A program made the translations under genes and the position numbers. The notes below the pieces were generated by a model. That model was not told where the DNA came from. It searched no databases and saw only the letters and a list, made by a program, of their open reading frames with translations. From Arenicola marina (taxonomy: Eukaryota > Annelida > Polychaeta > Arenicolidae): a DNA stretch of 64,000 nucleotides. The stretch covers positions 34,444,035-34,508,034 of the forward strand of contig OZ025256.1 of NCBI GenBank assembly GCA_964019135.1. The letters run 5' to 3'. Positions 1 through 64,000 of this stretch are shown in pieces; the stretch's first letter is position 1; the number at the start of each line of letters is the position of its first letter.

Positions 1-3000
1 GTGCTCCCCATCACAGCCGAGGGACAGGGTAAGGCGGGGTGCTCCCCATCACAGGCCAGGGACAGGGTAAGGCGGGGTGCTCCCCATCAGAGCCCAGGGA
101 CAGGGTAAGGCGGAGTGCTCCCCTTCACAGCCCAGGGACAGGGTAAGGCGGAGTGCTCCCCATCACAGCCCATAGACAAGGTAAGGCGGGGTGCTCCCCA
201 TCACAGCCGAGGGACAGGTTAAGGCGGGGTGCTCCCCATCACAGCCCAGGGACAGGGTAAGGCGGGGTGTTCCCCATCACAGCCGGGGGACAGGGTAAGG
301 CGGGGTGCTCCCCATCACAGCCCAGGGACAGGGTAAGGCGGGGTGCTCCCCATCACAGTCCAGGGACAGGGTAAGGCGGGGTGCTCCCCATCACAGCCCA
401 GGGACAGGGTAAGGCGGGGTGCTCTCCATCACAGCCAAGGGACAGGGTAAGGCGGGGTGCTCCCCATCACAGCCCAGGGACAGGGTAAGGCGGGGTGCGC
501 CCCTTCACAGCCCAGGGACAGGGTAAGGCGGGGTGCTCCCCATCACAGCCCAGGGACAGGGTAAGGCGGGGTGCTCCCCATCACAGCCCAGGGACAGGGT
601 AAGGCGGAGTGCTCCCCATCACAGCCCAGAGACAGGGTAAGGCGGGGTGCTCCCCATCACAGCCGAGGGACAGGGTAAGGCGGAGTGCTCCCCATCACAG
701 CCCAGGGACAGGGTAAGGCGGGGTGCTCCCCATCACAGCCCAGGGACAGGGTAAGGCGGGGTGCTCCCCATCAGAGCCCAGGGACAGGGTAAGGCGGAGT
801 GCTCCCCATCACAGCCAAGGGACAGGGTAAGGCGGAGTGCTCCCCATCACAGCCCAGAGACAGGGTAAGGCGGGGTGCTCCCCATCACAGCCGAGGGACG
901 GGGTAAGGCGGGGTGCTCCCCATCACAGCCCAGGGACAGGGTAAGGCGGGGTGTTCCCCATCACAGCCGGGGGACAGGGTAAGGCGAGGTGCTCCCCATC
1001 ACAGCCCAGGGACAGGGTAAGGCGGGGTGCTCCCCATCACAGTCCAGGGACAGGGTAAGGCGGGGTGCTCCCCATCACAGCCCAGGGACAGGGTAAGGCG
1101 TGGTGCTCTCCATCACAGCCGAGGGACAGGGTAAGGCGGGGTGCTCCCCATCACAGCCCCGGGACAGGGTAAGGCGGGGTGCTCCCCATCACAGCCCAGG
1201 GGCAGGGTAAGGCGGGGTGCTCCCCATCACAGCCCAGGGACAGGGTAAGGCGGGGTGCTCCCCATCACAGCCCAGGGACAGGGTAAGGCGGGGTGCTCCC
1301 CATCACAGCCCAGGGACAGGGTAAGGCGGGGTGCTCCCCATCACAGCCCAGGGACAGGGTAAGGCGGGGTGCTCCCCATCACAGCCCAGGGACAGGGTAA
1401 GGCGGGGTGCTCCCCATCACAGCCCAGGGACAGAGTAAGGCGGAGTGCTCCCCATCACAGCTTAGGGACAGGGTAAGGCGGGATGCTCCCCATCACAGCC
1501 GAGGGACAGGGTAAGGCGGGGTGCTCCCCATCACAGCCCAGGGACAGGGTAAGACGGGGTGCTCCCCATCACAGCCCAGAGACAGGGTAAGGCGGGGTGC
1601 TCCCCTTCACAGCCGAGGGACAGGGTAAGGCGGGGTGCTCCCCATCACAGCCCAGGGACAGGGTAAGGCGGGGTGCTCCCCATCACAGCCCAGGGACAGG
1701 GTAAGACGGGGTGCTCCCCATCACAGCCCAGGAACAGGGTAAGGCGGGGTGCTCCCCATCACAGCCCAGGGACAGGGTAAGGCGGGGTGCTCCCCATCAC
1801 AGCCCAGGGACAGGGTAAGGCGGGGTGCTCCCCATCACAGCCCAGGGACAGGGTAAGGCGGGGTGCTCCCCATCACAGCCCAGGGACAGAGTAAGGCGGA
1901 GTGCTCCCCATCACAGCCCAGAGACAGGGTAAGGCGGGGTGCTCCCCTTCACAGCCGAGGGACAGGGTAAGGCGGGGTGCTCCCCATCACAGCCCAGGAC
2001 AGGGTAAGGCGGGGTGCTCCCCATCACAGCCCCGGGACAGGGTAAAGCGGGGTGCTCCCCATCACAGCCGAGGGACAGGGTAAGGCGGGGTGCTCCCCAT
2101 CACAGCCCAGGGTCAGGGTAAGGCGGGGTGCTCCCCATCACAGCCGAGGGACAGGGTAAGGCGGGGTGCTCCCCATTTCAGCCCAGGGACAGGGTAAGGC
2201 GGGGTGCTCCCCATCACAGCCCAGGGACAGGGTAAGGCGGGGTGCTCCCCATCACCGCCCAGGGACAGGGTAAGGCGGGGTGCTCCCCATCACAGCCCAG
2301 GGACAGGGTAAGGCGGGGTGCTCCCCATCACAGCCCAGGGACAGGGTAAGGCGGGGTGCTCCCAATAACAGCCCAGGGACAGAGTAAGGCGGAGTGCTCC
2401 CCATCACATCCGAGGGTCAGGGTAAGGCGGGGTGCTCCCCATCACAGCCCAGGGACAGGGTAAGGCGGGGTGCTCCCCATCACAGACCAGAGACAAGGTA
2501 AGGCGGGGTGCTCCCCATCACAGCCCAGGGACAGGGTAAGGCGGGGTGCTCCCCATCACAGCCCAGGGACAGTTTAAGGCGGGGTGCTCCCCATCACAGC
2601 CCAGGGACAGGGTAAGGCGGGGTGCTCCCCATCACAGCCCAGGGACAGAGTAAGGCGGAGTGCTCCCCATCACAGCCCAGGGACAGGGTAAGGCGGGATG
2701 CTCCCCATCACAGCCGAGGGACAGGGTAAGGCGGGGTGCTCCCCATCACAGCCCAGCGACAGGGTAAGACGGGGTGCTCCCCATCACAGCCCAGAGACAG
2801 GGTAAGGCGGGGTGCTCCCCTTCACAGCCGAGGGACAGGGTAAGGCGGGGTGCTCCCCATCACAGCCCAGGGACAGGGTAAGGCGGGGTGCTCCCCATCA
2901 CAGCCCAGGGACAGGGTAAGACGGGGTGCTCCCCATCACAGCCCAGGAACAGGGTAAGGCGGGGTGCTCCCCATCACAGCCCAGGGACAGGGTAAGACGG

Positions 3001-6000
3001 GGTGCTCCCCATCACAGCCCAGGAACAGGGTAAAGCGTGTTGCTCCCCATCACAGCCCAGGGACAGAGCAAGGCGGAGTGCTCCCCATCACAGCCCAGAG
3101 ACAGGGTAAGGCGGGGTGCTCCCCTTCACAGCCGAGGGACAGGGTAAGGCGGGGTGCTCCCCATCACAGCCCAGGGACAGGGTAAGGCGGGGTGCTCCCA
3201 ATCACAGCCCAGGGACAGAGTAAGGCGGGGTGCTCCCCATCACAGCCGAGGGTCAGGGTAAGGCGGGGTGCTCCCCATCACAGCCCAGGGACAGGGTAAG
3301 GCGGGGTGCTCCCCATCACAGCCCAGGGACAGGGTAAGGCGGGGTGCTGCCCATCACAGCCCAGGGACAGGGTAAGGCGGGGTGATCCCCATCACAGCCC
3401 AGGGACAGGGTAAGGCGGGGTGCTCCCCATCACAACCAAGGGACAGGGTAAGACGGGGTGCTCCCCATCACAGCCCAGGGACAGGGTAAGGCGGAGTGCT
3501 CCCCATCACAGCCCAGGGACAGGGTAAGGCGGTGTGCTCCCCATCACAGCCGAGGGACAGGGTAAGGCGGGGTGCTCCCCATCACAGGCCAGGGACAGGG
3601 TAAGGCGGGGTGCTCCCCATCAGAGCCCAGGGACAGGGTAAGGCCGAGTGCTCCCCTTCACAGCCCAGGGACAGGGTAAGGCGGAGTGCTCCCCATCACA
3701 GCCCAGAGACAGGGTAAGGCGGGGTGCTCCCCATCACAGCCGAGGGACAGGTTAAGGCGGGGTGCTCCCCATCACAGCCCAGGGACAGGGTAAGGCGGGG
3801 TGTTCCCCATCACAGCCGGGGGACAGGGTAAGGCGGGGTGCTCCCCATCACAGCCCAGGGACAGGGTAAGGCGGGGTGCTCCCCATCACAGTCCAGGGAC
3901 AGGGTAAGGCGGGGTGCTCCCCATCACAGCCCAGGGACAGGGTAAGGCGGGGTGCTCTCCATCACAGCCAAGGGACAGGGTAAGGCGGGGTGCTCCCCAT
4001 CACAGCCCAGGGACAGGGTAAGGCGGGGTGCGCCCCTTCACAGCCCAGGGACAGGGTAAGGCGGGGTGCTCCCCATCACAGCCCAGGGACAGGGTAAGGC
4101 GGGGTGCTCCCCATCACAGCCCAGGGACAGGTTAAGGCGGAGTGCTCCCCATCACAGCCCAGAGACAGGGTAAGGCGGGGTGCTCCCCATCACAGCCGAG
4201 GGACAGGGTAAGGCGGAGTGCTCCCCATCACAGCCCAGGGACAGGGTAAGGCGGGGTGCTCCCCATCACAGCCCAGGGACAGGGTAAGGCGGGGTGCTCC
4301 CCATCAGAGCCCAGGGACAGGGTAAGGCGGAGTGCTCCCCATCACAGCCAAGGGACAGGGTAAGGCGGAGTGCTCCCCATCACAGCCCAGAGACAGGGTA
4401 AGGCGGGGTGCTCCCCATCACAGCCGAGGGACGGGGTAAGGCGGGGTGCTCCCCATCACAGCCCAGGGACAGGGTAAGGCGGGGTGTTCCCCATCACAGC
4501 CGGGGGACAGGGTAAGGCGAGGTGCTCCCCATCACAGCCCAGGGACAGGGTAAGGCGGGGTGCTCCCCATCACAGTCCAGGGACAGGGTAAGGCGGGGTG
4601 CTCCCCATCACAGCCCAGGGACAGGGTAAGGCGTGGTGCTCTCCATCACAGCCGAGGGACAGGGTAAGGCGGGGTGCTCCCCATCACAGCCCCGGGACAG
4701 GGTAAGGCGGGGTGCTCCCCATCACAGCCCAGGGGCAGGGTAAGGCGGGGTGCTCCCCATCACAGCCCAGGGACAGGGTAAGGCGGGGTGCTCCCCATCA
4801 CAGCCCAGGGACAGGGTAAGGCGGGGTGCTCCCCATCACAGCCCAGGGACAGGGTAAGGCGGGGTGCTCCCCATCACAGCCCAGGGACAGGGTAAGGCGG
4901 GGTGCTCCCCATCACAGCCCAGGGACAGGGTAAGGCGGGGTGCTCCCCATCACAGCCCAGGGACAGAGTAAGGCGGAGTGCTCCCCATCACAGCTTAGGG
5001 ACAGGGTAAGGCGGGATGCTCCCCATCACAGCCGAGGGACAGGGTAAGGCGGGGTGCTCCCCATCACAGCCCAGGGACAGGGTAAGACGGGGTGCTCCCC
5101 ATCACAGCCCAGAGACAGGGTAAGGCGGGGTGCTCCCCTTCACAGCCGAGGGACAGGGTAAGGCGGGGTGCTCCCCATCACAGCCCAGGGACAGGGTAAG
5201 GCGGGGTGCTCCCCATCACAGCCCAGGGACAGGGTAAGACGGGGTGCTCCCCATCACAGCCCAGGAACAGGGTAAGGCGGGGTGCTCCCCATCACAGCCC
5301 AGGGACAGGGTAAGGCGGGGTGCTCCCCATCACAGCCCAGGGACAGGGTAAGGCGGGGTGCTCCCCATCACAGCCCAGGGACAGGGTAAGGCGGGGTGCT
5401 CCCCATCACAGCCCAGGGACAGAGTAAGGCGGAGTGCTCCCCATCACAGCCCAGAGACAGGGTAAGGCGGGGTGCTCCCCTTCACAGCCGAGGGACAGGG
5501 TAAGGCGGGGTGCTCCCCATCACAGCCCAGGACAGGGTAAGGCGGGGTGCTCCCCATCACAGCCCCGGGACAGGGTAAAGCGGGGTGCTCCCCATCACAG
5601 CCGAGGGACAGGGTAAGGCGGGGTGCTCCCCATCACAGCCCAGTGTCAGGGTAAGGCGGGGTGCTCCCCATCACAGCCGAGGGACAGGGTAAGGCGGGGT
5701 GCTCCCCATTTCAGCCCAGGGACAGGGTAAGGCGGGGTGCTCCCCATCACAGCCCAGGGACAGGGTAAGGCGGGGTGCTCCCCATCACCGCCCAGGGACA
5801 GGGTAAGGCGGGGTGCTCCCCATCACAGCCCAGGGACAGGGTAAGGCGGGGTGCTCCCCATCACAGCCCAGGGACAGGGTAAGGCGGGGTGCTCCCAATC
5901 ACAGCCCAGGGACAGAGTAAGGCGGAGTGCTCCCCATCACATCCGAGGGTCAGGGTAAGGCGGGGTGCTCCCCATCACAGCCCAGGGACAGGGTAAGGCG

Positions 6001-9000
6001 GGGTGCTCCCCATCACAGCCCAGGGACAGGGTAAGGCGGGGTGCTCCCCATCACAGCTCAGGGACAGTGTAAGGCGGGGTGCTCCCCATCACAGCCCAGG
6101 GACAGGGTAAGGCGGGGTGCTCCCCATCACAGCCCAGGGACAGAGTCAGGCGGAGTGCTCCCCATCACAGCCCAGGGACAGGGTAAGGCGGGGTGCTCCC
6201 CATCACAGCCCAGGGACAGGGTAAGGCGGGATGCTCCCCATCACAGCCGAGGGACAGGGTAAGGCGGGGTGCTCCCCATCACAGCCCAGGGACAGGGTAA
6301 GGCGGGGTGCTCCCAATCACAGCCCAGGGACAGAGTAAGGCGGGGTGCTCCCCATCACAGCCGAGGGTCAGGGTAAGGCGGGGTGCTCCCCATCACAGCC
6401 CAGGGACAGGGTAAGGCGGGGTGCTCCCCATCACAGCCCAGGGACAGGGTAAGGCGGGGTGCTGCCCATCACAGCCCAGGGACAGGGTAAGGCGGGGTGA
6501 TCCCCATCACAGCCCAGGGACAGGGTAAGGCGGGGTGCTCCCCATCACAACCCAGGGACAGGGTAAGACGGGGTGCTCCCCATCACAGCCCAGGGACAGG
6601 GTAAGGCGGAGTGCTCCCCATCACAGCCCAGGGACAGGGTAAGGCGGTGTGCTCCCCATCACAGCCGAGGGACAGGGTAAGGCGGGGTGCTCCCCATCAC
6701 AGGCCAGGGACAGGGTAAGGCGGGGTGCTCCCCATCAGAGCCCAGGGACAGGGTAAGGCGGAGTGCTCCCCTTCACAGCCCAGGGACAGGGTAAGGCGGA
6801 GTGCTCCCCATCACAGCCCAGAGACAGGGTAAGGCGGGGTGCTCCCCATCACAGCCGAGGGACAGGTTAAGGCGGGGTGCTCCCCATCACAGCCCAGGGA
6901 CAGGGTAAGGCGGGGTGTTCCCCATCACAGCCGGGGGACAGGGTAAGGCGGGGTGCTCCCCATCACAGCCCAGGGACAGGGTAAGGCGGGGTGCTCCCCA
7001 TCACAGTCCAGGGACAGGGTAAGGCGGGGTGCTCCCCATCACAGCCCAGGGACAGGGTAAGGCGGGGTGCTCTCCATCACAGCCAAGGGACAGGGTAAGG
7101 CGGGGTGCTCCCCATCACAGCCCAGGGACAGGGTAAGGCGGGGTGCGCCCCTTCACAGCCCAGGGACAGGGTAAGGCGGGGTGCTCCCCATCACAGCCCA
7201 GGGACAGGGTAAGGCGGGGTGCTCCCCATCACAGCCCAGGGACAGGGTAAGGCGGAGTGCTCCCCATCACAGCCCAGAGACAGGGTAAGGCGGGGTGCTC
7301 CCCATCACAGCCGAGGGACAGGGTAAGGCGGAGTGCTCCCCATCACAGCCCAGGGACAGGGTAAGGCGGGGTGCTCCCCATCACAGCCCAGGGACAGGGT
7401 AAGGCGGGGTGCTCCCCATCAGAGCCCAGGGACAGGGTAAGGCGGAGTGCTCCCCATCACAGCCAAGGGACAGGGTAAGGCGGAGTGCTCCCCATCACAG
7501 CCCAGAGACAGGGTAAGGCGGGGTGCTCCCCATCACAGCCGAGGGACGGGGTAAGGCGGGGTGCTCCCCATCACAGCCCAGGGACAGGGTAAGGCGGGGT
7601 GTTCCCCATCACAGCCGGGGGACAGGGTAAGGCGAGGTGCTCCCCATCACAGCCCAGGGACAGGGTAAGGCGGGGTGCTCCCCATCACAGTCCAGGGACA
7701 GGGTAAGGCGGGGTGCTCCCCATCACAGCCCAGGGACAGGGTAAGGCGTGGTGCTCTCCATCACAGCCGAGGGACAGGGTAAGGCGGGGTGCTCCCCATC
7801 ACAGCCCCGGGACAGGGTAAGGCGAGGTGCTCCCCATCACAGCCCAGGGGCAGGGTAAGGCGGGGTGCTCCCCATCACAGCCCAGGGACAGGGTAAGGCG
7901 GGGTGCTCCCCATCACAGCCCAGGGACAGGGTAAGGCGGGGTGCTCCCCATCACAGCCCAGGGACAGGGTAAGGCGGGGTGCTCCCCATCACAGCCCAGG
8001 GACAGGGTAAGGCGGGGTGCTCCCCATCACAGCCCAGGGACAGGGTAAGGCGGGGTGCTCCCCATCACAGCCCAGGGACAGAGTAAGGCGGAGTGCTCCC
8101 CATCACAGCTTAGGGACAGGGTAAGGCGGGATGCTCCCCATCACAGCCGAGGGACAGGGTAAGGCGGGGTGCTCCCCATCACAGCCCAGGGACAGGGTAA
8201 GACGGGGTGCTCCCCATCACAGCCCAGAGACAGGGTAAGGCGGGGTGCTCCCCTTCACAGCCGAGGGACAGGGTAAGGCGGGGTGCTCCCCATCACAGCC
8301 CAGGGACAGGGTAAGGCGGGGTGCTCCCCATCACAGCCCAGGGACAGGGTAAGACGGGGTGCTCCCCATCACAGCCCAGGAACAGGGTAAGGCGGGGTGC
8401 TCCCCATCACAGCCCAGGGACAGGGTAAGGCGGGGTGCTCCCCATCACAGCCCAGGGACAGGGTAAGGCGGGGTGCTCCCCATCACAGCCCAGGGACAGG
8501 GTAAGGCGGGGTGCTCCCCATCACAGCCCAGGGACAGAGTAAGGCGGAGTGCTCCCCATCACAGCCCAGAGACAGGGTAAGGCGGGGTGCTCCCCTTCAC
8601 AGCCGAGGGACAGGGTAAGGCGGGGTGCTCCCCATCACAGCCCAGGACAGGGTAAGGCGGGGTGCTCCCCATCACAGCCCCGGGACAGGGTAAAGCGGGG
8701 TGCTCCCCATCACAGCCGAGGGACAGGGTAAGGCGGGGTGCTCCCCATCACAGCCCAGGGTCAGGGTAAGGCGGGGTGCTCCCCATCACAGCCGAGGGAC
8801 ACCGTAAGGCGGGGTGCTCCCCATTTCAGCCCAGGGACAGGGTAAGGCGGGGTGCTCCCCATCACAGCCCAGGGACAGGGTAAGGCGGGGTGCTCCCCAT
8901 CACCGCCCAGGGACAGGGTAAGGCGGGGTGCTCCCCATCACAGCCCAGGGACAGGGTAAGGCGGGGTGCTCCCCATCACAGCCCAGGGACAGGGTAAGGC

Positions 9001-9132
9001 GGGGTGCTCCCAATCACAGCCCAGGGACAGAGTAAGGCGGAGTGCTCCCCATCACATCCGAGGGTCAGGGTAAGGCGGGGTGCTCCCCATCACAGCCCAG
9101 GGACAGGGTAAGGCGGGGTGCTCCCCATCACA
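1..9132. repeat. Block duplication within A, three overlapping copies
   Basis: The pattern of unit variants in 1-2,484 recurs at 3,534-6,017 (offset 3,533). The stretch about 3,130-6,017 recurs at about 6,245-9,132 (offset 3,115). Both offsets equal a whole number of 38-bp units minus one base (93 and 82 units), because each block carries one 37-bp unit. Shared rare variants include a caggcc unit next to a catcagag unit, a cagcttaggg unit, and an accgccc unit. The blocks must have been copied after the units diversified. Confidence 0.85.
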
Positions 9133-12100
9133 GACCAGAGACAGGGTAAGGCGGGGTGCTCCCCATCACAGCCCAGGGACAGGGTAAGGCGGGGTGCTCC
9201 CCATCACAGCCCAGGGACAGTTTAAGGCGGGGTGCTCCCCATCACAGCCCAGGGACAGGGTAAGGCGGGGTGCTCCCCATCACAGCCCAGGGACAGAGTA
9301 AGGCGGAGTGCTCCCCATCACAGCCCAGGGACAGGGTAAGGCGGGATGCTCCCCATCACAGCCGAGGGACAGGGTAAGGCGGGGTGCTCCCCATCACAGC
9401 CCAGCGACAGGGTAAGACGGGGTGCTCCCCATCACAGCCCAGAGACAGGGTAAGGCGGGGTGCTCCCCATCATAGCCCAAGAACAGCGTAGGGCGGGGTG
9501 CTCCCCATCACAGCCCAGGGACAGGGTAAGGCGGGGTGCTCCCCATCACAGCCCAGGGACAGAGTAAGGCGGAGTGCTCCCCATCACAGCCCAGGGACAG
9601 GGTAAGGCGGGATGCTCCCCATCACAGCCGAGGGACAGGGTAAGGCGGGGTGCTCCCCATCACAGCCCAGCGACAGGGTAAGACGGGGTGCTCCCCATCA
9701 CAGCCCAGAGACAGGGTAAGGCGGGGTGCTCCCCATCACAGCCCAGGGACAGGGTAAGACGGGGTGCTCCCCATCACAGCCCAGGAACAGGGTAAGGCGG
9801 GGTGCTCCCCATCACAGCCCAGGGACAGGGTAAGACGGGGTGCTCCCCATCACAGCCCAGGAACAGGGTAAAGCGTGTTGCTCCCCATCACAGCCCAGGG
9901 ACAGAGCAAGGCGGAGTGCTCCCCATCACAGCCCAGAGACAGGGTAAGGCGGGGTGCTCCCCTTCACAGCCGAGGGACAGGGTAAGGCGGGGTGCTCCCC
10001 ATCACAGCCCAGGGACAGGGTAAGGCGGGGTGCTCCCCATCACAGCCCAGGGACAGGGTAAGGCGGGGTGCTCCCCATCACAGCCCAGGGACAGGGTAAG
10101 GCGGGGTGCTCCCCATCACAGCCCAGGGACAGAGTAAGGCGGAGTGCTCCCCATCACAGCCCAGAGACAGGGTAAGGCGGGGTGCTCCCCATCACAGCCC
10201 CGGGACAGTGTAAGGCGGGGTGCTCCCCATCACAGCCCAGGGACAGGGTAAGGCGGGGTGCTCCCCATCACAGCCCAGGGACAGGGTAAGGCGGGGTGCT
10301 CCCCATCACGGGACAGGGTAAGGCGGGGTGCTCCCCATCACAGCCCAGGGACAGGGTAAGACGGGGTGCTCCCCATCACAGCCCAGGAACAGGGTAAGGC
10401 GGGGTGCTCCCCATCACAGCCCAGGGACAGAGTAAGGCGGAGTGCTCCCCATCACAGCCCAGAGACAGGGTAAGGCGGGGTGCTCCCCTTCACAGCCCAG
10501 GGACAGGGTAAGGCGGGGTGCTCCCCTTCACAGCCGAGGGACAGGGTAAGGCGGGGTGCTCCCCATCACAGCCCAGGACAGGGTAAGGCGGGGTGCTCCC
10601 CATCACAGCCCAGGGACAGGGTAAGGCGGGGTGCTCCCCATCACAGCCCAGGGACAGGGTAAGGCGGTGTGCTCCCCATCACAGCCCAGGGACAGGGTAA
10701 GGCGGTGTGCTCCCCATCACAGCCGAGGGACAGGGTAAGGCGGGGTGCTCCCCATCACAGCCCAGGGACAGGGTAAGGCGGAGTGCTCCCCATCACAGCC
10801 CAGGGACAGGGTAAGGCGGGGTGCTCCCCATCACAGCCGAGGGACAGGGTAAGGCGGGATGCTCCCCATTACAGCCCAGGGACAGGGTAAGGCGGGGTGC
10901 TCCCCATCACAGCCCAGGGACAGGGTAAGGCGGGGTGCTCCCCATCACAGCCCAGGGACAGGGTAAGGCGGGGTGCTCCCCTTCACAGCCGATGGTCAGG
11001 GTAAGGCGGGGTGCTCCCCATTACAGCCGAGGGTCAGGGTAAGGCCGGGTGCTCCCCATCATAGCCCAAGAACAGCGTAAGGCGGGGTGCTCCCCATCAC
11101 AGCCCAGGGATAGTTTAAGGCGGGGTGCTCCCCATCACAGCCCAGGGACAGGGTAAGGCGGGGTGCTCCCCATCACAGCCCAGGGACAGAGTAAGGCGGA
11201 GTGCTCCCCATCACAGCCCAGGGAGAGGGTAAGGCGGGATGCTCCCCATCACAGCCCAGGGACAGGGTAAGGCGGGGTGCTCCCCTTCACAGCCCAGCGA
11301 CAGGGTAAGACGGGGTGCTCCCCATCACAGCCCAGAGACAGGGTAAGGCGGGGTGCTCCCCTTCACAGCCGAGGGACAGGGTAAGGCGGGGTGCTCCCCA
11401 TCACAGCCCAGGGACAGGGTAAGGCGGGGTGCTCCCCATCACAGCCCAGGGACAGGGTAAGGCGGGGTGCTCCCCTTCACAGCCGAGGGACAGGGTAAGG
11501 CGGGGTGCTCCCCATCACAGACCAGGGACAGGGTAAGGCGGGGTGCTCCCCATCACAGCCCAGGGACAGGGTAAGGCGGGGTGCTCCCCATCACAGCCCA
11601 GGGACAGGGTAAGGCGGGGTGCTCCCCATCACAGCCCAGGGACAGGGTAAGGCGGGGTGCTCCCCATCACAGCCCCGAGACAGTGTAAGGCGGGGTGCTC
11701 CCCATCACAGCCCAGGGACAGGGTAAGGCATGGTGCTCCCCATCACAGCCCAGGGACAGGGTAAGGCGGGGTGCTCCCCATCACAGCCCAGGGACAGGGT
11801 AAGGCGGGGTGCTCCCCATCACAGCCCAGGGACAGGGTAAGACGGGGTGCTCCCCATCACAACCCAGGAACAGGGTAAGGCGGGGTGCTCCCCATCACAG
11901 CCCAGGGACAGAGTAAGGCGGAGTGCTCCCCATCACAGCCCAGAGACAGGGTAAGGCGGGGTGCTCCCCTTCACAGCCGAGGGACAGGGTAAGGCGGGGT
12001 GCTCCCCATCACAGCCCAGGACAGGGTAAGGCGGGGTGCTCCACATCACAGCCCCGGGACAGGGTAAAGCGGGGTGCTCCCCATCACAGCCCAGGGACAG

Positions 12101-15100
12101 GGTAAGGCGGGGTGCTCCCCATCACAGCCCAGGGTCAGGGTAAGGCGGGGTGCTCCCCATCACAGCCGAGGGACAGGGTAAGGCGGGGTGCTCCCCATTT
12201 CAGCCCAGGGACAGGGTAAGGCGGCGTGCTCCCCATCACAGCCCAGGGACAGGGTAAGGCGGGGTGCTCCCCATCACAGCCCAGGGACAGGGTAAGGCGG
12301 GGTGCTCCCCATCACAGCCCAGGGACAGGGTAAGGCGGGGTGCTCCCCATCACAGCCCAGCGACAGGGTAAGGCGGGGTGCTCCCAATCACAGCCCAGGG
12401 ACAGAGTAAGGCGGAGTGCTCCCCATCACAGCCGAGGGTCAGGGTAAGGCGGGGTGCTCCCCATCAGAGCCCAGGGACAGGGTAAGGCGGGGTGCTCCCC
12501 ATCACAGCCCAGAGACAGGGTAAGGCGGGGTGCTCCCCATCACAGCCCAGGGACAGGGTAAGACGGGGTGCTCCCCATCACAGCCCAGGGACAGGGTAAG
12601 GCGGAGTGCTCCCCATCACAGCCCAGGGACAGGGTAAGGCGGTGTGCTCCCCATCACAGCCGAGGGACAGGGTAAGGCGGGGTGCTCCCCATCACAGGCC
12701 AGGGACAGGGTAAGGCGGGGTGCTCCCCATCAGAGCCCAGGGACAGGGTAAGGCCGAGTGCTCCCCTTCACAGCCCAGGGACAGGGTAAGGCGGAGTGCT
12801 CCCCATCACAGCCCAGAGACAGGGTAAGGCGGGGTGCTCCCCATCACAGCCGAGGGACAGGTTAAGGCGGGGTGCTCCCCATCACAGCCCAGGGACAGGG
12901 TAAGGCGGGGTGTTCCCCATCACAGCCGGGGGACAGGGTAAGGCGGGGTGCTCCCCATCACAGCCCAGGGACAGGGTAAGGCGGGGTGCTCCCCATCACA
13001 GTCCAGGGACAGGGTAAGGCGGGGTGCTCCCCATCACAGCCCAGGGACAGGGTAAGGCGGGGTGCTCTCCATCACAGCCAAGGGACAGGGTAAGGCGGGG
13101 TGCTCCCCATCACAGCCCAGGGACAGGGTAAGGCGGGGTGCGCCCCTTCACAGCCCAGGGACAGGGTAAGGCGGGGTGCTCCCCATCACAGCCCAGGGAC
13201 AGGGTAAGGCGGGGTGCTCCCCATCACAGCCCAGGGACAGGTTAAGGCGGAGTGCTCCCCATCACAGCCCAGAGACAGGGTAAGGCGGGGTGCTCCCCAT
13301 CACAGCCGAGGGACAGGGTAAGGCGGAGTGCTCCCCATCACAGCCCAGGGACAGGGTAAGGCGGGGTGCTCCCCATCACAGCCCAGGGACAGGGTAAGGC
13401 GGGGTGCTCCCCATCAGAGCCCAGGGACAGGGTAAGGCGGAGTGCTCCCCATCACAGCCAAGGGACAGGGTAAGGCGGAGTGCTCCCCATCACAGCCCAG
13501 AGACAGGGTAAGGCGGGGTGCTCCCCATCACAGCCGAGGGACGGGGTAAGGCGGGGTGCTCCCCATCACAGCCCAGGGACAGGGTAAGGCGGGGTGTTCC
13601 CCATCACAGCCGGGGGACAGGGTAAGGCGAGGTGCTCCCCATCACAGCCCAGGGACAGGGTAAGGCGGGGTGCTCCCCATCACAGTCCAGGGACAGGGTA
13701 AGGCGGGGTGCTCCCCATCACAGCCCAGGGACAGGGTAAGGCGTGGTGCTCTCCATCACAGCCGAGGGACAGGGTAAGGCGGGGTGCTCCCCATCACAGC
13801 CCCGGGACAGGGTAAGGCGGGGTGCTCCCCATCACAGCCCAGGGGCAGGGTAAGGCGGGGTGCTCCCCATCACAGCCCAGGGACAGGGTAAGGCGGGGTG
13901 CTCCCCATCACAGCCCAGGGACAGGGTAAGGCGGGGTGCTCCCCATCACAGCCCAGGGACAGGGTAAGGCGGGGTGCTCCCCATCACAGCCCAGGGACAG
14001 GGTAAGGCGGGGTGCTCCCCATCACAGCCCAGGGACAGGGTAAGGCGGGGTGCTCCCCATCACAGCCCAGGGACAGAGTAAGGCGGAGTGCTCCCCATCA
14101 CAGCTTAGGGACAGGGTAAGGCGGGATGCTCCCCATCACAGCCGAGGGACAGGGTAAGGCGGGGTGCTCCCCATCACAGCCCAGGGACAGGGTAAGACGG
14201 GGTGCTCCCCATCACAGCCCAGAGACAGGGTAAGGCGGGGTGCTCCCCTTCACAGCCGAGGGACAGGGTAAGGCGGGGTGCTCCCCATCACAGCCCAGGG
14301 ACAGGGTAAGGCGGGGTGCTCCCCATCACAGCCCAGGGACAGGGTAAGACGGGGTGCTCCCCATCACAGCCCAGGAACAGGGTAAGGCGGGGTGCTCCCC
14401 ATCACAGCCCAGGGACAGGGTAAGGCGGGGTGCTCCCCATCACAGCCCAGGGACAGGGTAAGGCGGGGTGCTCCCCATCACAGCCCAGGGACAGGGTAAG
14501 GCGGGGTGCTCCCCATCACAGCCCAGGGACAGAGTAAGGCGGAGTGCTCCCCATCACAGCCCAGAGACAGGGTAAGGCGGGGTGCTCCCCTTCACAGCCG
14601 AGGGACAGGGTAAGGCGGGGTGCTCCCCATCACAGCCCAGGACAGGGTAAGGCGGGGTGCTCCCCATCACAGCCCCGGGACAGGGTAAAGCGGGGTGCTC
14701 CCCATCACAGCCGAGGGACAGGGTAAGGCGGGGTGCTCCCCATCACAGCCCAGTGTCAGGGTAAGGCGGGGTGCTCCCCATCACAGCCGAGGGACAGGGT
14801 AAGGCGGGGTGCTCCCCATTTCAGCCCAGGGACAGGGTAAGGCGGGGTGCTCCCCATCACAGCCCAGGGACAGGGTAAGGCGGGGTGCTCCCCATCACCG
14901 CCCAGGGACAGGGTAAGGCGGGGTGCTCCCCATCACAGCCCAGGGACAGGGTAAGGCGGGGTGCTCCCCATCACAGCCCAGGGACAGGGTAAGGCGGGGT
15001 GCTCCCAATCCCAGCCCAGGGACAGAGTAAGGCGGAGTGCTCCCCATCACATCCGAGGGTCAGGGTAAGGCGGGGTGCTCCCCATCACAGCCCAGGGACA

Positions 15101-17297
15101 GGGTAAGGCGGGGTGCTCCCCATCACAGCCCAGGGACAGGGTAAGGCGGGGTGCTCCCCATCACAGCTCAGGGACAGTGTAAGGCGGGGTGCTCCCCATC
15201 ACAGCCCAGGGACAGGGTAAGGCGGGGTGCTCCCCATCACAGCCCAGGGACAGAGTCAGGCGGAGTGCTCCCCATCACAGCCCAGGGACAGGGTAAGGCG
15301 GGGTGCTCCCCATCACAGCCCAGGGACAGGGTAAGGCGGGATGCTCCCCATCACAGCCGAGGGACAGGGTAAGGCGGGGTGCTCCCCATCACAGCCCAGG
15401 GACAGGGTAAGGCGGGGTGCTCCCAATCACAGCCCAGGGACAGAGTAAGGCGGGGTGCTCCCCATCACAGCCGAGGGTCAGGGTAAGGCGGGGTGCTCCC
15501 CATCACAGCCCAGGGACAGGGTAAGGCGGGGTGCTCCCCATCACAGCCCAGGGACAGGGTAAGGCGGGGTGCTGCCCATCACAGCCCAGGGACAGGGTAA
15601 GGCGGGGTGATCCCCATCACAGCCCAGGGACAGGGTAAGGCGGGGTGCTCCCCATCACAACCCAGGGACAGGGTAAGACGGGGTGCTCCCCATCACAGCC
15701 CAGGGACAGGGTAAGGCGGAGTGCTCCCCATCACAGCCCAGGGACAGGGTAAGGCGGTGTGCTCCCCATCACAGCCGAGGGACAGGGTAAGGCGGGGTGC
15801 TCCCCATCACAGGCCAGGGACAGGGTAAGGCGGGGTGCTCCCCATCAGAGCCCAGGGACAGGGTAAGGCGGAGTGCTCCCCTTCACAGCCCAGGGACAGG
15901 GTAAGGCGGAGTGCTCCCCATCACAGCCCAGAGACAGGGTAAGGCGGGGTGCTCCCCATCACAGCCGAGGGACAGGTTAAGGCGGGGTGCTCCCCATCAC
16001 AGCCCAGGGACAGGGTAAGGCGGGGTGTTCCCCATCACAGCCGGGGGACAGGGTAAGGCGGGGTGCTCCCCATCACAGCCCAGGGACAGGGTAAGGCGGG
16101 GTGCTCCCCATCACAGTCCAGGGACAGGGTAAGGCGGGGTGCTCCCCATCACAGCCCAGGGACAGGGTAAGGCGGGGTGCTCTCCATCACAGCCAAGGGA
16201 CAGGGTAAGGCGGGGTGCTCCCCATCACAGCCCAGGGACAGGGTAAGGCGGGGTGCGCCCCTTCACAGCCCAGGGACAGGGTAAGGCGGGGTGCTCCCCA
16301 TCACAGCCCAGGGACAGGGTAAGGCGGGGTGCTCCCCATCACAGCCCAGGGACAGGGTAAGGCGGAGTGCTCCCCATCACAGCCCAGAGACAGGGTAAGG
16401 CGGGGTGCTCCCCATCACAGCCGAGGGACAGGGTAAGGCGGAGTGCTCCCCATCACAGCCCAGGGACAGGGTAAGGCGGGGTGCTCCCCATCACAGCCCA
16501 GGGACAGGGTAAGGCGGGGTGCTCCCCATCAGAGCCCAGGGACAGGGTAAGGCGGAGTGCTCCCCATCACAGCCAAGGGACAGGGTAAGGCGGAGTGCTC
16601 CCCATCACAGCCCAGAGACAGGGTAAGGCGGGGTGCTCCCCATCACAGCCGAGGGACGGGGTAAGGCGGGGTGCTCCCCATCACAGCCCAGGGACAGGGT
16701 AAGGCGGGGTGTTCCCCATCACAGCCGGGGGACAGGGTAAGGCGAGGTGCTCCCCATCACAGCCCAGGGACAGGGTAAGGCGGGGTGCTCCCCATCACAG
16801 TCCAGGGACAGGGTAAGGCGGGGTGCTCCCCATCACAGCCCAGGGACAGGGTAAGGCGTGGTGCTCTCCATCACAGCCGAGGGACAGGGTAAGGCGGGGT
16901 GCTCCCCATCACAGCCCCGGGACAGGGTAAGGCGGGGTGCTCCCCATCACAGCCCAGGGGCAGGGTAAGGCGGGGTGCTCCCCATCACAGCCCAGGGACA
17001 GGGTAAGGCGGGGTGCTCCCCATCACAGCCCAGGGACAGGGTAAGGCGGGGTGCTCCCCATCACAGCCCAGGGACAGGGTAAGGCGGGGTGCTCCCCATC
17101 ACAGCCCAGGGACAGGGTAAGGCGGGGTGCTCCCCATCACAGCCCAGGGACAGGGTAAGGCGGGGTGCTCCCCATCACAGCCCAGGGACAGAGTAAGGCG
17201 GAGTGCTCCCCATCACAGCTTAGGGACAGGGTAAGGCGGGATGCTCCCCATCACAGCCGAGGGACAGGGTAAGGCGGGGTGCTCCCCATCACAGCCC
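3440..17297. repeat. Block duplication within A, 4.7 kb at offset 9,110
   Basis: About 3,440-8,187 and 12,550-17,297 match in the order of variant units. Anchors are the ccatcacagccgaggg unit after a ggtgtgctcc unit (3,541 and 12,651) and the cagcttaggg unit (8,107 and 17,217). The copies diverge at about 8,187 and 17,297. The boundaries were read by eye and are accurate to about one or two units. Confidence 0.8.
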
Positions 17298-17978
17298 AGA
17301 GACAGGGTAAGGCGGGGTGCTCCCCATCACAGCCGAGGGACGGGGTAAGGCGGGGTGCTCCCCATCACAGCCCAGGGACAGGGTAAGGCGGGGTGTTCCC
17401 CATCACAGCCGGGGGACAGGGTAAGGCGAGGTGCTCCCCATCACAGCCCAGGGACAGGGTAAGGCGGGGTGCTCCCCATCACAGTCCAGGGACAGGGTAA
17501 GGCGGGGTGCTCCCCATCACAGCCCAGGGACAGGGTAAGGCGTGGTGCTCTCCATCACAGCCGAGGGACAGGGTAAGGCGGGGTGCTCCCCATCACAGCC
17601 CCGGGACAGGGTAAGGCGGGGTGCTCCCCATCACAGCCCAGGGGCAGGGTAAGGCGGGGTGCTCCCCATCACAGCCCAGGGACAGGGTAAGGCGGGGTGC
17701 TCCCCATCACAGCCCAGGGACAGGGTAAGGCGGGGTGCTCCCCATCACAGCCCAGGGACAGGGTAAGGCGGGGTGCTCCCCATCACAGCCCAGGGACAGG
17801 GTAAGGCGGGGTGCTCCCCATCACAGCCCAGGGACAGGGTAAGGCGGGGTGCTCCCCATCACAGCCCAGGGACAGAGTAAGGCGGAGTGCTCCCCATCAC
17901 AGCTTAGGGACAGGGTAAGGCGGGATGCTCCCCATCACAGCCGAGGGACAGGGTAAGGCGGGGTGCTCCCCATCACAG
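16611..17978. repeat. Adjacent tandem duplication of 18 units (684 bp) within A
   Basis: The series of variant units in 16,611-17,294 is followed at once by a second copy in 17,295-17,978. The offset is 684 bp, exactly 18 x 38. The anchor is a cccagagaca unit followed by a cgagggacgggg unit (16,611 and 17,295). Direct adjacency without a gap suggests a recent unequal exchange or slippage. Confidence 0.85.
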
Positions 17979-18479
17979 CCCAGGGACAGGGTAAGACGGG
18001 GTGCTCCCCATCACAGCCCAGAGACAGGGTAAGGCGGGGTGCTCCCCTTCACAGCCGAGGGACAGGGTAAGGCGGGGTGCTCCCCATCACAGCCCAGGGA
18101 CAGGGTAAGGCGGGGTGCTCCCCATCACAGCCCAGGGACAGGGTAAGACGGGGTGCTCCCCATCACAGCCCAGGAACAGGGTAAGGCGGGGTGCTCCCCA
18201 TCACAGCCCAGGGACAGGGTAAGGCGGGGTGCTCCCCATCACAGCCCAGGGACAGGGTAAGGCGGGGTGCTCCCCATCACAGCCCAGGGACAGGGTAAGG
18301 CGGGGTGCTCCCCATCACAGCCCAGGGACAGAGTAAGGCGGAGTGCTCCCCATCACAGCCCAGAGACAGGGTAAGGCGGGGTGCTCCCCTTCACAGCCGA
18401 GGGACAGGGTAAGGCGGGGTGCTCCCCATCACAGCCCAGGACAGGGTAAGGCGGGGTGCTCCCCATCACAGCCCCGGGA

Positions 18480-21400
18480 CAGAGTAAGGCGGAGTGCTCC
18501 CCATCACAGCCCAGGGACAGGGTAAGGCGGGATGCTCCCCATCACAGCCGAGGGACAGGGTAAGGCGGGGTGCTCCCCATCACAGCCCAGCGACAGGGTA
18601 AGACGGGGTGCTCCCCATCACAGCCCAGAGACAGGGTAAGGCGGGGTGCTCCCCATCATAGCCCAAGAACAGCGTAGGGCGGGGTGCTCCCCATCACAGC
18701 CCAGGGACAGGGTAAGGCGGGGTGCTCCCCATCACAGCCCAGGGACAGAGTAAGGCGGAGTGCTCCCCATCACAGCCCAGGGACAGGGTAAGGCGGGATG
18801 CTCCCCATCACAGCCGAGGGACAGGGTAAGGCGGGGTGCTCCCCATCACAGCCCAGCGACAGGGTAAGACGGGGTGCTCCCCATCACAGCCCAGAGACAG
18901 GGTAAGGCGGGGTGCTCCCCTTCACAGCCGAGGGACAGGGTAAGGCGGGGTGCTCCCCATCACAGCCCAGGGACAGGGTAAGGCGGGGTGCTCCCCATCA
19001 CAGCCCAGGGACAGGGTAAGACGGGGTGCTCCCCATCAGAGCCCAGGAACAGGGTAAGGCGGGGTGCTCCCCATCACAGCCCAGGGACAGGGTAAGACGG
19101 GGTGCTCCCCATCACAGCCCAGGAACAGGGTAAAGCGTGTTGCTCCCCATCACAGCCCAGGGACAGAGCAAGGCGGAGTGCTCCCCATCACAGCCCAGAG
19201 ACAGGGTAAGGCGGGGTGCTCCCCTTCACAGCCGAGGGACAGGGTAAGGCGGGGTGCTCCCCATCACAGCCCAGGGACAGGGTAAGGCGGGGTGCTCCCC
19301 ATCACAGCCCAGGGACAGGGTAAGGCGGGGTGCTCCCCATCACAGCCCAGGGACAGGGTAAGGCGGGGTGCTCCCCATCACAGCCCAGGGACAGAGTAAG
19401 GCGGAGTGCTCCCCATCACAGCCCAGAGACAGGGTAAGGCGGGGTGCTCCCCATCACAGCCCCGGGACAGTGTAAGGCGGGGTGCTCCCCATCACAGCCC
19501 AGGGACAGGGTAAGGCGGGGTGCTCCCCATCACAGCCCAGGGACAGGGTAAGGCGGGGTGCTCCCCATCACGGGACAGGGTAAGGCGGGGTGCTCCCCAT
19601 CACAGCCCAGGGACAGGGTAAGACGGGGTGCTCCCCATCACAGCCCAGGAACAGGGTAAGGCGGGGTGCTCCCCATCACAGCCCAGGGACAGAGTAAGGC
19701 GGAGTGCTCCCCATCACAGCCCAGAGACAGGGTAAGGCGGGGTGCTCCCCTTCACAGCCCAGGGACAGGGTAAGGCGGGGTGCTCCCCTTCACAGCCGAG
19801 GGACAGGGTAAGGCGGGGTGCTCCCCATCACAGCCCAGGACAGGGTAAGGCGGGGTGCTCCCCATCACAGCCCAGGGACAGGGTAAGGCGGGGTGCTCCC
19901 CATCACAGCCCAGGGACAGGGTAAGGCGGGGTGCTCCCCATCACAGCCCAGGGACAGGGTAAGGCGGGGTGCTCCCCATCACAGCCCAGGGACAGGGTAA
20001 GGCGGGGTGCTCCCCATCACAGCCCAGGGACAGGGTAAGGCGGGGTGCTCCCCATCACAGCCCAGGGACAGAGTAAGGCGGAGTGCTCCCCATCACAGCT
20101 TAGGGACAGGGTAAGGCGGGATGCTCCCCATCACAGCCGAGGGACAGGGTAAGGCGGGGTGCTCCCCATCACAGCCCAGGGACAGGGTAAGACGGGGTGC
20201 TCCCCATCACAGCCCAGAGACAGGGTAAGGCGGGGTGCTCCCCTTCACAGCCGAGGGACAGGGTAAGGCGGGGTGCTCCCCATCACAGCCCAGGGACAGG
20301 GTAAGGCGGGGTGCTCCCCATCACAGCCCAGGGACAGGGTAAGACGGGGTGCTCCCCATCACAGCCCAGGAACAGGGTAAGGCGGGGTGCTCCCCATCAC
20401 AGCCCAGGGACAGGGTAAGGCGGGGTGCTCCCCATCACAGCCCAGGGACAGGGTAAGGCGGGGTGCTCCCCATCACAGCCCAGGGACAGGGTAAGGCGGG
20501 GTGCTCCCCATCACAGCCCAGGGACAGAGTAAGGCGGAGTGCTCCCCATCACAGCCCAGAGACAGGGTAAGGCGGGGTGCTCCCCTTCACAGCCGAGGGA
20601 CAGGGTAAGGCGGGGTGCTCCCCATCACAGCCCAGGACAGGGTAAGGCGGGGTGCTCCCCATCACAGCCCCGGGACAGGGTAAAGCGGGGTGCTCCCCAT
20701 CACAGCCGAGGGACAGGGTAAGGCGGGGTGCTCCCCATCACAGCCCAGGGTCAGGGTAAGGCGGGGTGCTCCCCATCACAGCCGAGGGACAGGGTAAGGC
20801 GGGGTGCTCCCCATTTCAGCCCAGGGACAGGGTAAGGCGGGGTGCTCCCCATCACAGCCCAGGGACAGGGTAAGGCGGGGTGCTCCCCATCACCGCCCAG
20901 GGACAGGGTAAGGCGGGGTGCTCCCCATCACAGCCCAGGGACAGGGTAAGGCGGGGTGCTCCCCATCACAGCCCAGGGACAGGGTAAGGCGGGGTGCTCC
21001 CAATCACAGCCCAGGGACAGAGTAAGGCGGAGTGCTCCCCATCACATCCGAGGGTCAGGGTAAGGCGGGGTGCTCCCCATCACAGCCCAGGGACAGGGTA
21101 AGGCGGGGTGCTCCCCATCACAGACCAGAGACAGGGTAAGGCGGGGTGCTCCCCATCACAGCCCAGGGACAGGGTAAGGCGGGGTGCTCCCCATCACAGC
21201 CCAGGGACAGTTTAAGGCGGGGTGCTCCCCATCACAGCCCAGGGACAGGGTAAGGCGGGGTGCTCCCCATCACAGCCCAGGGACAGAGTAAGGCGGAGTG
21301 CTCCCCATCACAGCCCAGGGACAGGGTAAGGCGGGATGCTCCCCATCACAGCCGAGGGACAGGGTAAGGCGGGGTGCTCCCCATCACAGCCCAGCGACAG

Positions 21401-22729
21401 GGTAAGACGGGGTGCTCCCCATCACAGCCCAGAGACAGGGTAAGGCGGGGTGCTCCCCATCATAGCCCAAGAACAGCGTAGGGCGGGGTGCTCCCCATCA
21501 CAGCCCAGGGACAGGGTAAGGCGGGGTGCTCCCCATCACAGCCCAGGGACAGAGTAAGGCGGAGTGCTCCCCATCACAGCCCAGGGACAGGGTAAGGCGG
21601 GATGCTCCCCATCACAGCCGAGGGACAGGGTAAGGCGGGGTGCTCCCCATCACAGCCCAGCGACAGGGTAAGACGGGGTGCTCCCCATCACAGCCCAGAG
21701 ACAGGGTAAGGCGGGGTGCTCCCCTTCACAGCCGAGGGACAGGGTAAGGCGGGGTGCTCCCCATCACAGCCCAGGGACAGGGTAAGGCGGGGTGCTCCCC
21801 ATCACAGCCCAGGGACAGGGTAAGACGGGGTGCTCCCCATCACAGCCCAGGAACAGGGTAAGGCGGGGTGCTCCCCATCACAGCCCAGGGACAGGGTAAG
21901 ACGGGGTGCTCCCCATCACAGCCCAGGAACAGGGTAAAGCGTGTTGCTCCCCATCACAGCCCAGGGACAGAGCAAGGCGGAGTGCTCCCCATCACAGCCC
22001 AGAGACAGGGTAAGGCGGGGTGCTCCCCTTCACAGCCGAGGGACAGGGTAAGGCGGGGTGCTCCCCATCACAGCCCAGGGACAGGGTAAGGCGGGGTGCT
22101 CCCCATCACAGCCCAGGGACAGGGTAAGGCGGGGTGCTCCCCATCACAGCCCAGGGACAGGGTAAGGCGGGGTGCTCCCCATCACAGCCCAGGGACAGAG
22201 TAAGGCGGAGTGCTCCCCATCACAGCCCAGAGACAGGGTAAGGCGGGGTGCTCCCCATCACAGCCCCGGGACAGTGTAAGGCGGGGTGCTCCCCATCACA
22301 GCCCAGGGACAGGGTAAGGCGGGGTGCTCCCCATCACAGCCCAGGGACAGGGTAAGGCGGGGTGCTCCCCATCACGGGACAGGGTAAGGCGGGGTGCTCC
22401 CCATCACAGCCCAGGGACAGGGTAAGACGGGGTGCTCCCCATCACAGCCCAGGAACAGGGTAAGGCGGGGTGCTCCCCATCACAGCCCAGGGACAGAGTA
22501 AGGCGGAGTGCTCCCCATCACAGCCCAGAGACAGGGTAAGGCGGGGTGCTCCCCTTCACAGCCCAGGGACAGGGTAAGGCGGGGTGCTCCCCTTCACAGC
22601 CGAGGGACAGGGTAAGGCGGGGTGCTCCCCATCACAGCCCAGGACAGGGTAAGGCGGGGTGCTCCCCATCACAGCCCAGGGACAGGGTAAGGCGGGGTGC
22701 TCCCCATCACAGCCCAGGGACAGGGTAAG
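18480..22729. repeat. Block duplication within A, 1.45 kb at offset 2,804
   Basis: About 18,480-19,925 recurs at about 21,284-22,729. It includes the ggtaaagcgtgttgct unit, the agagcaaggcgg unit and the rare 32-bp unit in the same order. Confidence 0.8.
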
Positions 22730-25700
22730 GCGGTGTGCTCCCCATCACAGCCCAGGGACAGGGTAAGGCGGTGTGCTCCCCATCACAGCCGAGGGACAGG
22801 GTAAGGCGGGGTGCTCCCCATCACAGCCCAGGGACAGGGTAAGGCGGGGTGCTCCCCATCACAGCCCAGGGACAGGGTAAGGCGGGGTGCTCCCCATCAC
22901 AGCCGAGGGACAGGGTAAGGCGGGATGCTCCCCATTACAGCCCAGGGACAGGGTAAGGCGGGGTGCTCCCCATCACAGCCCAGGGACAGGGTAAGGCGGG
23001 GTGCTCCCCATCACAGCCCAGGGACAGGGTAAGGCGGGGTGCTCCCCTTCACAGCCGATGGTCAGGGTAAGGCGGGGTGCTCCCCATTACAGCCGAGGGT
23101 CAGGGTAAGGCCGGGTGCTCCCCATCATAGCCCAAGAACAGCGTAAGGCGGGGTGCTCCCCATCACAGCCCAGGGATAGTTTAAGGCGGGGTGCTCCCCA
23201 TCACAGCCCAGGGACAGGGTAAGGCGGGGTGCTCCCCATCACAGCCCAGGGACAGAGTAAGGCGGAGTGCTCCCCATCACAGCCCAGGGAGAGGGTAAGG
23301 CGGGATGCTCCCCATCACAGCCCAGGGACAGGGTAAGGCGGGGTGCTCCCCTTCACAGCCCAGCGACAGGGTAAGACGGGGTGCTCCCCATCACAGCCCA
23401 GAGACAGGGTAAGGCGGGGTGCTCCCCTTCACAGCCGAGGGACAGGGTAAGGCGGGGTGCTCCCCATCACAGCCCAGGGACAGGGTAAGGCGGGGTGCTC
23501 CCCATCACAGCCCAGGGACAGGGTAAGGCGGGGTGCTCCCCTTCACAGCCGAGGGACAGGGTAAGGCGGGGTGCTCCCCATCACAGACCAGGGACAGGGT
23601 AAGGCGGGGTGCTCCCCATCACAGCCCAGGGACAGGGTAAGGCGGGGTGCTCCCCATCACAGCCCAGGGACAGGGTAAGGCGGGGTGCTCCCCATCACAG
23701 CCCAGGGACAGGGTAAGGCGGGGTGCTCCCCATCACAGCCCCGAGACAGTGTAAGGCGGGGTGCTCCCCATCACAGCCCAGGGACAGGGTAAGGCATGGT
23801 GCTCCCCATCACAGCCCAGGGACAGGGTAAGGCGGGGTGCTCCCCATCACAGCCCAGGGACAGGGTAAGGCGGGGTGCTCCCCATCACAGCCCAGGGACA
23901 GGGTAAGACGGGGTGCTCCCCATCACAACCCAGGAACAGGGTAAGGCGGGGTGCTCCCCATCACAGCCCAGGGACAGAGTAAGGCGGAGTGCTCCCCATC
24001 ACAGCCCAGAGACAGGGTAAGGCGGGGTGCTCCCCTTCACAGCCGAGGGACAGGGTAAGGCGGGGTGCTCCCCATCACAGCCCAGGACAGGGTAAGGCGG
24101 GGTGCTCCACATCACAGCCCCGGGACAGGGTAAAGCGGGGTGCTCCCCATCACAGCCCAGGGACAGGGTAAGGCGGGGTGCTCCCCATCACAGCCCAGGG
24201 TCAGGGTAAGGCGGGGTGCTCCCCATCACAGCCGAGGGACAGGGTAAGGCGGGGTGCTCCCCATTTCAGCCCAGGGACAGGGTAAGGCGGGGTGCTCCCC
24301 ATCACAGCCCAGGGACAGGGTAAGGCGGGGTGCTCCCCATCACAGCCCAGGGACAGGGTAAGGCGGGGTGCTCCCCATCACAGCCCAGGGACAGGGTAAG
24401 GCGGGGTGCTCCCCATCACAGCCCAGCGACAGGGTAAGGCGGGGTGCTCCCAATCACAGCCCAGGGACAGAGTAAGGCGGAGTGCTCCCCATCACAGCCG
24501 AGGGTCAGGGTAAGGCGGGGTGCTCCCCATCAGAGCCCAGGGACAGGGTAAGGCGGGGTGCTCCCCATCACAGCCCAGAGACAGGGTAAGGCGGGGTGCT
24601 CCCCATCACAGCCCAGGGACAGGGTAAGGCGGGGTGCTCCCCATCACAGCCCAGGGACAGTTTAAGGCGAAGTGCTCCCCATCACAGCCCCGGGACAGGG
24701 TAAAGCGGGGTGCTCCCCATCACAGCCCAGGGACAGGGTAAGGCGGGGTGCTCCCCATCACAGCCCAGGGTCAGGGTAAGGCGGGGTGCTCCCCATCACA
24801 GCCGAGGGACAGGGTAAGGCGGGGTGCTCCCCATTTCAGCCCAGGGACAGGGTAAGGCGGGGTGCTCCCCATCACAGCCCAGGGACAGGGTAAGGCGGGG
24901 TGCTCCCCATCACAGCCCAGGGACAGGGTAAGGCGGGGTGCTCCCCATCACAGCCCAGGGACAGGGTAAGGCGGGGTGCTCCCCATCACAGCCCAGCGAC
25001 AGGGTAAGGCGGGGTGCTCCCAATCACAGCCCAGGGACAGAGTAAGGCGGAGTGCTCCCCATCACAGCCCAGAGACAGGGTAAGGCGGGGTGCTCCCCTT
25101 CACAGCCGAGGGACAGGGTAAGGCGGGGTGCTCCCCATCACAGCCCAGGACAGGGTAAGGCGGGGTGCTCCCCATCACAGCCCAGGGACAGGGTAAGGCG
25201 GGGTGCTCCCCATCACAGCCCAGGGACAGGGTAAGGCGGTGTGCTCCCCATCACAGCCCAGGGACAGGGTAAGGCGGTGTGCTCCCCATCACAGCCGAGG
25301 GACAGGGTAAGGCGGGGTGCTCCCCATCACAGCCCAGGGACAGGGTAAGGCGGGGTGCTCCCCATCACAGCCCAGGGACAGGGTAAGGCGGGGTGCTCCC
25401 CATCACAGCCGAGGGACAGGGTAAGGCGGGATGCTCCCCATCACAGCCCCGGGACAGTGTAAGGCGGGGTGCTCCCCATCACAGCCCAGGGACAGGGTAA
25501 GGCGGGGTGCTCCCCATCACAGCCCAGGGACAGGGTAAGGCGGGGTGCTCCCCATCACGGGACAGGGTAAGGCGGGGTGCTCCCCATCACAGCCCAGGGA
25601 CAGGGTAAGACGGGGTGCTCCCCATCACAGCCCAGGAACAGGGTAAGGCGGGGTGCTCCCCATCACAGCCCAGGGACAGAGTAAGGCGGAGTGCTCCCCA

Positions 25701-25884
25701 TCACAGCCCAGAGACAGGGTAAGGCGGGGTGCTCCCCTTCACAGCCGAGGGACAGGGTAAGGCGGGGTGCTCCCCATCACAGCCCAGGACAGGGTAAGGC
25801 GGGGTGCTCCCCATCACAGCCCAGGGACAGGGTAAGGCGGGGTGCTCCCCATCACAGCCCAGGGACAGGGTAAGGCGGTGTGCT

Positions 25885-28800
25885 CCCCATCACAGCCCAG
25901 GGACAGGGTAAGGCGGTGTGCTCCCCATCACAGCCGAGGGACAGGGTAAGGCGGGGTGCTCCCCATCACAGCCCAGGGACAGGGTAAGGCGGGGTGCTCC
26001 CCATCACAGCCCAGGGACAGGGTAAGGCGGGGTGCTCCCCATCACAGCCGAGGGACAGGGTAAGGCGGGATGCTCCCCATTACAGCCCAGGGACAGGGTA
26101 AGGCGGGGTGCTCCCCATCACAGCCCAGGGACAGGGTAAGGCGGGGTGCTCCCCATCACAGCCCAGGGACAGGGTAAGGCGGGGTGCTCCCCTTCACAGC
26201 CGATGGTCAGGGTAAGGCGGGGTGCTCCCCATTACAGCCGAGGGTCAGGGTAAGGCCGGGTGCTCCCCATCATAGCCCAAGAACAGCGTAAGGCGGGGTG
26301 CTCCCCATCACAGCCCAGGGACAGTTTAAGGCGGGGTGCTCCCCATCACAGCCCAGGGACAGGGTAAGGCGGGGTGCTCCCCATCACAGCCCAGGGACAG
26401 AGTAAGGCGGAGTGCTCCCCATCACAGCCCAGGGAGAGGGTAAGGCGGGATGCTCCCCATCACAGCCCAGGGACAGGGTAAGGCGGGGTGCTCCCCTTCA
26501 CAGCCCAGCGACAGGGTAAGACGGGGTGCTCCCCATCTCAGCCCAGAGACAGGGTACGGCGGGGTGCTCCCCTTCACAGCCGAGGGACAGGGTAAGGCGG
26601 GGTGCTCCCCATCACAGCCCAGGGACAGGGTAAGGCGGGGTGCTCCCCATCACAGCCCAGGGACAGGGTAAGGCGGGGTGCTCCCCTTCACAGCCGAGGG
26701 ACAGGGTAAGGCGGGGTGCTCCCCATCACAGACCAGGGACAGGGTAAGGCGGGGTGCTCCCCATCACAGCCCAGGGACAGGGTAAGGCGGGGTGCTCCCC
26801 ATCACAGCCCAGGGACAGGGTAAGGCGGGGTGCTCCCCATCACAGCCCAGGGACAGGGTAAGGCGGGGTGCTCCCCATCACAGCCCCGAGACAGTGTAAG
26901 GCGGGGTGCTCCCCATCACAGCCCAGGGACAGGGTAAGGCATGGTGCTCCCCATCACAGCCCAGGGACAGGGTAAGGCGGGGTGCTCCCCATCACAGCCC
27001 AGGGACAGGGTAAGGCGGGGTGCTCCCCATCACAGCCCAGGGACAGGGTAAGACGGGGTGCTCCCCATCACAACCCAGGAACAGGGTAAGGCGGGGTGCT
27101 CCCCATCACAGCCCAGGGACAGAGTAAGGCGGAGTGCTCCCCATCACAGCCCAGAGACAGAGTAAGGCGGGGTGCTCCCCTTCACAGCCGAGGGACAGGG
27201 TAAGGCGGGGTGCTCCCCATCACAGCCCAGGACAGGGTAAGGCGGGGTGCTCCACATCACAGCCCCGGGACAGGGTAAAGCGGGGTGCTCCCCATCACAG
27301 CCCAGGGACAGGGTAAGGCGGGGTGCTCCCCATCACAGCCCAGGGTCAGGGTAAGGCGGGGTGCTCCCCATCACAGCCGAGGGACAGGGTAAGGCGGGGT
27401 GCTCCCCATTTCAGCCCAGGGACAGGGTAAGGCGGGGTGCTCCCCATCACAGCCCAGGGACAGGGTAAGGCGGGGTGCTCTCCATCACAGCCCAGGGACA
27501 GGGTAAGGCGGGGTGCTCCCCATCACAGCCCAGGGACAGGGTAAGGCGGGGTGCTCCCCATCACAGCCCAGCGACAGGGTAAGGCGGGGTGCTCCCAATC
27601 ACAGCCCAGGGACAGAGTAAGGCGGAGTGCTCCCCATCACAGCCGAGGGTCAGGGTAAGGCGGGGTGCTCCCCATCACAGCCCAGGGACAGGGTAAGGCG
27701 GGGTGCTCCCCATCACAGCCCAGAGACAGGGTAAGGCGGGGTGCTCCCCATCACAGCCCAGGGACAGGGTAAGGCGGGGTGCTCCCCATCACAGCCCAGG
27801 GACAGTTTAAGGCGAAGTGCTCCCCATCACAGCCCCGGGACAGGGTAAAGCGGGGTGCTCCCCATCACAGCCCAGGGACAGGGTAAGGCGGGGTGCTCCC
27901 CATCACAGCCCAGGGTCAGGGTAAGGCGGGGTGCTCCCCATCACAGCCGAGGGACAGGGTAAGGCGGGGTGCTCCCCATTTCAGCCCAGGGACAGGGTAA
28001 GGCGGGGTGCTCCCCATCACAGCCCAGGGACAGGGTAAGGCGGGGTGCTCCCCATCACAGCCCAGGGACAGGGTAAGGCGGGGTGCTCCCCATCACAGCC
28101 CAGGGACAGGGTAAGGCGGGGTGCTCCCCATCACAGCCCAGCGACAGGGTAAGGCGGGGTGCTCCCAATCACAGCCCAGGGACAGAGTAAGGCGGAGTGC
28201 TCCCCATCACAGCCGAGGGTCAGGGTAAGGCGGGGTGCTCCCCATCACAGCCCAGGGACAGGGTAAGGCGGGGTGCTCCCCATCACAGCCCAGAGACAGG
28301 GTAAGGCGGGGTGCTCCCCATCACAGCCCAGGGACAGGGTAAGGCGGGGTGCTCCCCATCACAGCCCAGGGACAGTTTAAGGCGAAGTGCTCCCCATCAC
28401 AGCCCAGGGACAGGGTAAGGCGGTGTGCTCCCCATCACAGCCGAGGGACAGGGTAAGGCGGGGTGCTCCCCATCACAGCCCAGGGACAGGGTAAGGCGGG
28501 GTGCTCCCCATCACAGCCCAGGGACAGGGTAAGGCGGGGTGCTCCCCATCACAGCCGAGGGACAGGGTAAGGCGGGATGCTCCCCATTACAGCCCAGGGA
28601 CAGGGTAAGGCGGGGTGCTCCCCATCACAGCCCAGGGACAGGGTAAGGCGGGGTGCTCCCCATCACAGCCCAGGGACAGGGTAAGGCGGGGTGCTCCCCT
28701 TCACAGCCGATGGTCAGGGTAAGGCGGGGTGCTCCCCATTACAGCCGAGGTTCAGGGTAAGGCCGGGTGCTCCCCATCATAGCCCAAGAACAGCGTAAGG

Positions 28801-30339
28801 CGGGGTGCTCCCCATCACAGCCCAGGGACAGTTTAAGGCGGGGTGCTCCCCATCACAGCCCAGGGACAGGGTGAGGCGGGGTGCTCCCCATCACAGCCCA
28901 GGGACAGAGTAAGGCGGAGTGCTCCCCATCACAGCCCAGGGAGAGGGTAAGGCGGGATGCTCCCCATCACAGCCCAGGGACAGGGTAAGGCGGGGTGCTC
29001 CCCTTCACAGCCCAGCGACAGGGTAAGACGGGGTGCTCCCCATCACAGCCCAGAGACAGGGTAAGGCGGGGTGCTCCCCTTCACAGCCGAGGGACAGGGT
29101 AAGGCGGGGTGCTCCCCATCACAGCCCAGGGACAGGGTAAGGCGGGGTGCTCCCCATCACAGCCCAGGGACAGGGTAAGGCGGGGTGCTCCCCTTCACAG
29201 CCGAGGGACAGGGTAAGGCGGGGTGCTCCCCATCACAGACCAGGGACAGGGTAAGGCGGGGTGCTCCCCATCACAGCCCAGGGACAGGGTAAGGCGGGGT
29301 GCTCCCCATCACAGCCCAGGGACAGGGTAAGGCGGGGTGCTCCCCATCACAGCCCAGGGACAGGGTAAGGCGGGGTGCTCCCCATCACAGCCGCGAGACA
29401 GTGTAAGGCGGGGTGCTCCCCATCACAGCCCAGGGACAGGGTAAGGCATGGTGCTCCCCATCACAGCCCAGGGACAGGGTAAGGCGGGGTGCTCCCCATC
29501 ACAGCCCAGGGACAGGGTAAGGCGGGGTGCTCCCCATCACAGCCCAGGGACAGGGTAAGACGGGGTGCTCCCCATCACAACCCAGGAACAGGGTAAGGCG
29601 GGGTGCTCCCCATCACAGCCCAGGGACAGAGTAAGGCGGAGTGCTCCCCATCACAGCCCAGAGACAGGGTAAGGCGGGGTGCTCCCCTTCACAGCCGAGG
29701 GACAGGGTAAGGCGGGGTGCTCCCCATCACAGCCCAGGACAGGGTAAGGCGGGGTGCTCCACATCGCAGCCCCGGGACAGGGTAAAGCGGGGTGCTCCCC
29801 ATCACAGCCCAGGGACAGGGTAAGGCGGGGTGCTCCCCATCACAGCCCAGGGTCAGGGTAAGGCGGGGTGCTCCCCATCACAGCCGAGGGACAGGGTAAG
29901 GCGGGGTGCTCCCCATTTCAGCCCAGGGACAGGGTAAGGCGGGGTGCTCCCCATCACAGCCCAGGGACAGGGTAAGGCGGGGTGCTCCCCATCACAGCCC
30001 AGGGACAGGGTAAGGCGGGGTGCTCCCCATCACAGCCCAGGGACAGGGTAAGGCGGGGTGCTCCCCATCACAGCCCAGCGACAGGGTAAGGCGGGGTGCT
30101 CCCAATCACAGCCCAGGGACAGAGTAAGGCGGAGTGCTCCCCATCACAGCCGAGGGTCAGGGTAAGGCGGGGTGCTCCCCATCACAGCCCAGGGACAGGG
30201 TAAGGCGGGGTGCTCCCCATCACAGCCCAGAGACAGGGTAAGGCGGGGTGCTCCCCATCACAGCCCAGGGACAGGGTAAGGCGGGGTGCTCCCCATCACA
30301 GCCCAGGGACAGTTTAAGGCGAAGTGCTCCCCATCACAG
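25885..30339. repeat. Block duplication within A, 1.95 kb at offset 2,507
   Basis: About 25,885-27,832 recurs at about 28,392-30,339. The offset is 66 units minus one base and includes one 37-bp unit. Shared anchors are gccgatggtcagg, a tacagccgagg unit, ggccgggtgctc and catagcccaagaacagcg in series. Confidence 0.8.
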
Positions 30340-31379
30340 CCCAGGGACAGGGTAAGGCGGGGTGCTCCCCATCACAGCCCAGGGACAGAGTAAGGCGGAG
30401 TGCTCCCCATCACAGCCCAGGGACAGGGTAAGGCGGGATGCTCCCCATCACAGCCGAGGGACAGGGTAAGGCGGGGTGCTCCCCATCACAGCCCAGCGAC
30501 AGGGTAAGACGGGGTGCTCCCCATCACAGCCCAGAGACAGGGTAAGGCGGGGTGCTCCCCTTCACAGCCGAGGGACAGGGTAAGGCGGGGTGCTCCCCAT
30601 CACAGCCCAGGGACAGGGTAAGGCGGGGTGCTCCCCATCACACCCCAGGGACAGGGTAAGACGGGGTGCTCCCCATCACAGCCCAGGAACAGGGTAAGGC
30701 GGGGTGCTCCCCATCACAGCCCAGGGACAGGGTAAGGCGGGGTGCTCCCCATCACAGCCCAGGGACAGGGTAAGGCGGGGTGCTCCCCATCACAGCCCAG
30801 GGACAGGGTAAGGCGGGGTGCTCCCCATCACAGCCCAGGGACAGGGTAAGGCGGGGTGCTCCCCATCACAGCCGAGGGACAGGGTAAGGCGGGGTGCTCC
30901 CCATCACAGCCCAGCGACAGGGTAAGACGGGGTGCTCCCCATCACAGCCCAGAGACAGGGTAAGGCGGGGTGCTCCCCTTCACAGCCGAGGGACAGGGTA
31001 AGGCGGGGTGCTCCCCATCACAGCCCAGGGACAGGGTAAGGCGGGGTGCTCCCCATCACACCCCAGGGACAGGGTAAGACGGGGTGCTCCCCATCACAGC
31101 CCAGGAACAGGGTAAGGCGGGGTGCTCCCCATCACAGCCCAGGGACAGGGTAAGGCGGGGTGCTCCCCATCACAGCCCAGGGACAGGGTAAGGCGGGGTG
31201 CTCCCCATCACAGACCAGGAACAGGGTAAGGCGGGGTGCTCCCCATCACAGCCCAGGGACAGGGTAAGGCGGGGTGCTCCCCATCACAGCCCAGCGACAG
31301 GGTAAGGCGGGGTGCTCCCAATCACAGCCCAGGGACAGAGTAAGGCGGAGTGCTCCCCATCACAGCCCAGAGACAGGGT

Positions 31380-34300
31380 AAGGCGGGGTGCTCCCCATCA
31401 CAGCCCAGGGACAGGGTAAGGCGGGGTGCTCCCCATCACAGCCCAGGGACAGTTTAAAGCGAAGTGCTCCCCATCACAGCCCAGGGACAGAGTAAGGCGG
31501 AGTGCTCCCCATCACAGCCCCGGGACAGGGTAAGGCGGGATGCTCCCCATCACAGCCGAGGGACAGGGTAAGGCGGGGTGCTCCCCATCACAGCCCAGCG
31601 ACAGGGTAAGACGGGGTGCTCCCCATCACAGCCCAGAGACAGGGTAAGGCGGGGTGCTCCCCTTCACAGCCGAGGGACAGGGTAAGGCGGGGTGCTCCCC
31701 ATCACAGCCCAGGGACAGGGTAAGGCGGGGTGCTCCCCATCACACCCCAGGGACAGGGTAAGACGGGGTGCTCCCCATCACAGCCCAGGAACAGGGTAAG
31801 GCGGGGTGCTCCCCATCACAGCCCAGGGACAGGGTAAGGCGGGGTGCTCCCCATCACAGCCCAGGGACAGGGTAAGGCGGGGTGCTCCCCATCACAGACC
31901 AGGAACAGGGTAAGGCGGGGTGCTCCCCATCACAGCCCAGGGACAGGGTAAGGCGGGGTTCTCCCCATCACAGCCCAGGGACAGGGTAAGGCGGGGTGCT
32001 CCCCATCACAGCCCAGGGACAGGGTAAGGCGGGGTGCTCCCCATCACAGCCCCGGGACAGTGTAAGGCGGGGTGCTCCCCATCACAGCCCAGGGACAGGG
32101 TAAGGCGGGGTGCTCCCCATCACAGCCGAGGGACAGGGTAAGGCGGGATGCTCCCCATTACAGCCCAGGGACAGGGTAAGGCGGGGTGCTCCCCATCACA
32201 GCCCAGGGACAGGGTAAGGCGGGGTGCTCCCCATCACAGCTCAGGGACAGGGTAAAGCGGGGTGCTCCCCTTCACAGCCGATGGTCAGGGTAAGGCGGGG
32301 TGCTCCCCATTACAGCCGAGGGTCAGGGTAAGGCCGGGTGCTCCCCATCATAGCCCAAGAACAGCGTAGGGCGGGGTGCTCCCCATCACAGCCCAGGGGC
32401 AGGGTAAGGCGGGGTGCTATCCATCACAGCCCAGGGGCAGGGTAAGGCGGGGTGCTCCCCATCACAGCCCAGGGACAGAGTAAGGCGGAGTGCTCCCCAT
32501 CACAGCCCAGAGACAGGGTAAGGCGGGGTGCTCCCCATCACAGCCCAGGGACAGGGTAAGGCGGGGTGCTCCCCATCACAGCCCAGGGACAGGGTAAGGC
32601 GGGGTGCTCCCCATCACAGCCCAGGGACAGGGTAAGGCGGGGTGCTCCCCATCACAGCCGAGGGACAGGGTAAGGCGGGGTGCTCCCCATCACAGCCCAG
32701 CGACAGGGTAAGACGGGGTGCTCCCCATCACAGCCCAGAGACAGGGTAAGGCGGGGTGCTCCCCTTCACAGCCGAGGGACAGGGTAAGGCGGGGTGCTCC
32801 CCATCACAGCCCAGGGACAGGGTAAGGCGGGGTGCTCCCCATCACACCCCAGGGACAGGGTAAGACGGGGTGCTCCCCATCACAGCCCAGGAACAGGGTA
32901 AGGCGGGGTGCTCCCCATCACAGCCCAGGGACAGGGTAAGGCGGGGTGCTCCCCATCACAGCCCAGGGACAGGGTAAGGCGGGGTGCTCCCCATCACAGA
33001 CCAGGAACAGGGTAAGGCGGGGTGCTCCCCATCACAGCCCAGGGACAGGGTAAGGCGGGGTGCTCCCCATCACAGCCCAGCGACAGGGTAAGGCGGGGTG
33101 CTCCCAATCACAGCCCAGGGACAGAGTAAGGCGGAGTGCTCCCCATCACAGCCGAGGGTCAGGGTAAGGCGGGGTGCTCCCCATCACAGCCCAGGGACAG
33201 GGTAAGGCGGGGTGCTCCCCATCACAGCCCAGAGACAGGGTAAGGCGGGGTGCTCCCCATCACAGCCCAGGGACAGGGTAAGGCGGGGTGCTCCCCATCA
33301 CAGCCCAGGGACAGTTTAAGGCGAAGTGCTCCCCATCACAGCCCAGGGACAGAGTAAGGCGGAGTGCTCCCCATCACAGCCCAGGGACAGGGTAAGGCGG
33401 GATGCTCCCCATCACAGCCGAGGGACAGGGTAAGGCGGGGTGCTCCCCATCACAGCCCAGCGACAGGGTAAGACGGGGTGCTCCCCATCACAGCCCAGAG
33501 ACAGGGTAAGGCGGGGTGCTCCCCTTCACAGCCGAGGGACAGGGTAAGGCGGGGTGCTCCCCATCACAGCCCAGGGACAGGGTAAGGCGGGGTGCTCCCC
33601 ATCACACCCCAGGGACAGGGTAAGACGGGGTGCTCCCCATCACAGCCCAGGAACAGGGTAAGGCGGGGTGCTCCCCATCACAGCCCAGGGACAGGGTAAG
33701 GCGGGGTGCTCCCCATCACAGCCCAGGGACAGGGTAAGGCGGGGTGCTCCCCATCACAGACCAGGAACAGGGTAAGGCGGGGTGCTCCCCATCACAGCCC
33801 AGGGACAGGGTAAGGCGGGGTGCTCCCCATCACAGCCCAGGGACAGGGTAAGGCGGGGTGCTCCCCATCACAGCCCAGGGACAGGGTAAGGCGGGGTGCT
33901 CCCCATCACAGCCCCGGGACAGTGTAAGGCGGGGTGCTCCCCATCACAGCCCAGGGACAGGGTAAGGCGGGGTGCTCCCCATCACAGCCGAGGGACAGGG
34001 TAAGGCGGGATGCTCCCCATTACAGCCCAGGGACAGGGTAAGGCGGGGTGCTCCCCATCACAGCCCAGGGACAGGGTAAGGCGGGGTGCTCCCCATCACA
34101 GCCCAGGGACAGGGTAAAGCGGGGTGCTCCCCTTCACAGCCGATGGTCAGTGTAAGGCGGGGTGCTCCCCATTACAGCCGAGGGTCAGGGTAAGGCCGGG
34201 TGCTCCCCATCATAGCCCAAGAACAGCGTAGGGCGGGGTGCTCCCCATCACAGCCCAGGGGCAGGGTAAGGCGGGGTGCTATCCATCACAGCCCAGGGGC

Positions 34301-34395
34301 AGGGTAAGGCGGGGTGCTCCCCATCACAGCCCAGGGACAGAGTAAGGCGGAGTGCTCCCCATCACAGCCCAGAGACAGGGTAAGGCGGGGTGCTC
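31380..34395. repeat. Block duplication within A, about 1.15 kb at offset 1,862
   Basis: About 31,380-32,533 recurs at about 33,242-34,395, an offset of exactly 49 units. Anchors at this exact offset are the acagttta unit before gcgaagtgct, the cagaccaggaacagg unit, gatggtcag, and the rare ggtgctatccatc unit. Confidence 0.8.
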
Positions 34396-35529
34396 CCCTT
34401 CACAGCCGAGGGACAGGGTAAGGCGGGGTGCTCCCCATCACAGCCCAGGGACAGGGTAAGACGGGGTGCTCCCCATCACAGCCCAGGGACAGGGTAAGGC
34501 GGGGTGCTCCCCATCACAGCCCAGGGACAGGGTAAGGCGGGGTGCTCCCCATCACAGCCCAGGGACAGGGTAAGGCGGGGTGCTCCCCATCACAGCCCCG
34601 GGACAGTGTAAGTCGGGGTGCTCCCCATCACAGCCCAGGGACAGGGTAAGGCGGGGTGCTCCCCATCACAGCCCAGGGACAGGGTAAGGCGGGGTGCTCC
34701 CGATCACAGCCCAGGGACAGGGTAAGGCGGGGTGCTCCCCATCACAGCCCACGGTCAGGGTAAGACGGGGTGCTCCCCATCACAGCCCAGGAACAGGGTA
34801 AGGCGGGGTGCTCCCCATCACAGCCCAGGGACAGAGTAAGGCGGAGTGCTCCCCATCACAGCCCAGAGACAGGGTAAGGCGGGGTGCTCCCCTTCACAGC
34901 CGAGGGACAGGGTAAGGCGGGGTGCTCCCCATCACAGCCCAGGACAATGTAAGGCGGGGTGCTCCCCATCACAGCCCAGGGACAGGGTAAGGCGGGGTAC
35001 TCCCCATCACAGCCCAGGGACAGGGTAAGGCGGTGTGCTCCCCATCACAGCCCAGGGACAGGGTAAGGCGGTGTGCTCCCCATCACAGCCGAGGGACAGG
35101 GTAAGGCGGGGTGCTCCCCATCACAGCCCAGGGACAGGGTAAGGCGGGGTGCTCCCCATCACAGCCCAGGGACAGGGTAAGGCGGGGTGCTCCCCATCAC
35201 AGCCGAGGGACAGGGTAAGGCGGGATGCTCCCCATTACAGCCCAGGGACAGGATAAGGCGGGGTGCTCCCCATCACAGCCCAGGGACAGGGTAAGGCGGG
35301 GTGCTCCCCATCACAGCCCAGGGACAGGGTAAGGCGGGGTGCTCCCCTTCACAGCCGATGGTCAGGGTAAGGCGGGGTGCTCCCCATTACAGCCGAGGGT
35401 CAGGGTAAAGCCGGGTGCTCCCCATCATAGCCCAAGAACAGCGTAAGGCGGGGTGCTCCCCATCACAGCCCAGGGGCAGGGTAAGGCGGGGTGCTATCCA
35501 TCACAGCCCAGGGGCAGGGTAAGGCGGGG

Positions 35530-36259
35530 TTCGCCCCATCACAGCCCAGGGACAGGTTAAGGCGGGGTGCTCTCCATCACAGCCGAGGGACAGGGTAAGG
35601 TGGTGCGCTCCCTATCACAGCCGAGAGACAGGGGAAAGGCGGAGTGCTCCCCATCACAACCGAGGGACAGGGTAAGGCGGAGTGCTCCCCATCACAGCCG
35701 AGGGAGAGGGTAAGGCGGGGTGCTCCCCATCACAACCGAGGGACAGGGTAAGGCGGCGTGCTCCCCATCACAACCGAGGGACAGGGTAAGGCGGAGTGCT
35801 CCCCATCACAGCCGAGGGACAGGGTAAGGCGTGGTGCTCCCCATCACAGCCCAGGGACAGGGTAAGGCGGGGTTCTCCCCATCACAGTCCAGGAACAGGG
35901 TAAGGCGGGGTGCTCCCCATCACAGCCCAGGGACAGGGTAAGGCGGGGTGCTCCCCATCACAGCCCCGGGACAGGGTAAGGCGGGGTGCTCCCCATAACA
36001 GCCCATGGACAGGATAAAGCGGGGTGCTCCCCATCACAGCCCAGGGACAGGGTAAGGCGGGGTGCTCCCCATCACAGCCCAGGGACAGGGTAAGGCGGGG
36101 TGCTCCCCATCACAGCCCAGGGAGAGGGTAAGGCGGGGTGCTCCCCATCACAGCCCAGGGACAGGGTAAGGCGGGGTGCTCCCCACCACAGCCCAGGGAC
36201 AAGGTAAGGCTGGGTGCTCCCCATCACAGCCCAGGGACAGGGTAAGGCGGCCTGCTCCA
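35530..36259. repeat. Decayed right edge of minisatellite A
   Basis: The last 19 or so units carry far more private changes than the interior, for example ttcgcccc, cctatcac, an aggggaaagg insertion, cataacag and a final gcggcctgctcc. Unit length stays near 38 bp. Edge decay with a clean interior is the usual signature of an array homogenised by unequal exchange. The boundary with unique DNA is at about 36,259. Confidence 0.75.
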
Positions 36260-36608
36260 TAGTGGGCAACATCATTAACAGTTAATAGCCACAGTACGTT
36301 CATGGTGTAAACCTTTGATATATGTTTGATTAAATAACCACGTACTTATTGCATCCAGCCCTTAGAATTTAAATCAACAATTGTGCCAAGTTTGTATTGC
36401 ACCTGTGATACCCGCGTACATGTTATTACTGATTAGAACTCATATTACAATGAGCTTGATCTCCACGCGTCAACGATGGACACTTGTGGAGCCTTCTTAC
36501 ATTAGATATATGAACTGAGGGTTATTCTGCACCCTGCACCCCGCACCCGGAACCCTGCACCCTGCACACTCCACCCCATCACCCCGCTCATGCCCTTGAC
36601 CTTTGCAG
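36260..36608. other. Intron or 5' sequence before first visible exon
   Basis: This is AT-rich unique sequence, then a C-rich tract at about 36,528-36,575 built from repeats of ccctgcac, then an acceptor cctttgcag ending at 36,608. An in-frame ATG lies at 36,590 within the acceptor region. A short first exon starting there cannot be excluded, but it would leave the protein without the front half of the expected CABIT domain. Confidence 0.5.
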
Positions 36609-36803
36609 GCAAGGTGAGGGTTACTCTGCGGGAGATCCTGCGCGCCACGGACATCGGGAAGTTCGTGTTCGCCGGGGACACACCAGGCTGCGACCTGTTG
36701 GCGTACAGCGGGGCGGACGGCGGGCGTACCATTGGCAGAGAACGCCTGGAAATAGTGGACACCTACACGGAGCGCTACCTCAGCGTCCACCACGTGGCAA
36801 GGG
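36609..36803 (+). CDS. Exon of CABIT/SAM adaptor-like gene (upstream visible exon)
   Basis: This 195-nt coding exon is bounded by cctttgcag (acceptor, ends 36,608) and ARG-GGTAACT (donor GT at 36,804). It begins with the last two bases of a codon and ends after the first base of one. It encodes KVRVTLREILRATD, a segment with FVFAGDTPGCDLLAY, and ends at TERYLSVHHVAR. The TLREIL stretch followed by short beta-like segments is what a CABIT repeat would look like, but I assign the domain mainly from the rest of the gene. Exons 5' of this one are not in the window, since everything to the left is satellite. The 882-bp intron after it is unique, AT-rich sequence with no visible gene. Confidence 0.6.
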
Positions 36804-37685
36804 GTAACTAGCCTGTGTCCCGCCATGGCAGTTACAGCACAGAGGAACAATGTACACCACGCACAATGTACATTACATTATAATTGTACATTCGACCTGA
36901 ACAATTGTTATTAGCATTTTGTTAGGTAAGAGATTATGTAAGTCAAAGGCTCTACGTCTCATGATCGAGGGGGGTGCCACTTAATCTAGAGTTCTCAAGG
37001 TGAGCTGAGCAATTTACTTTTCTGCGTAAAAGTGTTATTGCATTTAAGCCTCCTTGAAAAGTTGGAATTGTATTTCTCCATTTTGATACAAGAAAATATG
37101 TCTCTTACTAAATAATTTGCACAACATGATTCAACAAGTTACTATTTGAAATATCCGTCATTCGCAGCAAAATATGTTTAACCAATAATAAGGCGGTAAT
37201 TTGACTTTATGATGCTTAACTGACTGGCCCAGCGTTACAATACAACGGTGTATTTCTTAACCATTATTCCAAAATCACATTTTGTTGCTGTCATCCTATG
37301 TATTATATCAAATGGGAAACTGCTCAATCTTTCATCAATTGTACAATTATAAGAAAATTTTATGAATTCGTCGCCATTCAAAATTTGACATTCGGAAATT
37401 TAATAACCTTTCCCATTTGGCTTCATTTCCACAGTTAAACGTGAGTACATGCACTGATATCCAGTATTTATAATGGCACACACGGTATTTCGCCTCATAT
37501 GACTCTTAATACTATCATTAGCAGGCGCAGTGTCGTGGGTTCAGACTAGTCGCCATTCACGGGACGACGAATACATAAGGCCGTACAAATCTATAAAACT
37601 CAAACCAACCTTGTTTATCATGTGGTTCCTTTTCGGCCCAATGATGTCACCTCCTTGATTCAGTATTATTTCCTCTGCTCGCCAG
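36804..37685 (+). other. Intron between visible exons 1 and 2
   Basis: This is 882 bp of AT-rich, unique sequence opening with GTAACT and closing with tttcctctgctcgccag. I see no gene or clear repeat in it. Short frames such as 37,622-37,921 start inside the intron and only make sense as the exon that begins at 37,686. Confidence 0.55.
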
Positions 37686-37856
37686 ATGGCCTTGTGAGCG
37701 CCTTCCGCCTCATTCCGGCCTACATGCCAGTCGACGTCACCATCGCCGTGGATCATGTGACAGGAAGTGTTCAGTTTTATAATGACATGCTCGAATTGAA
37801 GCAGTGCAGCGACGCTTTACCACGCAACTACGCCACCAAGCGGTCGACTTTGTCGT
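37686..37856 (+). CDS. Exon of CABIT/SAM adaptor-like gene (middle visible exon)
   Basis: This 171-nt coding exon lies between acceptor tttcctctgctcgccag (ends 37,685) and donor TCGT-GTAAGA (GT at 37,857). Its phase fits both neighbours: G plus AT makes the joining Asp codon upstream, and T plus AT makes the joining Tyr codon downstream. It encodes GLVSAFRLIPAYMPVDVTI, then AVDHVTGSVQFYNDMLELK, then a basic ALPRNYATKRSTLS. The IPAYMPVDV segment and the basic end fit the closing part of a CABIT repeat, but this is inference. The donor could also be two bases upstream (GTGTAA), which would break phase. Confidence 0.62.
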
Positions 37857-38036
37857 GTAAGATGTGTTGCCTTCTACAAGCGCATGGTCGGCATGGACAA
37901 ATTCAAAAAAATTACCAGTAACCTTTTGTGATGAAGTTGGGATAATTGCCATCTCACCTAATATTTGTAAATTATTCAAAGCTTCCTTGTAGACATTGTT
38001 GATAAAACTGTTGATAAGTGTTTCATTTATTTTCAG
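37857..38036 (+). other. Intron between visible exons 2 and 3
   Basis: This 180-bp intron opens with GTAAGA and closes with gtttcatttattttcag, a strong polypyrimidine tract and acceptor. Confidence 0.65.
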
Positions 38037-39436
38037 ATATATTACAATTTGATAGAGACTCCGTAGTAGGTGACTATGAGTTTCTGCCCCTGCCAACACC
38101 AGACAGTAGCTCTGGGTACGGCTCTGTGTCCACCGCTTCCCTGCTCTCGAAGGTCAGTGATCTTCAGGATGACCCCATGGCGTCTCCCTTCTGGTCCATC
38201 CGGAGTCGCGATCAGCTGGTTCGGCTTGCTGGCCAGGATCCAGATTCTCGCTCGATGTCCACGACGCAAGACGTCAAAACCCTTAGGCACTTTGTACCCA
38301 AGAGGCTTCCGACGGAACGCCTGGTTTCGGGGGTTCTGCGGCAGTTACAGCGCATCTACGCGTGGACGTCGCCTGTCAGTGCACGGAGCAGCTTCAATTC
38401 GTGTCGGGGTGAGCCAACACACCGGCAGTTAGTTCCAGATTGGGGCATCAGTAGCAGCACTCCGAACCTAAACAACACGCACTCCATTCCAGAAGAAGCA
38501 GAGAAACCACCTCCAGATGTGCTGTTCACCCAAAGGACAACACCCGGGAGATGTCCTCATGAATACGGAGACGTAACCACGCGGAGAGACGTTCCCAAGC
38601 CCACGAAGACTTCGCCCGCTGTGCTGCCCAAGCAGTCACGTGGTCCTGGTGTGGGTGGCGCCCCCGCCCGGCCACGCAGGGAGTCGCCGAGAAGCCACGG
38701 AACCAAGACATTTACGAATATCGATGATCTGAAAACCCTCTATCCGCCGATTAAAAGCAATCGGGACCCCCATCCAACACCTACAGCAGACCCCGGCCAC
38801 TGTGTAACGGTCTCCCAGAAACACCGGCCTCACCCGCATGAAGGTGTAACAGCCGCACTTGACCTTATGAAGGGCAACTTAATGAATCGTGTTGTACCAG
38901 GTCAACCCACCAGTCCTGAGACGTCAAAGATCGCCATCGACTCACCAGAGGGAACAAAGGTCCATGAGGCTGATGGCTCAGAAGAAAGAACTGATCGACA
39001 GAAGGAAAGAAATGTCATAGATGATGGTTCAGAAGGACAATATTTTCACTGGACAGATGGTCGTCAGATGGCTGGTGACGAAGGATGCGCAGTGTCCGGG
39101 CCTGACTGCACGCTGAGTGGGGCAGCTGGTCAGCCATGTCCTCGAGATGGGACACGGTTTGAGTCAGCCAGTGGCCAAGACGACAGCCTGGCCTCGCCGC
39201 GCTTTGCCAGCGTGCGGGACGTGCCTGGGGACATGAGCGCTCTGTCCATAGCCGCGGTGGGGCGGTGCCTGGCCCTGCTCGGACTCTCCCGGCACTGCCG
39301 CGCCTTCCAAGACAAGATGGTCGATGGCGAGCTGCTCACAAACATGGACGCCACCATGTTGAAGGCGGAATTCCACATGACAGCATTTGACGCATATAAA
39401 TTGGTGATGTTTGTGGGAGGCTGGCGACCAAAGTGA
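38037..39436 (+). CDS. Terminal exon: GAREM/Serrano-like adaptor with C-terminal SAM domain
   Basis: This 1,400-nt last exon follows acceptor tttatttcag-type sequence ending at 38,036 and stops with TGA at 39,434-39,436. It encodes about 466 residues: YILQFDRDSVVGDYEFLPLP, a Ser-rich SSSGYGSVS, a long low-complexity polar and Pro-rich linker, and a C-terminal SAM domain in the last 66 or so residues (from about 39,236). SAM marks are LSIAAVGRCLALLGL, DKMVDGELLTNMD, KAEFHMTAFDAYKLV and the ending GWRPK. As I recall them, vertebrate GAREM proteins and fly Serrano are CABIT+SAM adaptors in growth-factor/MAPK or polarity signalling, with a similar GWRPK end. The three visible exons give about 588 residues in one frame. 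I saw no YxN Grb2-binding motif in them, so a Grb2 role is not supported here. It could be another SAM adaptor. Confidence 0.6.
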
Positions 39437-39800
39437 TGTGGTTGGCGCCATCGATTCGTCTCCATTATGCATAATACAGACCCGGATGACAGGAAGCACG
39501 TGATGCTTAATCACCGACCGCTGGTAAATGCTATCAGACATGTCCATAATTATATGGATGCAAATATTTATTCCAGAACTAGTAACATACAGCTTACACT
39601 GTGGTACTTCTTAACTGCAAGCAGTTTACAGTTGTTGGGTAAACTACCTAGATGATGTACACAGTTTGTCACTAAAAGTCTGTCGTAAAGAATGTTAATA
39701 TGATTACTTATTGTTCACATAACTCCGTAACATATGTGTACGAGGTACAGTCGCATGACACCAGTTACGAATGTCGTTGTATTAATGGTGCTAATAAAAT
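39437..39800 (+). other. Probable 3' UTR with AATAAA signal
   Basis: After the stop codon at 39,436 there is AT-rich sequence without a good frame. AATAAA lies at 39,793-39,798, about 360 nt downstream, and is the first well-placed polyadenylation signal. The cleavage site itself cannot be seen. Confidence 0.5.
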
Positions 39801-40077
39801 TCACAACTAATCCAATGTTGAGCCATGGTACAGCGCTGTCATCGTATATTCCATGAAGTCGCAAGCTTTAAGTTGGTTGTCTAAATAGTTTATGCACTGC
39901 GTAATAAGTTTGGGAAATTGTTTGAGCTCGTGGCACAACACACATGTGGCACAAAAAGTATATGAATAATACACTTGTATACTTGGGAGGAGGCGATTCT
40001 GGGAAAGGTTATTATATTGCTTGGCATTTATTTTTGTAATGCTATGTCCTAGTTTATACCATATAACGCTATGGTTA
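39801..40077. other. Unique intergenic sequence
   Basis: About 280 bp without a gene. A reverse frame that runs from the TRIM element into this stretch (39,807-40,148) is spurious. Confidence 0.5.
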
Positions 40078-40218
40078 TATAACGGCGGGGGCCGGATTGA
40101 TCCCCAACGGGAGTCGAACTCACGATCTCCCGATCTCAAGTCAACCACTCTACCTCTTCGGCTAAAGGGGTGATCCCTCTAGCCGAGGCTAGTAGGAATG
40201 GTTTGACTCACTGCTACA
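40078..40218 (-). repeat. 3' terminal repeat (minus orientation) of the TRIM-like element
   Basis: 141 bp, the downstream repeat in the minus orientation. It has the same length as its partner and contains the tRNA-like segment at 40,100-40,171. Confidence 0.6.
40100..40171 (-). promoter_or_regulatory. tRNA-like Pol III promoter in downstream terminal repeat
   Basis: This 72-nt tRNA-shaped stretch has a partial acceptor pairing (ACCCC with GGGG), A box TAGCCGAAGAGG, a seven-base anticodon loop CTTGAGA (UGA in the anticodon position), and B box AGTTCGACTCC at tRNA spacing. The anticodon stem has four pairs, but the D stem is poor. It is not a functional tRNA gene; it is a tRNA-derived promoter module. 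Confidence 0.55.
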
Positions 40219-40220
40219 CA

Positions 40221-40236
40221 TTCTCCCCCTCTTTTC
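40221..40236 (-). other. Candidate polypurine tract
   Basis: On the minus strand GAAAAGAGGGGGAGAA is an unbroken 16-nt purine run, two bases upstream of the TGTAGC start of the downstream repeat. This is the expected place for a plus-strand primer in an LTR element. Confidence 0.55.
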
Positions 40237-40242
40237 GAGAGG

Positions 40243-40312
40243 GCTGTCCTCAGACCGCTGTCCTCAGACCGCTGTCCTCAGACCGCTGTCATCAGACCGC
40301 TGTCATCAGACC
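40243..40312. repeat. 14-bp tandem repeat, about 5 copies
   Basis: The unit cagaccgctgtcct (later copies cat in place of cct) recurs at 40,251, 40,265, 40,279, 40,293 and 40,307. It lies inside the internal part of the TRIM-like element. Confidence 0.85.
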
Positions 40313-40347
40313 AGGACTACTCAGTCTCAGAACCACCGTGGGTTCTA

Positions 40348-40363
40348 CCTGTGTCGGGCTCCA
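40348..40363 (-). other. Candidate primer-binding site
   Basis: On the minus strand TGGAGCCCGACACAGG starts one base after the upstream repeat ends. It opens with TGG, as sites pairing with a tRNA CCA end do, and resembles Lys-tRNA primer sites with a few differences. Confidence 0.45.
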
Positions 40364-40364
40364 T

Positions 40365-40505
40365 TGTAACGGCGGGGGCCGGTTTGGTCCCCAGCGGGAG
40401 TCGAATTCACGATATCCCGATCTCAAGTCAACCACTCTACCTCTTCGGCTAAAGGGGTGATCCCTCTAGCCGAGGCTAGTAGGAATGGCTTGACTCACCG
40501 CTACA
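40365..40505 (-). repeat. 5' terminal repeat (minus orientation) of the TRIM-like element
   Basis: 141 bp, starting TGTAGC and ending GTTACA on the minus strand. It contains the tRNA-like segment at 40,387-40,458. Confidence 0.6.
40387..40458 (-). promoter_or_regulatory. tRNA-like Pol III promoter in upstream terminal repeat
   Basis: This is the counterpart of 40,100-40,171 in the other repeat. A box TAGCCGAAGAGG and B box AATTCGACTCC (GTTCGANTCC type) are 32 nt apart, exactly tRNA spacing (positions 8-19 and 52-62). Confidence 0.55.
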
Positions 40506-41000
40506 GTTATAAGTCTACAGTATACGGTAGCCTTATCAGGATGTACTATTATAGGGATGGGACTATATGCTTAAAAGTGTTATCCGGCTTCTGTATTTGA
40601 GAGTGCAATTCGTCACTTTCTTAAAGTACTTCCAACCATTACCATGGACGTGTGAAGTCACTTCAACAACTATTATCCACTGAATATACAATGAACTAAT
40701 GAAGATATGAGAACAGAATAGTATAATATCGATTAATGGAGGCCAAATATATGTATAACCGCAGGTTAAAATCACAAAGTTATGTAGTGTTTTGCTCGTT
40801 TGCTCGTTTGCTGGCCAGATGGCTCTGCCACCGAGACGGTCCCACGGCGACAACCCGCTTTCAGTCTGCCTGGCGCGTCGTACGTTATGCGTCTCCATAC
40901 CACAGCCCGTAGGAGCAAGCACATGCCGAACGCGTCGTGTGCCGTAATGTGACAAGTGACAAAATAGGGGCTGTATGCAATGGAAGAAAAATATTTGTAC
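40506..41000. other. Unique intergenic sequence
   Basis: About 500 bp of mostly AT-rich sequence with a short tgctcgtt repeat near 40,795-40,810. It may be the tail of the tRNA-derived element that follows. I see no gene. Confidence 0.4.
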
Positions 41001-41078
41001 CCCAGTCGCGATTTAAACGCACAAGCCTACGAATGTAACATTGAAAGTCGGTCGCCCAACCGACTTCGCTACCCTGGC
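41001..41078 (-). mobile_element. tRNA-derived SINE head (fragment)
   Basis: On the minus strand there is a perfect A box TAGCGAAGTCGG (41,060-41,071) and a weak B box CGTTTAAATCG (41,009-41,019), 40 nt apart. The loop-like CTTTCAA would put UUC in the anticodon position. The stems pair poorly, so this is a tRNA-derived repeat, not a tRNA gene. Its non-tRNA body probably continues toward 40,800; I could not find its end. Confidence 0.45.
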
Positions 41079-41531
41079 TACATACGGGCTCCTGGCGTTT
41101 GAATGCCCCTGCTTCTAAACTCACAAGCCCCATGCGGAACACCAAGCAATGTATTGGACTTTCATAAAAAGTTAGAAATATAGATGCTGAGAACTTTGTT
41201 TTAACTTTTCTGTCTGTTAATCAGGACCAGTCAACGGGCGCGTATCCAGAATTTCGTGAATGTTGAAGTGTGTGCGGTGCATATGGCTGGAGGGGGGGGG
41301 GGCGGGCGCATATTCTGATCTTTAAAAAATGTTAGGCGGGTTAACCAAGGGGGGGGGGGACTAGGGCCTACTAGATACATTGCTGAGTTTTTCGCGAAAA
41401 AGCCACCCACCTCCTTTTTTTAACCTCCAAAGTCTGCCCGAAAAGTGGGGTCCAATTTCAATGGTCCTTGTCATTTGTTGGCGCTGCGATAAAGACTGCT
41501 CTTAGAGGTACTCGCTACTTTACACTTACAT
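41079..41531. other. G-tract-rich spacer before minisatellite B
   Basis: No gene. Poly-G runs lie at about 41,290-41,301 and 41,350-41,359, followed by a C-rich lead-in to the array. Confidence 0.5.
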
Positions 41532-44500
41532 CCCTCCTACCCAACCCTCGCTACCCCTCCCCACCCCTCGCCACTCATCGTCACTATGCTATCCCTCCCC
41601 ACCCCTCGCCACTCATCGTCACTATGCTATCCCTCCCCACCCCTCGCCACTCATCGTCACTATGCTATCCCTCCCCACCCCTCGCCACTCATCGTCACTA
41701 TGCTATCCCTCCCCACCCCTCGCCACTCATCGTCACTATGCTACCCCTCCCCACCCCTCGCTACTCATCGTCACTATGCTATCCCTCCCCACCCCTCGCC
41801 ACTCATCGTCACTATGCTACCCCTCCCCACCCCTCGCTACTCATCGTCACTATGCTACCCCTCCCCACCCCTCGCTACTCATCGTCACTATGCTATCCCT
41901 CCCCACCCCTCGCCACTCATCGTCACTATGCTATCCCTCCCCACCCCTCGCTACTCATCGTCACTATGCTACCCCTCCCCACCCCTCGCCACTCATCGTC
42001 ACTATGCTATCCCTCCCCACCCCTCGCTACTCATCGTCACTATGCTATCCCTCCCCACCCCTCGCCACTCATCGTCACTATGCTATCCCTCCCCACCCCT
42101 CGCTACTCATCGTCACTATGCTATCCCTCCCCACCCCTCGCCACTCATCGTCACTATGCTATCCCTCCCCACCCCTCGCTACTCATCGTCACTATGCTAT
42201 CCCTCCCCACCCCTCGCCACTCATCGTCACTATGCTATCCCTCCCCACCCCTCGCTACTCATCGTCACTATGCTATCCCTCCCCACCCCTCGCCACTCAT
42301 CGTCACTATGCTATCCCTCCCCACCCCTCGCTACTCATCGTCACTATGCTATCCCTCCCCACCCCTCGCCACTCATCGTCACTATGCTATCCCTCCCCAC
42401 CCCTCGCCACTCATCGTCACTATGCTATCCCTCCCCACCCCTCGCCACTCATCGTCACTATGCTATCCCTCCCCACCCCTCGCCACTCATCGTCACTATG
42501 CTATCCCTCCCCACCCCTCGCCACTCATCGTCACTATGCTATCCCTCCCCACCCCTCGCCACTCATCGTCACTATGCTATCCCTCCCCACCCCTCGCCAC
42601 TCATCGTCACTATGCTATCCCTCCCCACCCCTCGCTACTCATCGTCACTATGCTATCCCTCCCCACCCCTCGCCACTCATCGTCACTATGCTACCCCTCC
42701 CCACCCCTCGCCACTCATCGTCACTATGCTACCCCTCCCCACCCCTCGCCACTCATCGTCACTATGCTATCCCTCCCCACCCCTCGCCACTCATCGTCAC
42801 TATGCTATCCCTCCCCACCCCTCGCCACTCATCGTCACTATGCTACCCCTCCCCACCCCTCGCCACTCATCGTCACTATGCTATCCCTCCCCACCCCTCG
42901 CCACTCATCGTCACTATGCTATCCCTCCCCACCCCTCGCCACTCATCGTCACTATGCTATCCCTCCCCACCCCTCGCCACTCATCGTCACTATGCTATCC
43001 CTCCCCACCCCTCGCCACTCATCGTCACTATGCTATCCCTCCCCACCCCTCGCCACTCATCGTCACTATGCTATCCCTCCCCACCCCTCGCCACTCATCG
43101 TCACTATGCTATCCCTCCCCACCCCTCGCCACTCATCGTCACTATGCTACCCCTCCCCACCCCTCGCTACTCATCGTCACTATGCTACCCCTCCCCACCC
43201 CTCGCCACTCATCGTCACTATGCTACCCCTCCCCACCCCTCGCCACTCATCGTCACTATGCTATCCCTCCCCACCCCTCGCCACTCATCGTCACTATGCT
43301 ATCCCTCCCCACCCCTCGCCACTCATCGTCACTATGCTATCCCTCCCCACCCCTCGCTACTCATCGTCACTATGCTATCCCTCCCCACCCCTCGCTACTC
43401 ATCGTCACTATGCTACCCCTCCCCACCCCTCGCCACTCATCGTCACTATGCTACCCCTCCCCACCCCTCGCCACTCATCGTCACTATGCTATCCCTCCCC
43501 ACCCCTCGCCACTCATCGTCACTATGCTACCCCTCCCCACCCCTCGCCACTCATCGTCACTATGCTATCCCTCCCCACCCCTCGCTACTCATCGTCACTA
43601 TGCTATCCCTCCCCACCCCTCGCTACTCATCGTCACTATGCTACCCCTCCCCACCCCTCGCTACTCATCGTCACTATGCTATCCCTCCCCACCCCTCGCT
43701 ACTCATCGTCACTATGCTATCCCTCCCCACCCCTCGCCACTCATCGTCACTATGCTATCCCTCCCCACCCCTCGCCACTCATCGTCACTATGCTACCCCT
43801 CCCCACCCCTCGCCACTCATCGTCACTATGCTATCCCTCCCCACCCCTCGCCACTCATCGTCACTATGCTATCCCTCCCCACCCCTCGCCACTCATCGTC
43901 ACTATGCTATCCCTCCCCACCCCTCGCCACTCATCGTCACTATGCTATCCCTCCCCACCCCTCGCCACTCATCGTCACTATGCTATCCCTCCCCACCCCT
44001 CGCTACTCATCGTCACTATGCTATCCCTCCCCACCCCTCGCTACTCATCGTCACTATGCTATCCCTCCCCACCCCTCGCCACTCATCGTCACTATGCTAC
44101 CCCTCCCCACCCCTCGCCACTCATCGTCACTATGCTACCCCTCCCCACCCCTCGCCACTCATCGTCACTATGCTATCCCTCCCCACCCCTCGCCACTCAT
44201 CGTCACTATGCTATCCCTCCCCACCCCTCGCCACTCATCGTCACTATGCTACCCCTCCCCACCCCTCGCTACTCATCGTCACTATGCTACCCCTCCCCAC
44301 CCCTCGCTACTCATCGTCACTATGCTATCCCTCCCCACCCCTCGCCACTCATCGTCACTATGCTATCCCTCCCCACCCCTCGCCACTCATCGTCACTATG
44401 CTATCCCTCCCCACCCCTCGCCACTCATCGTCACTATGCTATCCCTCCCCACCCCTCGCCACTCATCGTCACTATGCTACCCCTCCCCACCCCTCGCCAC

Positions 44501-47500
44501 TCATCGTCACTATGCTACCCCTCCCCACCCCTCGCTACTCATCGTCACTATGCTATCCCTCCCCACCCCTCGCCACTCATCGTCACTATGCTACCCCTCC
44601 CCACCCCTCGCTACTCATCGTCACTATGCTATCCCTCCCCACCCCTCGCTACTCATCGTCACTATGCTACCCCTCCCCACCCCTCGCTACTCATCGTCAC
44701 TATGCTACCCCTCCCCACCCCTCGCTACTCATCGTCACTATGCTATCCCTCCCCACCCCTCGCCACTCATCGTCACTATGCTATCCCTCCCCACCCCTCG
44801 CCACTCATCGTCACTATGCTACCCCTCCCCACCCCTCGCTACTCATCGTCACTATGCTATCCCTCCCCACCCCTCGCCACTCATCGTCACTATGCTATCC
44901 CTCCCCACCCCTCGCTACTCATCGTCACTATGCTATCCCTCCCCACCCCTCGCCACTCATCGTCACTATGCTATCCCTCCCCACCCCTCGCCAATCATCG
45001 TCACTATGCTACCCCTCCCCACCCCTCGCTACTCATCGTCACTATGCTATCCCTCCCCACCCCTCGCCACTCATCGTCACTATGCTATCCCTCCCCACCC
45101 CTCGCTACTCATCGTCACTATGCTATCCCTCCCCACCCCTCGCCACTCATCGTCACTATGCTATCCCTCCCCACCCCTCGCCACTCATCGTCACTATGCT
45201 ATCCCTCCCCACCCCTCGCCACTCATCGTCACTATGCTACCCCTCCCCACCCCTCGCTACTCATCGTCACTATGCTACCCCTCCCCACCCCTCGCTACTC
45301 ATCGTCACTATGCTACCCCTCCCCACCCCTCGCCACTCATCGTCACTATGCTACCCCTCCCCACCCCTCGCCACTCATCGTCACTATGCTATCCCTCCCC
45401 ACCCCTCGCCACTCATCGTCACTATGCTACCCCTCCCCACCCCTCGCCACTCATCGTCACTATGCTATCCCTCCCCACCCCTCGCTACTCATCGTCACTA
45501 TGCTATCCCTCCCCACCCCTCGCCACTCATCGTCACTATGCTATCCCTCCCCACCCCTCGCCACTCATCGTCACTATGCTATCCCTCCCCACCCCTCGCC
45601 ACTCATCGTCACTATGCTATCCCTCCCCACCCCTCGCCACTCATCGTCACTATGCTATCCCTCCCCACCCCTCGCCACTCATCGTCACTATGCTATCCCT
45701 CCCCACCCCTCGCCACTCATCGTCACTATGCTACCCCTCCCCACCCCTCGCTACTCATCGTCACTATGCTACCCCTCCCCACCCCTCGCTACTCATCGTC
45801 ACTATGCTATCCCTCCCCACCCCTCGCCACTCATCGTCACTATGCTATCCCTCCCCACCCCTCGCTACTCATCGTCACTATGCTATCCCTCCCCACCCCT
45901 CGCTACTCATCGTCACTATGCTATCCCTCCCCACCCCTCGCCACTCATCGTCACTATGCTACCCCTCCCCACCCCTCGCCACTCATCGTCACTATGCTAT
46001 CCCTCCCCACCCCTCGCCACTCATCGTCACTATGCTATCCCTCCCCACCCCTCGCCACTCATCGTCACTATGCTATCCCTCCCCACCCCTCGCCACTCAT
46101 CGTCACTATGCTATCCCTCCCCACCCCTCGCCACTCATCGTCACTATGCTATCCCTCCCCACCCCTCGCCACTCATCGTCACTATGCTATCCCTCCCCAC
46201 CCCTCGCCACTCATCGTCACTATGCTATCCCTCCCCACCCCCTCGCCACTCATCGTCACTATGCTATCCCTCCCCACCCCTCGCCACTCATCGTCACTAT
46301 GCTATCCCTCCCCACCCCTCGCCAATCATCGTCACTATGCTATCCCTCCCCACCCCTCGCTACTCATCGTCACTATGCTATCCCTCCCCACCACTCGCCA
46401 CTCATCGTCACTATGCTATCCCTCCCCACCCCTCGCTACTCATCGTCACTATGCTATCCCTCCCCACCCCTCGCCACTCATCGTCACTATGCTACCCCTC
46501 CCCACCCCTCGCCACTCATCGTCACTATGCTATCCCTCCCCACCCCTCGCCACTCATCGTCACTATGCTATCCCTCCCCACCCCTCGCCACTCATCGTCA
46601 CTATGCTACCCCTCCCCACCCCTCGCTACTCATCGTCACTATGCTATCCCACCCCACCCCTCGCTACTCATCGTCACTATGCTATCCCTCCCCACCCCTC
46701 GCCACTCATCGTCACTATGCTATCCCTCCCCACCCCTCGCCACTCATCGTCACTATGCTATCCCTCCCCACCCCTCGCCACTCATCGTCACTATGCTATC
46801 CCTCCCCACCCCTCGCCACTCATCGTCACTATGCTATCCCTCCCCACCCCTCGCTACTCATCGTCACTATGCTATCCCTCCCCACCCCTCGCCACTCATC
46901 GTCACTATGCTACCCCTCCCCACCCCTCGCCACTCATCGTCACTATGCTATCCCTCCCCACCCCTCGCCACTCATCGTCACTATGCTATCCCTCCCCACC
47001 CCTCGCCACTCATCGTCACTATGCTATCCCTCCCCACCCCTCGCCACTCATCGTCACTATGCTATCCCTCCCCACCCCTCGCCACTCATCGTCACTATGC
47101 TATCCCTCCCCACCCCTCGCCACTCATCGTCACTATGCTATCCCTCCCCACCCCTCGCCACTCATCGTCACTATGCTACCCCTCCCCACCCTCGCTACTC
47201 ATCGTCACTATGCTATCCCTCCCCACCCCTCGCTACTCATCGTCACTATGCTATCCCTCCCCACCCCTCGCCACTCATCGTCACTATGCTACCCCTCCCC
47301 ACCCCTCGCTACTCATCGTCACTATGCTATCCCTCCCCACCCCTCGCCACTCATCGTCACTATGCTACCCCTCCCCACCCCTCGCTACTCATCGTCACTA
47401 TGCTACCCCTCCCCACCCCTCGCTACTCATCGTCACTATGCTATCCCTCCCCACCCCTCGCCACTCATCGTCACTATGCTATCCCTCCCCACCCCTCGCC

Positions 47501-49593
47501 ACTCATCGTCACTATGCTATCCCTCCCCACCCCTCGCCACTCATCGTCACTATGCTACCCCTCCCCACCCCTCGCTACTCATCGTCACTATGCTACCCCT
47601 CCCCACCCCTCGCTACTCATCGTCACTATGCTATCCCTCCCCACCCCTCGCCACTCATCGTCACTATGCTATCCCTCCCCACCCCTCGCTACTCATCGTC
47701 ACTATGCTATCCCTCCCCACCCCTCGCCACTCATCGTCACTATGCTACCCCTCCCCACCCCTCGCTACTCATCGTCACTATGCTATCCCTCCCCACCCCT
47801 CGCCACTCATCGTCACTATGCTACCCCTCCCCACCCCTCGCTACTCATCGTCACTATGCTACCCCTCCCCACCCCTCGCTACTCATCGTCACTATGCTAT
47901 CCCTCCCCACCCCTCGCCACTCATCGTCACTATGCTATCCCTCCCCACCCCTCGCCACTCATCGTCACTATGCTATCCCTCCCCACCCCTCGCCACTCAT
48001 CGTCACTATGCTACCCCTCCCCACCCCTCGCTACTCATCGTCACTATGCTACCCCTCCCCACCCCTCGCTACTCATCGTCACTATGCTATCCCTCCCCAC
48101 CCCTCGCCACTCATCGTCACTATGCTATCCCTCCCCACCCCTCGCCACTCATCGTCACTATGCTACCCCTCCCCACCCCTCGCTACTCATCGTCACTATG
48201 CTACCCCTCCCCACCCCTCGCTACTCATCGTCACTATGCTATCCCTCCCCACCCCTCGCCACTCATCGTCACTATGCTATCCCTCCCCACCCCTCGCCAC
48301 TCATCGTCACTATGCTACCCCTCCCCACCCCTCGCCACTCATCGTCACTATGCTATCCCTCCCCACCCCTCGCTACTCATCGTCACTATGCTACCCCTCC
48401 CCACCCCTCGCTACTCATCGTCACTATGCTATCCCTCCCCACCCCTCGCCACTCATCGTCACTATGCTATCCCTCCCCACCCCTCGCCACTCATCGTCAC
48501 TATGCTACCCCTCCCCACCCCTCGCTACTCATCGTCACTATGCTACCCCTCCCCACCCCTCGCCACTCATCGTCACTATGCTATCCCTCCCCACCCCTCG
48601 CCACTCATCGTCACTATGCTATCCCTCCCCACCCCTCGCCACTCATCGTCACTATGCTACCCCTCCCCACCCCTCGCTACTCATCGTCACTATGCTATCC
48701 CTCCCCACCCCTCGCCACTCATCGTCACTATGCTATCCCTCCCCACCCCTCGCCACTCATCGTCACTATGCTATCCCTCCCCACCCCTCGCCACTCATCG
48801 TCACTATGCTATCCCTCCCCACCCCTCGCCACTCATCGTCACTATGCTATCCCTCCCCACCCCTCGCCACTCATCGTCACTATGCTATCCCTCCCCACCC
48901 CTCGCTACTCATCGTCACTATGCTACCCCTCCCCACCCCTCGCCACTCATCGTCACTATGCTATCCCTCCCCACCCCTCGCTACTCATCGTCACTATGCT
49001 ATCCCTCCCCACCCCTCGCCACTCATCGTCACTATGCTATCCCTCCCCACCCCTCGCCACTCATCGTCACTATGCTACCCCTCCCCACCCCTCGCTACTC
49101 ATCGTCACTATGCTATCCCTCCCCACCCCTCGCCACTCATCGTCACTATGCTATCCCTCCCCACCCCTCGCCACTCATCGTCACTATGCTATCCCTCCCC
49201 ACCCCTCGCCACTCATCGTCACTATGCTATCCCTCCCCACCCCTCGCCACTCATCGTCACTATGCTATCCCTCCCCACCCCTCGCCACTCATCGTCACTA
49301 TGCTATCCCTCCCCACCCCTCGCTACTCATCGTCACTATGCTACCCCTCCCCACCCCTCGCCACTCATCGTCACTATGCTATCCCTCCCCACCCCTCGCT
49401 ACTCATCGTCACTATGCTATCCCTCCCCACCCCTCGCCACTCATCGTCACTATGCTATCCCTCCCCACCCCTCGCCACTCATCGTCACTATGCTATCCCT
49501 CCCCACCCCTCGCTACTCATCGTCACTATGCTACCCCTCCCCACCCCTCGCTACTCATCGTCACTATGCTACCCCTCCCCACCCCTCGCTACT
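41532..49593. repeat. Minisatellite B: 38-bp pyrimidine-rich unit, about 212 copies
   Basis: Each 38-bp unit is ctatgctatccctcccc followed by acccctcgccactcatcgtca. Two positions carry nearly all the variation: gcta(t or c)ccct and ctcgc(c or t)actc, giving four common unit types in irregular order. I saw only two length changes: an extra C near 46,238 and one missing C near 47,190. A few private changes exist, for example ccaatcatcg near 44,992 and 46,322. The + strand unit has no stop in any frame and 38 is 2 mod 3, so three overlapping frames of about 2,700 codons run through it; they are not genes. The minus strand has GGGGTGGGGAGGG in every copy, a likely quadruplex former. The end is abrupt at cgctactc before ccgcgg. 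Confidence 0.97.
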
Positions 49594-50352
49594 CCGCGGA
49601 CAAAACATGAAAGGACCTCCCGACTTCCCCACCCCGCAGCCACCCCTTAAAATGAAATTCGTAACTTCTTGTTAATACATCACTTCTGTACCTTGTAATA
49701 TTTGTTTGGATATCACAGACACATCCAATCGTCCAAGAAGTGAGGATACATTAGCGAGGGTCTTGCGGGTTTAATATCCAAATGTCTTTTCATATAAGTG
49801 ATACTCGGGCCAAATAATACTGCCCCCACCCCCCACCCAACCCTGAACCCCCATAACCTCTTGTCGGCAATTATCGGGCATGCAAGTGAATCTCGTTTCA
49901 TGTGTGCGATACCTCACGAGATCAGATTTTGGTGACAACGGAACCAGGAAAACTGCGCGGTGAGCGAGGCGAGAAAAGGGTGGGTCCATTTTAGACCTGT
50001 ATGCAACTTAAATAAGAACCTATTAACTATCTAGTGATAATATATTGGTGAAAGACACTTTAAACTTGTATTTTTCCGTATCAATAACTGCTGTCAGTAA
50101 ACTTGGCGCACTAGAGCCCGCTTAATACCCAATATTTTAGCTGGCCTGACAGTGTTGCCGACGGCCGAATTACAGATGACAAGCCAAACAAACCAGAAGC
50201 GGAAATGGGGAATCGGCTATTGTTTTCGACAGATCGATTCATATTGTTCAAAGCATGTAATTGATGAACATATATCCAATGTTTGTTAGCATCATACTAC
50301 TGAAGCCTATGGATGATTTTTTATGACCAGGTATGATTGAGCCACTTGAGCT
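49594..50352. other. Intergenic sequence
   Basis: No supported gene. There is a C-rich patch at about 49,822-49,845; the rest is AT-rich. Confidence 0.5.
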
Positions 50353-50360
50353 CAATAATA

Positions 50361-50555
50361 CCGGTACATCGTTATAGCGGAACCGAGCGAAACCGAACGA
50401 AACCGGGTGAAAAGTAGTGCAGGAAGTCCAAGTAAACTAAAAGTAAAGTAAATCTGTGCAAGTGCACCTTGTCTAACTGGTAATTTGCGCCCGGTTCCGC
50501 TACTTTTCACCCGCTTTCGCTCGGTTTCGCTCGGTTCCGCTATAATGATGTACCC
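50361..50555. mobile_element. Intact MITE with 55-bp terminal inverted repeats
   Basis: The left arm 50,363-50,417 and right arm 50,500-50,554 are inverted copies matching at 52 of 55 positions (ggtacatc...aaagtag). They enclose about 82 bp that contains no coding sequence. An exact direct repeat caataata flanks the element at 50,353-50,360 and 50,556-50,563. A ninth base, c, also matches if the element start is moved by one. An 8-bp target duplication suits hAT-type and 9 bp suits Mutator-like elements. The arms are rich in aaccgag/gaaacc repeats. The two-sided structure and the intact duplication suggest recent insertion. A reverse frame across it (50,352-50,558) is spurious. Confidence 0.75.
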
Positions 50556-50563
50556 CAATAATA

Positions 50564-52659
50564 CTTAATTGTTACTTTAACACGACTGATTTTATCACAG
50601 TTTTGTCCAAACCAAGAAATCAATCATGAACGCTTTGACAAATTATAAATAAGCTTTATTTAAATCAAGTGTTAAATAGGAATAACATTATAAAATTTAA
50701 AAAAAAAATCTTAAATATTGTGACATTATATAAATCCTCAATCATGCACTTTGTATTTAGCAAATATTTGATATCAAATAATGTGTAAAATATGTATCTA
50801 CATTTTTGTCTAAATGTATATATTACATAAATGGCACATAGATATAGATCTAAGCATATGGGAAATGTTATGTACCTTACGTATGTTTTAATCTATGATT
50901 AATTCTTTTTCAATTTGTCAAATTTTAGTTTTTTGATTATATTGAAAATGAGTTTTTTGCAAGTCACCGGTCAAGTGAGCATATTCAGAAAACATTGCAA
51001 AGTATGTAAAATATGAATTAGGCAAGAGTATAAAGTAGGTAGATACAAATGTCAACTAAATCTATGAAGAAATGAAAAAGTTAACAGACAGCATAAAACT
51101 CTAGAACATTTAAATAAAATTGATAAATTTGCCGCCGTTGACAAAGTTTTGGAGAAAGTGAAAGAGTTTGGGCTTATTTAAGATTAAAAATTGCCCCTGA
51201 AATAGTTTTAACGCATATAAACGAAACAACCAGGAAAGAAAAGCAGACGCGTGGCTATTTAGAAAAAATTAATGTGATTGTAGGCGGAAATACGTGGAAG
51301 AAACCTCCGATCTTGCGGACGTTTCGCGATAATCGAAAATTTTTACTTTCCAGTTCAGCGGGTGGGGGGGGGGGGGGCTGACCAGCTGATGCCTTCAGTG
51401 ACCCCTCAAGAGAAATGACAGTGGAAGTGTAATTTAATTAATCAAATTAAAAAGACACATCAGCTATACATATTATTATTTGTTATCGACACAAGTCTCC
51501 ACATGTCAGCTTGCTCACTCTCTAGTAATGGAAAAGTGACGGTACTGGTCTAGTTTGTGATTCTCATGAAACTGTTTGTCAAAATACCCATAAAAACTAT
51601 GAATGTGAAAGAACTAAAGCAATTTAGAAAGATAATGTTAATACAATAAATTTACAACGTTGTTCTTTTGAAATTTGCCTATTTGGATGGTAGTTGCATT
51701 CAGGATCGAAAAACTGTAATTTTGACGGCACAGGCTGTCCATACTTGTCACCCCATCACTCCAGATCAGTGTAAACATTGGGCAATCATCTTTGGGCAAT
51801 CATGAGCATCTGTGCTCATATGGCATATGAGCCATATGAGCACATAATGGCTCTGTATAGTAAACTCAGATGATCAAGTATTAAGCAGCAAGTATTACTT
51901 TTTCACCTGGGTAATTTACTTTGTCTGAGAGAATTGTACATGTAGTTGTCTTCTCTATATAGATACCTTTGTTTAGTCATACACTGAATCTCCAAAACTC
52001 CCATGATTGGAGCTTGGCCCAGTACCTTATTATATATAAACATGTATCAAATTTATCATCAATCTGTCAAACCCCTAATATATAAAGTTATTTCTATATT
52101 CACAGCATATTGTCAAGAGGCTGGTTGAGGCAATGGACTATTGAACACATGGAGGAGAACCAACTCATGCTAACCCTTTAGTGTTACTGTTTCGTGAGAG
52201 GTCAAACTTGCGAGAATGGTGCTTTGTCAAGACCAGGACACCACATCTGGAGCCATCACAGGATGCTGTTTCATGACTATCACAGTGAAGCACAGTTCGA
52301 ATGCAAGATTTTGAAATGAAATGAGCCAGGGATTTTTTAGAAATAGGAGCTGGGTCATTATGAAAACTTGGTAGCCAATGTTGATTTACATCAATGCTAC
52401 CAGGGGAACAGATATATTCCATGTTCTGCGTGCAGCACCCTTTTTTGTTGCTGTAAAACTATCCAATAATATTCTCATGCAGTCACTTTTCTCATCTTTA
52501 TGTATATATGTAGTTACAGTTATAACTGTTATAAAAAGAAATTTATAATATGTTTTATTTTATTATATTGGTTACTCTTTGAAGCAAATACCGATATTTA
52601 GTGCTTAAAATTTCATATTGATGATTTAGTTGATATTTGAGGCTTAAGTTAATGTCTGG
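50564..52659. other. AT-rich intergenic sequence
   Basis: About 2.1 kb with no convincing gene. It has a poly-A run near 50,699-50,708 and a G run at about 51,360-51,378. A reverse frame of 85 codons at 52,165-52,422 has no recognisable domain or splice context. Confidence 0.5.
51811..51844. repeat. Perfect 14-bp inverted repeat (hairpin)
   Basis: tgtgctcatatggc at 51,811-51,824 is exactly complementary to 51,831-51,844, with a 6-base loop atatga. A direct repeat gggcaatcat lies just upstream. I cannot assign a function. Confidence 0.8.
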
Positions 52660-52943
52660 TATATATTTGACATGTATATAGTGATGAAAGATTTTGTTAA
52701 CCACATTCCAACTCCCTTCCTTCAACTTCCAACAGGAAGATACTGTTAAGATCAGGGGCAGATCTACAGGTGGGGTCAGGAGGGTTGCAACCCCCCCCCC
52801 TCCTTGGGAACTTGAATATACACGGTAAAAGTCGGGTTCTTCGAGTACCCCCGCCCCCGAGTTGCAAGTTTCCCGGCACAATGCACTCCCCCCACCCCTA
52901 ACCCGGTCGCAAGTTTTTAGAGAGCAACCCCCTCCCCTTTCCA
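52660..52943. repeat. Duplicated segment, copy 1, holding a truncated MITE
   Basis: About 284 bp, nearly identical to 53,544-53,839 (offset 884). Both start at tatatatttgacatg and include 92 bp outside the MITE. The MITE part starts at about 52,752 (tcaggggcagatc) and is cut off at 52,943, so this copy lacks the right terminal inverted repeat. Confidence 0.85.
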
Positions 52944-53543
52944 CTCTGAACTTAATTATTATGAATGTGTGTGACCATGAAAGGTTAACTCCCTAGATTC
53001 TTTTCTAAGTGATGCGAAGCCTGCATAAACAGGTACAGAACTGTTAATGAACCTGTAATTTTATGTGCTATAGAACTAAAATTGCTTTTTTCTCTAATCA
53101 AAACCTATAATTTTCACCAAATAACATAATACAAATTTCTATCTCACCAAAAGATAAAATCACCTAACAAACAAAAGCTCTTTCACTATAAGACGCAGCA
53201 TATGAGAGGAGTGATGCAGTAAAATGTTCATTGATTACTTTTAAACAATTAAACGTAATAATGTGCAATAAAATAATATATCACAGGCTTATGATGATAC
53301 TTAATATATGATAATGCTTATAATGATACTTAATGAAAGTAAAATATTACTTTAATAGGTTGATGCAGGTAATTTTATATTGATCTTTATGACCTGAATG
53401 TTGCTGAACAATCAAAGTTTACATGACCAATTTTTCAAAAGAAAGTCAGGTGACCCATTATAGCTTTAAAAGGGGCATACCATTTGATTCCAGGAGGTAG
53501 GGTGGGGGGCATGGTTGTAAGTTTATCAGGCCTCCCTCTAATG
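52944..53543. other. AT-rich sequence between the duplicated segments
   Basis: About 600 bp, no gene seen. Confidence 0.5.
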
Positions 53544-53839
53544 TATATATTTGACATGTATATAGTGATGAAAGACTTTGTTAACCACATTCCAACTCCC
53601 TTCCTTCAACTTCCAACAGGAAGATACTGTTAAGATCAGGGGCGGATCTACAGGTGGGGTCAGGAGGGTTGCAACCCCCCACCCCCCCCCCCCCACTCCT
53701 TGGGAACTTGAATATACACTGTAAAAGTCGGGTTCTTCGAGTACCCCCGCCCCCGGGTCGCAAGTTTCCCGGCACAATGCACTCCCCCCACCCCTAACCC
53801 GGTCGCAAGTTTTTAGAGAGCAACCCCCTCCCCTTTCCA
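53544..53839. repeat. Duplicated segment, copy 2
   Basis: Matches 52,660-52,943, differing mainly in the length of a poly-C run near 53,680-53,695. It continues into the complete MITE that ends at 53,860. Confidence 0.85.
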
Positions 53840-53860
53840 AAATCCTTGATCCGCCCCTGA
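53636..53860. mobile_element. MITE with 13-bp terminal inverted repeats
   Basis: tcaggggcggatc at 53,636-53,648 is exactly inverted at 53,848-53,860 (gatccgcccctga). The element is 225 bp, C-rich and non-coding. The CAGGGGCGGATC terminus is, as I recall, common among animal non-autonomous DNA elements. No clear target duplication is visible, so the superfamily is uncertain. Confidence 0.6.
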
Positions 53861-54623
53861 CTGATGTAATGCTGTTTTAATACTTTTGCAGTTAAAGAAT
53901 ACAGAGATCTCACGTTGAATGCTAAATTCACAGGCATCGTAAAGTGACAGAGGGAGGGGTGGGCGCTATTGGGCCCATATAGGCCTACCGTATAGGGCTA
54001 TAGGGCCTACTACACGGGCCGCATAGTCGCACCCCCACCCCCTCCCTCACCCCTAGTCTTGACACGAGTCTGACTTGCAGGCCTTGCACGATACGGAGAC
54101 GAGAGAGCCCGCTCCGGCGCGGTTCACAGCGGAATAGCCATGGGGGTCATGCAACAGGGCTACCCACTTTCCCTTCTTTCCGTCGCTTTACGGCGCCTAG
54201 CTGTGGCTAGATTGTAGACATCTACATTTTGGACATTACAATTCATTGCATGCAAAAATAAATCGACTTCCAGATTTAAAGTTTAAAGTGAAACAAAACC
54301 ATCGCCCCCTCTCGCCCTTGGAATCAAATGGCCCGTCCCTCAGCGACTTTCCGACATATTTTTGCCGAGTTGGTACCTGCGCCAGTAAACCACCGGTGCA
54401 GCCGATTGCAAAGTTCAAAAAATGAAGAAAGTGTGTCTTGTCATGGTCAAAAAGTGATGCCAAAACATCAAAACGGTCTTGCTTTACCTTTATCGTGTAG
54501 CGTAATGACGCATTATTGTGTTCTTACGCCATACACCACACAGCTTTGCAGCGGAATGGTTATGTCGACCACTTGCTCTCGCCATCTTGGTTGGTGAGAT
54601 GCCGCGGAGGCTGATGGGATTTG

Positions 54624-54631
54624 TGACGTCA
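54624..54631. promoter_or_regulatory. Consensus CRE (TGACGTCA)
   Basis: A full palindromic CREB/ATF site. It overlaps the first two bases of the 24-bp palindrome and lies about 40 bp upstream of the minus-strand AAGATGGCG start context. Confidence 0.5.
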
Positions 54632-54653
54632 CTGTACGGAATTCCGTACAGTG
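54630..54653. repeat. Perfect 24-bp palindrome
   Basis: cactgtacggaa followed directly by its exact complement ttccgtacagtg, with no spacer. A 24-bp perfect palindrome is unlikely in random DNA of this length, but no function can be assigned. Confidence 0.9.
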
Positions 54654-54713
54654 AATTTAGCCGTTTACAGACCCAATCTGAGTGAGCTGGCCACGCAGCG
54701 TGGGGCTGCATTC

Positions 54714-55805
54714 GTTTTTGCTTTTATTATGAGTATTTTTTATTGAGTATTGAGTGAATCATATGACCCGGACATTCTTTGCGTACTAGATCTACTCATA
54801 TGATAGACCCACGTGAAATGGCACGATAGCCCTATAGCCTTACAGGCTGAAAGTGCCGTTAAACCCAAATCAAACCACGTGAAAACTTGTGTACACAAGC
54901 GTTGTTGAACCCCGTGTTTTACCCGGGGAGATATTATGCTGGGTAAATGGAATTATGCTGACATATTTTATCTCATGAAAAGACCAATGTGGCAATAATT
55001 CTACCCCCCCCCCCCACACACACACACACCCTCCATGCACGTATTAATTGACTGTGCCTGTGTCGTTGCATGAACTAATCGGTCTAATCTTAAAACAGTG
55101 ATGACCACTTTTATGGGAGAATGTGGTTGTTGCACGAAATGCAGGGAAACAAATAATTGCACCCCTCGAGAATTGAACGCACGACCCCACTATCAAAAGG
55201 GAAACGCTCTACCGACCGAGCTACGCGGTCTTCAACGTTACGCAAGGCGTTTCAGTGCGTCATATTGTATCTCCAGCAACCCTGCCAAGTTTGTAATAAA
55301 AACACCATTAACGTTTGATTTAATTTGCCGTTAACTTTCCAATGGACGAATCAACATATGGACCTTAGCTATCTTCCACTAAGCAGATAAGCTCTGTTAA
55401 AGTGATAGCATCCCACTGCTGGTCGGGGATACCTCCCAGCTTGAGGGGGTCACCCGTTCCGTGTGGCATAGGCCTACACGTTCGGCTGTTGTCAAATGTG
55501 CTCGAAAAAGATTAAAATTTGCAGAAATAGGTCGTCTTTGTTAATTATTGTTAATGAAACTTGCAAGTATAACCTCGTTCTCGCGTGGGAATTCCCAACA
55601 TGTGAATAAGGCGAATGTGGAGGAGACTAGCCCTATTTTGGCCCCAACGTACCTTGCACACCAGAGCTGGCTGGTACCTGGCTGTACCTGGCTGGTACCT
55701 GGCCCCACACATGCACAGAACACCAGATAGGCCACTCTGCCTTCGACTCCATTATATCTCTGTTGTCGCCTACTTCCTAAAGACATTTTCACACTCGCTC
55801 GCCAG
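54714..55805. repeat. 1.1-kb direct duplication, copy 1
   Basis: Matches 56,094-57,193 closely over its length, with differences in an AC/poly-C tract near 55,007-55,030 and scattered substitutions. The right end is at gctcgccag (55,805). It contains gtgccgttaaacccaaat, reminiscent of widespread animal SINE tails, a tRNA-Lys-like segment, and a short ctggctggtacc repeat. The ends are not TG...CA and there is no target duplication, so this is a tandem duplication (unit about 1,380 bp), not an LTR pair. Confidence 0.9.
55159..55230 (-). mobile_element. tRNA-Lys-like SINE head or tRNA pseudogene, copy 1
   Basis: On the minus strand: A box TAGCTCGGTCGG with a perfect D stem (GCTC with GAGC), a CTTTTGA loop placing UUU in the anticodon position, and a B box CGTTCAATTCT. 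A and B boxes are at tRNA spacing (8-19 and 52-62). The acceptor, anticodon and T stems pair poorly, so it is not a working tRNA gene. Confidence 0.55.
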
Positions 55806-56093
55806 ATCTAATGGGAGACACTGCTGCGGGTTCGCTGCGAAATAGCTTCCGGGTGATTTCAGTAATAAAAATGACCGATTTCAGGCAGATGAACAGGGTG
55901 TGTGTGTTCTGGAGCAAGTACATGTGAAAAAGGAGGGTCTTTTGGGGCGAGTATATTTGAAAAAAAGTGGGGTATTTCCCGCGGCATGCAGCAAGGGTCA
56001 ATTGACATGAAAGCTCCCCTATATTTTTTAACTCGCTTTCCACGTCAGCTAGGATCTTTGTGTTGTGACATTTTAGTCTATGGACCTACTATT
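55806..56093. other. Spacer between duplicate copies
   Basis: 288 bp that belongs to the duplicated unit but is not repeated after copy 2. No gene seen. Confidence 0.5.
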
Positions 56094-57193
56094 GTTTTTG
56101 CTTTTATTATGAGTATTTTTTATTGAGTATTGAGTGAATCCTATGACCCGGACATTCTTTGCGTACTAGATCTATTCATATGATAGACCCACGTGAAATG
56201 GCACGATAGGCCTATAGCCTTACAGGCTGAAAGTGCCGTTAAACCCAAATCAAACCACATGAAAACTTGTGCACACAAGCGTTGCTGAACCCCGTGTTTT
56301 ACCCGGGGAGATATTATGTTGGGTATATGGAATTATGCTGACATATTTTATCTCATGAAAAGACCAATGTGGCAATAATTCTACCCCCCCCCCCCCACAC
56401 ACACACCCTCCATGCACGTATTGATTGACTGTGCCTGTGCCGTTGCATGAACTAATCGGTCTAATCTTAAAACAGTGATGACCACTTTTATGGGAGAATG
56501 TGGTTGTTGCACGAAATGCAGGGGAAAAAATAATTGCACCCCTCGAGAATTGAACGCACGACCCCACTATCAAAAGGGAAACGCTCTACCGACCGAGCTA
56601 CGCGGTCTTCAACGTTACGCAAGGCGTTTCAGTGCGTCATATTGTATCTCCAGCAACCCTGCCAAGTTTGTAATAAAAACACCATTAACGTTTGATTTAA
56701 TTTGCCGTTAACTTTCCAATGAACGAATCAACATATGGACCTTAGCTATCTTCCACTAAGCAGATAAGCTCTGTTGAAGTGATAGCATCCCACTGCTGGT
56801 CGGGGATACCCCCCAGCTGGAGGGGGTCACCCGTTCCGTGTGGCATTGGCCTACACGTTCGGCTGTTGTCAAATGTGCTCGAAAAAGAATTTGAAAGAAA
56901 ATAAAATTTGCAGAAATAGGTCTTATTTGTTAATTATTGTTAATGAAACTTGCAAGTATAACCTCGTTCTCGCGTGGGAATTCCAACATGTGAATAAGGC
57001 GAATGTGGAGGAGACTAGCCCTATTTTGGCCCCAACGTACCTTGCACACCAGAGCTGGCTGGTACCTGGCTGTACCTGGCTGGTACCAGGCCCCACACAT
57101 GCACAGAACACCAGATAGGCCACTCTGCCTTCGACTCCATTATATCTCTGTTGTCGCCTACTTCCTAAAGGCATTTTCACACTCGCTCGCCAG
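56094..57193. repeat. 1.1-kb direct duplication, copy 2
   Basis: Second copy, 1,100 bp. It has a small insertion near 56,888 (aatttgaaag region) and a shorter AC tract near 56,396 than copy 1. Confidence 0.9.
56536..56607 (-). mobile_element. tRNA-Lys-like SINE head or tRNA pseudogene, copy 2
   Basis: Same segment as 55,159-55,230, carried by the duplication. Confidence 0.55.
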
Positions 57194-57412
57194 GGCGGCG
57201 CTGCGTAAATTAATAACACCGTATTAGGTGATGAAAAGGAACAGTTCAATCACAGTTATAACTTTTTTGAAATGATACCAGATGTTTTTTGCTGTATTAA
57301 ATACACAGAGCTCATTATTTTTATGTTTTATTCTTGAAAATTATAATGTTGCAAGAAATTACAGCTGATTCGACAGTTTTTCAAGAATGTAGCGCCACCG
57401 TGCGAGGAGCTT
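57194..57412. other. Unique sequence before the assembly gap
   Basis: No gene or clear repeat seen. Confidence 0.5.
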
Positions 57413-57612
57413 NNNNNNNNNNNNNNNNNNNNNNNNNNNNNNNNNNNNNNNNNNNNNNNNNNNNNNNNNNNNNNNNNNNNNNNNNNNNNNNNNNNNNNNN
57501 NNNNNNNNNNNNNNNNNNNNNNNNNNNNNNNNNNNNNNNNNNNNNNNNNNNNNNNNNNNNNNNNNNNNNNNNNNNNNNNNNNNNNNNNNNNNNNNNNNNN
57601 NNNNNNNNNNNN
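57413..57612. other. Assembly gap of 200 N
   Basis: Exactly 200 undetermined bases. The round number implies a fixed-size scaffold join rather than a measured distance. Frames reported across it have no meaning. Confidence 0.98.
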
Positions 57613-57663
57613 CTGCAGGATACAACTTCCCAATATACATGCCACTCAACTAGCGTGTCGGTA

Positions 57664-58306
57664 GGGGACGCCCATTTGCTGTGGCGGTACGTAAGGGGTA
57701 TGAACAGCCATGTGCTGTGGGCGGTACGTAAGGGGTATGGATGGCCATGTGCTGTGGGCGGTACGTAAGGGGTATGGACGGCCATGTACTGTGGGCGGTA
57801 CGTAAGGGGTATGGATGGCCATGTGCTGTGGGCGGTACGTAAGGGGTATGGGCGGCCATGTGCTTTGGGCGGTACGTAAGCGGTATGGACGGCCATGTGC
57901 TGTGGGCGGTACGTAAGGGGTATGGACGGTCATGTGTTGTGGGCGGTACGTAAGGGGTATGGACGGCCATGTGCTGTGGGCGGTACGTAAGCGGTATGGA
58001 CGGCCATGTGCTGTGGGCGGTACGTAAGGGGTATGGACGGCCATGTGCTGTGGGCGGTACGTAGGCGGTATGGACGGCCATGTGCTGTGGGCGGTACGTA
58101 AGCGGTATGGACGGTCATGTGTTGTGGGCGGTACGTAAGGGGTATGGACGGCCATGTGCTGTGGGCGGTACGTAAGCGGTATGGACGGCCATGTGCTGTG
58201 GGCGGTACGTGAGGGGTATTGACGGCCATGTGCTGTGGGCGGTACGTAAGGGGTATGGACGGCCATGTGCTGTGGGCGGTACGTAAGGGGTATGGACGGC
58301 CATGTT
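57664..58306. repeat. Minisatellite C: 37-bp unit, about 17 copies
   Basis: The unit is ggccatgtgctgtggg, then cggtacgtaaggggtatggac, with palindromic TACGTA in each copy. Variants are agcggtat for aggggtat and gttgtggg for gctgtggg. The minus strand has no stop in any frame, producing overlapping reverse frames of 99-206 codons that are not genes. It starts about 50 bp after the assembly gap. Confidence 0.95.
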
Positions 58307-59639
58307 CTTATTTTTCGCGTGCTATTGCTTGTTTTATCTGTTTATTGTAAAGCAATTTCCCAAAGTAAACAGCAACAGCTGCTCGGTCGTTCAGTTCGGT
58401 AATTACAAAAAATATACTCAGAAAATGACGGCTGCCTGAGCACGTGACACCTGTACTCTGTCTCGCCAACACGCGGTAGCAATGTGAGTGCGCACCCAAT
58501 GACATCTCATTGTTAAAGGAGACTGGATCTTAAAGTTAAGCCTATCTAATATCTGGTGGCAGACTTCCAGGAGTTGAGAAGCGAGGGCATTAAGCCCCTA
58601 TGAGCCCGACTGATGCGTGCGTGGCGGACTGCTAGATCGGATGGCTTGTCACCATCTTTGTTTTTCTATTTACTGATCGGCACTGATAGCACCAACCTTT
58701 ATTTAGACTCAAAGTGTGGTCTTTCCATTGTTGAATAACAATCACCTATCATAAATAAGTTAGTATAAGACCGGAATAGTAAGTTCAGCATGGTTACCTT
58801 GCCGCTTCGTTTGTTTCCATGGGTTAAAATAGTAAATTGTACGCAGAATAAAGAGAACAAATTATAGCAGGATGAATTTTAAGAGGTGAACAAAGCAGTA
58901 CATGAATATAACGTTATTTACATGCATCGCATGTAAAATAGAGCATAATTTTTTGGTCCTGTTCGTTACCTCTCGACCGCGGCGGCTTCTGCAGGTGAGC
59001 GCGGTGGATGGACTACACACGGTCATCTCACCCAATTTTTTTTTTTTTTTTGTTTTTTTTTTTTTATCCCTGTTGTATGCTATGTTGTATTGTATTGATT
59101 CCTGGTCGAAATAAATGATGACGATGAGTCCCGCTTATAGTGCAACACAAATCTGGGTTCTTCTTCCGGCTATAAAGTAAATAAGATCATGAAATAAGAA
59201 CAGCATAGAACTAAAACATATAACACCACTTTTAACAAACCTATGTAAACTCTTTGGTGTAAGTCGGGATGCGTTTCACTGGCAGGGAAGCGTTGTGCAA
59301 TAACTCTCTAACCTTGGCAGTCATGCATTACGACAGCTCTATTCGACAGAAAAAGGAAGTGATGTACAGTGGTTGTATAATTCTCAATCGAATAGGACAT
59401 TAGTATGGGGCTGAGCAAAATACACGGCCCCGACGTTTCAACTTTACGCGCCCAGGTCTGAGACCAACCACATTCACTTCACCTTCCTGGTCGGCCAAGT
59501 GGCGTAATGGCTGCGCGACGTGTTTGTCCTCTGTATCGGACCGTCCAATCAGAAAGAAGATGCAGACCAGGGCCTTACGTGGCTAGCTCTGACATCAAAA
59601 CCACCACCAAGGTAAAGGTTTTGAATAACACAAATAGTC
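58307..59639. other. Intergenic sequence with poly-T tract
   Basis: About 1.3 kb without a supported gene. A poly-T tract lies at about 59,036-59,065 (broken by one g), followed by an AATAAATGATGACGATGAG run at 59,110, which resembles the 3' end of some LINE-type repeats. Near 59,490 there is an isolated A-box-like TGGCGTAATGG with no B box. Confidence 0.45.
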
Positions 59640-61198
59640 CGGACACCACAGCCGTCAGCCCTTGAGGCCGTGACACCACAGCCGTCAGCCCTTGAGGCCG
59701 GGACACCACAGCCGTCAGCCCCTGAGGCCGGGACACCACAGCCGTCAGCCCTTGAGGCCGGGACACCACAGCCGTCAGCCCTTGAGGCCGGGACACCACA
59801 GCCGTCAGCCCTTGAGGCCCTGACACCACAGCCGTCAGCCCTTGAGGCCGGGACACCACAGCCGTCAGCCCTTGAGGCCGTGACACCACAGCCGTCAGCC
59901 CTTGAGGCCGTGACACCACAGCCGTCAGCCCTTGAGGCCGGGACACCACAGCCGTCAGCCCTTGAGGCCGTGACACCACAGCCGTCAGCCCTTGAGGCCG
60001 GGACACCACAGCCGTCAGCCCTTGAGGCCGTGACACCACAGCCGTCAGCCCTTGAGGCCCTGACACCACAGCCGTCAGCCCTTGAGGCCGGGACACCACA
60101 GCCGTCAGCCCTTGAGGCCGTGACACCACAGCCGTCAGCCCTTGAGGCCGGGACACCACAGCCGTCAGCCCTTGAGGCCGTGACACCACAGCCGTCAGCC
60201 CTTGAGGCCGGGACACCACAGCCGTCAGCCCTTGAGGCCGGGACACCACAGCCGTCAGCCCTTGAGGCCCTGACACCACAGCCGTCAGCCCTTGAGGCCG
60301 TGACACCACAGCCGTCAGCCCTTGAGGCCGGGACACCACAGCCGTCAGCCCTTGAGGCCGTGACACCACAGCCGTCAGCCCTTGAGGCCGGGACACCACA
60401 GCCGTCAGCCCCTGAGGCCGGGACACCACAGCCGTCAGCCCTTGAGGCCGTGACACCACAGCCGTCAGCCCTTGAGGCCGGGACACCACAGCCGTCAGCC
60501 CTTGAGGCCCTGACACCACAGCCGTCAGCCCTTGAGGCCGTGACACCACAGCCGTCAGCCCTTGAGGCCGGGACACCACAGCCGTCAGCCCTTGAGGCCG
60601 TGACACCACAGCCGTCAGCCCTTGAGGCCGGGACACCACAGCCGTCAGCCCTTGAGGCCGGGACACCACAGCCGTCAGCCCTTGAGGCCGTGACACCACA
60701 GCCGTCAGCCCTTGAGGCCGTGACACCACAGCCGTCAGCCCTTGAGGCCGTGACACCACAGCCGTCAGCCCTTGAGGCCGTGACACCACAGCCGTCAGCC
60801 CTTGAGGACACGACACCACAGCCGTCAGCCCTTGAGGCCGTGACACCACAGGCGTCAGCCCTTGAGGCCGTGACACCACAGCCGTCAGCCCTTGAGGCCG
60901 TGACACCACAGCCGTCAGCCCTTGAGGCCGTGACACCACAGCCGTCAGCCCTTGAGGCCGTGACACCACAGCCGTCAGCCCTTGAGGCCGTGACACCACA
61001 GTCGTCAGCCCTTGAGGCCGTGACACCACAGCCGTCAGCCCTTGAGGCCGTGACACCACAGCCGTCAGCCCTTGAGGCCGGGACACCACAGCCGTCAGCC
61101 CTTGAGGCCGTGATACCACAGCCGTCAGCCCTTGAGGCCGTGACACCACAGCCGTCAGCCCTTGAGGCCGTGACACCACAGCCGTCCGCCCCTGCGGT
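59640..61198. repeat. Minisatellite D: 30-bp unit, about 52 copies
   Basis: The unit is gacaccacagccgtcag, then cccttgaggccgt. The only frequent variation is at the junction, gccg-tgac, gccg-ggac or gccc-tgac. Because 30 is a multiple of 3 and the unit has no stop in several frames, both strands hold long frames: + strand 59,670-61,298 (repeating TPQPSALEAV/G/L) and two on the minus strand (557 and 534 codons, repeating ADGCGVTASR and QGLTAVVSRP). None has flanking domain sequence, a signal peptide or a splice context, so I treat them as artefacts. The right part (from about 60,720) uses almost only the t variant. Confidence 0.93.
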
Positions 61199-61559
61199 CG
61201 ACCCGGAAGGGAAAGTCCCCACCTCGCGAGCGTGCTTCTCGCGTCACGGTCCGATGCGTCCCGTGTTAAGGCGAGAAGATTTGAGTTTTTCTTCGTGATA
61301 CGCTTCAGCGGTATAAGTATGTGGGTTACCTCTCAACCTCAACACTTCACAACCTCACAATCCGGTTCGCCAGCCAGCAGTGAGCAGGAACAGACGGACG
61401 GAGTCAGGTGTATATATATTTGTACACTGGAATGATCCTGCGCTAGTGGAAGGTGAGTTTAGTTTATAAACACCGCTTGCACCGCTCCATTACGCAAGAC
61501 TAACGTTGTGGCAGATCGTTCCTTGTGTGTAGGCCTACATCTATACATATAAGGGCTAC
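61199..61559. other. Unique spacer between minisatellites D and E, possible promoter
   Basis: About 360 bp. It includes gggaaagtcccc (61,209-61,220, complement a kappaB-like site), a TATA-like tataagta near 61,313, and a donor-like GAAG-GTGAGTTT near 61,448. These could make a short first exon on the + strand, but no coding sequence or acceptor follows, since E begins at once. Confidence 0.3.
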
Positions 61560-64000
61560 ACCTGGCATAGCGAGGTAGAGACAAGGATAGCCTGGGATAA
61601 CCAGATACAGACAAGGAGAGGCCTGGGATAACCAGATAGAGACAAGGATGGCCTGAGATAACCAGATACAGACAAGAAGAGGCCTGGGATAACAAGATAG
61701 AAACAAGGATAGCCTGGGATAACCAGATAGAGACAAGGACAGCCTGGGATAACCAGATAGAGGCAAGGATGGCCTGGGATAATCAGATAAAAACGAGAGG
61801 CCTGGGACAACCAGATACAGACAAGGATAGCCTGGGATAACCAGATACAGACAAGGATAGCCTGGGATAACCAGATACAGACAAGGATAGCCTGGGATAA
61901 CCAGATAGACTAGTATAGCCTGGGATGACCAGATAGAGACAAGGATAGCCTGGGATAACCAGATAGAGACAAGGATAGCCTGGGATAACCAGATAGACAC
62001 AAGGAGAAGCCTGGGATAACCATATGGAGACATGGAAAGACCTGGGACAACCAGATGCAGACAAGGATAGCCTGGGATAACCAGATAGAGACAAGGACAT
62101 CCTGGGATAACCGGATACAGACACGGATAGCCCGGGGTAACCAGATACAGACAGGAATAGCCTTCGATAACCGTATGGAGACAAGGGTAGCCTGGTAGAA
62201 CCAGATACAGACAAGAAGAGCCTGGGATAACCAGATAGAGACCATGATAGCCTGGGATAACCAGATAGAGGCAATATGGCCTGGGATAACCTGGTAGAGA
62301 CAAGGGTGGCCTGGCATAGCTAGATAGCGACAAAGAGAGGCCTGGGATAACCAGATAGAGACAATGATAGCCTGGGATAACCAGAGAGAGACAAGGAAGC
62401 CTGGGATAACCAGATAGAGAGAAAGAGATACCTGGGATAACCAGATAGAGACAAGGATAGCCTGGGATAACCAGATAGAGACAATGATAGCCTGCGATAA
62501 CCAGTTAGAGACACGGATGCCTGGGAAAACCAGATAGAGAGAAGGAGATACCTGGGATAACCAGATAGAGACGAGGATAGCTTGAGATTAGCAGATACAG
62601 ACAAGGGTAGCCTGGGATAACCAAATAGAGACAAGGATAGCCTGGGATAACCAAATAGAGACACGGATTGCCTTGGATAACTAGCCAGAGACAAGGTTGG
62701 CCTGGGATAACCAGATAGACACAAGGATAGCCTGGGATAACCAAATAGAGACACGGATAACCTGTGATAACCAACTGGAGAAACGGCTAGCCTGGGATAA
62801 CTAGATAGAGACAAGGGTGGCCTGGGATAACCAAATGGAGACACGGATAACCTGGGATAACCAGTTAGAGACAAGGATAGCCTGGGATAACCAAATAGAG
62901 ACGAGGATAACCTGGGATAACCAGTTAGAGACAAGGATAGCGTGGGATAACCAGATAGAGACAAGGGTGGCCTGGGATAACCAGATAGAGACACGGATAG
63001 CCTGGGATAACTAGATAGAGACAAGGGTGGCCTGGGATAACCAAATAGAGATACGGATAACCTGCGATAACCAGATAGAGACAATGGTGGCCAGGGATAA
63101 CCAGATAGAGACAAGGAGATACCTGGGATAACCAGATAGAGAGAAGGATAGCCTGGGATAACCAGATAGAGACAATGATGGCCTGATATAACCAGATACA
63201 AACAAGGATAGCCTGGGATAACCAGGTACAGACAAGGATAGCCTGGGATAACCAGATAGAGACAAGCATAGCCTGAGATAACCAGATACAAACAAGGATA
63301 GCCTGGGATAACCAGATACAGACAAGGATAGCCTGGGATAAGCAGATAGAAACAAGGATAGCCTCGGATAACCAGATAGATAAAAGGAGAGGCCTGGGAT
63401 AACCAGATAGAGACAAGGATAGATAGCCTGGGATAACCGTATGGAGACAAGGGTAGCCTGGGATAACCAGATAGAGACAAGGATGGCCTGGGATAACCAG
63501 ATAGAGAAAAGGACAGGCCTGGGATAATCAGTTAGAGACAAAGATGCCTAAGATAACCAGATAGAGAGAATGAGACACCTGGGATAACCAGAGAGAGACA
63601 AGGATAGCCTGGGATAATCAGATAGAGACAAGAAAAGACCTGGGATAACCAGATGCAGACAAGGATAGCCTGGTAGAACCAGATAGAGAAAAGGAGAGGC
63701 CTGGGATAACCAGATAGAGACAAGGATAGCCCGGGATAACCGTATGGAGACAAGGGTAGCCTGGTATAACCAGATGGAGACAAGGATGTCTGGGATAACC
63801 ATATAGAGAGAAGGAGACACCTGGGATGACCAGATCGAGACAAGGATCGGCTGGGATAAGCCGAAAGAGACGAGGATAGCCTGGGATAACCAGATAGAGA
63901 CGAGGATAGCCTGAGATACCAGATAGAGACAAGGGTAGCTTGGGATAACCAAATAGAGACACGGATTGCCTGGGATAACTAGATAGAGACGAGGCTGGCA
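61560..64000. repeat. Minisatellite E: 30-bp unit, about 81 copies, decayed
   Basis: The unit is caaggatagcctggg, then ataaccagatagaga, about 30 bp with many substitutions and small indels (unit lengths roughly 28-34). Subtypes ccaaatagagacacgg and ccgtatggagacaaggg recur in the same order (near 62,170, 63,437 and 63,740), so block duplication also acted here. Reverse frames of up to 386 codons (repeating LSGYPRLSLS, YLVIPGYPCL or SIWLSQAILV) arise from the stop-poor minus strand and are not genes. The array runs past the right edge. Confidence 0.93.

Follow-up and report, generated by a model that had tools for sequence, protein, structure and literature searches.

The window, a stretch of 64,000 nucleotides from the annelid Arenicola marina, carries a 428-bp non-coding LTR retrotransposon with tRNA-Ser-like sequence in its LTR, and we hold with high confidence that it is a TRIM of the Helenus type, copied by the steps proposed below. 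The family to which it belongs extends the range of Helenus to an annelid, and gives evidence, at the level of sequence, that reverse transcription of an animal Helenus was primed by a tRNA, and names that primer. An earlier note, made from the letters of the window, had proposed a non-coding, miniature element bounded by tRNA-like LTRs, and the genome bears this out in the structural order of all 42 two-LTR units, in duplications around whole inserts and in solo LTRs.

Structure of the element

The element spans 40078-40505 (428 bp), and all of its LTR-type features are read on the minus strand, in the order LTR (141), primer-binding site (PBS), 14-bp repeats, polypurine tract (PPT), LTR. Its features are as follows.

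40074..40077, no strand: target-site duplication GTTA, low side (TAAC in the minus orientation)
40078..40218, minus: 3' LTR, 141 bp, outer end decayed to TATA
40099..40171, minus: tRNA-like segment of the 3' LTR (RF00005, 17.2 bits, positions 1-71 of 71, below gathering)
40110-40120, minus: B box of the 3' LTR, from box scoring
40153-40164, minus: A box of the 3' LTR, from box scoring
40219..40220, minus: TG, the two bases separating the PPT from the 3' LTR
40221..40235, minus: polypurine tract AAAAGAGGGGGAGAA, then TG, then the 3' LTR
40238..40312, no strand: 14-bp tandem repeats of the internal region, differing in copy number among copies
40348..40363, minus: primer-binding site TGGAGCCCGACACAGG, one base (A) after the 5' LTR
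40365..40505, minus: 5' LTR, 141 bp, TGTAGC...GTTACA
40397-40407, minus: B box of the 5' LTR, from box scoring
40440-40451, minus: A box of the 5' LTR, from box scoring
40506..40509, no strand: target-site duplication GTTA, high side

Repeat detection returned direct repeats at 40080-40218 and 40367-40505 (139 nt, 95% identity, no gaps, 287 from start to start), which become 141 nt each when extended by inspection (40078-40218 and 40365-40505). The two gap-free 141-bp repeats 287 apart that had been described before are thus confirmed, as are a PBS one base inside one repeat (A, then TGGAGCCCGACACAGG) and a purine run two bases before the other (AAAAGAGGGGGAGAA and TG). Integrase end processing predicts two bases left between the PPT and the 3' LTR, which integrase removes. 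Of the flanking duplication, GTTA stands on both sides, and the longer gttata match is partly LTR sequence: the outer end of the window 3' LTR reads TATA instead of TACA. The internal region is 146 bp long, and no ORF of 140 aa or more is listed within the element.

Around the element, five tandem arrays of 30-38-bp units (1-36258, 41550-49594, 57666-58305, 59642-61191 and 61561-63994) fill about three quarters of the window, and long open frames in some of them look like translations of repeats, not genes. A 472-aa open frame with a putative SAM domain at its end lies on the plus strand at 38018-39436, about 640 bp before the element. Outside the element, 40988-41085 (minus strand) is on our own reading possibly a tRNA-like stretch, with no Rfam tRNA match there.

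Copies in the genome

The searched genome comprises 867 Mb in 762 contigs. Its single COX1 match is on C762, amid the order nad3-trnS(TCT)-nad2-cox1-trnN-cox2-trnD-[atp8]-trnY-trnG-cox3 under code 5, with tRNAs from ARAGORN and the genes apart from COX1 from our own reading of the translation. In agreement with the mitochondrial arrangement of annelids given in PMC2639372, atp8 is succeeded by cox3 with no atp6, trnN separates cox1 from cox2, and nad3 adjoins nad2. A query with the full element gave at least 52 matches (best 40 of 586 candidates scored) and a query with the LTR at least 49 (best 40 of 597 candidates scored). The 16-mer of the PBS occurs at 103 places with up to one mismatch, compared with 31 for a reversed control, and is exact at no fewer than 62 of the places listed. 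The stretches fetched merge to 52 loci, every one of which holds the element, whole or in part. The window element recurs across the genome, so its repeat structure is not due to chance.

The order LTR, PBS, internal region, PPT, LTR is kept in all 42 same-strand units that lie between two complete LTRs, with the PPT shifted by a few bases in one. Internal regions start exactly with ATGGAGCCCGACACAGGTA in 34 of these units (the other eight are variants, one being the 18-nt tRNA version discussed below) and finish exactly with GGAAAGAGGGGGGAATG in 28, the remaining 14 being variants. Their lengths mostly step by 14 nt (89, 103, 117, 131, 145 and 159).

Target-site duplications of exactly 4 bp flank 29 of the 46 inserts scored as two-ended, some of which are in fact truncated, and at least three of four positions match in 36; when flanks were re-dealt 5000 times, exact duplications averaged 2.4 and never exceeded 8. 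Truncation accounts for some of the 17 inserts that lack an exact duplication. Three solo LTRs have a 4-bp duplication, on contigs C11 (TATA, within an AT-repeat), C3 (AAAG) and C4 (TATC). Two of three 3-LTR arrays also have one; no exact duplication was seen at the third (C6) or at either 4-LTR array. The earlier note had asked for further copies, conserved order, 4-6 bp duplications and solo repeats in this genome, and each was found, with the proviso on the C11 solo repeat.

In a sample of 77 LTRs made up of the best matches to the window copy plus the PBS matches, and so biased towards similarity, the mean difference from the column majority was 1.4% and 20 LTRs were identical to the majority; first and last LTRs were identical in 6 of 23 pairs. 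A "fossil of moderate age" is an apt description of the window copy, which, with LTRs that differ by 5%, belongs to the most diverged ones, but not of the sampled family, which the 20 majority-type LTRs mark as young.

Two further observations concern individual loci. By our own reading, three copies carry hairpin-like inserts at one CCTGG site of the Helenus internal region (L062:1500-1740, L074:708-912 and L044:1141-1517); two of these are related, with oppositely oriented centres, and the third differs. The site is possibly a MITE hotspot. L075 and L076 (C11:12069000 and C11:12105800) are one Helenus insertion, with the same flanks and the duplication CTAA, and sit in a block that is present twice and contains repeated tRNA-Met genes, the closest of them some 160 nt from the insertion. 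Since insertion and flanks are the same in both copies of the block, its duplication probably came later than the insertion.

tRNA-like sequence in the LTR

The A and B boxes begin at nucleotides 55 and 99 of both LTRs, 44 nt apart as in tRNA, in agreement with the tRNA-spaced boxes first described in each repeat. Their combined score was matched by 7 of 3000 dinucleotide shuffles for the 3' LTR and by 43 of 3000 for the 5' LTR, and that of the best antisense boxes by 180 and 1076 of 3000. The Rfam tRNA model aligned over all 71 of its positions to the minus strand of the window 3' LTR, at 17.2 bits (gathering threshold 29) and E = 2.1 over 4227 families, or about 5e-4 for the tRNA model alone by division. 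No Rfam tRNA match up to E = 10 was found in the window 5' LTR. A copy of the majority type scored 14.3 bits (E = 2.9), likewise below gathering, and five whole loci gave no tRNA match at E = 1 or better. ARAGORN reported tRNA-Ser(TGA) within the LTRs of 3 of the 52 loci and no tRNA in the window. Other Rfam matches (Plastid-ycf2, Virus_CITE_3, mir-641 and others) were all below gathering and were taken as chance; Plastid-ycf2, whose score exceeded that of the tRNA model, is taken as the same tRNA-like signal on the other strand or as chance.

These matches bear on whether the element may instead be an ordinary Pol II-transcribed TRIM whose resemblance to tRNA is decayed or has no promoter role, a reading that we consider unlikely. 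It accords with an Rfam score under gathering and with boxes that are imperfect (7 of 9 scored positions for A, 8-9 of 10 for B): the window copies keep TAGCC, with AGG in place of YGG and AGTTC or AATTC in place of GGTTC. Nor are the boxes extra-conserved. Variability among sampled LTRs is 0.030 in the A box, 0.014 in the B box and 0.012 in the rest, so that box conservation failed as proof of promoter function, the A box varying above the rest of the LTR and the B box about equally. Against Pol II transcription stand the full-length alignment of one LTR to the tRNA model, the 44-nt spacing in both LTRs and the ARAGORN predictions. The scarcity of sense-strand TTTT (2 of the 42 units, compared with 7 on the antisense strand and 19 of 42 after shuffling) points the same way, although one shared ancestor explains it equally well and for that reason it proves little.

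The primer

The usual PBS matches tRNA-Lys(CTT) over 11 nt only. The T-arm pattern tried in the search for a tRNA that would match this PBS over its full length gave nothing at up to one mismatch. In L011 and L028, the LTR is followed by TGGAGCCCGACGTGGGGC in place of the usual PBS. This 18-mer is complementary to the final 15 nt of a tRNA plus CCA, and stops where position 58 begins; m1A58 is the usual stop. tRNA-Lys(CTT) genes end in GCCCCACGTCGGGCT. Genes with the primer-type 3' end cluster on C19, where GTGGGTTCGAGCCCCACGTCGGGC is exact at 7 of 37 places found with up to two mismatches, and ARAGORN identified tRNA-Lys(CTT) at two of the three C19 genes checked. Large tRNA-Lys-like clusters with recurring T-arm variants lie at C19:31674876-31738575 and 32582320-32672355.

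ACAA followed by the 18-mer occurs exactly at 12 places in the genome. In L085, L088, L089 and L091, the 18-mer replaces TGGAGCCCGACACAGGT and is succeeded by the normal AGAACCC, the internal region and the next LTR. L084 and L090 consist of a Helenus LTR, the 18-mer and unrelated DNA; L082, L083 and L092 are head-to-head fusions; and L086 and L087 have other sequence upstream. In L081 (C2:13819003), a Helenus LTR with the 18-nt tRNA copy is joined to inverted Helenus internal DNA from the PPT, which is another aberrant replication product. Because four copies carry the exact 18-nt tRNA complement, the primer is, as judged from sequence, tRNA-Lys(CTT), whose copy can enter the element and usually does not.

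Head-to-head fusions

Two 18-nt ends of this kind, paired over GCCC.ACGT.GGGC with G-G mismatches at positions 9 and 14, would give the 22-mer TGGAGCCC[G/C]ACGT[G/C]GGGCTCCA. A scan with up to two mismatches found 30 genome sites (each on both strands) and none for a reversed-pattern control. Thirteen have at most one mismatch, eight of them being exact; the 17 left out are nine that read TGGAGCCCGACGTGGGGCTCGG behind ATAA, which look like ordinary PBSs, plus eight others. A Helenus LTR forms one arm in 10 of the 13 fusions, with the following partners.

Partner X: L082, L083, L093, L094, L095
Partner U: L124, L125
Partner Y: L092
Partner V: L096
Partner Z: L097
Without Helenus: L123 (X on both sides), L121 (W on both sides), L122 (unclassified)

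X, U, V and Y are multi-copy LTRs, each found repeatedly in pairs spaced by about 6-9 kb. Gypsy-type RT is present in X and V, that of X being nearest to Ty3 chains. V and Y have the full 18-nt tRNA-Lys complement as their own PBS. An X copy on C18 matches in its PBS over TGGAG only, and among the regions after 20 X LTR ends none has the full 18-nt PBS: one (L119) has 14 nt of it, one (L111) TGGAG only and 18 neither. None of the 13 fusions is between two Helenus LTRs, though these seem more numerous than the partners.

Read from Helenus, the centre is of GACGTG type in five of the ten fusions (including L124 and L125, with one further change each) and of CACGTC type in the other five (including L096 and L097, again with one further change each). 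The two types imply that the mismatches were resolved both ways, and together. The Helenus arm is 67 nt long in L094, has 79% identity in L124 and is rearranged in L125 (95% in the last 41 nt). Flanks differ between the X fusions. The X arm of L083 has 95% identity to an ordinary X copy and, over 288 nt, 91% to the X arm of L082 and 94% to that of L095, and its Helenus arm has three differences from that of L092 and four each from those of L093 and L095; by these comparisons, in which the margins are small, there is no sign of one ancestral composite behind the X fusions.

We consider it somewhat more probable than the contrary that the fusions are fossil heterodimers, formed when reverse transcription of a Helenus RNA and of a helper Gypsy RNA took place within one particle and their dead-end strong-stop plus strands were joined. 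Ordinary recombination or microhomology end joining of chromosomal LTR and PBS sequences would also unite such arms, and to this we give roughly one chance in a handful or a little better. None of the four X composites with both ends readable has a target duplication, which means that normal integration did not put them where they are. Of the eight Helenus arms whose outer end can be read, only three (L083, L092 and L093) retain the additional TG that marks an unprocessed end. In L082 the X arm continues into X internal DNA (98% over 195 nt), so the X partner there was longer than strong-stop DNA, and one arm stops short of the LTR end in L123 (by 16 nt) and L121 (by about 28 nt). All of this suits recombination. 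However, the 18-nt tRNA copy, absent from the usual Helenus PBS, is present in the Helenus arms at the fusion; the identical 22-mer overlap is seen with five different partner sequences; and the predicted mismatch positions, 9 and 14, are the main variable ones and switch together.

The sequences of the fusions suggest fossils of dead-end plus-strand DNAs made together, which would indicate Gypsy helpers. The evidence bearing on a putative mobilisation by Gypsy elements is indirect, namely the tRNA-Lys primer in common, the fused ends with X, U, V, Y and Z and the Gypsy-type RT of X and V; the identity of the helpers is less sure than the traces of copying. If the heterodimer reading is true, no fewer than four LTR families (X, U, V and Y) would have helped Helenus here, of which V and Y share the tRNA-Lys(CTT) primer, and any genome that bears TRIMs could be read for such joints to name the helpers. 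Among the papers listed in searches of the literature, none on chromosomal head-to-head joints of strong-stop DNAs was found, and the passages on Ty1 and Ty3 replication in one account (PMC5371799) do not mention fused dead ends in chromosomes.

Proposed mechanism

Two tandem or nearby insertions of LINE-mobilised SINEs with tRNA heads, a reading that would fit a tRNA-like unit with A and B boxes and the occurrence of solo units, were rejected as highly improbable, given the PBS, the PPT and the TG..CA ends, the tRNA-Lys copy at the PBS, and duplications that surround whole inserts and not each unit, a single 4-bp duplication enclosing even the 3-LTR arrays on C17 (TAGG) and C4 (TATA).

As a Helenus-type TRIM, the element would be copied as follows. 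The 5' LTR would drive RNA synthesis, probably with Pol III acting through the tRNA-like boxes, and the RNA would enter the particles of Gypsy-type elements. Minus-strand DNA would be primed at the PBS by tRNA-Lys(CTT), as the four copies with its exact complement indicate. The PPT would prime plus-strand DNA that copies the LTR and up to 18 nt of the tRNA, the end product of which is seen at the junctions, and integrase would insert the DNA with the 4-bp duplications that are themselves observed. The tRNA copy would usually not be passed on, as in Ty1 and Ty3. Plus strands keeping the 18 nt would be dead ends, two of whose 3' ends could pair through the near-palindrome and fuse, and the 13 sites are taken as the record of this.

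Comparison with known systems

The earlier note knew of no described family of this kind; there is one, published as Helenus by Kojima (2024, PMC10886601), with animal members included. The sections of that paper drawn on here list Arthropoda, Brachiopoda, Chordata, Ctenophora, Mollusca and Nemertea as host phyla, so the annelid host is a difference. They describe a short non-coding LTR element that has a PBS, a PPT and a tRNA-like LTR, makes 4-bp duplications when the host is an animal, occurs also as tandem arrays and solo LTRs, and has tRNA-Lys among its primers, all of which resemble the family described here. A dependence on Gypsy is proposed there from shared PBSs. The window element, at 428 bp, fits the published size of less than about 1.3 kb without coding sequence. 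Most Helenus families have a box A with TRGCY and YGG and a box B with GGTTC (PMC10886601), whereas in the window copies YGG is missing from box A and box B has AGTTC or AATTC; the 11-nt match of the usual PBS to tRNA-Lys(CTT) and the internal array of 14-bp repeats are also differences. The family is assigned to Helenus by its anatomy and the published description. Among the papers listed in literature searches, the name Helenus was found in Kojima's 2024 paper only, and no annelid TRIM was found in titles or abstracts.

The same sections (PMC10886601) describe two other TRIMs with related promoters. Cassandra of plants is alike in having captured a Pol III-type promoter in its LTRs and in forming tandem arrays; its promoter is from 5S rRNA, not tRNA, and there is no indication of a helper. 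Ajax of nemerteans (421 or 434 bp) likewise has a small-RNA promoter in its LTRs, but this is 5S-derived, and Ajax has 5-bp duplications and a tRNA-Leu primer. How the dependence of TRIMs is maintained is stated there not to be known; on the question of what mobilises TRIMs, the fused tRNA-copied ends would be a genomic record pointing to particular Gypsy families.

In the passages on Ty1 and Ty3 cited above (PMC5371799), new elements usually do not inherit the tRNA copy in their PBS, and dead-end plus-strand strong-stop DNAs accumulate in Ty3 particles, as proposed here; Ty3 differs in copying 12 nt of tRNA, compared with up to 18 nt in A. marina. Relative to published Helenus, what is new is the annelid host and the evidence on replication.
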